Positions 1 to 64,000 of a DNA stretch of 64,000 nt are shown piece after piece; positions within the stretch are counted from its first letter, which is position 1; each line of letters opens with the position of its first letter. The DNA is taken from NCBI GenBank assembly GCA_963971425.1, contig OZ020520.1, positions 26,564,724 to 26,628,723 on the forward strand, given 5' to 3'. The notes under the pieces were generated by a model that did not search any database, was not told where the DNA came from, and saw nothing but the letters and a program-made list of their open reading frames with translations. The DNA is from Bryoerythrophyllum caledonicum (taxonomy: Eukaryota > Streptophyta > Bryopsida > Pottiales > Pottiaceae). The translations under genes were made by a program, and so were the position numbers.

Positions 1-3000
1 AGGAAAGAAGAACTTGTGGACTGGGTTACTCACGGTTTTTTTGTAAAAAACCAGGTTTCAGCCCTCGGAAGTTGCAGGTAAAGCTTTGGCAATTCATGTC
101 CTGTTACGTCTCGAAAAAAGAACTCACGTCCTGATTGAATTACCGTACTTATTAAATGCTACATTCCTTTTACCAAGTTTCTTAACAACCGAGTGTGTGC
201 ATGCAGTGGTACTTTAGTTAAGGATATGGTCTTGGATTTGGTTGGACCTTGCATTCGGGTCTCTGATGACGCCTCATTCCTGTTGTGGAGGTCGCAGGTA
301 TCATCAACACTGAATTGCTTTTCCTCATTTGTCATATGCAGTATGTCACCTTCTGCTCTCAGAAGAATACGTCACCCTAAGATAGTACTTGTGTTTTTTG
401 CATCTCAGAGACTCTTTTTCTTGAACGGAGATCAAGACCTTTCATCCTTCTTACTGGTGGACATGGGAAGGGTGAGGTACCCTGAATACAAGTGCAATCG
501 AAAGTTGCCTGTTTTTGCTACTCGTGAGGCGTTACTCGAGTATGAGAAGGTACATTTGAGTTATTTGTGAGATCACCCTAGTTTTCAACAAGATATCCCT
601 CTTTTGGTTTATAATATCACTACTTCTAATAGCTCTAACTATGAAGAGCTTGGTGGTCTCTGAACTCAATTTAGAACTAGTTTTGTCGCCTTTGAGAATG
701 AGAAGCAGAGGTCATGTTGTATCAAATCTCATGGTATATTTGCCCCATTTCACATTATGATGAGTGTTATCAAATTATGAGAGTGCACATGTAAATCATA
801 TCTGTTCACGCTGTGATTCAGGCGCTAGAAGTTGCACAAGCCATGGACATGGCACTGGAAGTGAATGATATGACCGCAGTGTTGGCTTTTCTCACAAGAG
901 CGCGGACATTCCTGCGCATCGATCAGAAGGAGGGCAACAATGAGCCACGAAGGGACGGTTGCCCCTCTTTTTTCTACCGTTTCACAGCATCTCGAGTATA
1001 TGCGACAGTGTGCACTTTGGGTGTCTCCATACTTGAACGAGAGCACAGGTTTGAATTCGCTTTTTACAGGGATAATTGCTCATGTTTATGACTTCTGAGT
1101 TCTTTCTAAAGTCATCCATCGCTTCAATACGATATGCCCTCTTTCTGCTCTACTCTTTCCTCTCTCAAAATAGTTATTAGATTAATAGAAGAGCCTTGTG
1201 GTCTTATCTTTTAATTAAGCCAATGGAAGGGCTTGGTGGTCTCTAAACCCAAGTCAAAGTAGTCTTAGCCGTCTTTCAGAAAGAGTTTGCATGAGATCAA
1301 CCATGAATATTATCCACCTCTCCCTCTTCTTTGAACTGATTGTAGATTGATTGAGAACTATTTAGAGCTGATTCAAGAGGGGTTATCTTATTCCAAATCC
1401 AGGTGAGTTTTCAAATAACTGGCTACAGAGAAGGCGATTATGAAAACTGAACTAATTACTTTGTGTGCAGATATGGAGAGGCAATTGAGCTGTTGAAAGA
1501 GCTGTTATCAACTTGCCAACGCTCAGGCAGGCGAGGCTACTGGACTGTGCGTCTGTCAATGGATTTGGACCACCTGGGCCGGAAGGAAGAGGGCCTTCAA
1601 GTGGCGGAGAAGGGCGTGAGTGACCCTTTGATCAGGGGCGGAGATCTTGTGGCATTGCAGCGCCGTGTTGTCCGGCTGAGCAAGCCACCCCGGAGGTGGA
1701 AGAAACCGCCGTACGCTGAAGCCCTGGACCTAAAGTTTGAGGAGGTAATCACTACCTACCCAGTCCTGCTACTGAGATGATTTCAGTTCAATGAAGTTAT
1801 TTGCAAAATCTTCCAAATTTTCAATAAGATACCTCCTCACTTGATTTATTATGCTCTGCTCTTTCCTCACTCTAAATAGTTATTAGATCAATGGAAGAGC
1901 TTGGTGGTCTCTAAACTGAAGTAAAAGGAGTTCTTCCCCTCTTTGATAGTGAAGCAAGAGTTTGCCCGAGATTATCCATGAATATTAGCCGCCCCTGTCC
2001 ATTTGAGCTGATAACAGATTTATTCAGAACTATTTAGACCTGGTTTCAATGATTTCAAAGGAGAAAAGAAGGGGCATCTTGTTCAAACTTCAGGCGACTT
2101 TACAAGTAACTCTAACATTAATTCCTTTTCTGCTTGTCCATCTCTCACCATGACCCTTTGTCACCCTTTCGTCCTCAGTTAGCATTTCATTTCTTATGAA
2201 GTGGCTTTGTGCAGGTGCAAATCCGGGGTCGCCCCTTGAACTGTACAATAGGAATGAAGAGCCGTTTTTACGGGTACGATGGGCAACAATGCGGGGTGGA
2301 GGAGCTCGCCTTGCAATACTACGCCAGTGAAGAAGGGGGTGTCTGGGAAGGCATGCATTCAGAGGGAGGTGTGTGGATGATGTTATTTGGCCTCCTCATG
2401 TGGGATATCCTGTTCGCCGACGTCCCTGATGTCTTTCAAACTCCCTTCCAGGTAAAAACAAAAGATCATACTATGTCTGCTGTAAATGCACTTGTGTTCA
2501 CCTAATCTTGTATACCTTGTCCTTGATCATGGAATGGATCATCAGGTGATGTGTATACAAGAATGGAGTATTTTACTACTAGATTTAGGGTGTCTAAGGA
2601 GTAAATTCACAAGAAAATCAGATGAAGTCATATTAAATAGAAGTAGCGGATTCGAGTTTTATCTGTGGATATTTTTGTTCGTGGAACTCATCCTCATAAG
2701 TACGCTTCGTGGAAAACCTGGTCCTCTATGTTACTATTCTCAGTGCTCCATGACTACCCTTGGCATTAGGAGTCCTTTTGTTGTGAAGATGTAGTATCTG
2801 AAATGTCGTCTCGATGTTCTACCTGACTACTACTCATTTGAATCGCTGCATTTATTTTCTGCAGACAGCGCCGCTTGATTTGGACTCACATTCGTTTTCC
2901 ACGTCTAGACGAGACATGATTGAAGCGCGTTTTGAGGCGATTCGTGAAGGTGAAGCAGCCGCGTTGCTTGCGGAGTGCTGGTCGAAGCACCACGGTATCT

Positions 3001-3651
3001 ATTGCCGAGGCGTCAACTGGGAAAGATATTCTCTGGAGACGCTTCAGACCATTGCTTGTTGCGTTAAGGGAGCACAGTTGGCGGCTCTGTGCCGGCTTCT
3101 GAGTGAGGATCATGCTGGGTACTCGGCTGGGATGCCGGACCTCCTCCTCTGGCGAACTTACAGGTGAGTATATTGGAGTTGTGGAGGAGTCATGTATCTT
3201 TTATTGAGTGCAACAATCAAAGAAATTGAGTCAAATTTGAGTAAGATTCGTTGCTTTAAAGTTGGAAGTATAATATGCGCTCTGAGGCTTCGTGTCTGAA
3301 AGGGTTTAGGCAGAGCATTCTATTCTATCTGTGAATCTCTTTGTTTTATGATAATCAGTCTTACAAATATGCTGCATGGCTTCGTGAGGAATGATGTTCG
3401 TGATTCTCGGGTACAGAGAACCAAGTTCGTTGAGAAGAAGCAACTCCCATGTAAACTGTGAGAGATGTGATTGTGGTCAAGATGCAACAGCTGCACAAGA
3501 AGCATGCGTGTTGCGAGGGGAAGCAAAGCTTGTGGAGGTGAAAGGCCCACGAGATCGTCTCTCGGAGCAGCAACGTGCATGGATCGCAAGTTTACTCAGC
3601 GCCGGCTTGACTGTCCAGGTTTGCAAGGTTCTAGAAACCATGGACAGTTGA
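1..3651 (+). CDS. FAN1: FAN1-type Fanconi-associated nuclease, 3' part (8 exons in window)
   Basis: Structure-specific nuclease of interstrand-crosslink repair, acting in the nucleus. Exons I can phase: 1-77 (gene continues upstream), 207-297, 409-549, 822-1048, 1471-1744, 2215-2451, 2865-3163 and about 3417-3651; all junctions are GT-AG and frame-compatible, but the last acceptor is uncertain. The first exon (KEELVDWV) matches the end of the SAP helix. The middle exons (RLFFLNGDQDLSSFLLVD, CGVEELALQYY, LFGLLMWDILF) follow the TPR-like linker of FAN1. The C-terminal VRR-NUC domain has GMPDLLLW and VEVKGPRDRLSEQQRAW, which are the PD and ExK catalytic motifs. No disruption is seen, so the gene is probably functional. 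Introns 3, 4 and 5 each contain a copy of the same MITE. Family assignment rests on recalled human and plant FAN1 sequence. Confidence 0.93.
568..735 (+). repeat. Intron MITE family, copy A (partial)
   Basis: Lies in FAN1 intron 3. It begins with a terminal segment like copies B and C (ATCACCC, then TTCAACAAGATATCCCTC) and carries the family core GCTTGGTGGTCTCTGAAC. The 3' terminal repeat is not recognisable, so the right boundary is approximate. Confidence 0.6.
1098..1420 (+). repeat. Intron MITE family, copy B
   Basis: Fills most of FAN1 intron 4. About 45 bp at each end form an imperfect inverted repeat (left AGTTCTTTCTAAAGTCATCC; right end, reversed, AGTTATTTGAAAACTCACC, each leading to a CCCTCTT-like block). 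The core has GGGCTTGGTGGTCTCTAAAC. No coding capacity. I could not define a target-site duplication. Confidence 0.72.
1795..2111 (+). repeat. Intron MITE family, copy C
   Basis: In FAN1 intron 5. The ends AGTTATTTGCAAAATCTTCC and (reversed) AGTTACTTGTAAAGTCGCC form an imperfect ~44-bp terminal inverted repeat, roughly 70% matched by eye. It shares the core GAGCTTGGTGGTCTCTAAAC and the following ~150 bp with copies B and E. Confidence 0.75.
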
Positions 3652-4089
3652 TCAGAGAATGCCATTATATTGGTTACATTGGCCAATCGCTGTTATTTTG
3701 ACTTCTAACTTGTGTACGAAATTAATGTTAACTCCTTGTTTAGGGTAGGTACAATTGATTAGGAGCTCCTCAAAGAGGCATTTGCAAGAGTCCATTAATT
3801 TATTTGACTGTATATCAATCATATCGATTGTCTCGTTTATACTCAAGTTAGCAAACAGTGTTCGATTGTTGGTGTTCCATCCTCAACTCAAACAGGATTC
3901 CAGATCACTAGGAAAACAATGGTTGTGTCACAGAACGCGATTACTAGAGTCAATTGTGAGCTCCAAAAAACGGTGAGCTTGTGCACGTTGCAAACCTACC
4001 ACTATGATACACATCATGATGCTTGTAACACACAACCTATACACAAAACCGCAGGGAAACAATAATCCTCCAGGGATAAAACTTACTCT
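3652..4089. other. Tail-to-tail intergenic spacer FAN1/BRCC36
   Basis: About 440 bp between the FAN1 stop and the BRCC36 stop. It should hold both 3' UTRs and poly(A) sites. I see no gene or repeat in it. Confidence 0.6.
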
Positions 4090-5127
4090 TCAAAATGTGA
4101 TCAAATCCTTGGCATGTTCCGACCTCTGGGCTGTCGTCCTGACGGAGTTTCTGGAGCTTCGAGACGGGCTTCTTCCGCCCTGCAACGCCTGCAACGCCGC
4201 CGCTTCCTCCTTGAGAAGCTTCAACCGCAGCTCGTTCTGTTGCAACCGGTCCCACAGCGACATCGACACAGGGCACAAGCAATACTCCAGCAGCTTCGTC
4301 AAGGAGGCTTGATAGGTGGAAGCGTGATGGATCGCAGCAAGTGGGTGAATCTGACCATCTTTGTTGGTCGACTGCTTCAACGCATTCGCGTACGCTGCGT
4401 GCTCCTCCGCAAACAAAATCTCCTGAAGCGCCACCAGCGAGCTCAGCGGATAGTCCACGTCGTGGATCCGTGGGAGGACCTCCAGCGGCACCTCCTTGCG
4501 CACGTACTGCGCGTCGCTGATGTCGAGCGTCGAGAGATGAAGCGCTTCCTGCATGTCGTCTTCTGGATTGGGAGATGGTTGTTGGATCTTGTCGGCTGTG
4601 GCGAAGAGGCTCTCCTGCTCCTCTAAGCTGATCCTCGTGGCGAGCTCGAGATCGGGATCGTAGCGCGAGGTGCGTCCGTCCTGGGATTGGAACGCGATGG
4701 CCTGGATGCGGCCCACTTTGTTCACGTCCTCGCTAAAGCACGAGAAGATGAGGCCCACGAACCCGGAGTCGAGCATCTGGTATGTGCCTTGCGTGCGCAC
4801 GTCGACGTGGGACGGCATGACCGTGATGTGGGGGTGCGAGTGGTACCACCCGATGACGCGCGTGGTTTTGCCCATGGAGAGCGTCATGCGGTCGGCTTGC
4901 GCCGCGGCGGCCGCCAGCTGCTCCGGGTTCGTCTCCACGCGGTCCTTCTGCCGGTCCTGGCGCGTTTGCGGCGCGGCGCCCCAGATGTAGGCAATGGCGC
5001 CGCCCTGCGAGGTGTACTGGATGTCGCCCAGCAGGAGGCCCATGATCTCTTCGGTTTCCGTGGACAGCGCGTGCGTGACACACGTCAGCCAGACATCTTG
5101 CGTGATTTTCACTCCCTCCAACGCCAT
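4090..5127 (-). CDS. BRCC36: BRCC36-like JAMM/MPN+ lysine-63 deubiquitinase, single exon
   Basis: Zn-dependent Lys63-specific deubiquitinase; in animals and plants a subunit of BRCA1-A/BRISC-type complexes in DNA-damage signalling. The protein is 345 aa counting from the first ATG (5127); codons further upstream in frame are TTG-type only. The JAMM motif is complete: catalytic Glu in EEIMGLLLG (residues 26-27), then [17 protein letters not shown] with H96, H98, S106 and D109. [14 protein letters not shown] and [10 protein letters not shown] are also typical of BRCC36. The C-terminal half is predicted helical (coiled-coil type [19 protein letters not shown]), and the protein ends with DLITF. 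Unlike its neighbours it has no intron, and it is GC-rich. It shares a divergent upstream region with SKIP5. Confidence 0.92.
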
Positions 5128-5152
5128 TGCTGTCAAATCCGCGTCACGAAAG

Positions 5153-6360
5153 CCTCATCCCCTGAAAACTAAAATCCCTGCACAGAATGCGCACCAAATG
5201 ACACCCGATCTCAAATCAATCTAGGTTGCGTAATTCTGCACCTTCTACAATCTACAGGACGACGAAAATTAACGCAGACATGTGCCCACTTGCGTTACAG
5301 AAACAACGACAGAGACATGAGAAATGTCGCGCACTTCAGAAACTGGAAAACCCTCATCCTCTACAAGACAAATGCCTGCACAGAATGAGTCGCATGATTC
5401 TGCACCTCCAACAACCATCAGGAAGAGAATCAAGACAGGGTGAGAAGACATCTACACGCTCGAATCACAGAAACTACGACACACATCGCCTGTAAACCCT
5501 AAACACGAGACCCTAGACCTTAATCACGAGATCTAAGACACAATGCAGGAACCATGAATGCCTCATCCCCTACAAGACAAACGCCTGCACAGAAGGAGCA
5601 GCATTATTCTGCAGCTTCTGCTATCGGAAAGAAGGGAATCAACGCAGAGTGAGAAGACACCTATCCATTCACATTACGACTGTAGACATTCAATCGCAGG
5701 TGAACCCTAAACATGAGACCTGACGCTCAATTCCGAAACCATAAAACCCTCATCCCCTACAAGACAAACGCCTGCACACCAAGAGCACCAAATGAGACCC
5801 GAACCCAAACCAATCAAGCGCATAATTCTGCACCTTACACAAACTACGACACACATCACATACAAACCCTAAATACAAGACACAACACGCAATTCAGAAA
5901 CCACAAAACCCTCATTCTCTACACGCAAGGAGCATAACTCTACAATCTTCAGGACGAGAAACCACCGCAGGCTGAGAAGACATCCACCCACTCACATTAC
6001 AGAAAGTACAACACCCATAAACCCTAATCTCTCACGAACACAAAATCTGACCTGTAATTCGAAGGTCATCTCGGATGTCAGCAAAAACACGATTGTTCAA
6101 GACCAAAATCCCAACGCACACACAACTGTGTGCAATGAGACAAATCGCACACAAGTAGCACCAAATCCCAAACCAATCTGCGCCTTCTACAATCATCGGG
6201 ATGAGAATCAACGCAGAGTGAGCAGACATCTACCCACGACACATCTAACGCGCAATTCGGAACCTCAGATGTCCGCAAGAACACAAACCTCTTCTCAATC
6301 GTCCAAGACCTCACTTCTGCTCGCATGGACGCGCACACATCTCACAACGCTTGAAATGTA
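5153..6360 (+). repeat. Degenerate ~160-210 bp satellite in the BRCC36/SKIP5 divergent promoter
   Basis: About six diverged units in direct order. Landmarks CCTCATCCCCTACAAGAC start near 5153, 5352, 5561, 5748 and 5909. Other landmarks are ATTCTGCACCTTC, GAATCAACGCAGAGTGAG and ACTACGACACACATC. Four units carry the telo-box AAACCCTAA or a one-base variant (5494-5502, 5702-5710, 5874-5882, 6019-6027). Short ORFs here are not credible genes. Confidence 0.75.
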
Positions 6361-6794
6361 GATTGTTAGCTCTTGATTAGACGATGGCGAATCGTCACTA
6401 ACTGATCTCTCACCAATGATTGCGCTCACACCTGAGAGAGTGGGACATGGCTCATGGTGTGTGAGAGCCGGTTATCTTCGGGACACGGGCCTCATACCCG
6501 GGAAACAGGAGCTCCGACGTCACTTCAAGTAGGGGCGGTGGCACATTCGCAATGGCGGTGGATTGCGTGCCGACTTGACCATCATCTTCATCCGTGAACT
6601 GACATTTCGTTTTTTAGGGTTTGCATCTCTCGTCTTGAGAATGTTTCGGGAGGAGCCATGGTGGTGAGATTTTCTGGCGATGGGGCGCCAGAATGTGCTG
6701 CCGTTTAGAGATGAGGCTGGTGTTTTAGCGTTTCGAGATGGTGCGGGTGTTTTAGGGTTGTGGTAGGGTTTTCTTCTTTCTTTGTTTGGCAGCG
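6361..6794 (+). promoter_or_regulatory. SKIP5 proximal promoter / 5' UTR with telo-box
   Basis: The 430 bp before the SKIP5 ATG. A telo-box core TTTAGGGTTT lies at 6613-6622 and a related TTTTAGGGTTG near 6750. Telo-boxes are known plant promoter/5' UTR elements of growth-linked genes; their action here is inferred. No clear TATA box was identified. Confidence 0.4.
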
Positions 6795-8217
6795 ATGGCG
6801 AAGCGTGTGTGCCGCGGCTCCCCGATGCAGCTGCTGGATGATGCGTGCTTGGTGCGCATTCTCACGTTCCTGACGCCGTTGCCAGGTGATGGATTGTCCT
6901 CCTCAAACGCTTTGTTTCATGGCATGTTCTTCTCCTCGGGCGGCCCACTCATTGTTTTATGTTCGTTGTTTGCAGACCGGTTTAATGCTGCGAGAGTTTG
7001 TAAGAGATGGCAGAAACTGGCGTGTGACAAGCGCATGTGGTTGCGCGTGGAACCTGACCACAAACCTGCTCCAAATCAGTTCAAGACTCTTCAGGAGGCA
7101 GTCATTAAAGCCAGGTAGAGGATTAGAATTCTCTTGTTGTTCTTTCAGCTTCAGGTTGTTGCAAAGCCGTCCTTTACTTGGAGAGTGTAATTCGTGCTCT
7201 TGGTTGTGTGATTGCTTGAACTGATGTGATGTAGGCCTGGAGATACCGTGCTTATTGCTCCCGGTGTTACTCACGTGGCTCCCAACATCCTCATCAACAA
7301 GCCTCTCTGTTTGGTATGTTTCTCTATCCGACCTTCTTGTTTGTGATGGTTCCAGCAATTTGTTGATGGTTCCTGTTTTTCTATTCTCTCTGAGAGCATT
7401 ATGGTATGTTTTGTGTGTGCGTAGGTCGGAGGCGGTACTTCAGCTGACGACACTCTGCTGCTTTGCCCTCGCGGATTCGACAGGTGACAGTTTTTCCTGC
7501 TCTGCAAATTATCAATGGCTTGCAAACTCACCCAAAGCCTGAATAATAAAAAGTAGCTCTAGATAGTTTTTAATTAGCTCACAGAAGAGAAAGCTGCCTA
7601 ATATTCATGCACTCTCAAGGACGGTTAAAACTACTTTGGCTTGAATTTAGAGACCACCCCAAGCTCTTCTATTGACCTAGTTAAATAAATCAAAAGAGAA
7701 GGGGTATATTTTTGACTTTGCAAGTAACTCGAGTTTCTCACCACTTTGCAGTGCGCTGGAGTTTTTAACGAATGGGAGATTGGCCAACTTGAAGATTACA
7801 GCGGAGCTCGGGAGCTGTCTGTTGCACAGGAAGGGCCGTCTGACGGTGGACAGCTGCGCGCTGGAGTGCGTCGACCACCCCTTGGACCATCTGTCGTATC
7901 CCATCATGAGCACCGCAGACGACCAGCCGTGTCCCATCACAAACGGCCAAAACGAAGTCTCCGTCATCGAGACTAGGATTGAAGGCGGTTTACGCTGCGT
8001 CAACACCGGCGACAAGCTCAAGCTTCAACAGGTACGTGCCTTGACAGAACAGAACAAGCTAGAAAATCATGCGACGTGGGTTTTCTCTTTAGGTTTTCTC
8101 ATTTTCGGTTATGTTTTGTAGGTGAGAGTGCTGTGCGGAAGGGCAGCGTACACATTCTGGTTTCAAGTGGCCAAACATGCGACGGAGGAATCGCCGCTTG
8201 TCTATTGCAAGGCGTGA
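6795..8217 (+). CDS. SKIP5: SKIP5-like F-box protein with right-handed beta-helix
   Basis: Probable substrate receptor of an SCF (SKP1-cullin-F-box) ubiquitin ligase. Six exons in consistent phase: 6795-6885, 6976-7114, 7235-7313, 7425-7483, 7752-8031 and 8122-8217, giving 247 aa. The N-terminal F-box reads LLDDACLVRILTFLTPLP then DRFNAARVCKRWQKLACDKR. The beta-helix part has RPGDTVLIAPGV, KPLCLVGGG, ELGSCLLHRKGRLTVDSC and TRIEGGLRC, as I recall for Arabidopsis SKIP5. The ATG follows a short 5' UTR and is the first in frame. Intron 4 carries MITE copy D in reverse. Confidence 0.92.
7565..7729 (-). repeat. Intron MITE family, copy D (internally shortened)
   Basis: In SKIP5 intron 4, reverse orientation. 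It shows the reverse of the core (TTTAGAGACCACCCCAAGCT) and an outer end GACTTTGCAAGTAACT that matches the end of copy C. It is about half the length of copies B and C. Confidence 0.68.
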
Positions 8218-9356
8218 GGAGTCCATTTTTTCCACTTGTGTATTATAAAGTCCCTCCCACTTCAGCCATTCAATTCTTCACTTGCCTAGACTCACTAGAT
8301 GATTAGCTTCCACGCCTTTAATATTGCATTTTTATTTACAGATAGGAAAGAGTGTCATGAAATTACATTCTTTGTGTAGCCGAAGAGTGTGCCAAACAGA
8401 CTTGAGGTGAAATTTTCTGTGTATTATAATCAATAACAAGCTTATTTCCAGTCTTATTATTTTCTGTTCACCCCTTTGTTCCAGTATTATCATACTATTC
8501 GTTGGATGTTCTTGAGACGGTTACGGTCTGAATGTCGAGGGTTGCCACGATCCAGAGAAACGCACCTCAAGTCTCTTCACGTCCAAATGGGGCGACGTTA
8601 CTTGTACTAACAAAAGGGTGATTGTTGAGAGTGGATCCTTTTTTTAGGAAGTGGAGAATGGGGATTGTTCGCAAATGAGCATCCGGAGCGAGAGCCAATT
8701 GGAGCGGCTTGTGATATCTACTCCCTACCAAAAATGATATGTCGGTATTATGAGCCCATCTGGTAAGCAGCACCTCTCTTATCCTCTTCGTCATTTCCAT
8801 TGAAACAGAGCATGATTAGGTCATTAATACCCTGATGAATCCAACCCTCATATTAAACCCTGATCGCTCATGAGAATAGGAAAAATTCGAATGCATTGCA
8901 ACTCTTGAAGCTTTGCTTTGCCGATTGGGGTTTCTTCTAACGTCACCTAAAGTTTCAATCAGATACCTCCTCTTTAGACTGCTCTTTCCTCACTCTAAAT
9001 AGAAGAGCGTGGTGGTGTTCTCCTTCGATTTAGTCGATGGAAGCGCTTGGTGGTTTCTATCCCTAAGGCAAAGTAGCTTCAGCTCTCATTGAGAGCGAAG
9101 AAAGAGTTCGCATGAGATCAACTAGTCACCTTTCTCTCTTCTTTGAGCTGATTTTCAGGTTGATTGAGAACTGATTGTAAACGAAAAAAGAGGTGGTATC
9201 GTACTATAATGTTACAAAAAACAACTCTACTAAAATCATCTTCCATCTGCAGATCCCAGAAGAGTAGTGATGGTCCCTACATCATGTTAGGACTCTTTGC
9301 GCTATTTATGGATTCAAGTGAAGACACTGTAGAAGAATCCTTGAGGGTGCTGGTCC
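8218..9356. other. Intergenic region downstream of SKIP5
   Basis: Contains the SKIP5 3' UTR and MITE copy E. Nothing else recognisable; short ORFs here lack family features. Confidence 0.5.
8931..9225 (+). repeat. Intron MITE family, copy E (intergenic)
   Basis: Same family as copies A-D: GTCACCTAAAGTTTCAATCA then GATACCTCCTC at the left end, core GCGCTTGGTGGTTTCTATC, followed by AAAGAGTTCGCATGAGATCA. It may lie in the 5' UTR or an intron of the downstream 9357 gene; boundaries are approximate. Confidence 0.65.
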
Positions 9357-10364
9357 ATGTACAGGCCGACACAATATGCAGATCACTACCAGGGGTGCAA
9401 AGTGACAAGACATGGTGATCATGTCACGTTTGGAGGAGAGCGCCGATTCTCTCACAACGCCGACAGCAAAGCGGGGCACTCTCCAAAACGGGCCCAGTTT
9501 CAAGAACAACTCGCATATGCAAAGAAATCCGGGTCCTCCCCCAAGTGCACTTGTGCTGCAAACGACACCCAAGCTTTTTCCACTCCAAGAAGGTCACCTG
9601 GACGTCCGCCATCTCTGCACCCTCTGGTTCCTCTCTATGGTCGCAAAACCTCTCCTAACAGGGTGCAAGCGCCTGAGAAACAAAAGTGGTCGCCTAGAAA
9701 ATTGTGCTCTAGGCCTCCTAGTCCCCCAGTTGCCAGTTGCATGCAAGTGTCTCAGAAACAAAACCGATTGCCTAGAAAATTATCCCCCAGGCTTCCGACT
9801 CCCCCAGTTGGCAGTGGTAAATTGTTCCCCAGGCTTCCTACTCCCCCAGTTGCCAGTTGTAGTACGAGTAACAACAACCCCTTGCATGACGATTCAGCAA
9901 CTCCTGAGTCGGAGCTGGTAGTGTATAAGAGTAACAACAACCCCTTGTACGATCCAGCAACTCCTGAGTCGGAGCTGGTAGTGAACAATAACCCGTTGTA
10001 TGATGTGGGAGTGACGTCGGAGTCGGAGCTGAGTGGGCCTGAGCTGGTGACGATGGAGAGAGGTGGTGGTGGTCGCTTTTTGGTGACAAGGATTCCATAT
10101 TGGGTGGTGGAGGCGGTTGGTTTGCTGGTGGTGGCTGGGTTGGTGACGTTTGGGTTATTGATCTTGGCAGAGTGGATGTGTGGGGCATACATGGGGAAGA
10201 GTTGTTGTGGGAGCTTGGGGATTTGGAGGATGAGGATATGGAGGATATTGCCTGTGTGTATGACCAAGGGCCGACCGCAGTTGATGGCAGATGGGTTCAA
10301 AGGTGAGGTGGTGACTTGGGTCTCTTGTCCATTCACTTCTAGAGATTCTTTTTTTTCTTCATGA
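9357..10364 (+). CDS. Unrecognised proline-rich repeat protein with one membrane span
   Basis: I do not recognise this gene. The open frame from a true ATG encodes 335 aa. Residues ~75-170 are basic and Pro-rich with a repeating PRL(P/S)TPPVAS module. Residues ~173-225 hold three copies of a module around SNNNPLYDPATPESELVV, in direct DNA repeats of ~50-66 bp. Residues ~248-275 (YWVVEAVGLLVVAGLVTFGL and on) form a strong hydrophobic span. The ~60-residue tail has CGAYMGKSCCGS and basic residues. There is no obvious N-terminal signal peptide, so it could be a type II or tail-proximal membrane protein, or upstream exons may be missing. The frame is open although two other overlapping frames are also open. 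Coding status is likely but unproven. Confidence 0.5.
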   Translation: MYRPTQYADHYQGCKVTRHGDHVTFGGERRFSHNADSKAGHSPKRAQFQEQLAYAKKSGSSPKCTCAANDTQAFSTPRRSPGRPPSLHPLVPLYGRKTSPNRVQAPEKQKWSPRKLCSRPPSPPVASCMQVSQKQNRLPRKLSPRLPTPPVGSGKLFPRLPTPPVASCSTSNNNPLHDDSATPESELVVYKSNNNPLYDPATPESELVVNNNPLYDVGVTSESELSGPELVTMERGGGGRFLVTRIPYWVVEAVGLLVVAGLVTFGLLILAEWMCGAYMGKSCCGSLGIWRMRIWRILPVCMTKGRPQLMADGFKGEVVTWVSCPFTSRDSFFSS

Positions 10365-11097
10365 GTAAGTTTTTTGTTTCTAAAGAGTGCAATCCTTTTG
10401 GCTATAAGATGATTTGGTAGGCTAATCGGTTACAAGCAGTATTACTTCCTCTTTGTTGTCTATGGTTTGTCTTTGATGACCAAGTGCAGGTTTGTTGGTT
10501 TACATGCTTCTGTTTTTGGATTTCTCATTGGCAATGTTCAACCGTTAGAAGAAGATGCTATCATAAATTTGAAATATGATCATTCCACATTTCTTCATAA
10601 TTCTCCAATTGTACATGGTCAGTGTTCAACCTTGAACAAATAGGTTTGCATGTCCTTCATTATTGATGAACATTGGATTACCTTTCTTATACTTTTCTGC
10701 TATCTGCAAAGATAATTGAGAATAATGATTTCAAGATGATTGGCAGTCTTGAAGGAGTAACTCAAAGTGCATATAAGCTACTATTGCTTTTGATTTAAAT
10801 ACATTTTTGTATTACCGTACTCAAGGATGTTCACAAGTTACCCAAGGTCTCTAAACAAGAATTTCATCATAGATTGTATGATATATTTTACCATTGACTT
10901 TTAACATAGCTAATTTTGACGTGAGGCCTTAGATTACTCCAATTTTGAAGAACTATGTTTTTATGAACAACATTGTTTTTCATTTCCAATTTCTTTCCAT
11001 TCTCTTTGATTTTTCTAACCCCTAAAGTTCTATTATTTATTCACACCAAAACACTTCAAAATTGTATGATCTAATATGAATAGTGGAAAAGGAAACC
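10365..11097. other. Gene-free AT-rich stretch
   Basis: 3' flank of the 9357 gene and unstructured AT-rich sequence. An isolated TAACCCCTAAAG at ~11,017 resembles one end of the TTAA element family but has no partner that I can see. Confidence 0.4.
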
Positions 11098-11101
11098 TTA
11101 A

Positions 11102-11315
11102 CCCCTAAAGGACCAGAGTCTCCTTTGGGGGGATTCCTTGATTTTTGGGCAGGTTCCTAAAATTCGAAAAAAAATCCTTTTTCTCTGAAGTTTTATACTA
11201 GATTGCCTTTGATAAGAGCTTCGTGGACATATTTTTATTTTATTTTTTGGATTTGTGGTTTGAAAGTTAGTACCACTTACAGTTTTTGAGGGAAATTGTC
11301 AAGGCACTTTAGGGG
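11102..11315 (+). mobile_element. TTAA-flanked MITE with CCCCTAAAG ends (piggyBac-like), short copy
   Basis: A 214-bp element between two TTAA tetramers (11098-11101 and 11316-11319). Ends CCCCTAAAG...CTTTAGGGG give a 9-bp perfect terminal inverted repeat. Its interior (TTTTGGGCAGGTTCCTAAAA, then ...AGCTTCGTGGACATATTTTT) also occurs in the longer copy at 34.2 kb. Non-coding. TTAA duplication plus CCC-starting ends is the piggyBac signature; superfamily assignment is inferred. Confidence 0.7.
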
Positions 11316-11664
11316 TTAAATTATATTCCCACACCCCCCCCATTCACAATGTCACATTCTGAGGAGATTGGACTATCTATCTCTATTCACACTGCCACAT
11401 TCTAGGATGATAAGTTGGAAGACCTCTCACATGAGGCATAGGAGACCCGCATATTTGCATGTATGAATTTTTTAAATGCTTATTAGCCATGACCAAAATA
11501 TAAGCCACTAGTTTAAAAAGGATTACTTTTATGAAAGTTGGCACATGTATCTCCATATATAAGAGAAAACATGTATGTCCCTACCAAACAATTTCATGCC
11601 AAAACCTAGGCAAAATCCTTTGAAACAAAGTCTTTTGGAGGATTTACTTTATCATTTGGACATT

Positions 11665-11730
11665 GTGCCCTTCAAATCAAATGTGCCCTTTCAATCAAAT
11701 GTGCCCTTTCAATCAAATGTGCCCTTTCAT
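11665..11730 (+). repeat. 18-bp tandem repeat, about 3.6 units
   Basis: Unit GTGCCCTTTCAATCAAAT, nearly perfect in successive copies. The surrounding DNA (11.3-12.8 kb) shows no gene. Confidence 0.85.
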
Positions 11731-12839
11731 TAAAATTGAATAGCAGTTTCATTAGAATCAAAATAGATGATATTACGCAGATGAAACCCAGATAGGTGAT
11801 ACCCAAACAATAATAACGAGTATATAAAGTAAACAACCGGCATATGTTTACATAATTGCCCTTGGCTTGTTGGGTACAACAAGGATCCACAAGTATAACT
11901 ATTCTAGTATCTTGTATTAGGCTAAGGAAACTGACTAAATTCCTCTGACTAATAAAAAAATTTGCATATCTATCTGGAGTGAATATACTCCAATTTCAAA
12001 CTCCAACTATCGACTCGTTTGTGTTTCGAACTCAATCCTTCAGAACACAGAATTGATTTACTTTTAAGGAATAAATGGGATAGGAAAATTTGAGACTAAA
12101 TTTGAGATGTCTTTTCCAAGTAGATTTTTGTCGGCTCCTTAGCACCTGAGTCACTAATTATATTCTCACCACTGAGAAAACACTTGGAAACCTAAAGCAA
12201 GATTCAAGGTCATTCCAATAATCGCAACAAACTCAATCTCTCATAGATCCTAGATTATGCAAACTAAATGCAAAACGCTTCTTCCATGCATTCGGATCAC
12301 ATGAAGGTCTTCAACATGCTGGAAAAAAAAACTACAAAGCGAGATCAGTTGGGTAAATTACCTCCTCTCTTGAGCCCTTTGACAATTTGCTCCCCAGGCA
12401 TTTTGTTCAACCACATCCACCATCTCTCCTCAACACTCCGAATAAACAAGGTAAGCCCCCCTAAAACCGACAAGTTAAGGAATGTGCATATATGGAGAGG
12501 AGATAATTATACTATTATTTTTCAATGATAGCCAATAGAATTACAATTCCAACCCAAGTGATTTCATATTTTTTTGATGAAAACTGAATTAGTTATGAGT
12601 TTTCAAATTGTGCAGCCATGTTTAGTGGGTGGCCAGCAGTAGGTACCCCCCATGACCAACGACCAAAAGTAAGGGTCTTGACTAATAGCAAACCGCCATT
12701 TGGAGTTGAGTTGGTGGTAATGGGATGGAAGAGGGTTGGATATACCTCGATTTTACAGGTGTTGGCTATTGGTTTTTGATTTATGGGGGGGCTTACCTTA
12801 GTCCAGCAATTGTGGGTGGAAACTTGGGTAGTGTTTCTT

Positions 12840-13490
12840 TTTTATACAACAATTATCAATGGGCACCATTATGTCACCACCTCCCGTGCATGTGCAAAGA
12901 GAAATCTCTTATCCATTCTTGAAAGAATGTGATGTATAGTATTAAATAAAACTAATTCTTATATTGCTCAACAAAAAATTAAAGCATAGTTTATTAGCAT
13001 AAATCATATAAGACACTAAGTAATGTTTTCAAATTCATATCTTACATCGTTCAGAAGCACTATGTTAAATTACAAACTGTGGTGGTGCACTATTTATTGT
13101 GAAAATTAATTCAATCACAATTTATATAACAATTATCAGTGTGCACCATTGTGTCATCACCTCTAGTGCATGTAAGATGAAAATTCTCTTACTCATTTTT
13201 GAAAAATGCAATGTGAATTTTTATATAGACTTAAGCCATATATTAGTCAACAAAAAATCAAGCATGATATATTAGCAAAAACCATATAAGATAGTCGGTA
13301 ATGTTTTAAAATCAGAGGCACTGTTATATTGGAATACTAACTCCATTAATGCACTTTTCATTTTTAGAAACTAAACTAATGAAATTTATACAACAATTAT
13401 CAAGAGGCAACATTGTGTCACCGACTCCCATACATGTAAGAAAAGAAGTCTTTCACCTGTTTTCTATAAGTGGTGGGTACCTATCATTAG
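12840..13490 (+). repeat. Degenerate ~270-bp tandem repeat, three units
   Basis: Landmark ACAACAATTATCA followed by GCACCATTNTGTCA, then a GTGCATGTAAG-like motif, recurs at ~12,846, ~13,125 and ~13,388. The units are strongly diverged. No coding signal in 12.0-15.2 kb beyond short random ORFs. Confidence 0.6.
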
Positions 13491-13599
13491 TAATAGTGGA
13501 AACTCGTATCCTCAAGACACAATATGTAGAAATCATGTTCACTTTTGATATTGAAAGTGTTGGGAATCCAAATGATGTGACAAGACAAGGAGTTGCGGC

Positions 13600-15277
13600 C
13601 AGGTAAGTACTCAAGCTGCAATTGTGGCTTTATAGATTCTTTTTAAATATATTATAGTCAAATGGCTCTAAAGAAAAAATAGTTTTGATATAACTACAAA
13701 TGTATAGAGATATCTACAAAGTTGCTAATAAATGGTTGTGAGTTTGAATAATGATGTTTTTTAGTCTTCATTTAACAAGTGTACACTATACTCTAGGCAT
13801 TATCAATTGTTATGGTAGTTTTGATCCTTGAATTGTAAAATTTTCCATGTATTTGCAACTCACAACAAAATTCTTAATTTGGCTTTAGAGATATCTCTAT
13901 TATGTCATAACTATTGAGCCACTGAGCTTCATTCTAACTATTGAGCCACATTATTCTCTAAATTATATGAAGCTCAGTGGCATAAAACTAAGATCAGTGG
14001 CCAAGTTAGCAACATCCATTCATGTAGATTTAGGGCATTGATTTATATCCTTTTGAAAATGTCATTGTTAATCTATAAAGGACGTTTTTCTCATGGGGTT
14101 TCATTTGTCAATTTGTTGTATAATTATAAATTGTTACACACAATAGATTGAGTGCCATAACCAACAACAAATATGCAATCAAGTACCACTTTGGAATCCA
14201 TGACAAGTACATCCTGAAGGAGAATTTAAGATGAAATGAAACACTAGTCAAGCATCTTACACTCCACCAAGAAAGAATCAAAGAGTGCAAGAAAATATCA
14301 AATGTGTCAAGCTAAACTTAATGGCTAAACCACCATCTCCAAACAAAACTAACAACCACCTTTCCGAATGATTCTCACAAATTTGACTTCATAAGAATGT
14401 CAAATCAAGAAGGGTTTTCCACTTTATACTTAGACCTTAGGGAGATGATATCATCCGTTGAATAGGCCTCGCAAGTATAGACAAATCACCAACAAATCAA
14501 AGTAGACTAGTAAAGTATAAACTAATCTACTCAAATACTTCAATGCAATGAGGCACCAAACGCCACCTACTGTAACAATTTTGAACAAGTTCCTATGATG
14601 ACAATTTTATCATAGTTTTAAAAACTTTTTCTAAGAAGATTCCATAGTATAATTTTTTTGAATAATTGGATTTTTTCACATCAAATTTATAAAATAAAAT
14701 TTCTTATCAAAGAGTGGATAATTGGACTTTCATGTTCCTGCCAACTTCAAATCTTTTTGCTACAACTATTTATAAACGTTTGGGTTATTCATAAAATTCA
14801 TAATATTAAATTGTTTGAGATTGTAAAAAATCATGTCTTTAGTGTGATAATTCTATTTTAACACAAATCAAACTATTTTTACACATTATTAGATAGCATT
14901 TCATTAAAAAAATCCTTTTCTACATAGAAACTATAGATTTTAATATTCTTTGAATTTTATGTTTACTATTTCAAGTGTGGTAGGAAACTACTTTTCTGCT
15001 GTTTGGATTCTCATTCAATAGAATACTTGGTCCATATAAAATTAAAAGCGTATTGGCAATTGTTAAACCACTGCTCTTTAAACAATTGTTTTGAATATGC
15101 TACATTATCCCTCTACCTCAAAATGTTGGTGTACCAGCAAGTGACATCATGTAAAACATGATGGTATAACATATAAACCTTGTGTAATGTAAAATTTTTA
15201 CACCAAATGTAGTTGAAGTCTATTAATCCTCTCAACGTAGACAAGAAAAGGAACCTTGTTCCCTACTTCAAACACTA
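13600..15277. other. Gene-free AT-rich region
   Basis: No gene recognised. The last ~200 bp (15,090-15,277) match the interior of the TTAA element at 34.72-34.92 kb (TTTTGAATATGCTAC, then ...CTTGTGTARTG). Confidence 0.5.
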
Positions 15278-15340
15278 AGGTGGAGCAACCCGTAACCGCA
15301 ACCTCACTCATAACCAATCCCTAGAGTATGCATGAAATGG

Positions 15341-16524
15341 AACTCCCGATAAAGGCCCCGTACGATTCTTGGACAAATACCTCAAAAAACATGATCTTGT
15401 AAATAACCTAGAAAAACTTACAGAAAACTTCCCCAATATTGATAAATGGACTGGCAACCCAAACATTCACAATGTACTATCCAATAATTTCTGGAAAAAC
15501 CCCACTATAACGGATCCACAAATCACATGCCTAATTAAATTCCGCACAGGGCAATACATGGGCAATGCCCGCAAACAACTCTTCTTTGGAATAGAAAGAT
15601 TCCCTACAATTACATGTCCAATTTGCAACACCACGGACCCAGACACATGGTTACATGTCTTACTCCAGTGCCAAAACCCCCATATACACTCACTAATTGT
15701 TAAAAGACATAACAAAGCCGTATGGGCTATTCGTAAACTACTTATATCATCAACCAAATCCCGATGTTTCATTCTCATGAATGCCGGAACCTTTAATGAC
15801 AACCCACAAGAAAACACGGTCCCTCCTTGGCTATTACCCTGCAGATGTCATACTCAAAGATGCCACTGTAATGCAAGATTCAAACCGGATCTATTATGTG
15901 TTAGAGGACTATCATACAAAGACCCCCCACCAAACCACATAGACCCTAGTCTCACCATCCAATTTATTGAATTCACATATTGCAATGATAGATTCTCTCC
16001 GGACACTATTGCAAACAAAACAAATAAATACCAACCACTACTTCACGACATTCAAGCACTAGGATGGAAAGTAGACCCCCTCATTGTCATCACCGCGGGT
16101 GCTAGAGCCACCACCTTCATCCCCTCAATGACAACCCTTGAAGAAACATTTAAAATCCCCATTACTTCAATCAAAACCACCTTTTCAAATATTAACACTA
16201 TTGCAATTCAACATGCTATGTCGATACTCCTACATAAACGTAAACTTGAAAACAACCAACCCCTACCCGACGCTTCAAACCCCCCTTTATAGATCTACAA
16301 CCGCATTTGCATTTCACCGCACTTGCCCTCCCTCTTTTAGGACTTTTTGAGGCCTAGGGCCCTTTATTCTGGTTTCTTGTTACTGGGTACATAGTGTCCA
16401 CCCTCGAAAGGGGGAAGTAGTTCCATACTACTAACCCATGCCCGATGGGCATGGGCTTAGTGGTGGAACGAACGGGCACTTCACTCACGCCGGCCCCCTA
16501 TGGGGACCGGCGTTCTTCTTCTTT
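15341..16524 (+). mobile_element. 5'-truncated LINE with restriction-like endonuclease end
   Basis: Flanked by perfect 12-bp direct repeats TGCATGAAATGG (15,329-15,340 and 16,525-16,536), the target-site duplication of a single insertion. It contains the last ~317 codons of a LINE ORF, a ~230-bp 3' UTR, a 27-nt hairpin (16,487-16,513) and a short TTC-repeat tail. The perfect duplication and intact frame imply a young insertion. The same tail ends the two SINEs at 47.2-47.9 kb. Confidence 0.88.
15342..16292 (+). CDS. LINE ORF C-terminus: zinc finger and PD-(D/E)XK-like endonuclease
   Basis: The frame is open from the truncation point to TAG at 16,290. In order: an N-terminal stretch from the region after the reverse transcriptase fingers/palm (which is missing); a CPIC-x9-H-x4-C zinc finger (about 15,615-15,670) followed by the LINE-typical KRHNKAVWAIRKLL; a second Cys/His cluster (CRCHTQRCHC); then RFKPDLLCV, IQFIEFTYCND and KTNKYQPL. 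The R..PD / E / K..KY order is that of the restriction-like endonuclease of R2/R4/NeSL-type LINEs, as opposed to the APE-type LINEs (L1, RTE) usual in seed plants. It cannot transpose alone because the reverse transcriptase is absent. Confidence 0.78.
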   Translation, partial: TPDKGPVRFLDKYLKKHDLVNNLEKLTENFPNIDKWTGNPNIHNVLSNNFWKNPTITDPQITCLIKFRTGQYMGNARKQLFFGIERFPTITCPICNTTDPDTWLHVLLQCQNPHIHSLIVKRHNKAVWAIRKLLISSTKSRCFILMNAGTFNDNPQENTVPPWLLPCRCHTQRCHCNARFKPDLLCVRGLSYKDPPPNHIDPSLTIQFIEFTYCNDRFSPDTIANKTNKYQPLLHDIQALGWKVDPLIVITAGARATTFIPSMTTLEETFKIPITSIKTTFSNINTIAIQHAMSILLHKRKLENNQPLPDASNPPL

Positions 16525-16887
16525 TGCATGAAATGGTGAAAATTGACAAGATTAATCTCAAAAAGCTAATATCAATCTTAAAGAGCTAAAATCAATTTCA
16601 AAAAGTTGTTATAAAAATAGTCAGTAGCGGCACTAGGACATGAAGGTGTACAATTTTGGGTTGCTCCACCTCCCTTGAACTCGTAATTGATGAGTTAACC
16701 TCGAAAGTCTAAAAAAAATGCAGTTTCGGATTAAGCATATGTAGGTCATGCATGGCATGCATTCTCTCTTTTATTCAATGTCACTTTGTAGCTTTGGGCA
16801 AAGGAGGGGACAAAATCTCACCCAACTCGCGACAAGTATCTACCAATATAATAGGCGACAATCTGTCTGTCCGCCACTCCTGGTGGA

Positions 16888-16988
16888 CTAGTATCGGTAC
16901 CCGTCGTTCCGACTAGGGAAGGTTTTTTATTAGTGCTCCTCAGAATATTTTGTTTGACATACTATATTTTAGATTGTAATTTGCATTG
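16888..16988 (-). repeat. Helitron-type 3' terminal segment, copy 1
   Basis: About 100 bp shared with copies at 23.0, 26.3 and 26.5 kb. Read on the minus strand it begins GCAAATTACAATCTAAAATA and passes TTCTGAGGAGCACTAATAAA, then a small GTCGGAACGAC hairpin, and ends near CTAG. Similarity stops at CTAG, fitting a Helitron 3' end (hairpin 10-13 nt before CTRR). Confidence 0.6.
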
Positions 16989-17298
16989 CCATTCAACTTC
17001 TTAGGTAACTTTCGGAAATGGTAGATATGCAACAAAGTCAAAGTGAGGTAATCCTGGTATAATCTATCACACGGCCAACCCAGAATGAGCTTCAACCAAG
17101 AGACATGGACTGTATATATAGCTTCGGGCATTTTCATTGTAAGTTTAAAATAAGTGCTTGTTGCTGATAAAGTCTATTTGAGGAGCATGAAGGCACATAT
17201 TGCACTACCTGTAATCATCATAAAATTCGGTGAGGTTTTGAATCTCATGGGAAAACCATCTCATAAACACCTTGAAAAATCTTAAAGTTACACAAACA

Positions 17299-17394
17299 CG
17301 TCGTCCGCGTCGTCCATGCCATAGCTCACAGTTCCATCTCCAATCCCTTTCTCGCCCCTCTCAAGCTCTTCCAGAAGCCAAAAGTTCCGCGGAA
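17299..17394 (-). pseudogene. UEV1: Exon fragment of UEV1/MMS2-type ubiquitin-conjugating enzyme variant
   Basis: Read on the minus strand: TTGTGTGCAG (a good 3' splice site) is followed by coding sequence for [16 protein letters not shown] then [16 protein letters not shown]. This is the conserved start of the E2-like fold of plant UEV1 (the Ubc13 partner for Lys63 chains). It then runs into non-coding sequence and a stop, so only one exon with its intron edge is present. It lies ~300 bp from a Helitron-type 3' end; capture is inferred. Confidence 0.8.
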
Positions 17395-17536
17395 CTGCAC
17401 ACAACAACTCACTCCAATTTCAAACCCTAATAAAATCCTCCAAACTGCTCCACTGCCCTAAAACCTACTCAGCAGTTTAAAATGAACTCCCTAAAACCTA
17501 ACAAAAACATCCACTGCTACTCAACAGCCAAACCAT

Positions 17537-17660
17537 GAGCGCAAATACGCACCAACTAAATGAACGCAAATACGCACCGGTAAATGAACGCAAATACGCA
17601 CCAACTAAATGAATGCAAATACGCACCTGTAAATGAACGCAAATACGCACCGACTACAGA
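17537..17660 (+). repeat. 24/25-bp tandem repeat, five units
   Basis: Units centred on GAACGCAAATACGCACC, with alternating spacers ending in AACTAAAT or GGTAAAT, suggesting a ~49-bp dimer. Not a CRISPR: no unique spacers. Confidence 0.85.
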
Positions 17661-17861
17661 TCCACCCGAACTCATCTCAACAGCCGCTTCAAAGCCGTGC
17701 ATGAAACAATTCATTGCAAATAAAAAACCTCCGACCATCACAACACATGCAAGCAAGAACAAACCCATTGCAAAAGACTAATTGCTGCCGAGCTTGAGCT
17801 CACGCAGTTGTTCAGCAAGCCTTGCAACTACCTTTTGCTTCTCCATATCCAACGCCTCAAT

Positions 17862-18066
17862 TCTCTCAATCTCCGCCTCTCCCTCAAGTCAAATCTCTTT
17901 CACCTGCCAAAAACCATTCCAAGAAACTACGCACCATTAAAATCTGAGCTTCCATGCTTAGGGTCAGGGAACAGAATTACTGTGAAAAATACACAGTCTA
18001 ACTGATCAAGACTACTAGGTAGTAGAAAAAACTTCAGGGCTTCTTTCTCAATATTCTACATAAGCA
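17862..18066 (+). repeat. ~205-bp direct repeat, left copy
   Basis: Pairs with 18,741-18,950. Landmarks TCAATCTCCGCCTC, CACCTGCCAAAAACCATTCC, CTAACTGATCAAGA and TCAATATTCTACA are in the same order, roughly 85-90% matched by eye. On the minus strand the left copy and its flank can encode a coiled-coil-like stretch ending ALDMEKQKVVARLAEQLREL, so it may derive from a gene. Confidence 0.75.
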
Positions 18067-18445
18067 GTTTTTAACCGGACCGAAATTAAAGCTCAGAGTG
18101 TATTCAAACCAAAACCAAGACAATTTGCGAACACTCAATCTAATTTCTCACACATTGCGCCACAAACCTCCAAAATCCAAAATGAAACTCCAAGATGATC
18201 CAACTTCATGCCTACTTCAATCTCACTATTCTCCACATCTCCTTGACCTCCAAACATTCCCAAGGATTTCACTCACCTCCAAACTCCAAAATTCAACTGC
18301 AGAATCCAAATCTAAGCTCCCCTCTTCGTCTCTGCTTCCTCTGCCGCTCCCTCACCACTTCCTCCAGCTCCAAAAACTCACCAACCTCGCAAACCTCCAA
18401 ATCAAACAACATCATGATAAATCATGATGGATCTAACTGATGAGC

Positions 18446-18592
18446 TCACGTGGCATTCCAAGCGCTTGCAAAGTCGTTGTTCATAACTACCAACACTCTT
18501 GTATACAACATCAGATTCTTCTGCAAGAAAGCCTCTCCATCTCCAGTTTCCAAGCCAGCACCATGGCCATTACTATATCCATTACTATATCC
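18446..18592 (-). pseudogene. Exon-like fragment, perhaps prenyltransferase-alpha-repeat (PTAR1-like)
   Basis: The minus strand is open for GLETGDGEAFLQKNLMLYTR followed by VLVVMNNDFASAWNA, then a GTGAGC donor-like site. The DFASAWNA pattern recalls PPTA repeats of protein prenyltransferase alpha-related proteins, but the match is from memory and short. It is surrounded by non-coding mosaic DNA, so a captured exon is more likely than a live gene. Confidence 0.35.
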
Positions 18593-18740
18593 ACCAACAC
18601 AAAAAACGATGCACACTTTACCACCAACAGGGCCTTTCTCACAAAATCCCAGCCCACCTTCCTGGACAGAACATTATTCTAAGAACCGAGCTCATAGAAA
18701 CACTGCAAGATGAGACACGGAAGACAGCTCGGGACTCAAT

Positions 18741-18950
18741 TATCTCAATCTCCGCCTCTGCCTCAAGCCAAATCTCTTTCACCTGCCAAAAACCATTCCA
18801 GTAAACTATGCACCATTAAAATCTGAGCTTCCGTGCTTAGGGCCACGGAACAAAATTACCGTGGAAAATACAAAGTCTAACTGATCAAGATTATTAGGTA
18901 GTAGCAAAATCTTAAGGGCTTCTTTATCAATATTCTACACATAAGAGTTT
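18741..18950 (+). repeat. ~205-bp direct repeat, right copy
   Basis: Second copy of the repeat at 17,862. The 675 bp between the copies include the 18,446 exon-like fragment. The ends do not show TG...CA with matching target duplications, so I do not call them LTRs. Confidence 0.75.
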
Positions 18951-19335
18951 AAGTTTTCAGTTTCAGGTGCAGAATTGTCCATGGGTAGATAGAGGGCGTA
19001 AAGTGGTATATGCTTTGCAAGATATGTCATTCAGTATTTTGGCATAGCAAGGGAAGCCTAAGTGTAAGGACTCATCTCTCTATGTGCATCATGGTAGAAC
19101 TATGATCACCTTGCTGAGATGAAATTATGGATATGCTTTGTTAGCTGAAATTATGGATATGCTTTGACCAGCAGACCAAGAAGACCAACACCAACAGACC
19201 AAGAAGAACAAGACGATCGGAGTGGATGGGCTGACAAGATGTTATTTCAAGAAGATGATCGGAGTGGAAGGGCTGCGGGAAGTTTTTTTGTAATGATCAA
19301 CTCTGAATTTCAGGGTTTGCTATGGGAGCAGTGAA

Positions 19336-20028
19336 GACGAGCACATGCACGAAAGAAGAAGGTACGTCGAGAGAGTGCGACGAGAGCGCTGCAGGAAGAG
19401 GAACTCGCGCCGACTAGACCTAAGAGAGCGCCAGCGAAGAAGGTGTCGACAGCCGTGAAAAAGAAGCGGAAGAGATCAAGAAGCACGCGAGAGAGAGAGC
19501 GGACGACGGAGCTGTCGAGAGCAGCGAGAGAGACAGGAGAAGGGCCCATCTGTGCGGAACAAGAAACCAGCCCCGTCCCTGTGGTAGCCACTAGCGGAAT
19601 CTCGGGGGCGAACATAGGGGAAGTCATGGCGCAGACCATTGGATGGGGAGTGCTTCGTCCTGCCCATCAACAATGGACCGAATTCCCTCCACAGTTGGTA
19701 GACGCAAACCTTGAAAATTTGAAGGGGGTCGCCGTCGTGTCGAGACGAGGAACGACATCGCCCATCCAGGTAACTATTACTTGCCACAAACACCAGGCTC
19801 TCTCAATAGAACTTCATCAAAAGCCTTGACTTTAGTGCCTATTTGATGCATCTTTAGACTGTCTATTGGTTGGAGAATGATTCACCGAGGTTTGGGTAAA
19901 TGCAGAGGACTTTTGTGGGAGTGGATGCGTTCAGCATGTTCCAAGAGATTGTGCTCCAAAACACGGACGATCCTCGCATCAACAACATTGTCCGATTCTT
20001 GGACAAGATCGGCGAGCTCAAAGTCAAG
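19336..20028 (+). CDS. Unrecognised gene fragment, two phase-matched exons
   Basis: I do not recognise it. Exon 19,336-19,769 is open and ends at a GTAACT donor; exon 19,906-20,028 follows TGCAG and ends at GTATAT; both boundaries are phase 0. The first exon encodes a very basic stretch (KKVSTAVKKKRKRSRSTRER) and then a neutral region (EVMAQTIGWGVLRPAHQQW). The second encodes FVGVDAFSMFQEIVLQNTDD and IVRFLDKIGELKVK. No start codon is evident, so a 5' exon is missing or the gene is a captured fragment. The phrase CGGAATCTCGGGG recurs at ~20,415. Confidence 0.4.
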
Positions 20029-21279
20029 GTATATATGTATGTTTGATAGAGTTTTTATAAGATTTTTCTTCTCCTTTTTACTATTATTATCTTCACTCTT
20101 CATCATATTTTTCCATCTATAATATTTCACCCATGCTCACCAACTCAAATGCATTGTTGAAAAGTCTGTGTTTAGTGATCAGTAGTTTTGCTTGCACTAC
20201 TCGATGGAGTTTGTCAAGTTCCCCCGAATCTTGAAGGCCAGATTGTTCGCATGATCTGCAACTGCTAGCCTGTCGTATTCAACGGCCGCTACTTGCAGCC
20301 AATTTACGAGAACTTAACGCAAAAACCCTAGGATGTTCTAATTATTCGAGAGATAAGCTCTACATTCTCTCGAACTGCTTGAACGTCTTTTGCTGCAAGA
20401 TGGGGTGGCCATTGGCGGAATCTCGGGGCGTCTCCTCCATCGCCATCGCCGCAAAACCACAACAAGTTGAGTCTTTCTTTGACGCAGGACGCTCGCGTCA
20501 GTTTAACTCCCTTCCCAATCTCGCTTAGACTTTGGATGTGAAACTGCAAGTCGGAGTTTGGAGGAAATTTGGGATGGAGGATAGAGTTTTTTCCTTTCTT
20601 GAGCTGAGGTTTCTGAAAATGGATTTGGAGTTAATTTTGTATGTGATAGTGCGGGTTTAGCTAGGTTTTTGTAAACGAGAGAGTTGAGAGTGGAGTGGTT
20701 GAAGCAGAGAAACTGTCTGAGAAGGAGCAGATGTCATGCGAATGTAAATCTCCGGTTTGAGAGCGGCTTTCGGTTTTTTGTTTCTTTGCATTGGCACGTG
20801 GTGCAGTCGGTCATCTCGAAGCTCTTGATTCTTGCAGCAAACAACGCGTGAATTCTGAGGTACGACCCCACGGCTCACTCTTCAACAACTTCAATTCACA
20901 GTTCTGAAGAAACTGTGGTCTAGCTTGATCAATCTCTCATATTTCATATTTCGGATGATGGACACATTCTGACGTTCCGGGGTCCTACAATTAGTGGCTT
21001 ACTTCTAAAAGTTGAAGTCTCCAAGAATACGTTGTTTAGAGATACTTTTGACTTATTTAGTTTCTTCAGAAACAGGATTACAAGGAGGATGTACCTGAAT
21101 TCCCAAAGATTACACAACTTGGCTGAAAATATGGATGTCTATGTGACGAGAGAATGAAGGTCGATGTTGCTGAGGTCGGCTGGATTGATCGTGTGCAATT
21201 GGAAGCGGAGAGTGTGCCGCTCCGTGTTTATGAATTTTATTTTTCCAAACTTTTTTTTGCCCTGTTGGTGTTGATGCAG
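20029..21279. other. Mosaic non-coding stretch
   Basis: No recognisable gene. A possible short exon (KQDYKEDVPEFPK after a TTCTTCAG acceptor) sits near 21,068-21,110. Other short ORFs look like shadows. Confidence 0.3.
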
Positions 21280-21428
21280 TGAAGATGGGGACATCGTGGA
21301 AGATCAGTTTTTGTTGTCTTGGCTCTCCAAACCCTTCACTAATTTGCCTTCTGGAGCTGCACAAGTCATGGGCGCTGATGAGGAGTATCTCTTGCAAGAT
21401 GCCCCCACTCTAAAAAACTTTTGGGGAG
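21280..21428 (+). pseudogene. Exon-like fragment, with a second decayed copy of its 3' end
   Basis: After GTTGATGCAG the frame reads EDGDIVEDQFLLSWLSKPF, then ADEEYLLQDAPTLKNFWG, ending at a GTTAGT donor. The last dozen codons plus donor recur at ~21,538-21,580 (LLQDAPVLRNFWG then GTTAGT). I cannot identify the parent gene. Confidence 0.4.
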
Positions 21429-21580
21429 GTTAGTCGCAGGATTTGCATTTTATTTTTAACTCTTTTCACACAAAGAACGGGATCCTTAACTGCAGAGGAT
21501 GTGTGAGATTGTTTTGGTTTATTGGATGTGATTGTTTCTTGCAAGATGCACCTGTTTTGAGGAATTTTTGGGGAGGTTAG

Positions 21581-22967
21581 TTTGCATTCTTGGGTGCAAT
21601 TGCATGAGTGTGAGTTTTGTGTTTGAGATTATTTTGGTTTTTTTTGAATGTGCAGCTCGGCATGAACTTGCTCTTCAGTCAATAACATCGCATATCCTAA
21701 TCATCCTCATTCCTAGCAAGCTTTTCTACCCCTATCCTTTCACCTTGCTCTTCTTTGTAAAAGCATTTTTACATCCTGAATAAGTACAACATTTTTCTTG
21801 TTTCCAATCTTTTTATTGTTTTGTGTGTGTGTGTCGTTGTCCATGTCGCCCTTAAAGCCTACAGCCATGCTTACTGATTTTCACGGGTTGAATAAAAGAA
21901 TGTAGGAAACTCATTTGCCTCCACTTAACAGTTGTGTTCGGTTTGCGTAACAAGAGGAAGGTTGCGTAACAGGTTTGGTTCTGGAGGTGTAAAGATTTCG
22001 TGAGGGTTGGACACTGTTTGTGTCGTGCACGCTGAGTAGGAGCTTGCTCCTAGCCGAGAAAAGTTCGAGGAAGTTGACAAGCAATATAAGGAGGTGCATG
22101 CTAATTGCTCACCACCTGCTCTTCTCAATGAATTGAACAAATTCAGTCTAAGCAGTTGATTTTTATCCTCAATTTTTATTCTCAGGACCAGTATTATGTA
22201 ATAGTGTGTATAATAATTTCTACTCTCTTATGAGTAAATTTTTACTCTGGGATTTTCTTTCCATAAACTCTGAGTCTCTGTTTTGAGGTAACAAAAGTTG
22301 AGAGAAGATCTGGAGGTTGGAGCAGCGCTTCACATTGCGTCGGCTTGCTATAGCTTCATTCCATTCATAAGTTTTGTTGGTTCGTCTTTTAAAGTTTTAT
22401 TGGTTTGTCTTTCGAAGTTTTGTTGTATTTCGATACCCTGCACCACCTTATGTGCACCAGTTTACGAGCTGTGGCAATCACTTCAATCTTATGAATGAAA
22501 ATAGCATCAATCTCATCAAAAACATGATAGTTGAAGCATTTTCTTACTCTTACTTTTACTTTACTTTAGGTTTTCTTTACTCTACTTTTATTTTCATTCT
22601 ACAAACCTATACATTGGATAGGACGTGATTTTGTTAACTTACCTAAACTTACACCATCCGTTGTAGACAATGGATAAGTATACTATAATTGAAGGCGTTT
22701 GTTGAACTACCTCACCTTCAACACCTGTGACTAGGTCTCTTATTTTAACATTTAATAACAAAAGGATCTCCATAGTAAGCTTTAAAATAAAAACACTCAA
22801 TTTACGATGCGCAGGATCGTCGCACTCGGCGAACGCAGGTGGAGACAGTGCGTGGCAGGGGATGGCTCCAGCGTTTTGCAAACGGAAGCACCGTGAAGGG
22901 GCACTATGTGCTGTGTGCAATGCTAAATAAATGCACGAACCTCAACCCGTCGGAATGACGGGTACGT
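21581..22967. other. Gene-free region
   Basis: No gene recognised. Near 22,945 a 17-nt palindrome CCCGTCGGAATGACGGG matches the hairpin of the Helitron-type 3' ends but lacks the rest of the terminal segment. Confidence 0.4.
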
Positions 22968-23036
22968 TCATGAAAGTATGCTTGAAATATTCATGAAAGT
23001 ATGCTTGAAATATTCATGAAAGTATGCCTGAAATAC
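22968..23036 (+). repeat. 23-bp tandem repeat, three units
   Basis: Unit beginning TTCATGAAAGTATG, repeated three times with one base change, immediately left of the Helitron-type terminal segment copy 2. Confidence 0.9.
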
Positions 23037-23040
23037 GAGG

Positions 23041-23141
23041 GATGCAAATTGCAATCTAAAATATAATACGTCAAACAAATTTTATTCTGAGGAGCACTAA
23101 TAAAAAACTTCCCCGGTCGAAACGACGAGTACTAATACTAG
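23041..23141 (+). repeat. Helitron-type 3' terminal segment, copy 2
   Basis: Same ~100-bp segment as at 16.9, 26.3 and 26.5 kb. Passes TTCTGAGGAGCACTAATAAA and ends ACTAATACTAG; the following sequence is unrelated to that after copy 1. Confidence 0.65.
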
Positions 23142-24921
23142 CTGTGGAGGCATACATTGTATGTCTGCTATTACTTTGAATGGCCCATCTCTGACAACAC
23201 TTTGCATTGCAAATTAAAAGTCGTCCCGGCTGTGGCCACGGGCGCGGTGGTCAACGAAAGCCCACAATCACCGAGAAATCGCCTTACTCGCGAGCGTCGT
23301 GCAAATCGGACTGCAGTTCAACGCAAGGCAGATAACGCCGCACGGTAGACCAAGCGTGCTCGGCAACTGGAGCAAGAAGGAGAACGTGAGCGCGAGCGAC
23401 AGCGAGTGGCGGATCGCCATGACGCACGGACAGCTGAGGAACGGCTTGAGGAACTCTGGATTGATCGTGAAGCACATGCGGCTCAGAAGGTCGCTCAACC
23501 TGAGAAGCAGGCAACGGTAGTGCATAAGCAGGATCGACAAGCCCGTCGAGCATCACGTGCGGCCAATCCTAAAATCCCTCTTGTGCGGCAAGCAATCAAT
23601 GCAGCTAGGGGTGTACTTCAACATGTCCTTGGCCGCATGAACATCCGCTGTCGGGCATGTCGTGCGCTTCACTGGCTGGAGGAGCACGCTGTGGGGCACC
23701 GGTCGACAATTGCAGAGCCGCATTTCATGATGTGCTGCGACCGAGGGAAGGTCTCGAACATTGAGTCGTTGGCGCCGCCGCCTGAGCCTCTTCGGACCCT
23801 GCTGAGCAGCCAGACGCCCATGGCAAAGGCATTTCGAACAAACATCCGGGAATACAACAACGCTCTGTAGTTCACGTCAGTGGGCGCTAAGATTAATGAA
23901 CGGTTAACGCAGGGCGGGGTGTACACGTTCCGGCTCCAAGGTTCCCTATATCACAGGATGGGAAGCTTACTGCCGGAGGCGGGAGAAGCTCCAAAGTTCT
24001 CTCAGCTATACATCACCGACAACAACACCGCACTCGACAACTGGATGAACGTCTTTGGCAGCCTTGATTGACGGAAGATGGCCAAGCTCCAAACCATGCT
24101 GCAGGAGTGCAATTCGTATGCACAAGTGTACGAACATGTACAACAGCGCATTGCTGACCAGCCTGCACCAGAGCTCGAACTTTGGTTGTTATCTTTGTCG
24201 TCAAAAGACCGGCGTCGGTACAACACGCCGAAAGCCGACGAGATTGGGGAAATCATGGTGGGAGATGGGCAAGACGGCAGCATGACTGATCGTGACGTCA
24301 TTGTCAAGCTCCGTGGAGGACCCGTCCAGCGCCTTTCGGCTCTTCACTCGGCATACACTCCGCTCCATTATGTCCTGCTCTTTCCTGATGGGCGGCAAGG
24401 TTGGACCACAATCATGTTGCTACAAAGATTTGAGTATGATGAGGATGCGCAATAGTTCAACAATGTCAATCAAGATGTCGTGCGGGGTCGTGGCGGCACG
24501 ATGCGTGTGTCTCAAATGCAGTACTACGCGTACATGTTGCACCCACGTGAGCGCGGCAAGCACATCTTCCTGGCCGGTCGAGTGCTCCAACAATACATGG
24601 TGGATGCGTGGGCGTGCGCCGAGCAGAACAGACTGAATTAGCTTGCGGAGAATTAACAAGATCTTTGATGTGAGTTGTACTCGGGAGTCATGGACGCTTT
24701 GAATGCTGGTGACCACTACGCAGCGCAGGTTGGGCAGCGGATGATTGTGCCGGCAACGTGTTCCGGGGGACCGGCAGATGAATCGGCTCTACCAAGACGC
24801 AATGGCCATTATGCGACGGTTTGGGAAGCCCGACTGATTCATTACCTTTACCTGCAATCCAAAGTGGACGGAGATCACGGAGGAGCTAGAATAGCGGTAG
24901 AAGGCGCATGATCGGCCGGAT

Positions 24922-26220
24922 TTGGTGGCGCGTGTGTTTAGCATCAAGTTTGAGGAGCTCATGACCGACCTCAAGGATCGGAAAGTTTTTGGGACTGTGC
25001 TCGGATACACCTGGGTAATTGAGTTTCAGAAGCGAGGCCTTCCGCACGCGCACATTTTGTTGATCGTGGACGAAGATTCAAAGCTGAGAACCGTCGACGA
25101 GATCAACTCTGCTATCTTGGCAGAGATTCCTATCCGGGAGACGCATCCGGATGCATACGAGACAATCACGCATTGTTTGGTTCATGGACCGTGCGGGGCG
25201 GAATACCCGAGTGCGCCATGCATAGAAGAGGGGAAATGTACCAAGCAGTATCTAAAGACATTCCGAGAGGAGACAAGCACAGATCATGATGGTTACCCCA
25301 AGTACAGGCGGCGGGATGATGGGCGGTCTTTTGTTGACTTGATAGGCCGGCGCGTGGACAATCGATGGATCGTTGTTGTTCGTCAACACCGTGTGGATTT
25401 GGGCAACGGTACATTTCCAGAGCGCCTCTTGGCACTGGGGAAGGACAAGTTGAAGGAGGTGAATGATGACATGATTAGGTGTCCACGGGCGATGATTGTC
25501 TGCAATTACACCTTGAACGGCTTGATCAATGCCGTCTATGGAGGAATTGCTGACGTCGAAGCAAATGCGCACGAGTACTTCAGCGGTCGTGCCATCCTTG
25601 CCGCACGGAATGACGACGTTTCGTGGATCAACGCAGCCGTGCTTGACATGGTACCAGGCGATACGTCTGAGTTTCTGAGCGTAGATAAGGTGGACAGCGA
25701 GGAAGGTGCCAACTTGATTCCCGTGGAGTACCTCAACAAGCTTGAAATCAACGGATGGCCACTGCACAAGCTCACGGTCAAAATTGGAACACCGGTCATG
25801 CTTTTACGGAACCTAGATCCAACCAATGGTCTATGTAACGGCACGCGCCTTATTGTTCGACGATGTGCGCTGCGGGTGATCGAAGCAGAAGTGTTGACGA
25901 GAGATCGTGCCGGTTACGTTGCTTTTATCCCGCAGATTCCCTTGATCACTGAACAATTTGGGCTTCCATTTCCAGTGCGACGCAAGCAGTTTCCGATCCG
26001 AGTTGCTTATGCAATTACAATCAACAAGTCTCAAGGGCAGACACTTCCCAGGGTTGGCATTTGCCTCACAAAGAACGTGTTCTCCCATGGTCAGCTATAT
26101 GTTTCTTTCTCACGTGCCACGGCTCTCGAAAACGTCATTGTTCTTCTTGAAGCAGAAACCGTTGAACGGGCCGAGGATCAGCTTATGCGTAACATTGTAT
26201 ACGAGGAGGCCTTGCACTGA
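24922..26220 (+). CDS. Helitron Rep-to-helicase ORF with internal deletion
   Basis: An open frame of ~432 codons that begins inside the Rep domain, so no true start is needed. FQKRGLPHAHILLIV carries the HUH motif of rolling-circle Rep. After ~FVDLIGRRVDNRW the frame jumps, without interruption, to the C-terminal part of a PIF1-type helicase (LINAVYGG, GTPVMLLRNLDPTNGLCNGT, AYAITINKSQGQTL, YVSFSRATA). The Rep tyrosine region and the helicase Walker A/B motifs are missing, so the product would be inactive as a transposase. The in-frame join is what stands out. Confidence 0.8.
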   Translation: MVARVFSIKFEELMTDLKDRKVFGTVLGYTWVIEFQKRGLPHAHILLIVDEDSKLRTVDEINSAILAEIPIRETHPDAYETITHCLVHGPCGAEYPSAPCIEEGKCTKQYLKTFREETSTDHDGYPKYRRRDDGRSFVDLIGRRVDNRWIVVVRQHRVDLGNGTFPERLLALGKDKLKEVNDDMIRCPRAMIVCNYTLNGLINAVYGGIADVEANAHEYFSGRAILAARNDDVSWINAAVLDMVPGDTSEFLSVDKVDSEEGANLIPVEYLNKLEINGWPLHKLTVKIGTPVMLLRNLDPTNGLCNGTRLIVRRCALRVIEAEVLTRDRAGYVAFIPQIPLITEQFGLPFPVRRKQFPIRVAYAITINKSQGQTLPRVGICLTKNVFSHGQLYVSFSRATALENVIVLLEAETVERAEDQLMRNIVYEEALH

Positions 26221-26282
26221 AGGCCATTGATGCCGCACATAAGATCAATGGATCATGTGATGTAAAACGTTGAACTCCAAGG

Positions 26283-26378
26283 GATGCAAATTGCAATCTA
26301 AAATATAATACGTCAATTTATTCTGAGGAGCACTAATAAAAAATCTTCCCGGGTCGGAACGATGGGTACCAAAACTTG
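26283..26378 (+). repeat. Helitron-type 3' terminal segment, copy 3
   Basis: 60 bp after the helicase stop codon. Same segment as copies 1 and 2; ends CAAAACTTG in place of CTAG. Confidence 0.7.
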
Positions 26379-26547
26379 AACAAGTATACCAGTACTATCA
26401 TCCATATTTATGTTATCTTTGTTACAATGTACCAAGACCTACTATGTAATTATGATTTTAGATAAAAACTACTCGGAAGTCGTAGGCTTGGTATCTTTGT
26501 TATCTTTGTTACAATGTATCAAGACCAATTTGCTATCTTTGGTCCTC

Positions 26548-26644
26548 GGATGCAAATTGCAATCTAAAGTATAATACATCAATTTATTCTGAGGAGCACT
26601 AATAAAAAATCTTCCCCGGTCAGAACAACGAGTACCAAAACTTG
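26548..26644 (+). repeat. Helitron-type 3' terminal segment, copy 4
   Basis: Tandem to copy 3 and identical in layout. The 170 bp between them hold two copies of TTATCTTTGTTACAATGTA (~26,412 and ~26,498), so a ~260-bp non-autonomous relative is possible. Confidence 0.6.
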
Positions 26645-28091
26645 TACTCTATAGTATTCTACATGGGCTTTGGTGGATTTTAAATTCTATATCAATTTGG
26701 CACATTGAGATTAAATTTGAAAAAATGTTCGTTGAGTTTCAATCCTAATTCTTCATTTTTCTACATAGATTCCTGTGACAATTAATATCATTTTAGACCC
26801 CATTTAGCTCAACTCTCTAGGCCAATGAGCTTTTCAAGCCTAAGAATATCTAAGAGTGTTTTAGATCATGCAAAATGACATCTATGCGCTCGGTTCATTT
26901 CAACACAAAAATCTACAAGCTCATTTAACAAAAATCATTGTAGCTCGCCGATGCTTGCACCAATTGTCGTGGCAATGGTCTCAATAGATGCCCATCTTCC
27001 TCCACCTCCAAGTCATGGTCTATTTTTTCCTTTGAGGTGGCTTGTAGCGCTTGCTACGAAGGTTCTTGTGCCAAAACGACCCACATATGGTCATTCGGCC
27101 TTAAAGGGTTAGAATATTGGCATGGGTCACTCCACCTTATAATCTTCCAATCCGTGTGGTCAAAGTTTATGATATATTGTGAGCATGTTAACCGATCTTC
27201 TCAAAACGCGGCTGTGTGAATGGGGATCGGAGGAAAGCCCATTCACACAGGTGGGGAATGGAAGGCTTCAATGTCAGCTGAAGCCGAAGAAGCACCTTCG
27301 ACCGTTACTCTTCAAGTGTTTCGGGGGAACAGCTCCGAACCTGGAACGCCAAAATCAAAGCCAAATCCCAGCCAATTCTGTGTCAATGTTGCCCCCAGCG
27401 CTCCTCCTCGCGCCTGTCGCCGCATCGCCTTCCACCTCCATCGCCATCGCCACCAACGCTCTGCCTCCCAGGCCACCAACGCCATGACCGTCCCCTCTCC
27501 CGCTCCCGCTCCCTCTCCCGCTCCCTCTCCCTCTCCGCCACGCCACTGACTCCCCACTCATCATGGCTCATGATGTCCAAATCTCTCGCTTCCCCGCCGC
27601 GGCGCTGTAGCAGGAGGAGGATGGTGCTTGGAGTGGACGGAAGAATGGCGCTAAGGAGCGTTTGATGGCCGTTTGCGGAGTGGCCGTTTGCTGTTTAGGA
27701 TGGCGAGAAACCCTGGGGATGGTTTCTTGATCTCGTGTTGCCGTGAGGGTGGCAGGTGCGGTACGTGACTGCGCTCGGTTTGAACGAAGGCGCGGAGAAG
27801 TTTATGGCTTGGCCGGGGTGCTGATGAGAGGTGTGTTGGAGAATAATGGTTGTTTGAGGGAGAAGCCCTAATTTTTCACCTGTGATGTCTGTACAGTGGT
27901 GGAGCTTTTTTTTTTGCGGATTTTGGTGGAGTTGGATTGAGTTGGAGTGGAGTGGATGGGCGATGGAGTGTAGAAATCCGTCAGGCGGTAGAGTTTTTGC
28001 TCGATTTCGTGGAGAATGACGAGAAGCCCCAACTTCGCGTGGAGAGAGAACTTTGGAGCTTGTTAGGGTGCCGAGGTTTTGAGGTTTAGCG
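26645..28091. other. Upstream region of the MSL gene
   Basis: No confident gene. 27,480-27,545 is a C/T-rich tract (CTCCCGCTCC-type repeats) and 27,560-28,091 becomes GC-richer, fitting promoter and 5' UTR of the MSL gene. The short ORF at 27,220-27,549 has a low-complexity Pro/Ser end and is not called. Confidence 0.4.
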
Positions 28092-31000
28092 ATGGCGGAT
28101 TACAATGCCGTGGACCTCGTGGCGGCGCAGCATGTGGTGCAGCAGAGCCAGGAGGGCGAGCTCAGCGCAGCCGCCGCCACCGCGCTGCACGCGCCAGACG
28201 ACATCTCCATGTCGTACGTGAGCAGAGAGGTTTCGCAGGCGATGTCGTACTCCGTGACGGCGGAGGAGATGAAGAGCAACGCAGCGCGCATCCAGAGCAC
28301 GACGGTGGTGCACGCGCCCGTGGGAGCGCAGGACGCGCACATCCTGCAGGCCAATATGCGCTCCAAGGGTGAGACAAGTTCCGACCCCGACCCCGACAAG
28401 TTCGAGTTCCCTGTTGCTGCTACGCCTCCTGTTCCTGCGCCCATTCTCAAGCCTCGGAAGCCGGTTCTGCAGGCTCTGACACTCCCGAATGAGCCGTCGC
28501 CGCAGCCATCGCCGCACGGGAGCGAGGACAGCCGGCGTGACTCGCCTGCGCGGACTCCGCCAGCGTACGTCGCGCACGCCATGATGAACAAGAGGCCGCC
28601 CAAGGCCTTGACGCGCTTGAAGACGCGCCTGCAGGATCCGCCTCCCATGACGCCTGCTGTGAGCGCGCTGGTGGCGCGAGGGCGTGTGTTTAGCAACAGT
28701 CCGGACGAGGATCACCCACCGCACATGACGAGCCGGGGCTTGCCGACCAGCAGGAAGGTGTCGGTTGTGGGAAACTTGAGCCGCATTGCCTCCTTCGCTG
28801 CTGACACTCCTGGGAAGTTGAGAACCATGGCGTCGTCGTTGTTCACTCCCCGCGGCGGCGCTGCGTCGACTCCTGCTGGCTTTCCTCCTCCGGAAGAAGA
28901 GGTAGAACTCTCACAAAAACCCCTTGAATTTGGAGCATCAGAGAGAGCTCTAGCAAAACCTTTTCAATTTTGAAGGTTAAGGTAGAGCTCTAGCAACAGC
29001 CTCTTGAATGTGAGCTTTAATGGAACCTCTTGAATTTGAGTTCGATCTGTGGATATTCTCATTTTATAGAAATCATTCTTGCATGGCTTAAACCGATGGA
29101 AGTTGTGTTTTCTATCGTCGACTTGAAATGTTTTCGTTTCTGTGGTGTTGCAGATTGATCCTTTGGATGATGAATCCATTCCAAAGTACAAGAAGTGGAA
29201 GAAGAGGGGTAGCCGTTGGGTGTATATTCTGCAGTGGACCTGTCTTATCATAGTGTGTGTCCTCTTCGGGTGTTCCGTCCGTGTGAAATCTTTGCGCAAC
29301 AAGTATTGGTACAACATTGTCTTGTGGCAGTGGTTCACTTTGCTACTCGTGGTGACATGTGGCCGGCTTATTGCTGGTTGGGCTGTTCAGGTACGTCTTT
29401 TTTTCCCTTTTATTTTTTTTGCTGCTTGATGATGCTATGAGAAATGAAGGTTGTTTTCGCTCAGGGGCCTCTTGGAATTGGATGCAGCTTCTTGTTTTGT
29501 TGATAGAGCGCCACTTCCTGCTCAAACGGCGAGTTCTATACTTTGTTTATGGATTGAGGCATTCGTTCAAGAACTGCATATGGGTGGCGCTGGTTATTGG
29601 CACTTGGAAGGTTATTCTCAGAAATGACGCCGATCAGAAGACTGTTCCTGTCATCACGAAGGTGCACATATCTCTCAACATAATCTGCCTGTTTGGTCTT
29701 AGAGATTGCTTTCATTTTGCATCAGTAAGCATTGGAGAGAGTACCCTGTCGTGTTTAGAAGTAACAGACAGTGAACAAGAAGGAAAGAAACTGAAGGGTA
29801 TGACAAGTGTAGTATGTGACCTAATCTGGTGCCATTCTCAAAAGTGGATTCAACTGTTGATGAATGATGTGTTTGGACTTCATGTTGTAGATCTTTTAAG
29901 CATCATGCAGGGCTTGGCTAGCAATTAACACGCATTGGTGCTCGGGAAATTTGGGACAGATTCTGTGGTGCTTTTTTACAGCATCCTTGTTGTGGATGGC
30001 CAAGATTCTGTTTGTAAAGACCGCAGCCAACAGTTTTCACCGTGCAGCCTACTTTGATAGGATTCAGGATTGTTTATTTCATCAATATGTACTGGAGACA
30101 ATGTCACAACCAAAGCTATACGAGGACGACGACTACTACTGGAGTTATTATGGTGGAGGGCCGGCGGTAATGGAAGAAAGCACCGCCAAGGTAATTCTGG
30201 CATTTAGATGGAATTGTTTTGATCTGTACCTTAAAGCTCGGTAACCTAAACTTTCATGATGGCTGGCAGGAGCCTCAATCTCAAGAGCCGGATTCTGCCC
30301 GGGCACCAACTAACTACCGTAACAGCACATCCGTAGCAAGCAGAGCAAGCAGAACTGCGCAAAATATAGAGGTCTCGCAGGTACTGTATGAAGCTGTTTT
30401 CTCTAATTACACTGAGCATTGCAATTGAATTTCTGAATTCAAAAGTTTCCATGTTGTGTAACTAGGGCCAGGAGCACACAATAAACATGAGCGGTTCTCA
30501 TGTGCCTATGGTTGCTCAGCGAGCCATGGATGCGGGTAATCAAGTATCTCCAGGTAAAGTGCAAACAACTTTTGTTCCTCAAAAGCAAGGAAAATTCGAT
30601 CCGTTATCTATCTTTCAACAAAAGTTGAATAATCAGTGCGTTTCCCCTTAGTTGATGGACATAAACATCAGTGAAATTCTTAGAATTTATTCATGTGTGA
30701 TCACCCTTTCAGAAATGGTTTCTTTTTCAATGTCAAGATTTCGAGTTTAATAGTCGACTGATTCTCATGTTCATGTGGAATAAGAATTAAGATTTAATGT
30801 CACTTGTCAATGAGGTTGTTTAACCTCGGAACATCAAGAGAGTAATCAGCGTGAGGACGGCATGGAAGACAATCTCGAATAAGCATAATACTATATATTC
30901 TAGTGATTAAATTCTATTCTGGGCTAATACACAGGTCCCAATCCTGAGATGCGAGTTCCTAGCATGCCAACTCCGCGCATGCAAACTCCGCGTGGCAATT

Positions 31001-33589
31001 TTGGCCCTTTCAGCACCAGAAATGGCAATATTGGCCCTGGGTTCAGTCCTGGAACAGGTCTACCGACGTCGAGGGCTAGGGCCAGCTACCTCGGATTTCC
31101 AGCTGTAAAGGATGGCAAAACTGTGGAGCCGGCAGTTGTCATTGCTCAGGATAAGTTACAAGAATTAACCTCCGACGTGAGTTTTCAACATATCTATATT
31201 TATCTCAATTTTTCTGCTTGTTCTCTTTTTATCCAACATGAACTACCATACCAGATGTTCCGCGCTAATTTCTACTTTCTTTGGATGTGACCATGGATTC
31301 ACCATGCATTTCAGTCAGTGTCGCCATGGACCCTGAAAAGACTGATGAAGCTGGTTCGCACTCACAACATGTCGACGTTTTCATCAATGTTGTCAGCTGA
31401 TTGGGAGATTGACAGTGAAGCCCAAGCTAAATCCGCGGCTAAGCAGGTCTGCCTCCTCCTTTTCAAAGATTGAGCAAATGCAGCATAGAGGAAGATTAAC
31501 TTTTGCTGAATTGTTCATTGTAGAAGTATCAAGGTGAGGTAGCCAATTAGGGGGAAACTCTTGTATGAGCTCTTTCCCTGCGCGTTAGTGTATTCTCGAG
31601 TACTGTGTGTCAGATGAGGAGTTTTCAACTTAGTGATCTTGCTGCAGATCTTTCACAACATGGCTCCTCCAGGCGCGAAGTTTCTGACTTTAGATGATTT
31701 CACGGAGTTCCTGCCGGAGGACAAGGCTGCCAAGGCATATGGCTTGTTTGAAGTCACCGATCAAGGTCACATCTCAAAAAAAGCTCTCATGCAATGGGTA
31801 GTAAGTGTTTACAAGGAGCGCAAGGCGCTGTCCTTGACACTGAGTGACAACCGCACCGTGGTTGCAAAGCTTCACCGCGTCCTGGATGTGGTACGTGAGC
31901 TTTCTCTACCAAGAGTATTAATCTGTCTGAACGAATTCTCTGTAAGCAGGTTGAGTTCCATGGACCAACTGGCTAATCATGCTGACTGAAATACGTGCCA
32001 ACTTACATTATAAAGCACCAATTATTTCACATGTTCCTTGGTGCTGCTGATTTATGTCTTGCAGATGATGTCCATCCTGAAGTGCTCTTGTTTAACCTTC
32101 TGGGAATTCACTTTGTGTTTGAAAATCATGCAGCTCATGTTGGCTATTCTGTTGACCATATGCTTTCTCATCATGGGAGTAAACACTCAGAAGCTTCTGG
32201 TTGCCTTCTCCTCGATTTTGCTTCCCTCTGTATTCGTCTTTGGCAACGCCGCAAGAAGCACCTTTGAGTCGCTTATCTTCCTCTTTATCATGCACCCTTT
32301 TGATGTGGGTGACCGGATTAATGTGGACAACGTCTCCTTGGTTGTTGAGGTGAGACTTTGGTACTTTATCATCTCCTTTCATTGTTCTGATGGACCTGAA
32401 ATTCTGGACTACTTCTTGAACCGACAGGATCTATGCAATTCTTAATGATCATTCTTGATAATCATAAATGCTTATGGCATATATTCGAGACACGCACTGG
32501 ATTTCCGTCTCACTAATTTTTCTCTGCAGGAAATGAACATACTCAACACCATCTTCTTGAGGTACCGTCTACTACCTTATTACAATAATCATTATCTGTT
32601 CTGTACGAGCTGTAGTATTGAAAAAAGCTCTTTTGCAGGCAAAGTATAGGATTTTAAAAACAGCATAAATCAAAAAAACCTAGTGAAATGTTTTAGTTGA
32701 CATGCTTTGATGCAGTGGCTCGAATGAGAAAGTTTACTACCCGAACTCTGTCCTGGCATCAAAGCCCATCTCCAACCTCTACCGAAGCCCTGACCAATGG
32801 GATGCCATTGAGTTTCAAATTCACTCATCTACACCATGTGAAAAGATCGGAATTCTGAAAGAAAAAATGAACAAGTACATCGAGAGTTTACCACAATACT
32901 GGTACCCGACATTTCGCTTGGTCTGCAAAGATATTGAGGACAGCAACCGCATGAAGATGGCTCTGTGGATGCAGCATCACATGAACTTCCAGGTTCGGCT
33001 TTCCATGTCACCACTTTCTTGGGCTCATATTTCTCACTTCGAGTTATTTGTAGAGTCTCCCGTAAGATCCCCCCTTTTATTCATTTTAATTAATAGTTCT
33101 CAATTAATCTCAAAGGAGAGAAAGGCGACTCATATTCATGGTTGATCTCATGCAAACTCTTTCCTTGCTCTCAAAGATGGCTCAAACTACTTTGACTTGG
33201 GTTTCGAGACCACGAAGCACTTCCATTTGACTTAACTGAAGGATAAGAACGCCATGCACTTTTATTGATCTATTTTGAGTGAGGAAAGAGTAGCATAATA
33301 GATCAAAAGAGGGGTATGCTATTGAAGCTTTGGGTGACTTTCCAAATGACTCTAAACATCGTTGGTTTCATACTCAGTGTTTCCAGTTGACAAGAACTGA
33401 AGGGCCCCAGTTGTTAACACCTTCCCGTTTATAGTGCAGGAGGCTGGTGAGAGATGGCAGCGCCGAAGCAACATGATATTGCACATGAAGATATGTATGG
33501 AGGAGCTCAAAATTGGTTTCATGCTTCCCAGGCAAGAGATTACTGTCACCGGTATTCCTCTGCTTGACGTCCCTCACACTGCTCTATGA
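28092..33589 (+). CDS. MscS-like mechanosensitive channel (MSL10 type), 13 exons
   Basis: Anion-preferring stretch-activated channel family of plant membranes. Exons: 28092-28901, 29154-29390, 29488-29661, ~29960-30190 (acceptor uncertain), 30270-30380, 30466-30553, 30935-31176, 31315-31446, 31648-31890, ~32134-32349, 32530-32561, 32716-32992 and 33440-33589; about 980 aa. The long disordered N-terminus has MSYVSREVSQAMSYSV and Pro/Ser-rich stretches. Membrane spans start with RWVYILQWTCLIIVCVLFG. Conserved landmarks: ERHFLLKRRVLYFVYGL, AYFDRIQDCLFHQYVLET, an EF-hand-like region (LFEVTDQGHISKKALMQW), then the MscS core FESLIFLFIMHPFDVGDRIN and KVYYPNSVLASKPISNLYRS. The N-terminus is longer than I recall for Arabidopsis MSL10 (734 aa). 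Intron 12 holds MITE copy F. No disruption is seen. Confidence 0.92.
28902..29045 (+). repeat. Short tandem repeats in MSL intron 1, including a second donor-like site
   Basis: Three to four degenerate units of GGTAGARCTCTAGCAAMA then CCTCTTGAATTTGAG. The first unit starts at the real splice donor; the second copy (~28,981) repeats AAGGTAGAGCTC and could act as a decoy donor. Confidence 0.6.
33095..33351 (-). repeat. Intron MITE family, copy F
   Basis: In MSL intron 12, reverse. It has the reversed core (ACTTTGACTTGGGTTTCGAG then ACCACGAAGCACTTCC) and an outer end AAGAGGGGTATGCTATTGAA followed by GACTTTCCAAATGACT, which matches the ends of copies B and C. Confidence 0.72.
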
Positions 33590-34194
33590 TACTCAAACAT
33601 CATCCAGGCTCGATCAGTACGCTTGGCAGGTAAGTAGTTATACCGTCTAATGACACCACAACGGAGCATGATCTCTTCCGAAATGGAACTCAATAATATT
33701 TCAGAATAAGCTCCCAATCCCCAACTCATGATACACCAACAAGAACGTAAATTGTAATGTGTAGGGAAACCTGTATCTCAAGAAAACGTTTCTAAATAAG
33801 GTGAGGCTTTTTAGGTCGCTAAGAGTCACATGGGTGACTAAAAATTATATGATTTGAGAAAATCATCAAAGATTAACTAACGCTTACTATTTTTGCATAA
33901 TTAAGGATGTTCATAGTTTTAAAACAACTCCAACAAAACTCACATACTTTCAACACAACAACTCAAAATCTCACACAAAAAGCAAAGAATGAAAAACAAC
34001 ACTTGCATGAATTAGTGTGGATGGATACGTGAACCCTCAGTGTGGCCATATGTTTTCATTGCATAACACTCAGTTGAGTTCATGAGTTAGCAAAATTTCT
34101 TACTATTTCCAAAATGGAAAATCCTTGACTAGTTCTCACCTAAACACTTCAAAACCTGTTCTATTCGAAAGACATGTTCACCAACCTATATTAT

Positions 34195-35100
34195 TTAACC
34201 CCTAACAGCCCAAGTGTATGTGGGGAGTACGTTTTGGATTTTGGGTAGGTTCCTAAAATTTAAAAAAAAAACTCTTACACTAGATTGTCCCTGATAAGAG
34301 CTCCATGGAGATATTTTTTAAATTTTTTTTGGATTCATGGTTTGAAAGTTGGTACCACTCAAAGGTAGAAATGGGGACTTTGGGCAGCTCCAAAATTTTG
34401 TTGAAGTCTCTATTGACATTGAGATTTTTCATACACTTAGAGAATATTACCTTCTTTGAAAATGTCAAAAAAAAATTTGTTGTAAAAGTAATGTTAAATT
34501 TTTTTTTAACTCAAACCAAACATTTTTGCACATTTCAGGCAAGCGAGGAAAGAACTTAATCTTCTCTACATAAAACCTGAAAATCTTCATATTTTTCACT
34601 TTTTATTTTCTCTACAACAATATGTGGTGTAAACCTTATTATTGACCGTTTAGATTATCATTCTAAAACATATTAAATTCTCAAAAAAATAAATAGTGAA
34701 TTTACAATTTTTGAACCTCCACTCCTTGCACACTTGTTTTGAATATGCTACCTCTAAAATTTGGTGTATATGGAACTAATATCATGCTGAACACAATGGT
34801 AAGTGATTTAGACCTTGTGTAGTGCAAAAATTTGATACCAAGTGAAGTCAAAAGTCTGCTGATCCACTCAACACATGGAAGAAAATAAACCATTTTCTTG
34901 ACTTCAAACACTATAATCTTTCAATCCGTGTGGTCAAAGTGTACGAAATTTTGTGAGTATGTTACTTCATGGAGATCCTACAGTCAAAAGCATACATACA
35001 AGGTTTTATTTCCTCCCTTAATCAACAATTTTGAAGTGTATTTGGTGTGAATTTTGAAGTGTATGTGGTGTGAAACTGTCACGGGCTTTCAGGGGATTAA
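34195..35100 (+). mobile_element. TTAA-flanked element, ~0.9 kb copy
   Basis: Left end TTAACCCCTAACAG and right end CTTTCAGGGGATTAA (diverged). The interior is shared with the 11.1 kb copy near its left end and, in reverse, with the 46.2 kb copy (GAACCTCCACTCCTTGCACA, TTTTGAATATGCTAC, ACCTTGTGTAGTGCAAAAAT). Non-coding. Confidence 0.6.
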
Positions 35101-35547
35101 TTACGTGTCCGCGAATATTCAACCACATCGAGATGTGAAGATATTATTCTCTATTTGAGTTGTGATGGAGGTTGGAGCCTAGGGCCAACCTTTCAGAAAT
35201 TCTGGGGCGCTCTTGCGAGCACCGCAGGGGGGTTGGAAATAGTTTTCAACCAGCAATTGACGCGTCTCGGTGTAACCTCACTAACTGCGTCATTGCCCCA
35301 AGCGCAAAGATAACTCAAGTGTATACCACTTCCCCTCTATATACCCCTCTCAACGACAACGTCCGCCTATGTTTATGGGATATATCGTCTCTGGTTCACC
35401 TTTCCCGGCTTCCTTTCCACTGATTGTGCAGACGCACTCTGTTCAAGCGCCAAACTTCGAGTAGTAGTTCTTTTTTTTGGCATTCCTTTTTTATGGTTTC
35501 GTCCCTTTTCACATTTTTTATTGTTAATTTTGATCATTGTGTAGCTC

Positions 35548-36383
35548 TTAACCCCTAAAGTCGAAATCGACCAGAATGTGGTCGATCTGACTCTGGTCAG
35601 GCTCTCAGTTACTAAATTTAGATCTTATTTTGAAGGTTGTAGAGTTTTCCCATACCTTTCCAATGACACCATTCATGCTTCAAAATTCCTCATACTTTAG
35701 GAGATATTCACGGTCAAAGTTTGAAAACACTGTTAGGGCATGCTGAAATCTGCCCAAAACTGCGGTATATGCTCATTTATTCTCAAAATCTGCCCAAAAT
35801 CAATTAGATCGCAGTAACTTCAAAAATTCACCAAAATTTGAGATTTTACTTTTTTTCGAATTTTGTTTTTCGTACATGTAAAAGAGGTAGTAAATCATGA
35901 TATCACCGTTTGGAATTTCAATCCAATAATTTTTTACATGCCTTTTAATTGTTGAAAATGGGCATTTGTATTTGTATTTCAGCATACCTCCATGTGAAAA
36001 ATTAAGCATTTCTTTAGGTTTTATAGGTCCTATGAGGGTAGAAAATTACATGGACATATTCCTTACTCACATAGGAACAAGAATTTGAAGAGCCTCATGT
36101 CAAATTTCTTTTCAAAAATGGTTTTTTTGGCCCCCAAAACATTAGTTTTCCATTCTACAACAAGGAAAAAATCTTTTTTTTCAACTTTGAACATTATGAT
36201 CTCACAAATGATGAGGAATTTGAATCTAAGATTTGTATGCATGTACATGTACAAGTTAGGTACTACATCTTACGGTTACATACTTCAAAAATTGTCAAAA
36301 ATTGAAAATTTACATCTTGCATCAAAAGAGGGTAGTTTTGAGGGTTTTGGGTTGTTTTGAGGCCACTCGACTTTAGGGGTTAA
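35548..36383 (+). mobile_element. TTAA-flanked element with 13-bp TIR (piggyBac-like), 836 bp
   Basis: TTAA at 35,548-35,551 and 36,380-36,383. Between them a perfect 13-bp terminal inverted repeat, CCCCTAAAGTCGA. The interior is unrelated to the 34.2 and 46.2 kb copies except at the ends, so it is a second subfamily. No transposase. TTAA duplications with ~13-bp CCC-starting ends are the piggyBac hallmark. Confidence 0.72.
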
Positions 36384-36515
36384 TTACATACGTGGTTCGA
36401 AGAGGAGAGAGGCCGGTGAGATTCATGGTACAAGTTTTAGTTGGTTTCAAATTTTTGCACTATACAAGGTCTATATGCATTACCATCATGTTAAGCATGA
36501 TATTTGTTGCTTGTA

Positions 36516-38824
36516 CAGTAGGGGGATAAAAAGTTTGGCGTTTATACATTCTAGGAGAAGAAAAAATCAAGTCTGCAATCTTTTTAAATGCACCAAAGGC
36601 ACAAAAAATTTCCTTTACCTACTAAATTTGGAACTTGGGTTCTTTTATAAGCTGATTACATGTTTGCAAAGTTTCGTGGCCAAATAATCTACCAAAATAG
36701 TTTTATAGCTAATTTACCAACTAGTACCCTTTTCAACATGAATTAGAAGGTACATTCTAAATGTTGAAGAGAATTAGACACCTCATGCTTCTAAAATCAA
36801 CGTCATGGACGCTTTGTTTAACATAGATATTACACAAAAGCATCATCCACTTGTCGATTTAAAGGTTTCCACTTGTCCTAAAAACATTTGATGTGTAAGT
36901 TTGAAAATAACAATAATCTGGTTATGTAAACAACATTACCTTTGCAGTTTAGACCACACAACTTGTTCAAGCTGACATGAATTGAATTGCAAATTTGAGA
37001 CAAGAGTGTAGTGGAGTTGGTGAAGATAATGAGGATTTGCAAGATCAAAATTGGTGGGTGAAGAAGGTTTGTTTGGCTTCTGTTAGTAAGTGACTTGTCG
37101 GTGACTAGTGATGTTGAACACTTTGTCCCCCTGAGCAATGAGAAGCCACTTAGTTGATTCGGGATTTGGCTTGGTGATTTGTTCTATTGCTTCAATAAGC
37201 TAGATTATTTGCTTACATGCAATCACTTTGATTGCATACAATCATGACAATTCCAGATGAAATTCGTGCCCGCATAGTGGGAATGAGTGAGGAGGGAATG
37301 AGTTGTGCTAGTATTGCAAGAATTGTAGGAGAGTTGAATAGGACAGTGCAAAGAATCATCAAGCAATTTAGAGAGCATGAAACTTACCAGGCAAATTCAA
37401 GGAGTGGAAGACCTAAGAAACTTAGTGAGAGGGATGTTTGTCAAATTTTATTATTCTCCAAAACTCATCGTTGATCATCACTTCAAGATATCACCAATGC
37501 TTTCCCTGTGGATGTGAGTACCAGGGCCGTTTGCCGTGTTTTGCATGACCACAACATTTTTAGTAGAATTGCGGTGAAGAAGCCTTTCTTGACATCTCTT
37601 CCTATGTCACGACGGCTACATTTTGCAAGATAATATTGTGGATGGAGTGCCAAAGAGTGGGAGCGTGTTTGTTGGACAAATGAATTTACTTTTGAAATTG
37701 GTAAAGTTTCAAGGCAAATTCATGTTTGGAAAGCAGCATATGAGCGATATTCATCAAGATGTGTAATTCCGACTTTCAAAAGTGGGAGGACATCTCTCAT
37801 GATTCAGGGAGGGTTTAGAGGAGAAAAAAATCAGAGCTTGTGTTTATGCCAAAGGATTGTCGCAAAGCTATTGATTTTGTGGAGTTGGTCTATGATGGGC
37901 ATTTGCTTCAATTTATGGGCCAAGTCTCACGTGCTATACTTATGGAAGATGGAGCTCCAGTTCATCCAAGGAAAGCCCTTGAAGAATGGAAAAAATTATG
38001 CCTTATAAAGAAGCTTAAATGGCCTGCAAATAGTCCTGATCACAATCCACTAGAGTATGTCTGGAAGCTTTTAAAAAATGCAGTTCAACATGGCCAATCA
38101 AGTCCCAAGTCCTTAGATGAGTAGAAGGCAACTTTTCAAAGAGATTGGACATTAGTTGGTAGTAGTCAACTTCTTACTTTATGTCATTCAATGCCAGCTA
38201 GATTACAATATGTGATTGAGGCTAGAGGAGGGCATATGCGTTGATAAATTTGCAATAAATCCTATTTAACCTATTTTTAGGTTACAAAAATTTGTAATTA
38301 TATAATTAACTTATAGATGAACATGTACTCCTATTTATAGGAATATTAAACAATTTATGTGCCTTTGAAAGACTTTCAAATGTCAAGCATTATTTTTGCA
38401 ATTGACAACATTTTATTGTTTTCTAAATTGTCATTTAGGCAATTATTGATGCTTCATGATGTCAACCAAGACAAAGATAGTATGAGAATGTAAATAAAGT
38501 TTACTAATTGGTCTTTAACTTCTTTATTCTCCTCATTGTATCGAGTTTGCGCTAATATTAATGACAAAAGGTACTGAAATGGGTACTAGTTGGTAAATTA
38601 GCTATAAAACCATTTTGGTAGATTATTTGGCCACAAAACTTTGCAGACATGTAATTAGCTTGTAAAAGAACTTAAGTTCCAAATTTGGTACGTAGGGGAC
38701 AATTTTTGTGCCTTTGATGCATTTTAAAAGATTGCAGACTTGATTTTTTCTTCTGCTAGAATGCATAAATGCCAATCATTTTGTCCCCTAATGTAGAAAC
38801 GCCAAATTTTTTATCCCCCTACTG
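36516..38824 (+). mobile_element. Tc1/mariner element, full length with TA duplications, decayed
   Basis: Exact ends: CAGTAGGGGGAT at 36,516 and its inverse ATCCCCCTACTG ending at 38,824, each bordered by TA (36,514-36,515; 38,825-38,826). Long terminal inverted repeats: left arm ~220 bp (36,516-36,735), right arm ~248 bp (38,577-38,824); the left arm lacks ~30 bp present in the right. It carries one transposase gene. It is inserted in a repeat whose unoccupied relative is at ~46.5 kb. Confidence 0.9.
37232..38243 (+). pseudogene. Tc1-type transposase (DD34E), disrupted
   Basis: N-terminal helix-turn-helix (MTIPDEIRARIVGMSEEGMS, then CASIARIVGELNRTVQRIIK) with GRPKKL. The catalytic core has WTNEFTFE where WTDE is usual (first Asp replaced by Asn), MEDGAPVH (second Asp), and PANSPDHNPLEYVW (final Glu); the last two acidic residues are separated by 34 residues, the Tc1 spacing. 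In-frame stop at ~37,472 and frame changes further on: not functional. Confidence 0.88.
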
Positions 38825-39351
38825 TACTATACACCAAGTTTTAGAGGTAGAGAAGGGATGTAGCATATTCAAACAATTGTGCTAAAAGGGATGGAGGTTC
38901 AAAAATTGCCAATTCATGTTATATCTATTTGTGAGTTTGATATGTTTTAGAATGATGACAGAAATGGTCTGTAAAAAGGTCTACACTACACCTCTTTTTA
39001 AAATACCTCAAACTGTACTTACACAAAGTTTGTCAAAAACAAAATCCTTCTGTGGAGTGAAACTTTCATTCCAAGGCGAGTCATAGCATTTCCACCTTTC
39101 TTAGACAAGGTGCACCTAAAAATTTAAAAAAATTGTATAAATAAAAGATCTTCAAATTTTACTCGATTTTTTTGCTTCAAGAAGAAACATGAAACTTTGT
39201 TTGGACAACTTGGATTTTCAATTTACACAACAACTAGTTAGTTAGAAATTAAAATGTGGTTTGGTGATTTTGAACCTTTCTTCATTGCTTAAGTTTTTTT
39301 AATATGCTACACTTTTCCAATAACTCTAAATATTGGTGTATATGAAACTAA

Positions 39352-39833
39352 GGGGCAGTTTATATCATGGACCACAAGGATTGACCAAGAGAAATTATTT
39401 ATTTCATGGTCACGGCCTTTGGTCTAGAGCCATGCCATGGAAAATCAAAATCATTTTTAAGTGTCTTGGTCACTTCTCAAAGTGTAAAGTGGATGTGGAC
39501 CGAGACAAGTATGGGCTGATTTTTTTAATGTACATGGAACAAATCCGGGAAAAATAAAACAAATTTCAGCCAATCATTGATTTTCAGCCCAACGGCCCCC
39601 TTGATTTTTGTCGAGTCGAACTCTTTGCCTCAACGTGAAGGAAAATCCGTTGGACCAAGAAACATTATCCACTTGGTAGAAAATAGCATACTTAGGTAAA
39701 CTCGAACTCCGCGGTGAATTTCCTTTTTTCAAGGTAGTGTAAAGCAAACTCGGACTGGGGCGGCTTCCTCAAGCCAATCACAAAAATTAGAGGGTTGTGG
39801 TCAATCTCTGTGGTCCATAGTGTACACCACCCC
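39352..39833. mobile_element. Tourist-like MITE (PIF/Harbinger type), 482 bp
   Basis: Ends GGGGCAGTTTATATCATGGA and (reversed) GGGGTGGTGTACACTATGGA, continuing as matched CCACA.GGATTGACCA-like sequence, form a ~38-bp imperfect terminal inverted repeat. Flanked by TAA on both sides (39,349-39,351; 39,834-39,836), the 3-bp duplication of PIF/Harbinger. It interrupts a repeat related to the 34.7 kb sequence. Confidence 0.78.
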
Positions 39834-40249
39834 TAACATCACACACATTGTAATGGTATAACATCTAGAACTTTTTTTATATTGCAATACATTGGTGCCA
39901 AGTGAGCTCAAAGTCTACTTACCATTCAAACACATGGAAGATGAAAAATTGATTTCTTCACTTTAAACTCTACAATTATCTTTCAAATCGTGCGGTCAAA
40001 TATATTGAAAATTCAAGAGTATGTTTTTAGTAGCGTAGATTACAATCTTACGATTGGAGATGGAATTATGATTTTATTTTCTTTTTACTATTTGCACTAA
40101 AATGAACAAATCTGAAGTTTTTTTGGTGAGGAATGGTTGAGAAATTTTAGGGATTTGTTTTGTGTTCGGTCAAAAGAGGAGAAGACAACGAGTGAGATTC
40201 ATCATAAAAGTTTTAGCATTTTTATTTTTTTTGGCACAGAAACAAAACA

Positions 40250-40760
40250 GAGTTTGAATTGCAAGAAAAAGGAACCAAAGAAGCAGGTACAATGCATCAA
40301 AGCCGGGAGCGCATAGACAAGCAAGGCCCTTATGAAATTCTCTATCCCACGCTACATGATCTCCTTACCTCTTGTACAAAGCCTCGCGGTGATCCCAATT
40401 TGGATCGAAACGGGCTTCAACTTTGAGCATGTTCAATACCAAATTGGCCTTCGAAATCCTGCCTGACACGGTACTACCAGAATCAGTTAACCCTTGCCAA
40501 ATGACATTTTCAATCTTGTACAAACTACACCAGTGTTCATTGAACACCCGGTTGTTGCGCGCAATCCATAAAGTCCATAGGGTCATAATGTGCAGCAATA
40601 GCCAAATTCAATTCAGCTTCATAAACTTCGTCGGTGGCCGAAAGGCAAACAAAGTTTGAATGAGCAAAGGAAGCCTCTACTGGCGGTTAGGGAAGTTGCT
40701 CAAGTCTTCAGGATCTTGACAATATATGTCCCAGGGGAGCATGCCTGTGGGCAAGTCCAA
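40250..40760 (-). mobile_element. L1-type LINE remnant (C-terminal region)
   Basis: Minus-strand frame 40,365-40,598 reads HIMTLWTLWIARNNRVFNEH, the WxxWxxRNxxxF motif that follows the zf-RVT region of plant L1-like LINE proteins. Upstream (higher coordinates) further degraded matches occur with stops. Short and dead. Confidence 0.6.
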
Positions 40761-43680
40761 AATCAATGTACTGTACAGTGTTCTCTTTTTTGCCACGGTT
40801 GCTTGAGACAAAAAAAAATCATGGTTCGCGATGGTACTTAGGGCCACAATTGTCTATGAGCTTGAGGCGCGACACACTATTGAGACCATTGGTCCTCGAC
40901 TACATGGACTTGACATACATGCATCCATCTTCTTCACCCACATCAAGAGAAACGAAGTTCAAAGGTCTTGCAAGTTTGTGGATTGCAAGCTTGCAATCAC
41001 TCAGTAATCGACGTCAATTGTGCCTCCATGTCAAGAAGGATTCCCACTACAACCTCCCACCACTCATAAAGGTAAGCTCTGTCCAAATAAAGCCATTTAT
41101 ATTCTAAAATTAAAACCCTCAAAATATTCAACACCTCCAAACATCTTACAACTTTCAAAAAACAAAAGCTTTTGTTGGAAATTGATTGGATTTTCTACAA
41201 ATCCAATACATGCAAACCTTGATACTATCACCCTTGATAATAGTATATCTTGATATTATCATCCAAATCCTTGAAACCAATTTCCCTAGTTCAAAACTCA
41301 CTTCCTAATATCCCTATCACCCTTGATAATATCACTTTTTTCACAAAAATTATCGTGTAGTGTGACAATAACAAGAGGTGGACGGATGAAAAAGCATAGC
41401 AAGATGGAAAAACTAAAATTTTCCAAGAAACCATAATTCCTATTTTCTTGATTTCAATGAAACATTATGTTGAGAAATTTTGTTATTCAAGCTTTTACAT
41501 TTAATTTTGTATGAAGCTTTTTGTTTCTACCTTTTTTTTCACTTCTACCTTTATTCATTTTTATATTTGTATTTACATTCAATTTTTTTTCTCTATGGAC
41601 CTTGATAATATCACATCTCTCCTTATAATAAAGGAAGAAGGGATATATTTGGTGGTGGAACCTAGGGATACCCATGTTATACCCCCTTCTCGGATGATGA
41701 CACGTCACAATATCCCTAAAGTGAACGATGGGTGTTTAAAGGTACCTTGGGTATTTTAAGTAATTGACAAGTAACAAAAGTATATGACCAGGACTCTCTT
41801 TGACTCATTGGAAAAGCGGAAAGTAAATTAGTCTCTCTATATAATAAAAGCCCTAAAGGATACTAGGAATTCCCAGGTGATACCTATTGTAGGAGGCGGC
41901 AATACGTAGCAGGGACTCGAGATACCCGCAAGGCTCCCTGCTTCCCTCGGGATATCTAAGGGAGCGGGGCCTAGTTATACATAAATTCTTTAGATGTGAT
42001 ATTATCAAATATATCACATCTTATTTATACCACACTTTTTAGTGAAACTGATGGTGTGATAGTATCAAGGTTAGACTATATTCAAAACAGAGCATGCAAG
42101 ATTAGTAATAAAACTTTTAGAACTCCAAAAATCCAAAATCAAGAAATGGATAGATTCAAGGCTTGTTTTTTTTTATTCATAGTTTTCGCCAGAGTGGCGA
42201 CACAAGTTTTCTGGGCATGGCAACTTTGGCGACACAAAATTACTTTTAAAACCACTAAAAAACAAATTTTCTTCATAAATATCTATTTTGGAGAATTCTT
42301 CTTTGAAAAACATAGATTTGTACAGTACATCTTTTCGGCGACGGAATAGAGTCCCCCCTCTTCATTAGTGGCAGTATGGCGATACGATAATGGTCATCAA
42401 TAAGAATTTGGCGACATAAAATCACAAATTTCCCACTTTTTTAGGGAATATTCTTTTTAAAGGAAAAAAAATGCCAATTTGGCCTCAGATCGCAAAAAAA
42501 AATCCTGGGTAGATTGGTCACCAACCCAATACAAAAAATTGGGACGAAAGGGAATGCATAATTTGAGAGATCATTACTATTGACCCAACAATATAGCTAA
42601 ATTTTGAATATCTAAAAATGGACCACTAGTTAATCCTTTGAAGACGAGGTCGAATATGGTTGGTGATAGAATCTACAAAGGTCATAGATGTTTTTGAAAA
42701 ATCTATGACACTCATAGATTTTGTTAGTGACTATAATTAATCATTGTTCTTAAAGAGTTAAGCTGTTGGTGATTTGAAACATTAATTAAATCATGAGAAA
42801 TCCTAAGATAACTTTAAGAAAGAATAAATAACAGGTTTCCAAAGTAAATAACAGGTTATTAAATAAATAACGTGTATTCACAAGGCTATCATGTCGTGGG
42901 GGTATCACATCATGAATATCTACAGGGATATTATACACAAGGGATATCTTACACAAGGAAATGGATATCAAGAAGACTCACAATTGACGGATGTTGCGGC
43001 TATCACCAGGAAAGAGTTCAATGGATTTGGATGAACAAGTACATAACAGGTGCAATGGATTTTGCATTTACAAACGTTTAATTTTTTGGGGACCCTGTTG
43101 CAGACAACAAAGATTCTACTTGTACGAACATAAGAACATAAAGTAGGGGTTGACATGCCGATTCCCCTTTCACTTGCTGGAAATTGTTGACCCTTCAAAA
43201 TTGTATTACCCTCTAAAGAACCACGGCCAATTTCGCTCAAAACTAGTCTAAAACTGCCACAATTAAATAGAGGCACAATTAAAAAGAATTGGAATTGCTC
43301 GGAGTCTCTAATCTTGTACTCAGAATAGCATAAAATTCTTTTTATAGGTCTTATGTGATAAAAATTTATATTCCTACAAAGCTACTACTATGCCGCATTT
43401 ACATAGTTGTTTATAAAAAATTGTTTACATAATTTTTTTTTCCCTTGTGCTCGGATAGGGCCAATGTACTTTGACTGAAGATAATGGCATATTTTTCCAC
43501 CATACATTGCATAAACTCAAAGGATCTATGTACTACCTCGTGTTAGGTCATTGCATGCCAAAAATCACAAGTAATGGAATTGTTTACGATAAGAAAAACG
43601 GACCTGCAACAAATAGGGGTACAAAAAGTGGCCCTTTACATAGGAAAACAATTTTATTTTTTTAAATAGAGAAATAACTA
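40761..43680. other. Gene-free AT-rich desert
   Basis: No gene. Contains recurring short phrases such as CCTTGATAATATCAC (41.2-42.1 kb) and TGGCGACA (42.2-42.4 kb). Short ORFs are low-complexity. Confidence 0.4.
41832..41974 (+). mobile_element. Possible 143-bp Helitron-like mini-element
   Basis: Starts TCTCTCTATATAATAAAAGC, similar to Helitron 5' ends, and ends with an ~11-bp stem (GCTTCCCT/AGGGAGC with flanking C/G pairs) followed by GGGGCCTAG. The flanking bases do not show the expected A/T junction, so this is tentative. Confidence 0.3.
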
Positions 43681-44850
43681 TTGGATCTGAAATCTAAATG
43701 GTGAATGGAATTATTATGATCTATTCTAGCGATAGAAAAAATATTTTTCAGAATAGGTAAAATCCTAAAATTCTATGGGTTTTAAGTGAAAACAATGAAG
43801 GTTGCCAAGAACTTTCCATCACTACTATCTACCTCACAAAAATGCAATTTTCAACTCTACTATTACACTATTCATCTATGTAGTAACCTGCCTATCTGCC
43901 AAAAGAAACATGCCTTTTATGTTTAAAGCACCATAAGTTTTTCCTATAAGTCTCCAAAAAAAATCCTCACAAAGATACCCCCTATTCCTATTCTCACTAA
44001 AAATTTCAAGAAGTTATCTTCAAAAATGGATTTTTAGAAACCTATTCAAAATAAATTTGTACCCAATAGGTACAAATGGTCCTTTAGGGGTTAAACCATG
44101 TAGACGGATGGTACGGGAAGTGGGGTGTGGACAAAACCTAACCCCTATTTTTATGTTGGAGGGGGGCCCTAATTAGACTAAGGTGGGCCTTCAGAAAGTA
44201 ATTTGGGGATGTAGGCTCCAATTTTGGCAATTTTTTTGAAAGAAAGATATTAGACCCTCAAAATAAAATGAGCCAGAAAAAGAGGCCTATCCCTGGCTCA
44301 CCCTCTGTGACATTTGTCTACATGAAATAAAGAGGTCCAAGTTGTTCTCCTATTTTGTCACCCCTACTGACTTAGTAATAGTACATTAGTGAGCATGTAG
44401 ATTTTATAGCTAGCCAGGTATAGGACAAAAAAGGTTAACCTCTAAAGGACAATTTGTCCTTGCGGGGGACAAATTGATTTTGGGCACGTTCCTAAAAATC
44501 CATTTTTGAAGATAACTTCTTGAAATCTTTTGTAGAAATTGGAAAATGGGTTATCTTTGTGGGAATTTTTTTTGGACTTACAGGGAAATACTTATGGTGC
44601 TTCAGACATAAAAAGCTCGTCTTTTTTGGCAGCTAGGCAAAATACTATAGAGATGAATAGTGTTGCTGTAAAGTTAACAATTGCACTTTTTTGAGGCGGG
44701 TAGTAGTGAAGGAAAGTTCTTGGCAACCTTCATTGTTTTAACTTTAAGAAAGCAAAGGAATTTAGGATTTTACTTTTTTTGAATTTTGTTTGAATTTTTT
44801 CTATCCTAAACCACCAACTTTCATGTCCTTCCTAGATTTTAGGGAGCAAA
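43680..44850. repeat. Head-to-head inverted pair of TTAA-element copies
   Basis: About 410-bp arms: the left copy is reversed and ends CCTTTAGGGGTTAA at 44,094; the right copy starts TTAACCTCTAAAGG at 44,435. The arms share CCATTTTTGAAGATAACTTC and CCTTCATTGTTTT-type phrases. The 340-bp spacer shows no gene. Confidence 0.65.
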
Positions 44851-45047
44851 TTTTGGGAGCCATGACATCACTTCTATATTTCTCATTGAATTTATAAATG
44901 ATGTAATAACACCCTATATTTCAGCCCTAAAATCTAAGAACGACAGAGAAGTGGGTGCTTTTCGGTGAGTGGTTGGTTTTGGATTATTTCACCCTAGCTC
45001 AAACGTGAAGAAGAAAAAAAGAAGCCCTAGCGTGAATAAAATATATG

Positions 45048-45277
45048 TTAACCCTTTAACACTTGGGAAACACATTTATAGGCACATATTCTACTTTGTA
45101 GTATACAAAAATGTATTAAATTTTACTAAGGCTTACACATTTGAGTTGAAGATTCTTCAACTAACATCTTTCATTTGGAGGTCATTTCAATATCTAAACC
45201 TTATCATGTTCAAATACAACACCATACAAGTAGAGTATTGTGGCCACTAGTGGCACTTTCTTTCATTTAAGGGTTAA
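45048..45277. mobile_element. Short TTAA-flanked element, 230 bp
   Basis: TTAACCCTT at the left and AAGGGTTAA at the right; compatible with the TTAA family but with a different short terminal repeat. Confidence 0.45.
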
Positions 45278-45611
45278 AGTCAACTAGTCTCATTCCACAT
45301 TTCACCCTACAACATTAATTCTAACATATGTACCAATTGCAGTTTTTATTTTTAAATTTAAATTTAAAATCTATAAATGTATTAAAAATATATAAAAATA
45401 TTTCATTTGGAAAATAGTAGCGTTAAATGTTACTTAGTTTCCATGTAATTTTTACATTTATTCCTGATTTGGATAAAAATTATAGTAATTGCAAGGTCTT
45501 TTTTCCTTTGGTTCTCTCGTGTAACTTGTCTTACCGCTAAGAGTCTAGCATGTAGATTTTGTATTCAAATACACCAATTTTGAAATTTAGTTTGAAGCAC
45601 AATAAAGGGAT

Positions 45612-45748
45612 TATAAATGCTAACAAACTTTTACTTTGGATGAATTTTTTACCAACTATGTCTACAATAATCCCCTCCTTTAAATAGTAGAGATAGTGGT
45701 GCTCTTAGTAAAAATCTTCATCAAAAGCAAAAACTTAAAGCATCTTAA
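45612..45748. repeat. Foldback element, copy 1
   Basis: Inverted arms CTTTTACTTTGGATGAATTT / AATCTTCATCAAAAGCAAAAA around a loop with CCAACTATGTCTACAATAAT. Related to the palindrome at 48,973. Confidence 0.6.
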
Positions 45749-46194
45749 ATCAATTAGTGTGGTAACACTAAATTTCAAAATCAGTGTAGTGACAAAAGTA
45801 TCGGTTGATATCAACATAAACAAATCTATAGTTTTTCATGGCTTTGAGCCCCATTTGAGTTGAATTTTGCCTCGTGAAAACTGACTAGAAAAACACCACC
45901 TACCCGGAGCCTAACCCTTTGTAATGACCTGCCTGCATACTCCAACAACTAATTTTAACTTGAGTGCAGGGGCACAATTAGCAGGGGAACCAAAAGTAAA
46001 CCTTTACCAACCCTAAGAAAAACTCCCCCGGTCCTTCCCTTTGTCGTGTCCTGCCATCAAAATCCAAGCCGACATGCATCTATTCCTATAGACACCTGAA
46101 ACATCTTGGTCTCTCCTTACTAAAGTATGCAAAAAAATTGGTGATAACTACACTAAAACTGGTATTTAGTGTTAACCACACGGATTAACCCCTA

Positions 46195-47139
46195 AATTTC
46201 CTTGACAATTTTCTCCAAAAACACTCCAAATTTGTAAATTCTAGTGCAATGAGTAAGGAAAGAAACAACAAATTGTATTTCTCGTTTTTATTGTAGGATC
46301 TCATTTAACATTTAATGAATAACATACTCACAGAATCTCATCAAATTTGACCCCACGAATTGAAAAATTATGGTGTTTGACGTAGAAAAAATGGTTCATT
46401 TTCATCTATGCGTTGAGTGGATTAACAGACTTTGACTTCAGCTGGTGTCAAATTTTTGCACTATACAAGGTCTAAATTTTATATCATCATGTTGATTGTG
46501 ATACTAACTCTTTGTATACCAAGTTTTAGAGGTAGGGAAGAGATGTAGCATAATCAAAAAACTTGTGCAAGGAGTGGAGGTTTAAAAAAATGTCAATTCA
46601 AGTTTTAATCTTTTGGGAACAAAATATGTTTTAGAATGATAATCCGAATAGTCAATAAGAAGGTTTACACAACGTCTTGTAATAGAAAAAAAATAAAAAG
46701 TGAAAAATATGAAGATCTCAAAGTTTTATATGGAAAAGAAGAAGTTTTTTGGGTTCCTTGCCCAACAATGAGTGGCTATGTGTGAAAATCTTTGACTTGG
46801 AACAAGATGCATTTTTTCACTAAAGACAAGAATTTTCTCTTGAAAATATGAAAGAAGGTAGTATTACTTGCTAGTATTGAAAATCTCAAATTTACTAGAG
46901 TGTCCTAGCAAAAGTTTTTGGAGTTGCCCAATGTGCCCGCACTCGACAAGTTTTTCTTTAAGATGGCATAACTTTTTTTTAATAAGTCTGATGAGAATAA
47001 AAATTACACTCCTACATTATGCTTGTCTTCTTGCATCTCTGTACAAATTTTCAAGAATTGAAAATACAAATTGCAATCATAGGAATGTGTCCAAGATTTG
47101 CAAAAGCCGACCTTGGGACTTTTTTCATTTAGGGGTTAA
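46195..47139 (-). mobile_element. TTAA-flanked element with CCCCTAAAT ends, ~0.94 kb copy
   Basis: TTAA at 46,195-46,198 and 47,136-47,139; 9-bp terminal repeat CCCCTAAAT. The interior is the reverse of the 34.2 kb copy. Around 46,520 (TTTGTATACCAAGTTTTAG) it preserves the site occupied by the Tc1 element at 36.5 kb. Confidence 0.7.
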
Positions 47140-47201
47140 ATTTCTATCACCTAAGCATTACATGGGTATCACATAGGAATCACACGAGCATCACCTTGAC
47201 A

Positions 47202-47412
47202 TAAGAAGAAGAAGAAGAACGCCGATCTCCGAAGGAAGCCGGCGTGAATAAAGTGTCTGTTCGTTCTACTACTAAGACCATGCCCACCGGACAAGGAATT
47301 AGTTTCAATGAATGCAGCATCGGGACTTCTCGGGAGGTCACCCATCTCAGTACTATTCGGGCCCAAAAGCGCTTAACTTCAGAGTTCTAATGGGATCTGG
47401 TGTAGTAGAACC
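47202..47412 (-). mobile_element. SINE with 5S rRNA head and LINE-derived tail
   Basis: Read on the minus strand. Head 47,413 to ~47,310 matches 5S rRNA: AGATCCCATTAGAACTC, then AGTTAAGCGCTTTTGGGC (box A), then AGATGGGTGACCTCCCGAG (box C), ending GATGCTGCATTC; about 17 nt near position 20 are missing. Tail ~47,296-47,202 matches the LINE 3' end (GTGGGCATGG, TAGAACGAACAGACACTT, hairpin 47,219-47,245) and ends in TTC repeats. Flanking CACCTTGACA / CACCTAGACA (47,192-47,201; 47,413-47,422) looks like a target duplication with one mismatch. Not a 5S gene, because it lacks a faithful 5' end and terminator. Confidence 0.82.
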
Positions 47413-47502
47413 CACCTAGACAAATGTCTTGAATTTTCCAAAGATTTTGGACATCCTCCATTGTGAATAATTAAACTATTTACAAAACTGACTATACGCT
47501 TT

Positions 47503-47853
47503 TAGCGAAGAAGAACTTCGGTCTCCAAAGGAGACCGACGTGAATATAGTGTTTGTTCATTCTCTTCACTAAGCATATGGCCACGGGACATAGGCTAGTG
47601 TAATAAAACTACTCCCCCCTCTTGAGGATAAACACTTTTCTACACTAAGTGCTTCCCTACACTAATTGCCTTAGAGACAACCGACATGTCATCTCCCCCA
47701 AGGGCTTTGTGGGTCCCCATACAACGAGGCCTTGGGACCCCCACCATAATTGGGTGGACTATGGTGGTAGGCACCACGCCGGCAACAGGATTTGAACTCA
47801 CAACCACCTCACCAGTGTGCCATGACCCAAACCACTACACCAAGGCCGTGGTG
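47503..47853 (-). mobile_element. SINE with tRNA head and the same LINE-derived tail
   Basis: Minus strand: A box TGGTGTAGTGG (47,842-47,832) and B box GAGTTCAAATCC (47,799-47,788), ~33 nt apart, the pol III promoter of a tRNA-derived SINE. A ~150-bp body follows, then GAGGGGGGAGTAGTTTTATT and CTTAGTGAAGAGAATGAACA, matching the LINE 3' UTR. Then come the hairpin (47,515-47,541) and TTCTTC. A possible short target duplication is GCTTTTAG / GCTTTAG. Complete SINE architecture. Confidence 0.8.
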
Positions 47854-48165
47854 CTTTAGTGTAATGGTACAATTAGTGTAGTTACCCTAGTACACTATTT
47901 GTTAACAAGTTGGCAATTAGTCTTAGCCGCCATTGTCATGAATATCATCCCTCAATCGTCCACCTACCCTAGTATTCATAGTATTAGCCCCCAATCAACC
48001 ACCTACCCTAGCACAAAAATTTGTTAACAAGTTGATAAATAGTGTTAGCCCCCAATCAACCGTCTACCTAACGCCATGCAATTATTCTCACTCTCTCATC
48101 CTCAACCTCATGTCCTTATCCTTCCATTCCCAACTATACCAATTCACATCTCTTGCATTCCTTGA
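47854..48165. other. Gene-free spacer
   Basis: Contains repeated phrases such as CCCCAATCAACC.CCTACC (~47,990 and ~48,050). No gene. Confidence 0.4.
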
Positions 48166-48645
48166 ATTTTTTTAATGAATCTCTAATGAATATTTCATGT
48201 ATATTTATATATTTTAATATAAATTTAATGAATTTTCAATGAATGTTTATAGAATATATAAATAGTATTTAAAGAATATTTGTATATTTAGTGTACATTT
48301 GTATATTTTAAGAATATTTAATGAATACTTAAATAATATTTAATGAATCTTTAGAATTTTAGATGTACATTTTATGACAATTTAATGTATATTTGTATAT
48401 TTAACAATTATTTAATGAATATTTATTGAATGTTTTATGAATATTTAATGAATAGTTAATGAATAGTTAATAAATTTCTAATGTATATTTAATGTGTATT
48501 TGAATATTTAATGAAATTTTAATGAATGTTTAATGCATATTTAATGAATACTAAATGCATATTTAATGAATACTTAATGCATATTTTATGCATATTTAAT
48601 GAATATCTAATGATTATTTAATGTATATTTCTATATTTATTGTGT
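48166..48645 (+). repeat. AT-rich degenerate minisatellite (~11-bp TTTAATGAATA)
   Basis: Some forty variants of TTTAATGAATA / TTTAATGCATA / TTTGTATA in a row, almost no G or C. Confidence 0.8.
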
Positions 48646-48972
48646 TTATGTTTTTTTTCCTTTTCAATATTCCTTTCTTTTCTCACTTTCCTTCTAAATC
48701 AAAGTTTTTATTTTCCAATATTGTTCTTGTAGTTTTATTTCCCTCCATATGTACATTCTTCTTTGTCCAATTTTGGGGATTTTCTTTTGTTCCACATCTA
48801 CATTCTATTTTCCCAAATATTTCTCTTGCAAATTCTTGTTTTTCTACATGCACTCAAAATCTTCTTTACTTTGATGCTCAAAATGTACAAGTTATCATTT
48901 TTTATGTTTCATACGCTAAATGTCCACAAGTAAAAAACCTTATGTTCCACTATTTACTAGAATTGACATTTA

Positions 48973-49203
48973 GAGTAGTACACTAAAGATCACATTTAGT
49001 GTATGTCACACTAATTGATTTATAAATCCAGTAACTTTTTACTCTTGATGAATATTTTTACCAACTATGTCTATAATGATCCACCTCTTTGAGTAGTGTA
49101 GATAGTTGTGCTCATAGTAAAAATATTCATCAAGAGTAAAAAGTTATTGGATTTATAAATACCTTAGTGTGACATACACTAAATGTGATCTTTAGCGTAG
49201 TTG
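48973..49203. repeat. Foldback palindrome, copy 2
   Basis: Arms of ~90 bp (CTAAAGATCACATTTAGTGT and on to TTTTTACTCTTGATGAATAT) inverted around a ~50-bp loop containing CCAACTATGTCTATAATGAT. Flanked by further TTAGTGTAG phrases (49.2-49.35 kb). Confidence 0.75.
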
Positions 49204-49349
49204 ACATTTAGTGTATAGTTTTGTCGCTACACTAATTGTTAACTTTACAATCAATGTATGGGTTCGTATTTGGTGTCCACTATACTAAAAGCCATCTTCA
49301 GTGTAGTGGATAGGGCAACACTAAACATCAATATTAGTGTATTGTCAAG

Positions 49350-50786
49350 TTACAAGTAGTTTTTACCACCTTTCAAAATGAAGATGACTAGGGCATATCA
49401 TGCTACGAATCCAAGCCACCCTTTTCTTCGTAAAATATAGAATCAATTATAGGAATTTTAAGCTAAATTTGAAATGATTCAAATGACTACAAACCAGAAA
49501 GTCATGTCCAAATTCAGAGTATTCTTTGCCTCACTTTACAAATCACACCTATAAATTGGGGCAGATAAATGACCAGACCACAGTAGAACTTCCAAGAGCC
49601 AGGCTGTAAAACCATGTTTTCAGGCCCCTGATACAATATTCTGGGGGCTTTGTCGTATTAACCCGGGACCAGACGAGCCCATGACCTCGTCCTCACAGCG
49701 AAGAGGCGGCGTTCTCGTCTTCCTCTCAAGCACAATAAAAAAACCCATTCCTTCTCAGGCACGAGGCTATGGTGGCGGTCGCAGAATCTGACACCCTACT
49801 TAGTTCTATAAAGCTTGGCCGCCTCCCATGATCAAGCGAAGCAGCGAATGCCCTGTGGACAGGTAAGTTAACATCCACTAACTTAGTAGATAATCCAGAA
49901 CTGTAGTTGAACTTTATTCAACTTAGTAGTCGAAGCGGCGCATGTGATGGTTGCCTATTGAAGAGGCGGTAGATCCAGTCTCATGTGCGCGGCAACTTCT
50001 TACCGACCTTCGATGAGACTTTCTCATCCACTATGCCATGATCACCTTGTCAAAATATCTCGATGGTAGGTTCACATTCTTGTTGAAAAGAGGTTACGGA
50101 TTCTCACTTTGTGTAGGGGCTTGAAGATTGAGTTTCCGGGGTCTTTTTCTGGATTTGGTAGGATTGGTGGACTTGATAGGGAAAGATGTGATTCATGTCT
50201 AAGGAATGCACTCAAGTCATCAGCTAGTTGAACAGGTTTGTTGTCCATGAACTTAAGATAATTTTCGAATTGAGTGACCACAGTATTGAGGTGACGTGTG
50301 CATGATTTAAGGTTGATTCACATTCTTGTTAACGAAGAGGTTGATGTTCTCAGTTGTATGGAAGTAGATGCAGTTGAGTTTCTGGTTTGATAGGTGTAGT
50401 GGGCCACTAGGTTTTTTGCTTCCTTAAAAGGGAGAGATGTATTTTTTGTTTCATTAGCGGTGCTGCTGCAATGTGTTACGTCACCAAATTCATCAGCTAG
50501 CTCAGTCAGTTGTCTTGCACTAGATTCACGTGCACATTTAAGGTTGGCTCACACTCTTGTCAAGAAGTCTAGATTGGTTTTAGCCTTTGCCGATTTCAGA
50601 GTATCGAGTGTCTGGTACAGTTTGGGCAACTTTTTCCTGGCTGGGTATCAAGAGAAGGTTTGCGATTCATGTTTCAGTGGCTTAAAGTCACCTAATTCAT
50701 CAGGTTTTTCGTTGTACTGTCAGATATTGAAGCGTGTGCCAAGCTTCGAGTCCAGTGATCACAGACACTTGGTATCGATTGCAGAT
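49350..50786. other. Upstream region of the dioxygenase gene
   Basis: No gene recognised. Degenerate repeats of a ~270-bp unit (GGTTCACATTCTTGTTGAAAAGAGGTT at ~50,068, again ~50,317 and ~50,550) precede the gene and may be 5' UTR or promoter. Confidence 0.4.
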
Positions 50787-50787
50787 T

Positions 50788-50805
50788 GGGGGGGGGGGGG
50801 GGGGG
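50788..50805 (+). repeat. (G)18 homopolymer before the dioxygenase ATG
   Basis: Eighteen consecutive G, 41 bp before the start codon at 50,847, probably in the 5' UTR. Could form G-quadruplexes and be length-unstable. Confidence 0.95.
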
Positions 50806-50846
50806 TGATCCTGATTCGATTCCAGTTCTTTGAGGAGAGGTCCAAG

Positions 50847-53636
50847 ATGACGGCTGGAGCGGTGTCCTCCGATGAGAACGGTACGACACCCACACCAGTA
50901 GTGAAGAAGGGGCCCATGTACTCAATCCAGGCGTTTCTGGAGGGCGAGCTCCCACTAGAGGAGTTTGCGAGGTCGGAAGAAGAGCGGCCCAAGGTGCCGC
51001 ACAATGTCTACGACGACTCGACGCTCCCGGTGATTGACATCGTGGCGCTCAGGCGCGGCACAGCGGACGACCGCGCCCTCCACGCCGCCCGCATGCTGGA
51101 GGCCGCCAAGTCCTGGGGCTTCTTCAAGATCACCAACCACGGCGTCCCCTTAGAAGCGGTAAGTAGGAGCACAATCTTTACAACCACAAATGGTGTTGAT
51201 ACATCTAGACTAGTGAACCGTGTGCGAATGCGATTATCTAGCATAATCCGAACCATCACAATTATATCAATAGATCTGGATCACCTGCCATCCTTGAGAA
51301 TTTACGCGGTTAAACAAGTGGAGGCTAATTATGGTGTTATATGGGAGTGATCCGAACCAACACAACTGTGGATAGATTTAGATCACCTGTCATCCTTGAA
51401 TCTGCAGGTGAAGCAAGTGGAGGCGAATGGGAAGGATTTCTTCGGGTTGCCCATGGAACGGAAGCTCCGCGTTCGGGCGCCGGATTTCGTGTTCGGGTAC
51501 ACTGGCGGTTCTCCGTTGACATGGAAGTCCAGGTGGTGGCTCGAGGGCCTCATGATCAAGGTACTATTACATAACAATTTCTCATGACTTCACCTGGCGC
51601 ATAATTTACTTCACATCTTCACACTTTTGAGTCCTGTTCCTACAGAGAAGGGTTCTCTTTTACAACACTTGCATGGGGGAAATGACACTTTGGAACGTAG
51701 AACGTATGCACCACAATAGCGGAGTAGGGATGTTGTGCACACTAATTCATTTCATAAGCAGTAGAGTTGCTTGCACATTAACTTAATAGTTGGATCTTGT
51801 TTTACGTCTTTAACGGTGATGAATCTAGGGTCACAAAGTTAAGAAGAGCATGCTAAGTCAAAGGCAGAGCTTGATTATGAGAGCAATTGCCTTTTCTGTG
51901 CACAGGAATGAGCCGCATTGACGTAATTCCGTCCCTTGTTGCAGGTGACGGAGGATGCGTTGGACGAACTGGTGGGTCAGGTGTACCCAGATGAGAAAGA
52001 ATTCGCTCTAAGATTCAAGTCAGTAACCTGGCTTCCTCAAGCTGCAAATAAAATGGAGTTCGATTCACTATATTAGGTTGCTATATGAAAAGAGACACCA
52101 AGTTATGATTCTGAAGCAAAATCTTACATTATAGTTTAGAAAGGATAGGTCGATGTTTGCAAAGAGAGAACCACCATGATACGATTCTGATGTGGCATGA
52201 TCTCTTTCGATTGATGTATGTGGGAAGGATATATGGTTGATATGTACAAAGAGAATCAGTTATGATTCTGGTGCATGGTCTTTGTCAAGTGATGTAGGAA
52301 GGATATAAGGCTTATGTATCCACAATTTATTTGATTTTATTTTCAAAGAGATGGACACCATGATATGATGCTGATATTGTTAATCTTGTTGACCTTATTG
52401 CAGGAAGGATTTGAAGTCGTTTTTCAGCCCGATGCACGAGCTGTCACAGTTCATCGTGGAGGAACTGACGGAGGCGCTGGGCCTTCCCCGCGACGAGTTC
52501 ACGCGGCTGGAGAGCCCCAACAGCAACTGCACGGGGCGCATGAACCACTACCCGGTGTGCACGGACCCGGACTCGGTCCTGGGCATCCCGCCGCATGCCG
52601 ATACGCAGATGCTGGGCATCCTGTACCAGGATGATGTCGGGGGGCTGCAGGTGCTCAAGGACGACGAGTGGGTGGGAATCAAACCGGACGACTCCACCTT
52701 CGTCGTCAACATCGGCGACTGCTTCCAGGTGAGAATCACTGATCGATCACTGGCCTTGAGTCACAAGCTAGGAATTCTGTCTAGTAATGGGTTCAAGAAC
52801 TACGGCGGAAGCACTGTAGAATCATGATAAATACACCTTCGTCGTCAACTTCGGCGAGTGAGCACAACTCAATCGGGCTGATGCCGAAGACTTCAGATGC
52901 AAGGAGTCCTGTCTACTCAGATTGTTTGTAACGGTTCATGAACTGAAATGATAAGTTCACTGTAAATCATGATATACGTACCCTCGTTCTCACCGAGGGC
53001 GACTTGTTTCCGCGTATTACCACAGCTCAGTCACTGGACTTCAGTCACAAGCTGAATCCTGTTATTAGTAACGGTTTCAAGAGTCACGGTTGAATCAGGG
53101 CAATCGGTTTCTCTACTGGTCATCACTTCTGTCCGTACCTGCTAAGGATATGCTGTAGACAACAACTAGATTAAAGGGTTCAAGAATCACGGTAAAATCA
53201 AGATGACGAGTTTCTATACTGGTATGCGTGTATCGTAACAACTAGCTAGATTGCAATTAAAGAATTCAAATACCACCATATTATCATGGTGATTAGTTGA
53301 AACATACTGGTCATGGACAACAACTAGCATACTGATGGACTAGGTCCCTTTGTGAGTGACCATTCCTGGATAATTTCGCAGGCCATCACGAATGGGATCC
53401 TCCGGAGCTCACCGCACCGAGCCGTAGTGAACAGGAACAAGGACCGATACTCGACCATCTACTTCTACGGCGTGGACAACTCCATCACCTTGACAGTGCC
53501 CCCGGCGCTTGTGACCGAGGACCGACCGCTCAAGTACCGCCCCTTCACCGTCTCGGAGCACCGCAAGTACATCGTGCAGAATGAGGCGCCTCTGCACTCC
53601 GCTCGGCACTTGCTGATCGACCCAGAATCCACCTAG
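50847..53636 (+). CDS. DOXC-class 2-oxoglutarate/Fe(II) dioxygenase, five exons
   Basis: Soluble oxygenase coupling 2-oxoglutarate decarboxylation to substrate oxidation. Exons 50847-51158, 51408-51560, 51945-52018, 52404-52728 and 53382-53636 are in consistent phase: 372 aa. The N-terminal DIOX_N region has LPVIDIVALRRG and SWGFFKITNHGVPLEAV. Fe ligands H243-x-D245 (GIPPHADTQM) and H300 (SSPHRAVVN); 2OG-binding N226-x-Y228 (MNHYP) and R310-x-S312 (DRYST). Overall it resembles gibberellin-oxidase/flavonol-synthase type enzymes (PFTVSEHRKYIVQN near the end recalls GA 2-oxidases), but I cannot assign a substrate. All catalytic residues are present, so it is probably active. Confidence 0.92.
51240..51430 (+). 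repeat. Duplication of the intron 1 end and exon 2 start
   Basis: ATCCGAACCAWCACAA... through GATCACCTGYCATCCTTGA and GTGGAGGC occurs at ~51,246-51,335 and again at ~51,350-51,430. The second is the live exon 2 edge (TCTGCAG then VKQVEANG); the first is a decayed copy whose acceptor AG is lost (TTTACGCG). Confidence 0.8.
52700..53240 (+). repeat. Decayed tandem copies of the exon 4 end within intron 4
   Basis: ACCTTCGTCGTCAAC.TCGGCGA recurs at 52,695 (live exon end), ~52,842 and, weaker, ~52,982 (ACCCTCGTTCTCACCGAGG). Each copy is followed by related intron sequence (CTTGAGTCACAAGCT / CTTCAGTCACAAGCTGAAT, GGGTTCAAGAACTACGG / GGTTTCAAGAGTCACGG). Period ~140 bp; at least three units. Confidence 0.7.
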
Positions 53637-54994
53637 AACTCAATTCCAGTTCAACCCAGGTTGCATCTTTTATCATCTCATGTGGTCTTGTTTGGACATT
53701 TTGGAGCACCAGTACTACAACACCATCGTGACGCTAACATGAAGATGTTCATGCGTGTCCAATCGATGCATGTCCACAGGATGGATTTGAATCAAGGGGT
53801 GCATGACTCTACTTTAATGCTGTAATCTGATAGTGTCGATTTGTGATTGGATTGAATCGCCTGCTTTGGTACTGGTAATTAGGAGCATGGGTCCTCGGTT
53901 GAGGATTTGAACCGGAAGCGTTGATTCAAGCGTTCACCTGACCGCATTTGCGACTGTGGTTTCCAGGTTTTCCTACGAAAGTATCATGCTGGCCACGTCG
54001 AGAGTTCGTTTGAAGTCATTTATCTATGGCATTGCTGTTACTTCTTTAGAAGAGTTGGATTTCTTAGCAACCAATCAGTAAAAAATCAGTAGATTTTGAG
54101 GTGTAGCTACTTTGTAACCAAAGGTGCACATGTCTTTAATGGTTGCCATGACGCTGTATCAATCCGTTGTGGTATTCCATGTATAGTTGATGGCATGTTG
54201 CAGAGTCGGGATGGGTTTCAATGGTTTTAAATGATTTGAGCTGTCATATATTTGCAAAGGCGTGCTACATGGAAGAGTTGTCTAGTGAAGGGGCATTGTA
54301 ACAGGGGCAATGGTGACGACAATGTTGGAAAAGATGTTTGTCTAGTGGTTGTTGATATAGGTTAAGAATCTGAGCGCCCTGTACCTGTAAGAATAATGCC
54401 ACAAAGTAGAGGGTCTCTTCTTCAATATGTTTTGTATAGAGACTTGACCTCTTGACATGAATTATAGGAATTGGAAAAAGTATACAATGTACTCTATTGT
54501 GGTTAAAGAATGCTCATAGTTATTACGCCATTATAAATAGTGATTGAAGTAGATTTAGAGTAAAGTAAATGGGGAGAAAAAGAGAAATCTAGATGAAAGA
54601 AATTTGAGACATACTGTTCATGTAGTAAGGTCAAAGAGGTAGGTCCAACCATCATGTCTTGCATGAGATAAACAAGACCAAGTGCGTGGCCATTAGTTGG
54701 CATAGAGAGACTTGCAACACGTTTGATGTACCACTTACAAGATGCATAAGTTGCCACTAAATGATAGTACAAGGAAAGGCCTTTGTAAAAATGCAATATG
54801 TCACTCTAAGCATTGTTTGTATTACCTTGTGTATCTTTCACTTGCTTGTATAACCATCTCTCTACTTCTTCTAACATCAATATGTTATGTGCCCACTCAT
54901 GTGAGTTGCGAGGGTAGATTTTTGTTGCTAAGTTGTTTGGAGAAGGTCTTGAGTGAGTTTGAGTGTTAAACTGCACAAGAGTTGATTTTCAACT
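53637..54994. other. Gene-free region after the dioxygenase
   Basis: 3' UTR and unstructured sequence. No gene or repeat recognised. Confidence 0.45.
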
Positions 54995-55150
54995 TTAGAG
55001 GTGCACAAAGATGACCTTTGAACCTTTGCTAGTGCACAAGGAAGGCTTTGGAGCTTCGGTGTAGTACAAGGAAGGGTTTGAAATTTTGGTGGTGCACAAG
55101 GCTTTGGAGCTTTGGTGTTGCAAAAGGGCTTTTTTTGAAGTTTAAGAGGT
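54995..55150 (+). repeat. Degenerate ~35-50-bp tandem repeat
   Basis: Variants of GGCTTTGGAGCTTTGGTG and GTGCACAAGGAAGG alternate four to five times. Lies just before the copia fossil and could be part of its flank. Confidence 0.55.
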
Positions 55151-55302
55151 GGAAAATGGCTAATTTGAAGCAGTGGAGGCAATTTGTGAAGGCACAAGGA
55201 ATTGCAAAGAGCGGCGGTTGTACACATTCAAACTTTTCAACCTTGTAAGTATTCATTTATAGTGGATGTGCTTGTTTGTTCTCTAAATGTGTTGATTTAA
55301 GT

Positions 55303-55558
55303 GATTAAGGTGCTTAGTTGCACATTAGATTCTCCGTGAAGCTCATTGAAGTCATAGAAGCCATATTTGCGTGTATGAGCAAAGAAAAAATTGATTTATT
55401 TGAATGTGGTGCAAAGATGTACATTTGAATGATTAAGGTGCTTAGTTGCACATTAGATTCTCCGTGAAGCTTATTGAAGTCATAGAAGCCATATTTGCAT
55501 ATATGAGCAAAGAAAAAACTGATTTATTTGAATGAGGTGCAAATGTGTACATTTGAGT
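55303..55558 (+). repeat. 128-bp tandem duplication, two copies
   Basis: GATTAAGGTGCTTAGTTGCA starts at 55,303 and 55,431. The units are ~93% matched by eye across their length. Confidence 0.9.
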
Positions 55559-55783
55559 CTAGGAGAGGACTTTAGTGCTTGAGTAATACCTTTGCACATT
55601 TGAGCTTTGAAGTGACTCATTTGATTGTTCTTGCAAATTACAGCCTTGAAGAGGCTGATTTGAGTGTATAAGGAGCTTAGTTGTTCATTTGAGAGCCTAA
55701 AAGGGGTTCAATTGAGTGATTGAGATCCGTTACTACACATTAGAAGCTTAGAAGGGCCAATCTTTGCCATTTGAGTGTCATCA

Positions 55784-57110
55784 TGGCCACATTAAACAAT
55801 GAGAGTGCTAGGATCATCGACAAGTTTAAGAGGGACAACTTCAACCTTTGGAAGTTTAAGATGGAGATGGTGTTGAAATCGATGGATCTTTGAGAGATTG
55901 TTGAGGACTCTAAAGAACCTTCATCATCCGACGTCGATCCAAAGGTGATAAAAGACTACAATCGGCGTGTAAAGAAGGCCATGTCCATCATTGGGCTCAA
56001 TTTGGTGGACAACCAACTTGCCCACATCAAGAGTTGCAAAGGACCAGTGGAAGCGATGAAGACTTTGTGCAACATCCACGAAACAAAGAGCTTGTTCAAC
56101 ATTCTCTTCATTTGTCGTAAGTTCTTGACAATCAAGATGCAAAAAGGTGATGACTTGTTGACCCACATCAACCAAGTAAGGCACTTACGGATCAACTCAA
56201 TTACTTGGAAGTACCCGTCAAAGATGAAGATACGGTGATGACGGTATTTGAGAGTTTGCTGCCCTCATTTAAGCACTTGATCCCCCCCTATGAAACGTTG
56301 CACATGAAGGACCTCACCATGGAGTTTGTGGTTGCACGGATGATGCACGGATGATATACGAAGTGTCTAAGCGCAAGGAGAAGGAAGCGCATGGCGATGA
56401 TGCAGCTTTGGTATCAAGGCAAAGCAATGGAGGCAACTCATCCTCACGTGGTGAGCCCAAGGTATGATACAATAATGGCAAACTGGGGCATTTTGCACGA
56501 AATTGCTTGAAACCGAAGAAAAGGGAGCGCGACAACGCAAACCAAGGAAATGAGAAGGAAAATGTCAACCATGCCAAGGAGGACGATGACTACGCTTATG
56601 CAATTCAAGATGGACCTCATTCCAATTCCATTTGTAAATGGATTTTGGATTTGGGCGCCACAAAATAGATGACCACGTCGGTGACATTTCATATCTATGA
56701 GGTAATTCCGTCACGCAACGTGCATTTGAGTGGTGATAGTGTTGTGGATGCCATTGTTGTCGAAGTGCTCATGAAGGGACGTTCGAAGATGATGACAATC
56801 AAGGACGTCTTCCATGTGCCCAAGTTGCAAGTAAACTTGCTCTTGGTGAGCAAGCTTGTATCCAACGGTAAGAAGGTACAATTCAATGTAGACCGGTGCT
56901 CAATGAAGGCACCAAATGGAGATGTACTAGCGGTAGCACCTCGTGAAGACAACTTGAACCAAGAGGCCTTCACCAAGGTACATGAGGCGGATGCAACCAA
57001 TTTGGCACAATCATCCAGCAAGGATGGTGCCATGGAGCTTTGGCATTGTTGACTTGGTCATTAAAGACGTGAGAAGTGTGCATTTTCTTCAAAGCATGGT
57101 GTGGGAATCC
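55784..57110 (+). mobile_element. Ty1/copia retroelement fossil (gag to pre-integrase part)
   Basis: Broken fossil. Parts in copia order: a gag of the UBN2 type, a zinc-knuckle region, the start of the protease (KWILDLGAT) and the GAG-pre-integrase region (LWHC). Reverse transcriptase, RNase H and the rest of integrase are absent, and no LTR pair is visible. Several breaks; an old copy. Confidence 0.82.
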
Positions 57111-60100
57111 GTTCCCACAAGGTTTCAGATATAACCTTATAATCCGGCAAACAAAGGGGAAAAATAAAAGAATTAGGGAATAGAGTAGTGTAGAATAGTA
57201 CAACTACGTAGAAATAAAGAATAAAGATTCTAGACCTAACCGGAATCGTCAAAAAGCGTTATCCTCAGCACTTTTCCGGAACCAGACGTCCGGAGCATCT
57301 GGAGAATGTCCGGAATAATCCGGATCCGGAAACGACATCATGAGCCCGACAACATTGATGGATGACCGTACGTCGTGTTATATATAAAAGGGGTCAGAAA
57401 ATGAGAAGCTTCACCATTCTTCTTTGTCGTTTTCTGCTTTTATCTTCTCTCTCTCTTCTTCTTCCTTCCGTCTTCTATCGTGATAGTCCGGAGGTGTTCC
57501 GGTAGTTGAGGGCTTTTTGTGAGGTGAGTGCGTGCATGTGTCATCGGAGGGATTGTAAGGTTTGGAGGGTTCGATTTCCAACCATGGCTAAAGGAAGGAC
57601 CACCCGTAACAACAAGGGCTCAACGGAGACCTGGAGCGCCTCTGTCACTCCAACCATCCAAAGGGTCTTGCCGGTCATACCGACAGATCTAGAGGAGCGC
57701 GAAGTCCTCGAGCATTTTCTTGGTGTTATGGGATGTCAAGGACTGCTGGACGTTGCATGGGGCGTGAAGGACGAGCAAGTGGTGATGGAGCTGATGGGAG
57801 CTCCGGACAACAAGTACGATGGAACAATCCGGGCGCATCCGAAAACATGGAGAGCGCCGAAGTGGCAAAATACCTACGCTTTAAGGACGACATGGTGAAG
57901 GTGGCGGAACGGAAGGACGAGTATTTGAAGCAAGAGTTCACCCGAGACGCGGACCCCAAGGATGGCTTCAACGCTGAATATTTGTGCGACGAGGATGCGC
58001 ATATCGTGGTCCGATTCCTCAACCCGATTTCCCACCTGAAGAAGCCGAAGCGGGTCGTCTCCAAATGGGCGGCGACGTTCCTAGGAGCGCTGAGAGGGAA
58101 GATCTCAATCGACTGGGCCGCCCTAATGAACGACATGGTCGAATGGATGGTAAAAAACCTCTATAAGGTAAAGAAATCTGGAACTCCTCTAACATCCTAT
58201 ATCGTCCACCTCTACGCTCACCAGGAAGTACTGACGCCTTCGGAGCAAGACGTCTATGAAGAGCTCCTAAGCATCCAGAATTTAGGAGGGGTGGAGCCGG
58301 AGTCTCAGGAGGAGGAGGAAACGGAGGTTCCAGCCCCACCTCCGGTTGCCCATACCAGGAAGAGAAGCCAATCGATGCAAAGGAAACCCAAGCTGGCGAA
58401 TCCAAGCCAACATGACGAAACGCATGAGAGGCCGTAAGCAACTGGACCAGCATCAAGACTAGAACGGGTGCCAAGGGCGGAACCTTCTAAACTCACTGGA
58501 GTAGTAGGGCTTGACATCATGGAGCTCCTCAACCATGTGGCTCGGCGGGTTGTCCTCATCAACTAGCTGCACCCGAACGGCCTAGAAGTCATCGACAAGA
58601 TTCGGCAACAACTTGGAATCGAGGAGCTACTCCATATTATCCCCCGGATCACGGCGCTCAAGCACAACACGCTTCGGCTACAGACAATAGAAGACCAACA
58701 AGTTGCGATCATATGGAGTTGGGTCAAGATCTAGGAATAGTTGGACAGGATCGGGCAAATGTTTCGGCCCGGACTTTGATAGAAGTCCGGACGGCGCTTA
58801 ACTTTACGGAGGACCTGTCAATCTGAGCCTCCTCTTCAAGGACCGGCTCGAGAAGGAGGACAAGCAGAATCAAGTACAGATCATCCGATTCCTCCACGAT
58901 CACAGCTAGAAGATGAAGAAGACTTGGGTTCAGATGCATGAACTGGTGAAAAACATGTCTCCGGAAGGGCCGGAGACTCGAGGTATCCAAGCACCGGATG
59001 ACATGACTACCCCAGTGGGGGTCAAGACCACTCCGGACGTGGCAAGGCCTTTAGAAGTACATTTGAAGAGCTCCGGAAAGCGTAAGAAGGTTATGACAAC
59101 TCCGGAACTCGCCTCTCCGATGAGCTGGAGTAACTACATCCTACCTAGTACGGGAACCTCAAGGAACTGGAGAAGATGCTTCCAGAAGGACTCTCTCTTG
59201 GGACTCCTCTTGCATACCGGCTAACGCCTAGCTCACCAACTTCTAGCCACCGGAAGACTACACCGTCAATGGGAAGACGCCTAGTGGAAGATCCTCCTAG
59301 CCCGAGTACGAGCTTCCGGGACTTCCTCGGAAGACTTGTTGGGATGGACCACGGTGGTGGACTCACCAACGGAGGCAGTCCCAATGACGGAGTCGCCACC
59401 AACAGCTCCCAGATCCGGATCTCGAAGCCGACAGCCGAAAGCAACGCCTGGGGGACGGACACCGGAAGGATAGTGGTGGAGGAATCGCCTTGACGTAGGA
59501 GCTCTAGGCTGAAGGGTGTTTAGAACACCTCCTAGTCAGATCTAGGATTTTAGTTAGGGAATTTTTTAGTCACTTAGGTTTAGTAGCGATCAACAATGGG
59601 GCTCCAAATTGCACCCGACTATCAAACCCTAGACTAAGAAAATTCATACCTAGCTTAAAATTTAGGAATGTTAAACCCGGATCTCGGATCCAAAATTTTA
59701 GGATCTGAGCGCGGAATTATCGGACTTCTAGGGATAAGTTCTTTTTGTTGTTAGGATAAGATTTTTTGGATTTCTCGCGGATAAGATAGATTTAAAATTA
59801 GGAAAGTTAGCTAGTACTTAGTAGATGAGTTTTAGAAACTCATCATCTTGTTGTTCTTGCTGAGAACGTTTTTCAACTTATTACTATGTTGGTCATCTCA
59901 AACTTGTGGTGTTCAGTGTTTTCTTGTGAGGAACGGATCCCTTGTGGTCGGGATGTGGTGATTAAGTTCTTTCGTGGTGAGTATTAGAGTATTTGTATTT
60001 GAGGTAACCGGTTGGGACTTGCATTGGGAGAATGCCCGAAAGAGCTAGGGAAGAGATTAGAGAGAAGCCTGACATTCTTCAGGGTCCGGCGGTAGCTAGG

Positions 60101-60830
60101 AGGGGATGAGACGTATTACAGAGGTGTGCCTGGTAGTCTCTAAAGCACGGAAGATCCGTGTGAACCCGGATTCTGGTTGAGGTCGGGATCCCCCCTACGA
60201 TAGGAAAAAAAGCCTGATGTGTATGTCTAGAAGAAAATTTGCAAGCTGTAAGGCTCACTTGGTAGAACTACCATAGTACTGACCGGAACGTCGTTGTAGT
60301 CTGGATTAGCCTCTGCGTGACCGGGTCCCGATGGCCATCCGGATATTCTGAGACCCTGGGTCCAACAACAACAACCGTCCATTGGTTAGCGGAGTAGAGA
60401 GAGTGTGTGTCTAACCACAAGATAGTGGGGAATCCGGCCACTTACACAAATTGGATCAGTGGCCTTTTGGTCACTCGTTTAAACCGTCCGGAAGACTCTC
60501 TGGATGGAACAGAGATAAATAAAATTCCCTTCCAATTGTCGAGAAATTAGTTCCGGGAGCTATTGTAAGAAGTCCGGAATCCGGAAGGATCTGGATATTG
60601 AGCAAAGGAATGAGTAGGAAAGCTAACCTCTGGAGTAGTGTTTGGTAGTTTAGTTTTTTTTTGTGGTTTATTCAGAAAGAAACAATAGGTCTCTGTGGGA
60701 ACGACACCAGAGCGGTTTACTTTGGAAGCATTTAACGACAATTGAGTGTCTTCCGGAGGAATACTGACCCGAGGACTAGCAACATCAACTTGCAAATGGA
60801 GGACGCTAAAGCCCAACAATTGGGTGAAAG
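57104..60830 (+). mobile_element. Probable non-autonomous LTR-type element fossil
   Basis: Starts at TGTGGGAATCCG directly against the copia fossil. A promoter-like block with TATATATAAAAGG lies near 57,380, followed by a CT-rich leader. Gag-like frames of 130 and 234 codons (57,506-58,437) are rich in charged residues; after them come long stretches with CCGGA-rich phrases and no enzyme domain. I cannot find a second LTR, so family and ends are uncertain. It looks broken. Confidence 0.4.
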
Positions 60831-61429
60831 CACACTACGCAGCTACGCTTGTACGAATTTTTGTCCTAGCACAATTTAGGGCAGGGTGCAAGTTTGAACT
60901 CAATTTTAGATTAGATGATTTTATATTTTGGAAGAAAAATTAGTAGGTATAGCCCTATATCTTGCATATATTAAAGATTAAGAATCAAAATATTTTTTGC
61001 ATTAAAAAGAAACCTTATAATGAATACAAATATTAAATGTTGGTACTGTCCCAATGCATAATTCACATGTTTGTACTCATTATGTGAACTTATTGATAGC
61101 AATTTTACGTTTTAAAGAGCTATATATGATCCTCTACTCTTTGGCTACTATATTCCGCTTTTTAAATATGTTAATTGATAGCCAATTGACCAAAAATGTA
61201 ACAAATGTGATTTTTTTGAAAAGTTCCAAAACATGAGTTCAAAGGTTATTTTTTTCTAATTTTTTTTGGAACTACATACAACAACTATTGATGGAGATGG
61301 GCCAACAATTGAATTTTGAAAAAAATAATTCTTTCTCCTCATTTCTTGCATTGAAGATTATACTTCCTATTTTGCCATAGTTTTAAAAAAATTCTCAATG
61401 TGTGAATTGTAATTGGATGTCAATAGGTA

Positions 61430-61870
61430 CAACAAATCCACCATGTGCACAATAGGAAAGATATCCATGAACCCGCCGGGAATTTGGAGGCTCCAAATAT
61501 TGTACAATTTGTACATGTTGTACAATCTGTACAACGGCTAGGGGGGCGACCGTATTGTGCGATCACCCAATTGTTCTGGGAAAACTTGAATGATACAATG
61601 AAGAATCATGGGCTAGAGGAGACAAACTTCAAAGGATTCATGGGAGACAACGCTAGTGCAAATTGGCATGGTGTTTGGCAAGTTTATAGCAACGGCAATA
61701 AGGACAAATCCATGGAGAATAAAGAACAGACTTGCATATTCCATTGGACTAAGTGTCTTCAACGAGCCACTACGAGAAGCATGTTTCCCGGCTTCCAAGA
61801 GCAGCACATTGCCTTCTACAAGATCTGAAAAATCGCATAGACTCAAGAGAAGGCTCAAGCTCGGTGCAAT
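61430..61870 (+). pseudogene. MULE-like transposase fragment
   Basis: Open 61,445-61,828: NHGLEETNFKGFMGDNASAN, then SMENKEQTCIFHWTKCLQRA. The GDNA(S/Q)ANW and MENKE.TC.FHW pattern belongs to a transposase-derived family that I recall from mosses, lycophytes and ferns (Mutator-like DDE fold); the assignment is from memory. Both ends of the protein are missing. Confidence 0.55.
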
Positions 61871-61924
61871 GTAATTTGTGGGTGGTGGGTGTCTTCCAAT
61901 GCGACTACCAATACTGGGTGTCGA

Positions 61925-61975
61925 GTGGGGATTGCTATTTTGCGTGCGTAGAGTGGTGAGCGGTGAGCGGTGAAC
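61925..61975 (+). repeat. GTGAGCG heptamer repeats, copy 1 of a shared motif
   Basis: GGGGATTGCTATTTTGCGTG, then two to three GTGAGCG heptamers. The same motif order recurs at 63,817-63,870. Confidence 0.6.
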
Positions 61976-62269
61976 ATTTGTTTGTGAGCGTAGAGCCCAA
62001 AAAGTAAGTTATTTTTTGGAAATTGTGCGATAAAGTAAAAGTTCTGAAATATTTTTAGTTGGAAAATATTAATATTAGTAAAAATGATGGACCTATGACC
62101 GTGGAGTAGGATGCATGAATCTTGCAAAGAAACTGTTGATTTTGGTAGTACATGTATGTTACGGTAGAGAAAAGTTGCATTTTTCAAATAGAAAGGCCTA
62201 TCACCGTGGTGGTTAGTGTTTTCAATGATGACATGATATAATCTTTTGAGGTTGTAAATATAAAGGAAA

Positions 62270-62790
62270 TGGAAAGTTAGAGAAGGTCAGTTAGAGAGAG
62301 TTTGAGAGAGGGACAATGGGTGTTGGTTTAGGGCTAGGAAAAGAGGTAGTTGCAATGGGAGAATTATAAAGTACAGGAGAGGAGAGAGGTTAGGGAGTGT
62401 CAAAAGAGGGACATAGAAAGCTAGGGAGAGTTAGAGAGGCTTATGGAAAAGGACAATTGGAGACAAATAAGTAAGGGTTTGGGGAGAGGGTCAATTGGAA
62501 GGAGAGAGAGGGAGAGGAACATCAAAATCAAGGGAGAGGTAAAGCGTGCAATAGGGGGATGTTGAATTAGGGGGTCCAGAGAGAGTTAGAAAGAGTGAAG
62601 AAAAATCAAGAGGACGATTAGTAGGAGGAAAAGTTAGGGAAAGGAACAACTGGAGGAAAATGCAATTGGGACAAGGAGAATAAGAGAGTAAGAGAGAGCA
62701 ATCGAGAAAGCTGGGCACAATTGGACGGAGATTGAGGCGGCACAAAGAGAGTAGAAGAGATAAAAGAAACAAGGAAGAGTTTGGAAGATG
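62270..62790 (+). repeat. Long purine-rich tract
   Basis: About 520 bp with strongly A/G-biased plus strand (repeats of GGGAGAGG, GTTAGAGAGAG). The open frame on the minus strand here (62,491-62,772) is a by-product of the bias. Confidence 0.8.
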
Positions 62791-63816
62791 GATAGTTGAA
62801 TTGGCAGAGTTAATATTGACCGTTCTCTTATAATTTCAAAGCAAGTGAGAATCTCTATTCCTACTCGCCATCCCTCCCCTCAATCTCCGAGAAAATAGAA
62901 CAAGAGGTCGGCAAGAACATGTTCATGTATGAACTACGTGGGTGGCCATTTTATTCTTACTGGCTTTTCATTATAGTTGAAAGGAACAAGACATTGATAG
63001 AATACAATTCATGATTACTCTGCATTATAGTATTTAAGGAGCATAATCCGTAAAACTTGTTTAATCTCATTTGAACTGAAACTATGAGTGTGCATGAAGG
63101 CATCTACCTTTGCACCTAATCCATAGACTACGTTGAATATGTATTAGAGGTGCTTTCAATACGTCTATGTACCACGCTTGCAGTGCCACTTATCTGACAT
63201 CTCCTTAAAGGAATGGCAGTCGCAGCTAGGAAACTAATCAATTGTCAACAAATATTTAGAAACATTGGAAATGCTTCTAGACTTGAAGGTCACAATGCAA
63301 TCCAGAGTTGAAGGCGGAACCATCATAATTCTACAGATCTTCCCACTCATTGATAGGGCAGAGGCACAACTGTTATGATATTTTGTAGTTGGAGCTGAAG
63401 GATTTTTTCAAACATGTTCTTCATGTACCTCTTAGTGGGACATTTTGTAGAATTGGAGGGAGGAGGATAATCACTCAAGTATATGGATATATCTTCTCCA
63501 AACACCTTTGATAAACGTGTCAAGCAGATTTGATGTTTTGCAACCTAGTTGTAGTTGTATGTGACTTTGGTGGAAGATCTTTGGCTTCTACAAGCACATA
63601 TTTGGAATGAGATTACAAATCTAATGTTGTGAAGTCAACAATTGTAGAATCAATTCGACGTGCCTTGAGCCAAGCACGTGAGATGCAGGTCTTGTCAGGG
63701 CGATGTCAGTCAATTTCTGAATGAGGTGGGAGATCTATTATTTATTTTAGAGAGGCATTGAAAACTTCTTCACATTCCAGGTGAGGTTCATGTGTGCAAT
63801 AGTCGCCAGCACCGGG
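62791..63816. other. Gene-free region
   Basis: No gene recognised; all frames are short. It may be eroded transposon sequence. Confidence 0.4.
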
Positions 63817-63880
63817 CGGGGAATGCTATTTTGTGAGCAGTGAGCGGTGAGCGGTGAGCAGTGAGCAGAAATAATGGGGT
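63817..63880 (+). repeat. GTGAGCG/GTGAGCA heptamer repeats, copy 2
   Basis: GGGGAATGCTATTTTGTGAG, then five to six GTGAGCR heptamers. Downstream phrases (TATGGCCGTGGAT against TATGACCGTGGAG) also resemble copy 1, so both may be ends of one element family. Confidence 0.6.
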
Positions 63881-64000
63881 TTAGAGAAAAAAAAAGTGAG
63901 TTTTAAAACAAGTTTGTGTGCTGAAGACATTTTTTTAGCACACAAGAGGGTGTATGGCCGTGGATCATTTGATGCTATATTGAGTATGATGGTTAAAAAT

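Follow-up and report, generated by a model that had tools for sequence, protein, structure and literature searches.

The 64-kb stretch of DNA analysed here (the window) contains two short repeats, one with a head derived from 5S rRNA and the other with a tRNA-type head, and both end in the same 3′ block as a LINE. The question raised by this locus is whether the two repeats are retroposons that borrowed the tail of that LINE. We consider it likely (probability about 0.72) that both short units are relics of SINE-type non-autonomous retroposons, the RNA of which ended in a tail taken from a LINE in the same genome, one of the type encoding a restriction-like endonuclease (RLE). One copy of each short unit is present in the 64-kb window; both lie on the minus strand in the same orientation, 90 bp apart.

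A common 3′ tail in three units

A common 3′ tail of 92-93 nt closes the LINE, the 5S-headed unit and the tRNA-type unit, which are placed as follows (with the evidence for each in brackets):

15341-16524, plus strand: LINE copy, 5′-truncated, with the common tail (duplication, tail homology)
16430-16521, plus strand: LINE 3′ tail, with hairpin 1 (16430-16461), linker, hairpin 2 (16488-16512) and TTC repeats (alignment, folding)
47202-47412, minus strand: 5S-headed unit, with 5S sequence (about nt 16 through the mature 3′ end) followed by the LINE-type tail, TTC repeats and TTA (RF00001, tail homology, duplication)
47211-47303, minus strand: tail of the 5S unit, with hairpin 1 at about 47271-47303, hairpin 2 (47220-47244) and TTC repeats (alignment, covariance model, folding)
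47503-47853, minus strand: tRNA-type unit, with a box A/B head and the common tail, 5′ end at about 47853, ends as in the initial annotation (tail homology, boxes)
47507-47599, minus strand: tail of the tRNA-type unit, with hairpin 1 at about 47568-47599, hairpin 2 (47516-47540) and TTC repeats (alignment, covariance model, folding)

The layout is the same in the LINE and both short units: ACTAA/G, hairpin 1, TTAGT, a linker like GAAYGAACRRRCACTWYAYTCA, hairpin 2 (25 nt in each tail) and GTTCTTCTTC. Counted over 94 columns aligned by hand and checked against the window sequence, the LINE tail is identical to that of the 5S unit at 74/92 positions and to that of the tRNA-type unit at 67/92, while the two short units agree at 69/92. 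Comparisons by blastn within the 64-kb window gave 82% identity across 88 nt for the 5S unit and the LINE (E 4.9e-20), 72% across 130 nt for the tRNA-type unit and the LINE (E 2e-14), and 79% across 84 nt for the two short units (E 4.6e-14). With E values of up to 10 admitted, a covariance model built from the three tails and run on the window returned 8 rows; the tails themselves score 98-113 bits, and the remaining 5 rows are weak (8.9-20.9 bits), lie on the opposite strand and each overlap one of the same three tails, so that this model found no fourth tail copy in the 64-kb window. The tail block is real and well above chance, and the initial annotation, which had described it, is upheld by the blastn values (E 4.9e-20 to 4.6e-14) and the covariance model. 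A phrase that it had quoted for the block, GGGCATGG, is not what the tRNA-type unit carries; the actual sequence there is GGCCATAT.

RNA folding yields hairpin 1 and hairpin 2 in all three tails. The fold is strongest in the LINE (z -6.8, 0/200 shuffles as stable) and in the tRNA-type unit (z -3.8, 0/200), and weaker in the 5S unit (z -1.9, 7/200). Across the three tails, 30/33 cells of hairpin 2 are paired, compared with 30-52% in slid versions, and 2/11 pairs differ on both sides (C-G vs U-A); stems that differ and still pair had been proposed from the letters, and they are found here. As covariation the two double-sided changes are suggestive at most, because 60/500 shuffles reach the observed level and only three sequences are compared. 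Since the 3′ end of the LINE is present in both short units, their mobilisation by the LINE, as originally suggested, is the natural reading.

A LINE with motifs of a restriction-like endonuclease

The LINE copy is delimited by a target duplication and carries an open frame:

15329-15340, plus strand: LINE target duplication, 5′ copy, TGCATGAAATGG (12/12 match)
16525-16536, plus strand: LINE target duplication, 3′ copy, TGCATGAAATGG (12/12 match)
15336-16292, plus strand: open frame with the 3′ coding part of the LINE, with CCHC and RLE motifs and without reverse transcriptase (ORF motifs)

The perfect 12-bp duplication was reached by 13/20000 random placements (1/2000 in a looser test), and the interval first claimed for the LINE (15341-16524) coincides exactly with the sequence enclosed by the copies of TGCATGAAATGG. 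The open frame has 318 codons and happens to continue for a few nt beyond the 5′ edge of the insertion. Its motifs, located by regular expressions apart from RH, which was read by eye, follow the order CCHC, RH (...KRHNK...), KPD...E (FKPDLL...IEFT), KX2KY (KTNKY) and GAR; KPD and GAR are likewise RLE motifs. Published RLE LINEs have a CCHC knuckle of the form CX2-3CX7-8HX4C, a conserved pair at the start of the endonuclease (RH in R2Bm) and a PD-(D/E)XK core in which the catalytic K is the first of KX2KY (PMC5678591); the knuckle in the window, CX2CX9HX4C, is one residue longer.

Because RH, KPD...E and KX2KY follow CCHC, we assign the LINE by its motifs, with good confidence, to the RLE-encoding type (CRE/R2/R4/HERO/NeSL/Utopia, or Dualen). 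The copy starts downstream of any reverse transcriptase (RT) domain, and since the RT thus lies outside it, the LINE is given no clade. Pfam gave no match to the open frame at E up to 1, a PDB sequence search none at E up to 5, and tblastn no other copy in the 64-kb window (best other E 0.60); a single-sequence structure model had a pLDDT of 35.5, a fold that is unusable. Judged by its motifs, the LINE is unlike the L1 and RTE LINEs usual in flowering plants, and its RLE type, which the first look at the sequence had missed, is arguably the most unusual part of the locus.

Some RLE-bearing groups have a described host range. Utopia is reported from three supergroups, with Archaeplastida not among them in the passages cited (PMC4640811); Dualen is described there with both APE and RLE, and the part of a 2015 survey cited here lists Dualen/RandI for green algae only (PMC4438587). 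For the comparison with RandI/Dualen, the window LINE is known from its 3′ part alone, and an APE region would lie outside the window.

The 5S-headed unit

The head of the first short unit and the duplication around it are located as follows:

47306-47412, minus strand: 5S rRNA-derived head (RF00001 and alignment to plant 5S)
47413-47422, minus strand: target duplication, 5′ copy, TGTCTAGGTG (9/10 match to the 3′ copy)
47192-47201, minus strand: target duplication, 3′ copy, TGTCAAGGTG, immediately beyond the tail (9/10 match to the 5′ copy)

The 5S identity proposed for this head is borne out by a full-model match to Rfam RF00001 (58.6 bits against a gathering score of 38, E 1e-9; model positions 1-120, window 47309-47427). 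The first ~25 model positions match poorly, and the part past 47412 includes a copy of the target duplication. The near-duplication, TGTC[T/A]AGGTG (10 bp), fixes the 5′ end of the unit at 47412, about nt 16 of 5S, and the ends originally given (47202-47412) mark exactly the stretch between its two copies. At the other side of the head, the mature 3′ end of 5S (model position 120) lies at 47309, and homology to the LINE tail begins 5 nt beyond it by hand alignment (47303) or 12 nt beyond it by blastn (47296). A duplication of 9/10 was reached by 106/20000 random placements when the 3′ copy had to follow the TTC tail, and in 136/2000 of a looser, free-placement test. Because one near-duplication encloses both, the 5S head and the tail were inserted together.

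These relations bear on the idea that a 5S relic and a tRNA-type relic are chance neighbours of insertions of an unrelated third repeat. That one copy of each unit is available leaves some room for it; against it, the near-duplication encloses the 5S head plus the tail, both of these point the same way, only 5 nt (hand alignment) to 12 nt (blastn) separate the mature 5S end from the start of tail homology, and two different heads show the same arrangement. We rejected chance juxtaposition, which we regard as very improbable, on the duplication, the shared orientation, the close junction and the recurrence of the arrangement with two different heads. The initial annotation had raised a version of it in which the tail landed next to an unrelated 5S relic; a duplication spanning head and tail, and a head that reaches the mature 5S end close to the tail, contradict this.

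Among plant mobile elements, Cassandra-type TRIMs, with 5S inside their LTRs, are the ones known to carry 5S sequence (PMC10886601), and one of these could in principle have supplied the 5S piece. The unit ends instead in a LINE tail and TTC repeats, and a Cassandra relic, which is hardly credible here, was rejected for want of an LTR pair in 47100-48000. Three direct-repeat families were found in that interval: one is formed by the two tails (57 nt), and the others are short pairs of 17 and 10 nt.

Retroposition of head and tail as one unit is our reading of this copy, which has diverged. The head resembles plant 5S in sequence; scored against a plant 5S reference, 79/104 aligned positions are identical, with 17 transitions and 8 transversions. 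The promoter boxes are kept no better than the rest (30/39 vs 49/65). TTTT, a Pol III stop signal, is present in both short units (unit positions 45 and 242), once inside the 5S head. Full transcripts from these two short copies are probably not produced, since each contains TTTT, and this copy of the 5S unit is probably old and silent, given its diverged head, promoter boxes that are not favoured and TTTT within the head. As read from its letters, the unit has three features of SINE3, namely a 5S-derived head, a LINE-derived 3′ end and a duplication around head and tail; transcription of such a unit by Pol III from a 5S-type promoter would be expected.

At its 5′ end the 5S unit reads GTTCTACTAC (47402-47411), which is perfectly complementary over 10 nt to GTAGTAGAAC within the tail of the same unit (47263-47272). 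In the LINE fold, the segment matching GTAGTAGAAC pairs with an arm just 5′ of hairpin 1. The complementarity in the 5S unit may be due to chance (blastn E 0.60) or may serve a long-range closure of the RNA.

The tRNA-type unit

The head of the second short unit is defined by two boxes:

47832-47842, minus strand: box A, TGGTGTAGTGG (match to consensus)
47789-47797, minus strand: box B, GTTCAAATC, 34 nt past box A (match to consensus)

Boxes A and B stand near the 5′ end at tRNA spacing, 34 nt apart; a scan of both strands of the 64-kb window yielded 2 pairs of this kind, of which this is one. The tRNA head named in the initial annotation is supported by these boxes and not by tRNA models: ARAGORN found 0 tRNA genes, and none of the 4 rows that Rfam gave with E values of up to 10 is the tRNA family (RF00005). 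We therefore call the unit tRNA-type and not tRNA-derived, its identity being given by the boxes. Target duplications, proposed at the outset as a check, are found for the LINE (12/12) and the 5S unit (9/10), whereas the candidate at the tRNA-type unit (CTAAAGC / CTAAAAGC) is not significant (4284/20000 random placements; 1169/2000 in the looser test).

Similarity of this unit to the LINE extends over ~130 nt, some 40 nt farther upstream than in the 5S unit; the extra stretch, matched by eye, reads CCCTCGAAAGGGGG in the LINE and TCCTCAAGAGGGGG in the tRNA-type unit. With a shared part of ~130 nt in one and 88-93 nt in the other, the junction with the LINE tail appears to lie at a different point in each of the two short units.

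A 26-nt inverted repeat, 77% complementary (47640-47665 / 47856-47881), has one arm in the body of the tRNA-type unit and the other in the 5′ flank, and beside it is a perfect 12-nt inverted repeat (47657-47668 / 47870-47881). Given these repeats, the true 5′ end of the unit may lie upstream of 47853. An AT-rich tandem array with periods of 11, 22 and 33 bp (48171-48630) begins a few hundred bp past the unit.

Proposed origin of the two short units

Mobilisation of both short units by the LINE would proceed in a few steps. The Pol III promoter in the head (of 5S type in one unit, tRNA-type A/B boxes in the other) would make the RNA, the LINE protein would bind the two-hairpin tail of that RNA, and target-primed reverse transcription would copy it into the cut target, starting at the TTC end. 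The 5S unit probably originated when the LINE reverse transcriptase copied the tail and then switched template to the 3′ end of mature 5S rRNA, an event suggested because the fusion sits near that end. Each short unit would have moved repeatedly by the same route.

A serious alternative, although one that we hold less likely than not, is that the 5S unit is a one-off chimeric retrocopy, for which the LINE machinery jumped once from the tail to 5S rRNA and which never multiplied, leaving the tRNA-type unit as the sole SINE. A history of this kind would agree with the single 5S-headed copy in the window, with a head reaching the mature 3′ end as a single template switch would leave it, and with the absence of the first ~15 nt of 5S, as in a single 5′-truncated event; it agrees less well with a 5S unit tail that differs from this LINE at 18/92 positions. 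There are also 10 tail columns in which both short units share a state against the LINE, hinting that the tail has a history of its own. The hint is weak, because 8 of these 10 columns show C or G in the LINE against T or A in both short units, changes that cytosine-methylation decay could yield twice.

The same 10 columns speak for a history that we hold possible rather than probable, and which is compatible with LINE-driven retroposition of both units: the LINE tail was captured once, and one short unit arose from the other by head exchange, as has been proposed for HaSE3 from HaSE1 in Helicoverpa (PMC3272025). On the other side, the 5S unit sides with the LINE against the tRNA-type unit in more columns (16) than it sides with the tRNA-type unit against the LINE (10), and the junctions differ, the LINE-shared part being ~130 nt in the tRNA-type unit and 88-93 nt in the 5S unit. 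The LINE and the tRNA-type unit agree against the 5S unit in 9 columns (gap columns are counted in the 16 and the 9). Since a comparison of three sequences has no root, these counts give no verdict on which short unit is nearer to the LINE.

Comparison with known SINE/LINE pairs

That SINEs borrow a LINE tail, and that one LINE can serve both a 5S-headed and a tRNA-headed SINE, is established in animals. One such LINE, BovB, belongs to the RTE clade. In the springhare, Ped-1 (5S) and Ped-2 (tRNA) go with BovB, and in salmonids OS-SINE1 (5S) and SlmI/HpaI (tRNA) go with RSg-1 (PMC3747384); like the window, both sets have one LINE tail and two kinds of head, and they differ in that the hosts are vertebrates and the LINEs of other clades. 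In Helicoverpa armigera, HaSE1 (tRNA) and HaSE3 (5S) use the tail of HaRTE1 (PMC3272025), a trio like that of the window in that a tRNA-headed and a 5S-headed SINE share one LINE tail in the same genome, and template switching to 5S rRNA has been proposed for it, as for the 5S unit here. The Helicoverpa case differs in being an insect with an RTE LINE and TGA repeats, and in having multi-copy SINEs that share body and tail, whereas the window units are known from one copy each and share the tail only (PMC3272025). SINE3 of zebrafish and other animals resembles the 5S unit in its 5S-derived head and LINE tail; zebrafish SINE3 differs in being an animal element with a CR1 tail (PMC3747384).

In the green lineage, Chlamydomonas SINEX-1, -2, -4 and -5/6_CR pair with RandI/Dualen (PMC3747384). 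They resemble the window units as short elements that end in a LINE-group tail, that group being described as encoding both APE and RLE (PMC4640811), and differ in being from an alga, in having (ATT)n or (CTTT)n and not (TTC)n as 3′ repeats, and in having tRNA heads or heads of unknown origin, none of 5S type in the part of the source cited. Three flowering-plant pairs were listed as of 2013, those of tobacco TS and maize ZmSINE2 and ZmSINE3, with partners of the RTE and L1 clades (PMC3747384); these too are plant SINEs with a LINE tail, with tRNA heads and RTE/L1 partners in contrast to the 5S head and RLE-type LINE of the window.

The suggestion made at the outset that the arrangement might be undescribed therefore stands in part: 5S- and tRNA-headed SINEs on one LINE tail are published in animals, while a 5S-headed plant SINE was not among the literature matches listed (titles and abstract starts in open-licence PMC, with Repbase outside that scope). 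Nor was a land-plant RLE LINE, alone or paired with a SINE, among the matches listed (titles and abstract starts in open-licence PMC). The host and the type of LINE partner appear to be new. Searches of sequence collections not expected to hold plant DNA gave 0 matches to the tail patterns, 5S patterns and tRNA-type head in viral contigs, 0 matches to the tail pattern in prokaryotic genome contigs, and one pattern match to the LINE protein in viral contigs that was unsupported by tblastn.

Tentatively, and on less firm ground than the retroposon reading itself, the host, a green plant and possibly a non-seed land plant, could carry an RLE LINE outside the L1 and RTE clades of flowering plants, the tail of which was captured at two points by two Pol III SINE families of separate birth. 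The 5S-headed one would be the first such SINE family of plants. It would also be the type of donor that has been postulated to explain Cassandra's 5S promoter, speculated to derive from the insertion of a SINE3 into an LTR (PMC10886601); with a plant 5S-SINE at hand, that origin could be tested directly. If true, the presence in a land plant of an RLE LINE that has SINE partners would extend both the list of pairs cited from PMC3747384 and the survey in PMC4438587. Work on R2, itself an RLE LINE, concerns DNA insertion (PMC12222951), and a SINE-LINE pair of this kind would be a natural map of the minimal RNA tail accepted by an R2-like RLE protein.

Neighbouring features

Neighbouring exons in the window match plant 2-oxoglutarate oxygenases, Arabidopsis At5g05600 among them (best E 5e-19), and the plant channels MSL10 and Flycatcher1 (best E 4e-10). 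These proteins make a green plant a safe assignment for the host, and a land plant is likely. The window also contains the following:

35171-35311, minus strand: complete match to U4 spliceosomal RNA (RF00015, 106.9 bits, gathering 46)
49038-49140: hairpin with arms of ~26 bp, like a miRNA precursor or a MITE, under Rfam gathering scores
24901-26220, plus strand: Helitron helicase fragment (Helitron_like_N, Pif1 2B domain)
4090-5154, minus strand: BRCC36-type JAB/MPN protein in a long uninterrupted frame
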